21,311 nucleotides of DNA from Synura sp. LO234KE (lineage: Eukaryota; Sar; Synurophyceae; Synurales; Mallomonadaceae): contig VKHC01000063.1 in NCBI GenBank assembly GCA_015143735.1, positions 1 to 21,311 on the forward strand. Reading direction: 5' to 3'. Within the stretch, counting starts at the first letter, position 1; every line of letters begins with the position of its first letter. Positions 1-21,311 of the stretch are shown piece by piece. Made by a program: the position numbers and the translations under genes. A model generated the notes under the pieces. The model was given only the letters and a program-made list of their open reading frames with translations. It made no database searches and was not told the DNA's origin.

Positions 1-1036
1 GTGATAAGCGTTATTTAACACAATTTCAAAGTGTTGTGTTAAAAGTCAAAACAAGATATCTCAAGCACCAGTGCATATTATCAGGTAAAATAATTCATTT
101 CAGGTCAAGCAAATGAAAAATTAACCCCCCATCGTAAACTGTTGGCATATTATATAAGGCCATAAATTAGTTTTTCTGAAAACTGTCACATGATTCGGAA
201 GATAATCCTCTTCTACGAATAAAGGAATCTTGGCCCACCCCACAATCTCACTCCAGCTCACCAATCTCGAGATAATTTAATTCACAATTGCATATCACAC
301 ATTTCTAATCGATTTATGATCAAAATTAATTTGCCTCTCTTTATATCTGCCCTCCAAGTCACTATTTTTACTTTGCCTGCCAGTCCCTCCAAGATGCATC
401 AAGCAGCGACGTCAGCAGACTCCCAACACAACAGGTATCCTTACGAGCACTTCAAACACGCATGATAATACCTCATTAACGTGCAGGAAGTTTGAGGATC
501 ATGACAGGACGCTTGAAAATGCTCCTGACGTAACCCGCTAGTACCAGCCCAAGCCGCCCTTATCTTACATGTAAGATTCCTCTCCTTGCGTCTTGTGCCC
601 AAACATACCACTCCATCACCTGCTAAAGCCTCCCGAGCTCCCCGAATGTCCCGCTATGCATTACCTGCCATATATACCTAGCTCCTAGCTTGAGCTCTCA
701 CACGCTCGACTTGATCACTTCCGCCACACGTTGTTTCCACGTTGTCCACACATCCCGACCCATACATATGTCATGTCATGTTAAAGCATCACACACGACA
801 TGTCAAATGCATTAATCCATCCCGCTCGTGCACTCGTAATTAAATTAAGATTATTCATAACAGTCGTACTCTGTCCGCTTAAGCTACCCTACTAGTAAGC
901 CAGAAGTGAAGTAGAATCAACGCAGAAGCAGTGTAAACACGTTTCCATACGTTTCAGACAAGATAGATATAGTTACCAACAAAACCAGTACCGCTAGACA
1001 GGTACTACCGTAGATTACGGATAACTCTGCCGACGG
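1..1036. other. Left flank without a recognisable gene
   Basis: No long open frame on either strand and no splice-linked exon set that I could support. From about 330 to 760 the plus strand is pyrimidine-rich, which is compatible with intron or UTR sequence of a gene that continues off the left edge, but nothing proves this. The only clear structure is a short inverted repeat at 14-43. Confidence 0.5.
14..43. repeat. Short inverted repeat (10-base arms)
   Basis: Arms tttaacacaa (14-23) and ttgtgttaaa (34-43) are perfect reverse complements around a 10-base loop. AT-rich, no run of T specific to a terminator; a chance hairpin or the footprint of an old element are both possible. Confidence 0.5.
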
Positions 1037-1273
1037 TTACCATACCGTCCGCTGATCAGTAAAGCAAAATTGAAGTAGGAAGAGTGTAGGTGCCAGAGTA
1101 CCGAGCAGTGATAGGGTAAATAGAAACCGCATAAAATACCATAAGTGCCCTATGCAGCTGTTATGCTGCAACAAACCCGTGTTTGTTGAGACGTTGTCCG
1201 GAGCTCTGCGGCGGGACCTGGAGGAGGAGCCCTCCGAGAGCGTGTCGCTGTCCCCTCGAAAATTGCTCCGCAA
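1037..1273 (-). other. Possible exon: Ser/Arg-rich stretch followed by one hydrophobic segment
   Basis: The minus strand has an open frame reading a Ser/Arg-rich stretch (about residues 10-24 of the frame) followed by a strongly hydrophobic segment (FMRFLFTLSLLGTLAPTLFL) that would make a membrane anchor, with a possible GTATGG donor just before the stop. It has no ATG at its 5' end, so it could only be an internal exon. A candidate upstream exon lies at 1723-1848, but the phases and the intervening acceptor are not convincing. A second open frame (1150-1398, minus) overlaps it, which argues for caution. Not recognised; may be noncoding. Confidence 0.2.
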
Positions 1274-1379
1274 TGCACTAGTTGTTTTAGGTAGCTTTCC
1301 GCTAAAGTGCTTGTTTCTTTTGTTGCCTTCCTGGTCCCGGCCAAAGTGGTGGTCTGTTTATTCGCACCGCGCATTAAAA

Positions 1380-1660
1380 GTGTTATACCGTGCCCCATCT
1401 AGTACCCCTGCCGACACTGCTGGCGCACTTGGTGGCCGCTTCGCTACAATGTCACGACCTCCCTCTGTGGTCACTCCGTAGGAAGTTCTTCCCCCGGGGG
1501 TGCTGGTACGCGCGTCCCCTTCTACCTAGTTGGGGACGTCGTTGCGTATTAATCATCCCCGGGGGAGGCATTTCCTACACCCTTGGGTGGAGGCCGCCTC
1601 CCCCTACCCCCACTCGGTCACGGGGTTTGCCATTTGGTACATGGGGGCTCTTAATTGTTA
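1380..1660 (+). repeat. GC-rich dispersed repeat, copy A
   Basis: A GC-rich block stands out against AT-richer flanks. Two parts recur elsewhere in the window in the opposite orientation. A hairpin block at 1514-1537 (gtcccc stem, ggggac stem) with its flanks matches the reverse complement of 15646-15672 apart from a 3-base gap and a few changes. The block at 1620-1647 matches the reverse complement of 21284-21311 at 25 of 28 bases, and part of it matches 15435-15456. Copy A also has self-complementary cores at 1491-1500 and 1557-1564. No coding capacity, target-site duplication or terminal repeat could be identified, so the class of element is unknown. Confidence 0.6.
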
Positions 1661-1722
1661 TATACTTCTGTATTACAATAATTAAGATGAAAGATTTTCG
1701 GTAAAACATTAGAAAACATATG

Positions 1723-1848
1723 TTAATACCACCGCAAGAATCTCCTCCTGCTGAGTACGGCCCAGTGCGAGTGGGTATTGTTCGCTCCGAGGAGCCACGA
1801 TACGATTGAAGATTCGTCATTTTCTTGGATCCTTGGTGCACCATCCAT
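1723..1848 (-). other. Possible first exon, 41 codons
   Basis: From an ATG at 1848 the minus strand reads MDGAPRIQENDESSIVSWLL and continues to a stop at 1723-1725, with in-frame donors GTACTC and GTATTA shortly before the stop. The composition looks protein-like, but a second ATG 4 bases downstream opens another frame through the same bases (to 1575). No downstream exon can be assigned with confidence, because the next 350 bases are occupied by the GC-rich repeat. Confidence 0.18.
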
Positions 1849-2153
1849 TTAGCGGCGGTTATCTAGACTAGATCTCTCCTCATATCTACCTTCGTCTTGC
1901 CTCTACCCCTACACTATCATGCACACTGGTTCCCTGCGACTATTCAACCTCTCCTTCGGCGGATACTACCTACTCTTCCGTGACATCATACATTAAATGA
2001 AAAAGAGCGATGATGGAATACCCGCTTGGTTTACAATTACCATAAGCACCGAGGAATGAAAATCAACAGCAGGGCCATATAAAGTAAAAATAACAAACAG
2101 CAGCCGCATGGTCAAGCCGAGTGGAAGCGCTCAAGCGCTCAGCACCCGTTCGC

Positions 2154-4331
2154 TCAAACTAATTGTATACCGCAGCTCGCCAGTGTACGAGATAAGAACG
2201 GATTAGTATCATGATTACCTACACCCAAGTTTTGTAAGGCATTGTTTGTGGTGCCGCTGGGATTATTCATCGTTGTCTGGCGGTTGGGAGGTTCGGGAGA
2301 CACTTTCTCCGCGCCTCGAACCCAAGACATGATTCCTTTCGTCGACTTTACCCCGTGGCTCTTCCCCAATACAAGAGCAGGAGATGTCTCCTGAGGTGAT
2401 CGTGGCCGCTCCTCTTTGTCCTTATTCGATGGTGACGTGCAAGAAGAGGCACCTGCTATGGTACTCGTGCTTTCTCCTACGCCACGGGACTCGTTTCTCC
2501 GCTCAAAATTGCGTTGTAATTCCGCTGGAGTTCCGGTATACTCCCGTAGAAGCATAGGTAGATTTCTTCTGTTGCAGAGCTCTAATTCTTGATTCCGACT
2601 GCTGCTGGAATGAGAAGCGATTCTGGGAGCTACGACGTGGAAGAATACTGGACACTGGATGGACGTGGGGTGAATCACTTTGAGAGCAGCAGTGAGTGTT
2701 CCTTCGAAAGGCGATCGTGTGCAAAGCTGTAATTTCGTCCTCAGAATCACTTCAATCGAAGCGATGATATTCTGATACAGAGAAGGTGCCGTAAAGGTGA
2801 CCGTTACTCTTGTTTTGAGACCGGGAGCAAAGCTGCGTGGGAAGGCGGAAACGGTCACGTGGTTGCTCCGGAAGTCTTTTGTCACCACGTCGACTTCAAC
2901 TTCGTGCGTGGCAGTGTTGATGATTTCCACGAAGATGATCTGTTTTGAACCTTGCGGTACCTGTCCAAGGTCAAGAAAGGGGCCATCGGAGTAGATCGAT
3001 TTGTTATGAATGGAAGGAGTGATTCCAGCACCAATCACTACTTTAGAGTATTTATTGAATGCGTTTGTTAGTGTAGGATCGAACGCAGCGAGCGCTTCTT
3101 CTTGCGCTTTGCTGATATATGCGCCAGGAACATCTACAATTCTTCTTAGACTTGCTTGTGGATCTTCAGTATTCAGATGATTCGTATTCGTGGTGTTGTT
3201 CTTAGTCCCTGAGGCTAAGGGTGGGTGGAGCAATTGCCGGCGGGAATCTGTCTTTGTGAAAGGCATAGAGATGCTCGCGAGTCGATTCGGTTTCTTGTTA
3301 TTCTCTGGATCGATCGACTTTCTTAGGGCTGTTATGATTCGCAGAGCTTGCTTGTCGCGATTGTATTCGGGTACATCGGAATCCATGGCGTTGACTAATG
3401 TGTTTCCTTGCAATATCAACGTATCTTCTTCAACCACATCTTTATCTTTTGAATCGTTTTTGAAAATTATACCCATCTCATTTTTTTCTAGCGACTCGTA
3501 GGAGAGGCCTGGCATGAGACCGGTTGAAGATTGTAAGTAGCCATTGGTTCCCGCCAAACTCTCATTGATTTCTGTCGCAAGTAATCGCGACATTCGACGA
3601 CCGCGGAGATCCTGTCGAAGCTCTGAATTCATTTTTTTATTCTTTTCGCCTTTAGAGCGGAAGTTGTAGCGAGCAGAAGCTCGAGCGCCAGTTGTTTGAA
3701 TCAAATTCTTTATTTCATGTTCATCTTCCAAATTTAAGTATTGAACTAATGACTCGACCATGACCGATGCGTCCGGATCAATTCTACGAGTTTTCTGTAT
3801 AAGGATTCTCATGCCAGGCTTATTGTACGCAAATATAGCGAGTCGAGCTAGGAACTCTTTGAAGTTCTCGTAGTCTAGTGCATTAAGCCCAGACTGTCCT
3901 TTTCGAACTCTTTGTACATTCAAAACTTTCCACAAGAATTTCAACTCTTCTTTCGTTAAAAGTCTGGGAATAATTCTAAAATCTCTACAAAATACCAATA
4001 ACTCGAAGAAAGACATTGACTCGTTCGCAGCTTTTATTTGGTCATATGTTAATGAGTTCATGGAAAGCTGATCAACTGGGGATTGGAACTTAGCATAAAA
4101 ATCAAAAATTAACCGCAAGCTACTGTTTTCTTCAATCGCTTTATGCGTCACTGCGCGCGGTCCATTTGACAACTTAACTAGAATTTGAGTTCCACTCAAG
4201 TCATTCAGAGAAGTATTCGCTAACTCTAAAAATCTTCTGTATATTTCTCTGTCCAGTAATTCTATATTTTTCGAGAAATCTATGAGTGATCCTAGAAGCT
4301 CTGGGCGCGTAACAATCGACTCCGACGGCAT
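2154..4331 (-). CDS. ASH-domain protein with EF-hand-like N-terminus, cilium-type
   Basis: Uninterrupted 725-codon frame. Residues about 60-175 are helical and resemble the EF-hand-like folds common in ciliary and cytoskeletal proteins of protists: a core at 107-139 (FFELLVFCRDFRIIPRLL onward) followed at 152-169 by the LDYENFKEFLARLAIFAY helix; canonical calcium-loop acids are not evident, so calcium binding is doubtful. Residues 220-410 are charged and low in complexity. Residues about 450-567 read as a beta-sandwich of the ASH/MSP type (FLDLGQVPQGSKQIIFVEI, then an F-PG turn and a TVTF strand), the domain that targets proteins to cilia, centrosomes or related sites. The last 150 residues are Ser/Pro-rich and disordered. 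The ATG at 4331 is chosen because it is the first in the frame and lies 147 bases from the divergent transporter start. I do not recognise the specific family member; a ciliary role is inferred from the domain pair. Confidence 0.8.
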   Translation of the reverse strand: MPSESIVTRPELLGSLIDFSKNIELLDREIYRRFLELANTSLNDLSGTQILVKLSNGPRAVTHKAIEENSSLRLIFDFYAKFQSPVDQLSMNSLTYDQIKAANESMSFFELLVFCRDFRIIPRLLTKEELKFLWKVLNVQRVRKGQSGLNALDYENFKEFLARLAIFAYNKPGMRILIQKTRRIDPDASVMVESLVQYLNLEDEHEIKNLIQTTGARASARYNFRSKGEKNKKMNSELRQDLRGRRMSRLLATEINESLAGTNGYLQSSTGLMPGLSYESLEKNEMGIIFKNDSKDKDVVEEDTLILQGNTLVNAMDSDVPEYNRDKQALRIITALRKSIDPENNKKPNRLASISMPFTKTDSRRQLLHPPLASGTKNNTTNTNHLNTEDPQASLRRIVDVPGAYISKAQEEALAAFDPTLTNAFNKYSKVVIGAGITPSIHNKSIYSDGPFLDLGQVPQGSKQIIFVEIINTATHEVEVDVVTKDFRSNHVTVSAFPRSFAPGLKTRVTVTFTAPSLYQNIIASIEVILRTKLQLCTRSPFEGTLTAALKVIHPTSIQCPVFFHVVAPRIASHSSSSRNQELELCNRRNLPMLLREYTGTPAELQRNFERRNESRGVGESTSTIAGASSCTSPSNKDKEERPRSPQETSPALVLGKSHGVKSTKGIMSWVRGAEKVSPEPPNRQTTMNNPSGTTNNALQNLGVGNHDTNPFLSRTLASCGIQLV

Positions 4332-4478
4332 GCAGTTTTTATTAATTGTGCAACGGAAAACGAAGTCAGTACACGTGTGGTGTATGAAAAATTACATGGA
4401 AAAAGCAACAGACTGTTTTCAGAAATACACACGTCATTCATTACTTCGGCTTGTGTTGTTTTGTAAGAAATAAAACAG
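4332..4478. promoter_or_regulatory. Shared divergent promoter region (147 bases)
   Basis: This gap separates the start codons of the minus-strand ASH-domain gene and the plus-strand ABCG gene, so both promoters and 5' UTRs must fit in it or overlap the coding regions. It is AT-rich. No TATA-like or other element could be assigned confidently. Confidence 0.5.
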
Positions 4479-6829
4479 ATGAAGCAGCAAAGGGCTCTTT
4501 CACAAAGGGTTGCAGATGAGAAAGTTTCGATGGAGTGGAGAGATGTTAAATTTTCCACTTATGTTAAGGATCCTAAAAATTCGAAATTTATGAAGACTGC
4601 GTACTCAAAGCGCTGTATACTCAACGGTCTTAGTGGGACAGCGAAATCAGGAGAGTTAATAGCCATTATGGGACCTACTGGATCGGGTAAAACCTCATTT
4701 TTGAATGCTCTGGCAGCAAGGTTTCCAGATGGTGGATCCAAGTTTTTCAACCTTAGCGGATCCTTTATTGTGAATGGAAAACCAAGAAATGATGATTTTT
4801 TCCGACGCATTTCTGCTTTCGTAACTCAAGTAAGGATAGATTTAGATTCGCTTTTTCTTTTTATATTTCCACTTGTAGGATGACCTCATGTACCCGCACC
4901 TAACCGTCCAAGAAACTTTGCTACTTGCGTCGAATTTCTATACTCGCTCCAGCGAATCAAGAGAAAACAAGCTTCGCGTGGTTAATAATGTTATAGCAGA
5001 ACTTGGTTTGACCAAAGCGGCAAATACAATCATTGGGAGCGCGAGCTTACGTGGTGTATCTGGAGGGGAGAGGAAACGAACGGCAATAGCTGTGCAGCTT
5101 ATCACAGATCCCGCTGTGCTATTCTTGGATGAACCAACTAGCGGTCTGGACTCGTTTCAAGCCCAGAGTGTGATGGAATCCATGAAAGAACTCGCAATGT
5201 CAGGAAGATTGGTTGTGTCAGTTATTCATCAGCCTCGCTCGTCGATCTTTGCGATGTTTGATCAGCTCCTACTTCTCTCAGAAGGATATACTATGTACTA
5301 TGGACCTTCTGGAAATGCTGTGACCTATTTTTCTGCGTTAGGCTATACAAACCCAGATTTATATAACCCTGCAGATTACTTCTTAGATATCTTATCTATG
5401 GATGTGCGATCGAAAGAGAGAGAAGAAACTACCCGTAACCGTATAAATGATTTTGCGCAGTTGTGGCTAAAGAAATCTGCGGACGATGAAGCAAATGGTG
5501 TGAAATTCATTCATTTCGATAATGAGATTCAGCCAATTAGTGTGGAAAGGTCATTGACGAAATCGATTCAAAACTTTTTCTCTCTCTCTTGGCGTTCTTT
5601 TACTGAAATGAAGCGGGACAAGCCTCTTATCATGGTAAAAATAATGGGCACATTAATGCAAGGATTCGTTCTTGGTGGTGTGTACTCTGAGAGTGGCCAC
5701 GGACAAGTCGCTATTGAAAACAAGATAGGGCTATTGTACACGAACGTGCTCAACCAATCGTTCTTAGCGCTGAACGGCGTACTCAATGTTTTCCCGAAAG
5801 AAAGAATCATCATGAACAGGTAAATTATTGACTTATACTTATCCGGTGGACTGCCTGTTTCCTCCTGTTATAACTATACGAGTTCAACGTGGTTGGGCGC
5901 TTCCTTCTGTGTAAATTTCAATTCGCAAGGACCTCTGAATAGATAGATTCAAGCATTTCCTTACTTGTTTTTCAAATTACGTGTGAACACTGTCCGCATT
6001 CTGTTCATAGAGAGCGGGCTGCTTACGCCTACGACACAGCCACCTACATGCTGGCGAAGTTCTTTACTGAGATCCCCATGATGGTCACTCCTCCCATGGT
6101 CTTCAATTGCATCATGTATTGGTTAGCCGGGCTCAATCCCAAAGGCGACCGTTTCGTCATCGGTACACTCGTTATGATGCTCATGGCGATGGGCGCCGGG
6201 TCCCTAGGATTTGTGGTGGGCTCCATTACTAGTGGGGAGGGAGCCGCAGCGTTAGGTCCTGCGCTAAATATCATTTGCGCGTTGTTCGCAGGATTCTTTA
6301 TGTACGTGTTCGAACAATATATCCCTATATTGATAAGCGTTCGAATCACGGACTCCTTTTTTGTTTCATGTATGAATGTGGTTCAGTAATTTGGGCTCCT
6401 TGCCAATAGTCGCGAACTGGATTCCCTACGTGTCGTTTATAAAATGGGCTGTGGAGGCCTTGTATATCAATGAATTCAAAGGCCAGCATTTCAAATGCGA
6501 CTCTTACCCATGCATTAGCTCAGGTTAGTCACACGATACTACTTCGTGATTCAAATACAATGATAAAATCACTCCTATTATATTTAGGTGATGCGGTGTT
6601 GCAGAGCTTCTCGTATGGTAAAGATACTGTAGGCAGCGCGGTGATTGGGCTCGCCGTCGTCAGTTGCGGATACCTTCTTCTCTCCTATATGTTTCTCGTG
6701 ATTGGTCGCGTACGCTACGTTCCGATGGGGCATGTAGGCTCTATGGTGGAAAAGATTGAGAAAAAGTTCCCGACAGGAATGTCTTTGACTGAAGTTGCGG
6801 CGAAGTCAGAGGAGAAGAATGGAAATTGA
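4479..6829 (+). CDS. ABCG-family (White/WBC) half-transporter, five exons
   Basis: Joining exons 4479-4829, 4879-5819, 6011-6301, 6387-6523 and 6588-6829 gives 654 codons (653 residues), a normal length for an ABCG half-transporter. Introns are 49, 191, 85 and 64 bases with donors GTAAGG, GTAAAT, GTACGT and GTTAGT and matching phases, and the joins restore family motifs (FVTQ|DDLMYPHLTV; MNR|ERAAYAYD; FF|INLGSLP; ISS|GDAVLQ). The nucleotide-binding domain comes first: Walker A GPTGSGKT at 65-72, signature VSGGE at 177-181, Walker B/D-loop LFLDEPTSGLD at 198-208, switch histidine 234. The NPADYFLDI motif follows, then a membrane domain of about six helices ending near residue 635. All catalytic residues are present, so it should be an active ATP-driven exporter after dimerisation. 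ABCG members carry lipids, sterols and hydrophobic compounds; the substrate here cannot be told. Confidence 0.93.
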
Positions 6830-7710
6830 GTTATTAAGTTTGTCGTGTTCGGTATATGTGCAGTGGGATAAAGACGGGTTTCCTTGTCCGGCAGTGCCTT
6901 CGAAGAGGTCTGGATTCGAGAAGATAAGAAATTGACTTCCACTTGTTTAATGAGCTGTTTAATTATTAATCATGAAAGTTTGCACCGAATAAGTATAGAT
7001 CTATGACCGTACTAATGAGAAACACATAGTATAATCACCATAGCAAGAAGCCACTACAGTTGTTAGGATTATGATTTAAATCTACAAGTGCAGAACAACC
7101 CATGTGTCTCGGTATGACGAATACCGAAGACGACCTCGTCCACCATCATCTATCGAGGAGCGATTATTACATGAAGAAATCAAACTCTAGTAAATGTCCG
7201 AGGACGTGGGGCACAGCTCGACAGGCAGATAGAGAATTACGGCCGCATCTCCTGAAGCAAGGAAAAGGTATCAAGAAACTAGCACCAGAATGGAGAACAA
7301 GAATGACGAAGCGTGGTGGTGGCGTCCGTTTTTACGAACTCAGCGGATTTTTGCTTGCTTGTTTCTAGACTGTATGCGCGTTCTACTATCGTAAATCCTA
7401 GTACCACCACCTCAGTACGAAATAATAAAAATAGCCTTGGTTTGTTACCGAATTAGTTCGGAGTTCATGTCATAGTTGTTGAGGAGTACTACCGTTCGGG
7501 GTAACATATGCAAGGAAATAAATATTATTTAGAATCTTCATCGTGAAGTTAAACACTCCGCCTGAAACCAAGCCAGGGCGATGAAGTCCTTTTGGCGAAA
7601 ATAAATTAGTTAAATTACGAAGAACCTAAGTACCTCCCATGAACCACATGGCAAATTCCGTGGCACCAAGTGAAAGGATCGCGAGGAAGTCCTTAGTAAT
7701 GAATGCATCC
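6830..7710. other. Convergent intergenic region
   Basis: This lies between the 3' ends of the ABCG gene (plus) and the HDAC gene (minus) and should hold both 3' UTRs. A plus-strand frame at 7102-7368 (88 codons from ATG) is open, Lys/Arg-rich, unlike any family I know and without splice or codon evidence, so I do not call it a gene. Nothing else with clear structure was seen. Confidence 0.6.
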
Positions 7711-10700
7711 TTATTCTTCCTGGGAACACTTGTCTACATTTTGATTTGATGGCGAAGACGATCCGCTGATTCCAAAAACAAACGCCTCCACACAGTTCGC
7801 AAGCGAATGCGCTTGTTTACTTACTTCGTATCCACCTTCCAAGACTGCCACCAGCCTACCATTACACAACGTATTGGCCTCATTTCGGAGGCACTCGCCC
7901 ATCCACAAGTAGTCCTCGCTCTTCAACCCTAACGGACTTCCCAGCGGGTCCGAGATCGCCCCATCGAATCCTGCACTGACAAAGATGATATCCGGGCAGA
8001 ACTTACGCATGGCCGGAATGACTTGTTCTTCTAATGCACTTAGAAAACCTAGTCGACCACGTTTGACGTCGCGATTGTAACCGGAATGGGTCGATCGAAC
8101 GACCGGGAAGACGTTGACGATAACGGTATTTTCTGTTTGTCTGTCTACACCAAGGGTACAGCATTCAGAAGAAGGAAAGAAATATTTCGGAGGGTCGCAC
8201 TGTAGGTGTACGCTTGCATAGAACGCGTCCGGATCTCCTTCGAGAATCTCGGCCGTACCATTTCCATAGTGCGCATCGATGTCAATGACCGCATACTTCT
8301 TAAACCCGTACTTGATTCGAGAGTATACAGCCCCGATGGCCACGTTGTTCAACAAACAGAAACCGTTCTGAGGACAACCCAACGTGTTTCCGTATCGTCC
8401 GGCGTGATGACCTGGCGGGCGAATACAACAAAACACGTTGTAGATCTTATCGAAATTCAACGCGTGGATCGTTTGGTCCACAGCTTTCCCAGAAGTAACA
8501 GACTCTCCAGGAGACACGGACTCGAGCTTGAAAGAGGGATCGTTATCGTCTCGAGAATGCGCCCACCCTCCCACATCTCCCATCGCCATAGCGTCCACCG
8601 CGCGACAAACGACGTAGACGGCGCTAAGGGCAGCTCGCAGAGAGTTTGCGCAAACAAAGGTATCCGCGAACCCGCAGTCCAGCTCCTCCCACCAACCAAT
8701 TCCACTCATGACCACGTCATCGTTGTTCTGAAGAGCCAAGGAGTTCGAGCGGTTATAACCCTTCTGTTTCTTTTTCCCTTTCCCCTCTCGGAATAGCTTG
8801 ATAGTAAAATCATCAGAGGTCATGCAGTACCACGTTGGAGATTCGTCCACATTCACGTCCTGGTCGGGCACGTCTTCGTCCACCTGAGGCTCAAGATTCC
8901 TTGGACTGGACTTCATCTGCATTTCTTCTTCAACCTCCGCGATCATATCTGCACGTTCGACCAGCGAAGCATGCACTGCTTCTCCTACATCTTCCTCTTG
9001 ATCCTCGCTCATTCCGCTATGAAACAATTTAATGCGTTTAGCAGATATAACGGTGGATTCCTCTGCACCGACATTTCCTTCGGTTACAGGATCGGCATCA
9101 GTAGTGGCCAAGATAACTTGATTACCCCACACTCCAGTCACGGAATTCTCAACAACCACTTGAGGGATCGACTCTTCTACACGTACTTCCATCTGCACCT
9201 CACCTGGTCCACGGACAGTCGCAATCGATTCCGCGACTATCGAAGTTATTTCTTCGCTGATGGTCGTTTCATCGCGAGAAGTTCCATCACTCATCTTCCT
9301 CTTATGACCACTGCCACCCTTCCTCTTCTCCGACGAGGATTCCAGCGTCCCTGTCTCCTCCACCTCCATATTGACTTCCACGCCATGAACTGATGCCGGC
9401 TTAACCGTCTGTTCTGAAGGTGCAGTGGTGACCGCATAGCTGCTCGAGTCCAGTACAATAGTAGACGAAGCACTTGCTTCATCAGCCACAATGGCCAATA
9501 CGTTTAACTCACTTTCCGCCTCCATTGGAGTGTCAATCAGTCGAGAATCGAAAGCACCTTCCACACCACCAATCTTACTCTCAACCTTACTCTCATCGCC
9601 AGGCGCAGAATTAGACTCCTCCTTCGGAATCGCACGGACTTTACCAGTCCCTCCCTCACTACCCCTCTTCCCTTGCTCCGCTAACGGTAACAGTGATTCC
9701 TTGAAGATCACGTATTCTGGATTCCTGGCTAGGAATTTCATTATACCTTTTTTGTAGGGTGCATACCGCCCACATAATTTAGTCTTGGTAACAGTGTTCC
9801 AAAGATTGACACGCTGAGAGCTGATTAAGGTCGACAGAATATTTCTATCCTCCTCACTTAGACCTACCATATCTATATCCTGCTTCTTTTTCTCCTGTAA
9901 AACGATTTCCTTTTGAACAGTTTCCTTACTAACTTTACCTTTTCTCTTCACTGGAGAATCGGGTGCCAAGACAATTGTTTTATGGTACAATTCGGACATG
10001 TCATCGAAATCGGTACCACGATATTTACTCGTCCACAGCTGAAAGTTTGCATGTTTCGATACTTCTCTGATCCATTTCAGAACATTGAGGTGTTCCTCCG
10101 GCATCCCATCTCCTCTGGAATCCTGACCTTGATAGAGAGAAAAGCAAGTCGATCTAGTAAAGCACTGCCTTAGATTCCGGAGATAGGGCGCTCCATTGCC
10201 TGTTAATCTTCTACCCTTGCTACTGTCCCATACCCAAACATGCGTGGTGGGCTCGGGCAAATAGTCTGGATCAAGCTCGTCGTCATCGTCCACATCGCGC
10301 TCTTTAAACAACAAATCCACGATCGACTGGGGTAATCCAATAGTATGCATAGGAATGTCGACCGCAGGAGGACCGTCCTGTGGCGTAGGTATGAGACCGT
10401 TATCGTTGGAGAGCAGCGCATGATCGAGTTTGTCACCCTCGCTATATTCCAAACCACCATTCTTTCCCTTATCATTTGGGTTCGACGGCTGCCCGGAATT
10501 CCGAGTGATTCGTGTCCTTTCGTTTCCCGCAGTATTTATAATATCAGGCTTACGATGGCTATCAACTTTCGCAGATTGCCAATAGGATGTTTTCAGAGTG
10601 ACGTCATTTATTATATCTGGGAACTCCAGTTCATCATCAGACTCCGCGATCACAGGAGCATCTTTCAATGGCACGTGCGGCTGGAATTCCTCCACGGCAG

Positions 10701-13700
10701 CTTTCTGAGACAGCGTGCTTAAGTATTTTACGTAGTCTAAGGAGTGGACTAGCGAAATGCTTTCCCAGAACCCGCTCGGTAACGCTGCATCGCTAAAGTT
10801 CAATTCAAAACACATTACAGGAGCATATTCGAATGATTTGTTTGTATGCACTGCACTCGTTCCCGGTGAGTTGGAAGTCGGAGAAGAATTTCGATGACTT
10901 TTGTTATTGACAGCTGCAACGCTTGTGCGCTCCACACCGATGGAAGAGTCCTTCGAAGTCAGATTCCCAATCTCCGCATCCGCTTCCATTACAATTTCAG
11001 TCTCGAAGACCGCCTTCTCATCCGTAGTATTCGCCACAGTGCTATTGACACGCTGCCCAATAAGCGAGCGTTGAAGCTTTCTCAATTTCTTCATCGCTCT
11101 CCTTATGCGATCGGGTTTTTCCGCCATAGACTTCGGAACCTTGTGTTCTAGAACATCATTACAACAGAGTACGGCTGTAGCAAGCCGAGTGGGACGCTCT
11201 GTGGAGTCGGAGCCTCTGGGGAATGCGGAATCTCGCACGATCGGATCTTGGGTAATGTTCTCTTTATCATCAACTACTGTATTCATGGACTCCGATTTAA
11301 CCGAAGTCTGTAGAACCTCTTGAGAACTTAACAGTTTACTCTGTAATTCCGATAATTCTGAAGATAGAGATTGTACAAGACCTGGTGATCGAAATGGCTC
11401 GTTGGAATCGCCGCCGGAGTGTGTACTCGCTTTCTTGTTGGGATAAGAGTTGAGTGCGTATTGAGCGAGTATACGCCTTGCGACAGAAATACTTTCGTAG
11501 GCTACGACGACACTTTGTTCCGGAGACAAATGCGCTACAAGCTCCACTTCCGTGCGAGGAAAATAAGACTTCTGCATACGAAGACTCGAGTTTTGGTCTC
11601 TATCCTTCCTCTCCATCCCTACTTTGCCTCTGAGCGCAGGATCAATCTCGATAGACATTCGATTTTCCGTTAAACTTCGATGTACGAAACTTAACAGATT
11701 CGCGACTTCCGACATAACGGCACTCTCTGACCCAGTTCGGTGCCATTCCCCAGTGTTAATCTCAGGTTTGCTATCCTCACCCAACTCTACAGATTTACAC
11801 ATCCGTTGCTCCAGACCAATAACAAAAGCATGAAAGTAATCCAGCGCACGTCGATTTGCCTGTACTTTCTCAACCATATCTTTACAAGCCTCTATCTCTT
11901 TCCCAAGGTAATTTCGTCGCAACTTCTCCGACAGCCGCAACCGTTTAAACCGGTCTTTCTGCTCTGTTAGCTTCGCACGTTTCTCGTCAATTTGATGCTG
12001 GAGAGCCTTTAATTGGGCCGCTAAGCATCTCTCCTTGACTTCTAATTCTGTTAAACCCTTGCTTTCCATAAGTTCAACAGCCCTTCTCTTCCCTTCCGAC
12101 AAACGAACTTCCTCGTCATGCTCCGTTAATTTTTTATTTAGAAGTTTCTCGGATTGAGAATAGAAATCCAAACGCTTGTTTTCTTTCACTAAACGTGTGC
12201 GGCACACCGTGAGAGCCTGGTGGATCAGGGATAGTGATTGAGAAATGCTGTCTGTGGCTTGAAGCATAGTCAGAGAACGTGCTGGGAATGTGGCCACCGC
12301 CTGGGAGACCTGCGGCGGGACAGACTCATCACTACGTCCCAGTTCTCCAGCTATTTCCGACAGTACTCCTCTCATCTGGAACACTTTACTTCGAAAACCG
12401 TCCAAGGTACTTGGCATCATTCTAAATCGAAGGAAATCCACCTGTGCAACAACGGGTAACAAACAAAGAAACAAACAATCCGAGAACATTTTCGTGATTA
12501 TTACAAGTATAAAGTCGAGTTGAAGTGTAAACTACGTCCATCGAAGTCATGACATGAACGGAGGGGGTGGGGGTGGAGGCACAGTACGTCCTCGCCTACA
12601 ATCCAATCGTGACCTTAAGTCCCATAAGTTGACCGACGGACAATAAGGAAGCCGTTTCAACAAACCTCATGGCTCTGCAGTGCTCCGACGCCTTCCTCTT
12701 CTAGCTTTTTCTTGATCGGGTCCAGCAAGCGCTGTAAATGAAGCACGACATCGTTGGGATCGTCTGACACTGCATTTCCAGTGCTCCACGCGGTGGACCC
12801 AGGTAACACAGACGCTGCAGCATGATCTACCGCATCCCCTCCATTTTGATCCATGCTTCCATGGGAACTGCATTTTGCACAGAAGAATTCGTATTCTTGT
12901 ATCCAAGCACGAACAAGCTTCTCTTTCTCTTCATCGTCCAGTTCGCCATTCGACTCATAATCGCTCCAACTATCCGATCTCTCGGTGGGGTCTGGATCCT
13001 GGCTATCTACGCTAGCACCCGAATCCCACATTTTCCGACTGTGTAGAGTAAGTGGATTTGAACGGTTTCTAGAACCCACGTTATCCCCGCTGCCACCACT
13101 ATGGTTTCTCGATTCGGAATTATGATTTCGAGTCTGCAGACTGTCCCGATCATCCACAGCAGCTTGAGGCGAATCAAAATTCATTTCACTGTTTGCACTA
13201 GAATCGTTTGGTTTTAAGTTTTCGTCGCTCGAGCTTGTTTCGGTCGCATCTGTATTGGTTTCAGTACGACCATTTCGGTTTGGAAGCGTACCCTCAGTAT
13301 GGAATGTTGCATACGTTGCTTTCGGCTTCCGATTTCCTTGCTCAATAGCTTCTAAAATATCCTCGCTTATATCTAGATAATGCTTGTCAGTATGTTCCTT
13401 ATCATTCCAGTTAGGCTCTGTATGCCGCTTCTCGCACCGGCACCTCCGGGTACCTAGCAGAGGAAGGAGCAAAGGGTAGTGAAACTAGTCATGTCAGGAG
13501 AACGTGAATGAATTTATTGGATTTTTTTCACGAGAGGCATGATGGGAAGAAAACTCGCACCGGTATTGTTTTTATGACATTTCTTGCATGCTTTCACATC
13601 TTGGATGCTTAAGACTGGAATAGCCAAGCACTCCTCCCCTTCTTCCACACCAGATGAAAGTTGTTCCATGCGTCTTTTGATAGCTATATTTCACGGCGAA

Positions 13701-14190
13701 ATGAGGCCCGACAATAATGTATCAATAAACAGTTTTAGGTTCCGACGGTCAAGCGGAATATAAAAGATAAACATACTACGGAACAGACTCACCAAGTTTT
13801 TTATCCCTTTGCTCTTCATATCTATAAAAAAAAGAAGCGGTAAGCTTAAGATAAACCGTTTAAAACGTAATCTTACTTTTGAAGTCGATTCTGACAAATA
13901 GTCTGCTTCACCAGTTTCCGAACAGCGTCATAAGAGGACACTTCCTTAATATCATCATCACAATCTAATTCTAGGAAAGGTTTCCCATTATTGTCCACAA
14001 TTCGGACGACAGTGGCCCCAACCATTTCATTATGCCCCGCGTAATATTTAACTAACCTTTGCCCAATAAGCTCCTCATACTTCGCCCTCTGAGCGAATGG
14101 ACCAAAATCCTTGTATTTATTAGCTGCGCTAATGGAAGACACTGAGCTATATAGAGGTTTGTCTATTACTTCATTTTGATCGGCGTCCAT
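7711..14190 (-). CDS. Class II histone deacetylase fusion: Tudor-like, Cys cluster, coiled coil, split HDAC domain
   Basis: My model joins, on the minus strand, exons 14190-13877, 13821-13793, 13683-13561, 13453-12666 and 12441-7711: 1995 codons, 1994 residues, all phases matching (introns 55, 109, 107 and 224 bases; donors GTAAGA, GTGAGT, GTGCGA, GTTTGT; each ends in AG, two after strong pyrimidine tracts). The start at 14190 has a strong Kozak context (gccgccaacATGG). Residues about 41-94 resemble a Tudor/Agenet-type reader. C147, C150, C160 and C162 form a zinc-type cluster split by intron 3; a CAKC motif follows at 347-350. Residues about 497-627 are coiled coil. The HDAC domain opens near H984 (VHSLDYVKYLSTLS), is interrupted, resumes near D1678 (ADTFVCANS) and carries HH1763-1764, zinc ligands D1807, H1809 and D1911, and catalytic Y1956 (LEGGY), so lysine deacetylase activity is expected, probably in the nucleus. 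The least certain point is the join of exon 4 to exon 5; a separate gene starting at an internal Met of exon 5 is the alternative. Confidence 0.78.
12560..12579 (+). other. G-run cluster in HDAC intron 4, possible G-quadruplex
   Basis: The plus strand reads ggagggggtgggggtggagg, four G-runs with 1-base loops, which can form a two- or three-tier quadruplex. It lies inside the 224-base intron of the minus-strand HDAC gene, so the transcript carries the C-rich complement and the G-rich strand is the non-transcribed partner only for plus-strand transcription. The effect, if any, would be on DNA. Confidence 0.4.
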
Positions 14191-14309
14191 GTTGGCGGCG
14201 GTGGTGTGGGAGGTGTGAGGGAGAGGTAACTCTCCCCAGCCCATACTCATTACACAGTGTGCACACATCATAGCGATTCATTACGCATTACAATCTGTAT
14301 TTTTTTTTT
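14191..14309. promoter_or_regulatory. Shared divergent promoter region (119 bases)
   Basis: This separates the HDAC-fusion start codon (minus, 14190) and the methyltransferase start codon (plus, 14310). A run of nine T sits directly before the methyltransferase ATG. An in-frame upstream ATG of the HDAC gene at 14271 would shrink the gap to 38 bases; I prefer 14190 for its Kozak context. No specific element was recognised. Confidence 0.5.
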
Positions 14310-15193
14310 ATGGAATATGAGCTATCCGCTGGAACCCTTGCCGCACTCCGGGAGCATTTGAGTAAATCAACTTCGGAGCAATTGGAACCGGAGCATGAAT
14401 CTGACATAACATCCTCCAAAAGTATACCAAATTACGCTTCCAAGTCGTATTGGAATGAACGATTTGAAAAAGAGGAAAGCTATGAATGGCTACTCTCATA
14501 CGCACAAATAAGACAACATATACAAAGTTATATTGCATCCTTTTGCTCCCCTCGAATTCTTGTTGTTGGTTGTGGTAATAGCAATTTTTCATTGGAGTTG
14601 TACGAGGACGTACAAACCGCAGATATCGTAAATATAGATTTTTCTGACGTCGTTATTGAGCGTATGAAATTAGTAAGCGCTTTGCGCGCTCCGAATATGA
14701 AATGGGTGGTTATGGATATGCTGAATATTGACTTTGCGGCTGAATGCTTTGACGTAGTCATAGACAAAGCAACAATGGACGCATTGTTTACCGAGCAGAC
14801 AGATGTTTGGTCCCCTAATCTCGAGCTGATTGAAAAATGCCGCAAGATGTGCGCTGGAATAAGTAAGGTGCTTAGGCCCGGTGGTGTCTTCATCCAAATT
14901 AGTTTTGCTCAACCTCATTTCCGGACAAAATTTTTAATGAATTTCTGGAAATTTCAAAGCGAAAGTAACCCGCTCTGTTCATTTAATTTTATATATCTCA
15001 TTACTCATGTGTAGATTGTGGCCAATCCAAGTTGAATCCGGAAGCGAAGGACGAGGGGAGCCTTAACTACGACAGTTACACGAAGCCTGTCACGGGATAC
15101 TCACCAGACTATAATTGGACGCTTAAGGTTCAAGAAATTGAATTGGAAAAAGGTTGCTTCAACTATTTTGCGTACATCGCTTGGAAATCATAA
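14310..15193 (+). CDS. METTL13/EEF1AKMT4-like SAM-dependent methyltransferase, two exons
   Basis: Exons 14310-14964 and 15015-15193, split by a 50-base intron (donor GTAACC, acceptor TGTGTAG, phase 1), give 834 bases and 277 residues. Unspliced, the frame stops after 234 residues; splicing restores a conserved-looking C-terminus (YNWTLKVQEIELEKGCFNYF). The family motif YWNERF is at 48-52 and onward, the SAM-binding motif I LVVGCGNSNFSLELY at 84-98, an acidic end of the second strand at NIDFSDV (108-114), motif VVMDM at 133-137, the FDVVIDKATMDALF segment at 147-160, and the FAQPHFRTKFL signature at 199-209. In this family the amine substrate is a lysine or the N-terminus of elongation factor eEF1A; the likely role is methylation of eEF1A or another cytosolic protein. 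Length fits the single-domain EEF1AKMT4 type rather than the double-domain METTL13. Confidence 0.92.
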
Positions 15194-15360
15194 TTTTTGT
15201 ATATAAACTTAATCAACCCTTCCCGAAAAGCTTAAAGTTAATTGTAAGTATGTCATTCCGAACACAAATGTTAGAGCGATAAGAGAACAAGTTCAGGAAG
15301 AAATAGCAATAGTTGTACTTCGCCAAAAATCAAATAGCTATTACCATTAAAACTGGACGA
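15194..15360. other. 3' flank of the methyltransferase gene
   Basis: AT-rich sequence that presumably holds the 3' UTR. No coding or structural signal was seen. Confidence 0.4.
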
Positions 15361-15743
15361 AAATGTCATACCAGGGAATGGAACCCCCCTCGCATGGTCT
15401 GTGTGGTCGTGGTGTACTAGTTACGTAACCACGTCTCCCTATTTACCAACTGGCATATCCTCCACGAGTTGAAAGGCGGGGAAACGAGACGAAGTTAATC
15501 GTAATAGTGAAGAACTACATAATATCCCGAAAAGGCCACACGCACCAATAACGATCGACCGCCAGCCACCCCTATGGAGGACCTGCTGGCATCTCCGATT
15601 AGAATGGTGACTACACCTGGATCTAGCAGGTTAGAGGGCCACGATGTCCCCAACGAGGTGAAAGAAGGGGACACGTAAAGAATCCTGAAAATAACAATTT
15701 GGTTTTTTGTAACAGGTAAGGACGAACCACCACCCCCACTCAA
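15361..15743 (-). repeat. GC-rich dispersed repeat, copy B (inverted relative to copy A)
   Basis: Read on the minus strand, this region contains the hairpin block (15672-15646, gtcccc ... ggggac) with the same flanks as 1514-1537, preceded by a gggggtggtggttcg block that matches copy A's gggggtgctggtacg; about 45 extra bases lie between them here. Further on is the gccagttggta block (15456-15435) shared with copies A and C. Spacing differs between copies (about 220 bases here against 110 in copy A between hairpin and last block), so the copies have gained and lost segments. An 82-codon minus-strand frame (15495-15743) runs through it but is not shared with copy A and is not called a gene. Confidence 0.6.
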
Positions 15744-15815
15744 AACAACACAAAAAACACGTAGGGGTAATTAAGGCAGGTTTTATGTGAGTCGTGCCGG
15801 TGAATCATTTCCAAA

Positions 15816-16215
15816 ATGTTTTGGGTGTTCTGCCAACAACACGACCGGATTAAAGAGATGAAGACACTCTGCTGTGGGGTCCATGTGGTCCTGACAGGCG
15901 ACTCCTGTGCGCCAGGCATCCTTTACAGACAGCGAGATTTTCGCGGTGTACGGGTCAATAAGTTCATATACGGTACCTCATATCTGAGTCCGGTAGCAAA
16001 CGCTCAATCATTTGGTTTGATCGAGTGTGAAGTTGAACACTACCGTGAATCTGCCGCGATGTGGCAAAGTGAATGGAGAATGTTGGCATTACAAGAAGAG
16101 CAGCTCGTGTCTGGGGGCTAAATGCCTCTTGGAAGTGCATGCTATCCGACCTTTGTTTGCCGCTCCGCAGGACACACAGATGTCAAGAGTGCTAAATTCT
16201 TCTGCGCGATGGTAG
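15816..16215 (+). other. Overlapping open frames, one Cys-rich; coding status unclear
   Basis: A 101-codon frame from ATG 15816 to 16121 and a second frame (16027-16215) with a Cys pattern of C-x6-C-x8-C-x4-C (NLPRCGKVNGECWHYK onward) overlap on the plus strand. The Cys spacing could belong to a small secreted or zinc-binding fold, but the minus strand is also open here and even shows its own CxxC motif. No splice pair links these frames cleanly. I do not recognise any product. Confidence 0.18.
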
Positions 16216-16856
16216 TTGGAGATGGAGACTGTAAAGTTGCGTAATCAGCCCTTATCGACATACTCCCCAATTAGCTTGACAGCAGTCCATAAGCGGTGCA
16301 GGGGCACGCGAGAGTAAATGTGCGACGTAAAAGGAGCTCTCTCTTGAGCAAAGTCGCAAAAGAGTTACCGCGTATACCTGTGCCAGGTCAGAGCGTAGGG
16401 GGTGAGGCTTGGAGAATACCCCTTTGAAGGAGTGGTGTATGCTTAACTCGTGAGGGAAGACAAAGAGTAGAGTTGAAGTCGTTCTTGCAGCCACTCCCTT
16501 GTACCTGACTTCGCTAGTCTGGACGCCAAAGAAGACCGCGACAGGACTGCACCAATGTTCGGAAAAGTATAGTACTCATAATCTAGTGTTGTCCTCTGCC
16601 GTGTAACGTGACAAAGAGCACAAAAAATAACCATGAATAGAATGGATTGAGTGGAATTCTTAGACAGTGACGTCTCCATCGTATATTGAAAATCTTTAGC
16701 GGTTTACGAGAAGAGACGAATTGTGTGGACAGGAGACAAAGGCTCATACAAAAAGTCTCATAATAAACAGCGTTGTGGAGAGCTATGCTGATGTACGTAT
16801 CGAGGTACACATGCTACGAATCGGGACTAGTAGGATTGGGGAGATGATTTACGGAT

Positions 16857-17089
16857 TCATTTTCCCATCATTCTGATATAGGAGAAGGTAAGGATTTTTG
16901 AAAAATAAGCTGGCGAGGGAGGAGAGTCCCGCCGGAAAGGTGTTGCTTCGGTGTAACAACCAGTGAAAGCGATGTACATGGCCGTCAGTACATATCCCGA
17001 GGAGGTCGCGGTCATGCCGATGTGAAATATCACCATGTTGTGGTCCGATTCAGCCAGGAAACTAAGTGTTATAAAGTACCATGCTTGAC
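16857..17089 (-). other. Exon-like stretch of a polytopic membrane protein (incomplete model)
   Basis: After a strong acceptor (pyrimidine-rich tract ending ccttccag at 17090) the minus strand has one open frame of 76 codons while the other two frames have stops. It encodes two hydrophobic helices around a polar turn (WYFITLSFLAESDHN, then HIGMTATSSGYVLTAMYIAF), ending in a TGA at 16857-16859. Polar-turn spacing is reminiscent of Frag1/PGAP2/DRAM-type proteins (GPI-lipid remodelling or autophagy regulators), but similarity is faint. Further open frames occur upstream (17110-17676) and downstream (16330-16810) on the same strand, several overlapping in different frames, and I could not join them by GT-AG sites with consistent phase. 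It may be a real multi-exon gene, or a decayed one. Confidence 0.35.
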
Positions 17090-18464
17090 CTGGAAGGAGT
17101 GATGGTGTGGTCGGTCAGGAGTCGTAAGAGGAATCAGGAGATTATATCAAGACAAGCGGGTGAACTGAGCTCCCGCCAGACCAAGACTCTCGCTGGGATC
17201 GCATTTAACGAGATCCCCGTAGGAGAAAAGACGGAGGGCATGTAAGCACTTGACATAGGAAGGAGTCCAAGTATGTCCCGGGAGTGGCGAGCCCAGGCGA
17301 GAGCAAATGATACAAGGTAAGACAGGCCGGCAGATTAGGAAAGCGAGCGCTGGTTAGTCACTTGCGATTTTCCTTTCCAACCAAACATGCTCAGCATCCA
17401 AATCCAAAAGACTAGTTCGTGCATCTTGCGGGGTATTTGCTGCAAAAGAAGAATTTGCCCGAGTGTAAGGTGCGGTAAAAACCCGAGCGCTTGTGATGCT
17501 GAATAAATACCAAGAAGAAGCACCGATCGCCCTGCCCGCAAATCGACCCCCGGGCTGATATAAGTTTTCAGTCTGCAAGAGAGAAGATTCTTGGTACGCC
17601 GTCGGAGTTCAGAGAAAAGAGGCGATAGATGTCTTAGTATTCCTGAAAATATCAGGAGGAAAGGACACAACATCATGAGCTTCGCGTGCGTGCCGCGAGG
17701 ATTGTACGGGGGTGGTGTTGGCGGCGCGAGGGCAGTGCGCGGCTTTCTTCTTCTTCTTAATTGCGATGGCCTTGAGGGACACTTTATTTTTCAGAGGACT
17801 ATAATCATTCGACTAGCTATAGTTGTCGGAGAACTATGAGGCCACAAATGTTATACTATTATATTAGGTCCGCGTGGTAATGTTTCTACTACAATGACAA
17901 CTGTAGTTGATTCTGCTGCTTGAGGTCTTGTCCCCCTCCCCTTTTGTTAGTAAAGGTGTCACTTGGTACTTGACGAGGAGCGACTATAGTTACGTGTAAC
18001 AATATAGGTAGCACTACATTTTGACAACTAGTGAGTATAGACGATACAAGATCGATCACTTGTTGTTGGAAAAACGTATAAAAAAGGAGATCCTACCGTG
18101 TACGCATACGAGACAGCTTCAGTACGCACTTGAAAAGAGGCGAAAATCAAATAGCATTTATTACTTTGGAAGACTATCGAAGATAGATAGTACTTTAAAC
18201 AAGGCGAACGTATGCAAAACGGCGACCCGAGGACAAGGAAAGACCAACATATTGAAGTGGGAGGAGAGGTCGCCGTAGTACTGATAACTCATTTCCACCA
18301 TAAAGTAGTTCACGAAATTTAAAATTTTCCAGAGTTGAAATAGTTAACAAATATTTCGCAAACACGTAAAACCAATTATATTTACAGCACTACAGATATT
18401 AAACTCATTTCCATCCTCTACAACTATTTTACATGAAATATACACCCTAAAATTATTGAAAGGA
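17090..18464. other. Region without a resolved gene
   Basis: 17100-17700 is GC-richer than its surroundings and open in several minus-strand frames at once, including a 113-codon hydrophobic frame (17335-17676) and a 74-codon frame (17354-17578) preceded by a good acceptor (tctctcttgcag). Because up to three frames are open in the same bases, openness alone is no evidence of coding. A plus-strand frame at 18021-18278 (no ATG, Lys/Arg-rich) has no support. 18300-18464 is AT-rich and probably the 3' UTR of the gene that ends at 18465. Confidence 0.4.
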
Positions 18465-19355
18465 CTAGACTTCCTCCTTCAGATTTCTTATTGCGCGAAG
18501 GCTGGCATCGATTCGAGGCTTAAGCTCCTCAACAGAGTTCACTAGTGGCGACAATTCGTCTGAGAGCTTAGAAACTTTTCGATTAAGTTCCCTCAAACTA
18601 CAAGTGAAAGTTTGATTTAACAATTTGTCAATCATGTCGATACTATGCGCACCTGCGAACCCTTTCGCGCATGCTCGGGTGTGAATTTGTAACTTCTGCC
18701 TTGAGCAAATTTATTCCGAACTCCTTCTCTCTGTTTAGGTTAACACGAAATGGTTTGTGAAAATTGAAATGTTAAATTGCAAGTTGTATAGACGTCGCTA
18801 TTATGAACAGATTATTACCTGATCTCTTGGGCTGCTTGATTAATATCTTTAGATTTACCTGTTGGGTCGGTACTTGGAGGTACTATTTCTGTGTCATAAT
18901 ATTTAGGAGGAAGTTGACTGTATCGAAAATATTCTGACACGTTATGAGCAATCCTGTCAGCGAAGGATACGATGCACTGCATATTTCTTACCAAAAAGAA
19001 AATATACTGGTAATACAACCATACAAGCAACCTTCACTAACTCCACCAGGGCAACTGCACCGACCATGATTCCGGCAGTAACACCCCCGAAAATTAGAGC
19101 AGACCGAGGAACTCTAGTGGATATTAAATCATAGGTCTTCTTAAATATACTGATCTGATAATTTTCAGATTCAGATCTGTTATCAATTTCTTGGTAAGGA
19201 GTCGAATATAAAGCGTGCATATGCGCGCATGACGGGACAATCTTCGAGCTCGCAATATTGATTGATCCCTTGAGATAGCAGCCCTTTCCATTTAAAAAAC
19301 AACTCACATAATTAAATGTTAGCACAATAAGAGATAACCACTTCATGTGGATCAT
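18465..19355 (-). CDS. Membrane protein with plastid-type presequence and C-terminal coiled coil, three exons
   Basis: Exons 19355-19020, 18976-18819 and 18597-18465 (minus) give 627 bases, 208 residues. Intron 2 (221 bases, GTAATA donor, acceptor cacttgtag) is in phase 2 on both sides. Intron 1 is about 43 bases; its donor could also be the GTATTA or GTATAT site 3 or 12 bases further on, all in the same phase, changing only one to four residues. The first 19 residues form a signal peptide (MKWLSLIVLTFNYVSC) followed directly by Phe20 and then about 35 residues rich in Ser and Lys with no acidic residue until E57. This is the bipartite pattern for import into complex red-lineage plastids. A membrane helix follows at about 86-105 (ALIFGGVTAGIMVGAVALVE), then a polar stretch with PPKYYDTEIVPPSTDP, then a predicted coiled coil to the end (LRELNRKVSKLSDEL and on). 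No family recognised; a plastid membrane protein is inferred. Confidence 0.72.
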
Positions 19356-19825
19356 ATTCTTTTTGACAGTTGATATTGTGAATTGTAAAGGTTAAATCTG
19401 TAAATTCAATGTAGGTATGTCACACTACGTACTTATTTCAAACTACCCCATGACTTGACTACTTCAAAGCGAAATTTAAAGTGATAAGAAGTAGAGGTGA
19501 GTCAGGTCAATAGATTTTGCGTTTAATGGCTTGTGTGCTGCCTTTAAGGGAGAAACGCAGGCCATTCGCTTTGATCTTATTTTCCCTTGCACTCGCTCGA
19601 TCTCCAAGCAATTAACTAATCCGATGACAGTTTCGTAGAACAATGATGTATTCATCTATAATTTTTTTCAACTATCAGCATAAAAGCGAAAGAAATGGTA
19701 TTTAGTTGGTTGTGTTGCAAATAATCATTCACCATTGATCGAATCTATTTTTCCTCAGGCCTTGACGTCCAAATATTGATGTTAATGACACATTCTTCCC
19801 TATATGACATCAAATATTTCGAAGT
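19356..19825. other. Intergenic region between two minus-strand genes
   Basis: 470 bases separating the 3' end of the small gene at 19826-20099 from the start of the gene at 18465-19355. It should hold the 3' UTR of the former and the promoter of the latter. A 29-codon plus-strand frame near 19526 is too short to call. No repeats seen. Confidence 0.5.
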
Positions 19826-20099
19826 TTATTGTGCGCCAATAAAACCTCCAGAGGAAGTATAATTTTTCTTCGATTGCTCTACATATTTTGGCAACACAGC
19901 TGATTCAACAAAAATCAAGAGTATTTAAGACTACTCGCTGTCACTACTGTTAATTCTTTTCCTTACCTAATTTGCTTCGTTTTGATCCACAAGATAAATC
20001 TTTTGCTTCAGCTAATTTTGTGCTGAATACACCTTTCTTCTGCTCATAATTTCCCAAATCACGTAGTTTGGAAATACGACTAGAGAAATCCGAAGCCAT
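19826..20099 (-). CDS. Small basic protein of 68 residues, two exons, unknown function
   Basis: Exon 1 (20099-19967) starts MASDFSSRISKLRDLGNYEQ and ends at a strong donor (TTAG|GTAAGG); exon 2 (19899-19826) starts after tgttgaatcag and ends GGFIGAQ-stop. The 67-base intron is phase 1 on both sides and the spliced frame is 207 bases. Retaining the intron would put a stop after 49 codons. The product is hydrophilic and Lys-rich with no signal peptide or membrane segment, likely cytosolic or part of a complex. I do not recognise it. The support is the paired splice sites with matching phase, the length typical of introns here, and protein-like composition on both sides of the junction; it remains a prediction. 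Confidence 0.62.
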
Positions 20100-20135
20100 T
20101 TGATTTTAGTATGTTCTCAGTGATGTGACTTCCTT

Positions 20136-20165
20136 CATATCTGACCATATCTGACCATATCTGAC
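20136..20165. repeat. Three perfect tandem copies of a 10-base unit
   Basis: The unit catatctgac is repeated three times without change, 37 bases upstream of the start codon of the small minus-strand gene (20099). The position in a likely promoter or 5' UTR makes it a candidate protein-binding array, but three copies can also arise by replication slippage. Confidence 0.9.
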
Positions 20166-21283
20166 AAAGTCGCTATCTTATCGAGGTACGAGTAGATTAT
20201 TTTCATTCAGCAAAAGCCTCGAATAGGAGGATTTTGGTGCATTTAAAATCATTCTTTACTATGTATTGCACCTAGATAATGAAGAGTATTTGTAGTCATG
20301 TCATACACTCCCTCCGCCACTGACATCATTTTGTAATATGTGCAAAAATTCTTGATTCAATTTTTATAATTCCAGAAAACCCCACAGTAAACTCATATAT
20401 TGCATTTTCCTCGTTTGAATACTAATAGTGGGTGATTCCAATACCTCTAGTATCGTCACTTGTCGCCACCCTTAGCTTTAATAACATTAGTGATCCTGCA
20501 GGAAACACCCTTAAATAATTATATTCATCCCCAGCGGCCGAATACTAGAGCTGTAAAAGTATGTTCTAGTACAGTATATGATAATGAAATACGAAGGAAA
20601 AACTATTGATGCTATTACTCTAATTACCAAGGTATAATATAGCCTGCCTTGCTCGAGTTGCTAACAAGTTGCTAAGTCGAAAGAAGATATAAAAGGATCA
20701 AGAACGTTAACTTAGTTACCAGAGAACAAATATCAATCTTCATAATGAATAATTACGGTTCGTGAGTTTATGAATTGCAATATTCTGCCGGAAACTCTGA
20801 AGAAAATCTGCAAGCAAAGCAATCAGCATTACAACAGAGCAATTTATGGAAGACATACTATGTTTCTTCATAAATAATGTTAATTTGTTGCGCGCTTAAC
20901 TTTAGAGAACATGATCTGTTTGAGCATTCAGCTTGAATTTTGAAGGTCGGTCCAACTGACGAGTAGGTGAGTCTACGCATTATATCATATATCTTTTGAT
21001 ATAATAATTTAAGTTGAGGTTAGTTGTAAGAATTTGTTCGTTTGAAATCAAGCCTAGCTAAATCCACCAAATAGCGGCCGATACCACGGGAGCTGTTTAT
21101 TCCAACACTGCCTAGATTAGCTAGCAACTGTGGTCTTTCTTTTACTACTAGCCAAGGAGCGCGTCAAGGATAAAATGAGAGATGTTCGTTACTTCCGGAA
21201 AATCTTATAGTTAATTACGGCGGGGTAGTTAGAGACTAACAGAAGTGAGACAAGATTACCGCACCCCCCACCGAAAAAACCAC
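20166..21283. other. AT-rich region without a recognisable gene
   Basis: No long frame or splice-linked exons were found. A 9-base inverted repeat (attatatca at 20979-20987, tgatataat at 20997-21005) forms a small AT-rich hairpin. Two segments containing agcggccga (near 20535 and 21073) share a few nearby words (gagctgt; ctag/gctaac) and may be old repeats, but the match is too weak to call. Confidence 0.45.
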
Positions 21284-21311
21284 TCCCCATGTACCAACTG
21301 GCAAGCCCCGT
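21284..21311 (-). repeat. GC-rich dispersed repeat, copy C, cut by the window edge
   Basis: The last 28 bases, read on the minus strand, match 1620-1647 of copy A at 25 of 28 positions and share gccagttggta with copy B. Upstream bases (about 21215-21283) include a C-run and may belong to the same element but do not align with copy A. The remainder lies outside the window. Confidence 0.65.

What the first reader, a model, noticed from the sequence alone, without database searches (positions are those of the whole stretch)
7711..14190. Histone deacetylase fused to a reader-like domain, Cys cluster and coiled coil in one 1994-residue protein
Phase-matched splicing joins a Tudor/Agenet-like N-terminus, a four-Cys cluster, a long coiled coil and a catalytically complete class II HDAC. 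Known class II HDACs carry zinc fingers or MEF2-type regions, but I know of none with this order. It would couple recognition of a chromatin mark, dimerisation and deacetylation in one chain.
Basis: partly seen in the sequence, partly recalled or inferred. Interest (0 to 1): 0.78.

Follow-up and report, generated by a model that had tools for sequence, protein, structure and literature searches.

The report
Histone deacetylase split by BRK modules
An alga's large histone-deacetylase enzyme carries a reader-like front end and has its catalytic domain split open by a long insert holding two BRK modules, which are known mainly from chromatin-remodelling motors; relatives in unnamed microbes carry two to eight of them.

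The parts
13877..14190 (-). exon 1 (residues 1-104); Tudor-like stretch, residues 37-100, at 14082-13891
   Evidence: colinear with P0007 at 44% identity, E 2e-12; fold suggested only
13793..13821 (-). exon 2 (29 nt)
   Evidence: the P0007 match runs four residues past join 1-2
13561..13683 (-). exon 3
13422..13588 (-). predicted zinc motif C147-x2-C150-x9-C160-x5-H166, spanning intron 3 (13560-13454)
   Evidence: 54% identity to P0007 without gap across the join; residues checked; C-x2-C-x8-C-x5-H read by eye in P0010
12666..13453 (-). exon 4 (to residue 418), mostly low-complexity linker
7711..12441 (-). exon 5 (residues 419-1994 plus stop)
   Evidence: join 4-5 supported by P0010
11806..12270 (-). 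coiled coil, residues 476-630
   Evidence: 31% identity to P0007, E 1e-18; heptad contrast reached by 0 of 500 shuffles
11056..11184 (-). deacetylase domain, first part: strand 1 and helix 1 (residues 838-880)
   Evidence: hhalign to uninterrupted deacetylases, probability 78, E 1.8e-5, 43 columns; 20 of 20 column shuffles at probability 0.33 or less; no Pfam match alone
10696..10776 (-). deacetylase domain, helix with VHSxxY (residues 974-1000)
   Evidence: aligned in window, P0007, P0010 and the P0001 group; not covered by the hhalign match; within the whole-domain structural match
8710..10695 (-). insert in the L2 region (residues 1001-1662, borders set by me), mostly disordered, with an NLS-like KRKGGSGHKRK at 1457
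10120..10239 (-). BRK domain 1 (residues 1153-1192), divergent, followed by a predicted helix
   Evidence: Pfam BRK E 0.0058 alone, under cut-off; profile without window sequences E 0.0012
9694..9810 (-). BRK domain 2 (residues 1296-1334)
   Evidence: Pfam BRK 8.2e-7, over cut-off; predicted strand-strand-helix-strand, block pLDDT 59-77
7741..8709 (-). deacetylase domain, second part (residues 1663-1985): L2 'DT' 1678-1679, HH 1763-1764, D1807/H1809, D1911, Y1956
   Evidence: Pfam PF00850 positions 67-297, E 9.8e-51; residues located

Best explanation
A nuclear class II-type zinc deacetylase, anchored to chromatin by a Tudor-like and a Cys3His module at its N-terminus and probably paired through a coiled coil. 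Its catalytic domain is discontinuous: a ~660-residue, mostly flexible insert ending near the L2 loop, which helps hold the substrate, carries two BRK (GYF-like, partner-binding) modules. The BRK arms most likely dock a partner or nucleosome-bound peptide next to the active site and so choose which acetyl-lysines are removed. Shown by computation: gene model, order of parts, split domain, intact catalytic residues, BRK identity of copy 2, conservation in relatives. Inferred: nuclear site, dimerisation, mark reading, docking at the rim, histone as substrate.
Against: Model confidence is low: mean pLDDT 39, 909 of 1162 residues under 50; the first part itself is at block pLDDT 31-45 (residues 1-60) and 33-53 (residues 121-170), and all rows shown were aligned without leaving low-confidence stretches out. 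The first part alone has no Pfam match and the profile match covers 43 columns, not the VHSxxY helix. BRK1 alone is under the Pfam cut-off. The Tudor-like match was found only in P0007 of the six proteins compared over residues 1-830. No transcript data. Both BRK papers still call its function unknown.
Confidence: 0.52

Rival explanations
1. The BRK insert is a passive recruitment arm. It brings the enzyme to remodelling or transcription complexes but has no effect on catalysis or substrate choice; its place in the L2 region is a tolerated loop.
For: Outside the BRKs the insert is mostly low-complexity, with block pLDDT mostly 23-36. P0039 and P0041 carry about 1300 residues between the same motifs, with a PHD-like finger and no BRK, as if the site simply accepts extra domains. 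BRK number varies from 2 to 8. BRK is described as recruiting through transcription factors and coactivators (PMC13360762, passage).
Against: BRK1, the stretch after it and short motifs either side are alike in window, P0007, P0010 and the P0001 group (read by eye). The insert ends about 15 residues before the conserved L2 'DT'.
Confidence: 0.3
2. It acts on non-histone proteins, as HDAC6 does on tubulin, and the chromatin-type modules serve protein scaffolding.
For: The best-scoring solved sequences are HDAC6 entries.
Against: The tree puts it outside HDAC6, in a starred 15-row set (100/96) beside oomycete PHD-AP2 deacetylases. No ubiquitin-binding finger and a single catalytic domain. NLS-like stretch at 1457.
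Confidence: 0.1
3. The model joins two neighbouring genes: a small reader-like gene (exons 1-4) and a deacetylase gene starting in exon 5.
For: Exon 5 lies in a 1606-codon open frame with its own possible start. Intron 4 is the longest, 224 bases.
Against: P0007 holds both in one 1850-aa chain, and P0010 is colinear across join 4-5.
Confidence: 0.04
4. The enzyme is catalytically dead and serves as a scaffold.
For: The residue after the metal-binding His is Tyr here (DAHYGNG) and Phe in the ten relatives, where HDAC6 has His.
Against: All six catalytic residues are kept in the window and the ten relatives; that neighbouring His is not a metal ligand (recalled).
Confidence: 0.04

Closest known systems
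Oomycete PHD-AP2-AP2 class II deacetylases (e.g. Bremia lactucae P0029; PMC5112689)
   Same: Large chain, chromatin-type modules N-terminal to a class II-like deacetylase; nearest named relatives in the tree (fork 96/64, not starred)
   Different: Uninterrupted catalytic domain (Pfam positions 1-296; 78 residues between VHSxxY and DT against 694); PHD and AP2 instead of Tudor-like and Cys3His; no BRK (P0029, P0020, P0074)
HDAC6 (class IIb)
   Same: Catalytic half aligns over about 230 residues; E 5.7e-46 summed over its two domains
   Different: HDAC6 has two catalytic domains and a ubiquitin-binding finger; here one domain and no such finger
BRK domains of CHD7, CHD8 and BRG1
   Same: A-P motif, sequence profile and predicted strand-strand-helix-strand order
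   Different: Known hosts named in PMC7096718 are remodelling ATPases, with one or two copies in the CHD7/Kismet group, and the fly splicing regulator PPS; here in a deacetylase, inside its catalytic domain, with up to eight copies in a relative
Dictyostelid hdaC-type deacetylases (P0047, P0058)
   Same: N-terminal zinc-finger-like region, helical region, single class II-like catalytic domain (by eye; P0058 so named)
   Different: Only 49 residues between VHSxxY and DT; no BRK; helical regions not shown to be related

Membership tests
Class II zinc-dependent histone deacetylase | Hist_deacetyl domain over its curated cut-off | tested here: met
   PF00850 173.3 bits against cut-off 27.9
Class II zinc-dependent histone deacetylase | Catalytic HH, metal ligands D/H/D and catalytic Tyr | tested here: met
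   H1763, H1764, D1807, H1809, D1911, Y1956; columns invariant in 11 of 11 family rows. Roles recalled
Class II zinc-dependent histone deacetylase | Complete fold including first strand and helices | tested here: met
Class II zinc-dependent histone deacetylase | Deacetylase activity | not testable with these tools
   Needs purified protein
HDAC6 / class IIb | Two catalytic domains or a ubiquitin-binding (UBP) finger | tested here: not met
   One PF00850 stretch, no PF02148 (exons scanned apart); outside the HDAC6 group in the tree
Class IIa (HDAC4-type) | His in place of the catalytic Tyr (recalled) | tested here: not met
   LEGGY keeps Tyr
BRK domain | Pfam BRK over cut-off | tested here: met
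   Exon 5 as a whole 35.7 bits against 23; copy 2 alone 29.1; copy 1 alone 16.7 and so under it
BRK domain | Strand-strand-helix-strand fold | tested here: inconclusive
   Order predicted for both copies, but block pLDDT 59-77 (copy 2) and 39-46 (copy 1)
Oomycete PHD-AP2 deacetylase | PHD finger and AP2 domains N-terminal to the deacetylase | tested here: not met
   No PHD or AP2 in exons 1, 4 and 5 scanned apart nor in spliced residues 1-200; the exon 4-5 border was not scanned as one piece
Tudor/Agenet reader | Small beta-barrel fold | tested here: inconclusive
Tudor/Agenet reader | Match to a Tudor or Agenet profile | tested here: not met
   No Pfam Tudor or Agenet match in window residues 1-200 or P0007 (HMMER's filters drop most matches above E 0.1)

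The most novel reading that the evidence does not exclude
The L2 loop of this deacetylase lineage is a plug-in site: BRK arrays of 2 to 8 copies (or a PHD-like insert in P0039 and P0041) were placed at the rim of the active site, so that binding of a partner to the array directly gates or selects the substrate. BRK, so far mostly a remodeller module, would then be a partner reader hard-wired to a catalytic loop, with copy number tuning avidity.
Probability: 0.22. Interest if true: 0.8.

Novelty: new variant of a known kind. Interest (0 to 1): 0.58.

Why it matters
The BRK domain binds CTCF zinc fingers in BRG1 (PMC7728349, passages) but its function is still called unknown there and in PMC7096718. 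A family in which BRK copies are built in beside the substrate loop of an enzyme with an easy assay makes that question testable: remove the copies and measure activity and substrate choice. It also shows a zinc deacetylase domain tolerating 570 to 1435 residues between VHSxxY and DT, where the oomycete and dictyostelid relatives measured have 49 to 79.

Tried and rejected
Two-gene model: rejected because P0007 and P0010 are colinear across the joins. HDAC6 kinship: rejected by the tree, although HDAC6 fills much of the hit list. Shared ancestry of the coiled-coil region with oomycete or dictyostelid helical regions: not shown (hhalign probabilities 0.05 and 1.9; their shuffled and reversed controls 0.04-0.32). 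Search for further N-terminal relatives with P0007: only itself returned. Search with a BRK-plus-catalytic alignment: only a bacterial acetyltransferase-deacetylase fusion, P0121, and none of the known relatives, so it was insensitive; both searches scored a capped candidate list. Paralogues of the exon-1 module in the own genome: none besides itself. Naming the organism: the 18S search did not complete; only a form ID (red-type, my reading) RuBisCO on contig C1 was found, with solved rows that I recall as diatom scoring highest. The first whole-length alignment (A1) misplaced the distant rows in the first part of the domain, so the structure job used the family only (A3). Families not listed by VIA are not excluded.

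Full report
Gene model. The minus-strand gene has exons 14190-13877, 13821-13793, 13683-13561, 13453-12666 and 12441-7711 and codes for 1994 aa. Sixteen combinations of nearby GT and AG sites stay open, 1984-2005 aa, so frame alone does not choose. Relatives do. P0007 (1850 aa, no species name) matches window 37-108 (44%, E 2e-12), running four residues past join 1-2, and 144-178 (54%, E 8e-9) without a gap at join 3-4. P0010 matches 383-625 across join 4-5 (21%, E 2e-6). Join 2-3 rests on frame only. P0007's coding length, 5550 bases, nearly fills its longest listed contig of 5840 bases, as a transcript or an intronless gene would; so the parts do occur in one chain.

Position and size of the insert. 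From VHSxxY to the conserved DT there are 694 residues in the window, 631 in P0007, 570 in P0010 and 1411-1435 in P0001-P0006, against 63-79 in the four oomycete-type rows and 49 in P0047 and P0058. P0008 and P0009 start too late to be measured. In fish HDAC6 (P0022, second domain) the same spot reads FNSIY. The Ser there is, by my recollection of the numbering, S531, which bonds to the substrate lysine backbone (PMC8810773, passage) and is assigned to loop L2 (PMC10674519, passage). So the insert ends close to a substrate-contacting loop. P0039 and P0041 carry a BRK-free stretch of 1303 and 1329 residues between the same motifs, with a weak PHD-like match. A second, smaller insertion between DT and RPPGHH is 82 residues in the window, 50-80 in P0007, P0008 and P0010 and 278-285 in P0001-P0006 and P0009, against 39 in the other rows measured.

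BRK copies. A profile built without any window sequence finds window copy 2 at E 5e-14 and copy 1 at E 0.0012 (for 15 sequences) and no copy, at E 1 or less, in the 10 oomycete, dictyostelid and other related deacetylases given. With the profile that includes the window copies, only the window and the ten relatives among 121 proteins scanned have copies at E under 0.1. Pfam scores copy 2 alone at 8.2e-7 and copy 1 alone at 0.0058, under its cut-off; copy 1 is BRK-like by itself and BRK by likeness to the first copies of P0007 and P0001. Against solved structures the family profile (12 copies, two of them the window's) finds CHD7 (three entries), CHD8 (two) and BRG1 among 14 rows at E 1 or less; the best is 0.0018, and unrelated proteins are interspersed. 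Copies per protein: window 2, P0007 2, P0010 2, P0001-P0006 6 each, P0008 8, P0009 3. PMC7096718 (abstract, introduction, results read) describes BRK as a strand-strand-helix-strand fold like the peptide-binding GYF domain, of unknown function, in BRG1/BRM, in one or two copies in the Kismet/CHD7-9 group, and in fly PPS. PMC7728349 (passages) reports direct binding of BRG1's BRK to CTCF zinc fingers and the same for BRK regions of CHD7 and CHD8. So partner binding by BRK has experimental support elsewhere; what these copies bind is unknown.

Family and organism. The homology search scored 7979 candidates, found 951 and listed 120, so 831 were not seen; P0001-P0009 carry BRK and deacetylase by the database's own Pfam marks, P0010 only the deacetylase. 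None of the ten has a species name. The tree of 37 catalytic halves puts window, the ten, P0039, P0041, P0019 and P0057 in one starred set (100/96), next to the oomycete type (96/64, not starred) and apart from HDAC6; order inside the set is poorly resolved, and P0039/P0041 sit on a long branch. Of the four rows I label oomycete, P0029 and P0074 are named so by their source; P0020 and P0027 are labelled by likeness, as is P0038 among the dictyostelids. The genome (8.09 Mb, 549 contigs) shows one deacetylase match and one BRK match, both in this gene, five SNF2 matches on two contigs, all lower bounds, and a form ID (red-type) RuBisCO. Form ID is my reading of the sequence, with recalled diatom structures scoring highest. 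A red-lineage alga is likely; the assembly may be incomplete or mixed.

What is known. Ten literature searches were made. 'BRK domain' with 'histone deacetylase' gave 19 papers, all listed; with 'stramenopile' 0, with 'diatom' 0, with 'alga' 1; others (13 of 13 listed; 10 of 77 listed) were broader. Judged from titles and abstract starts, no listed paper describes a BRK deacetylase; of the papers listed I looked into eight. Oomycete deacetylases with PHD and two AP2 domains are described (PMC5112689, passages); two surveys looked at by passages, PMC10707265 and PMC3145265, do not contain 'BRK'. Only open-licence papers are searched.

Mechanism. Most likely the Tudor-like and Cys3His modules bring the enzyme to chromatin, the coiled coil pairs it, and the BRK arms hold a partner near the active-site rim. 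The long disordered tethers argue against a rigid lid. Whether BRKs change catalysis or only recruit is open; I put 0.52 on docking that matters for substrate choice and 0.30 on a passive arm.

Noticed in passing
14191-14309: A methyltransferase gene (plus strand, METTL-like by eye, first ATG at 14310) starts 119 bases from the deacetylase start: a likely shared divergent promoter.
   Followed up: partly
4467-6829: ABC transporter pieces (ABCG-like by eye) in several open frames on the plus strand, probably exons of one gene.
   Followed up: partly
2154-4391: 745-aa minus-strand protein with weak HYDIN/ASH/PapD-like Ig matches (best E 0.0011, under cut-off), suggesting a cilium or flagellum protein.
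   Followed up: partly
L003:1426-2892: The same assembly holds a red-type (form ID, my reading) RuBisCO large-subunit gene on a 74 kb contig, probably plastid.
   Followed up: partly
P0039, P0041 (not in the window): Related deacetylases with 1303 and 1329 BRK-free residues, including a weak PHD-like match, at the same point of the domain.
   Followed up: partly
P0008, residues 436-769 (not in the window): Five nearly identical BRK-like repeats in a row, as from recent duplication.
   Followed up: no
8658-8422 (between DT and RPPGHH): A second insertion point in the deacetylase domain: 82 residues from DT motif to RPPGHH here, 279 in P0001, 39 in oomycete P0029.
   Followed up: partly
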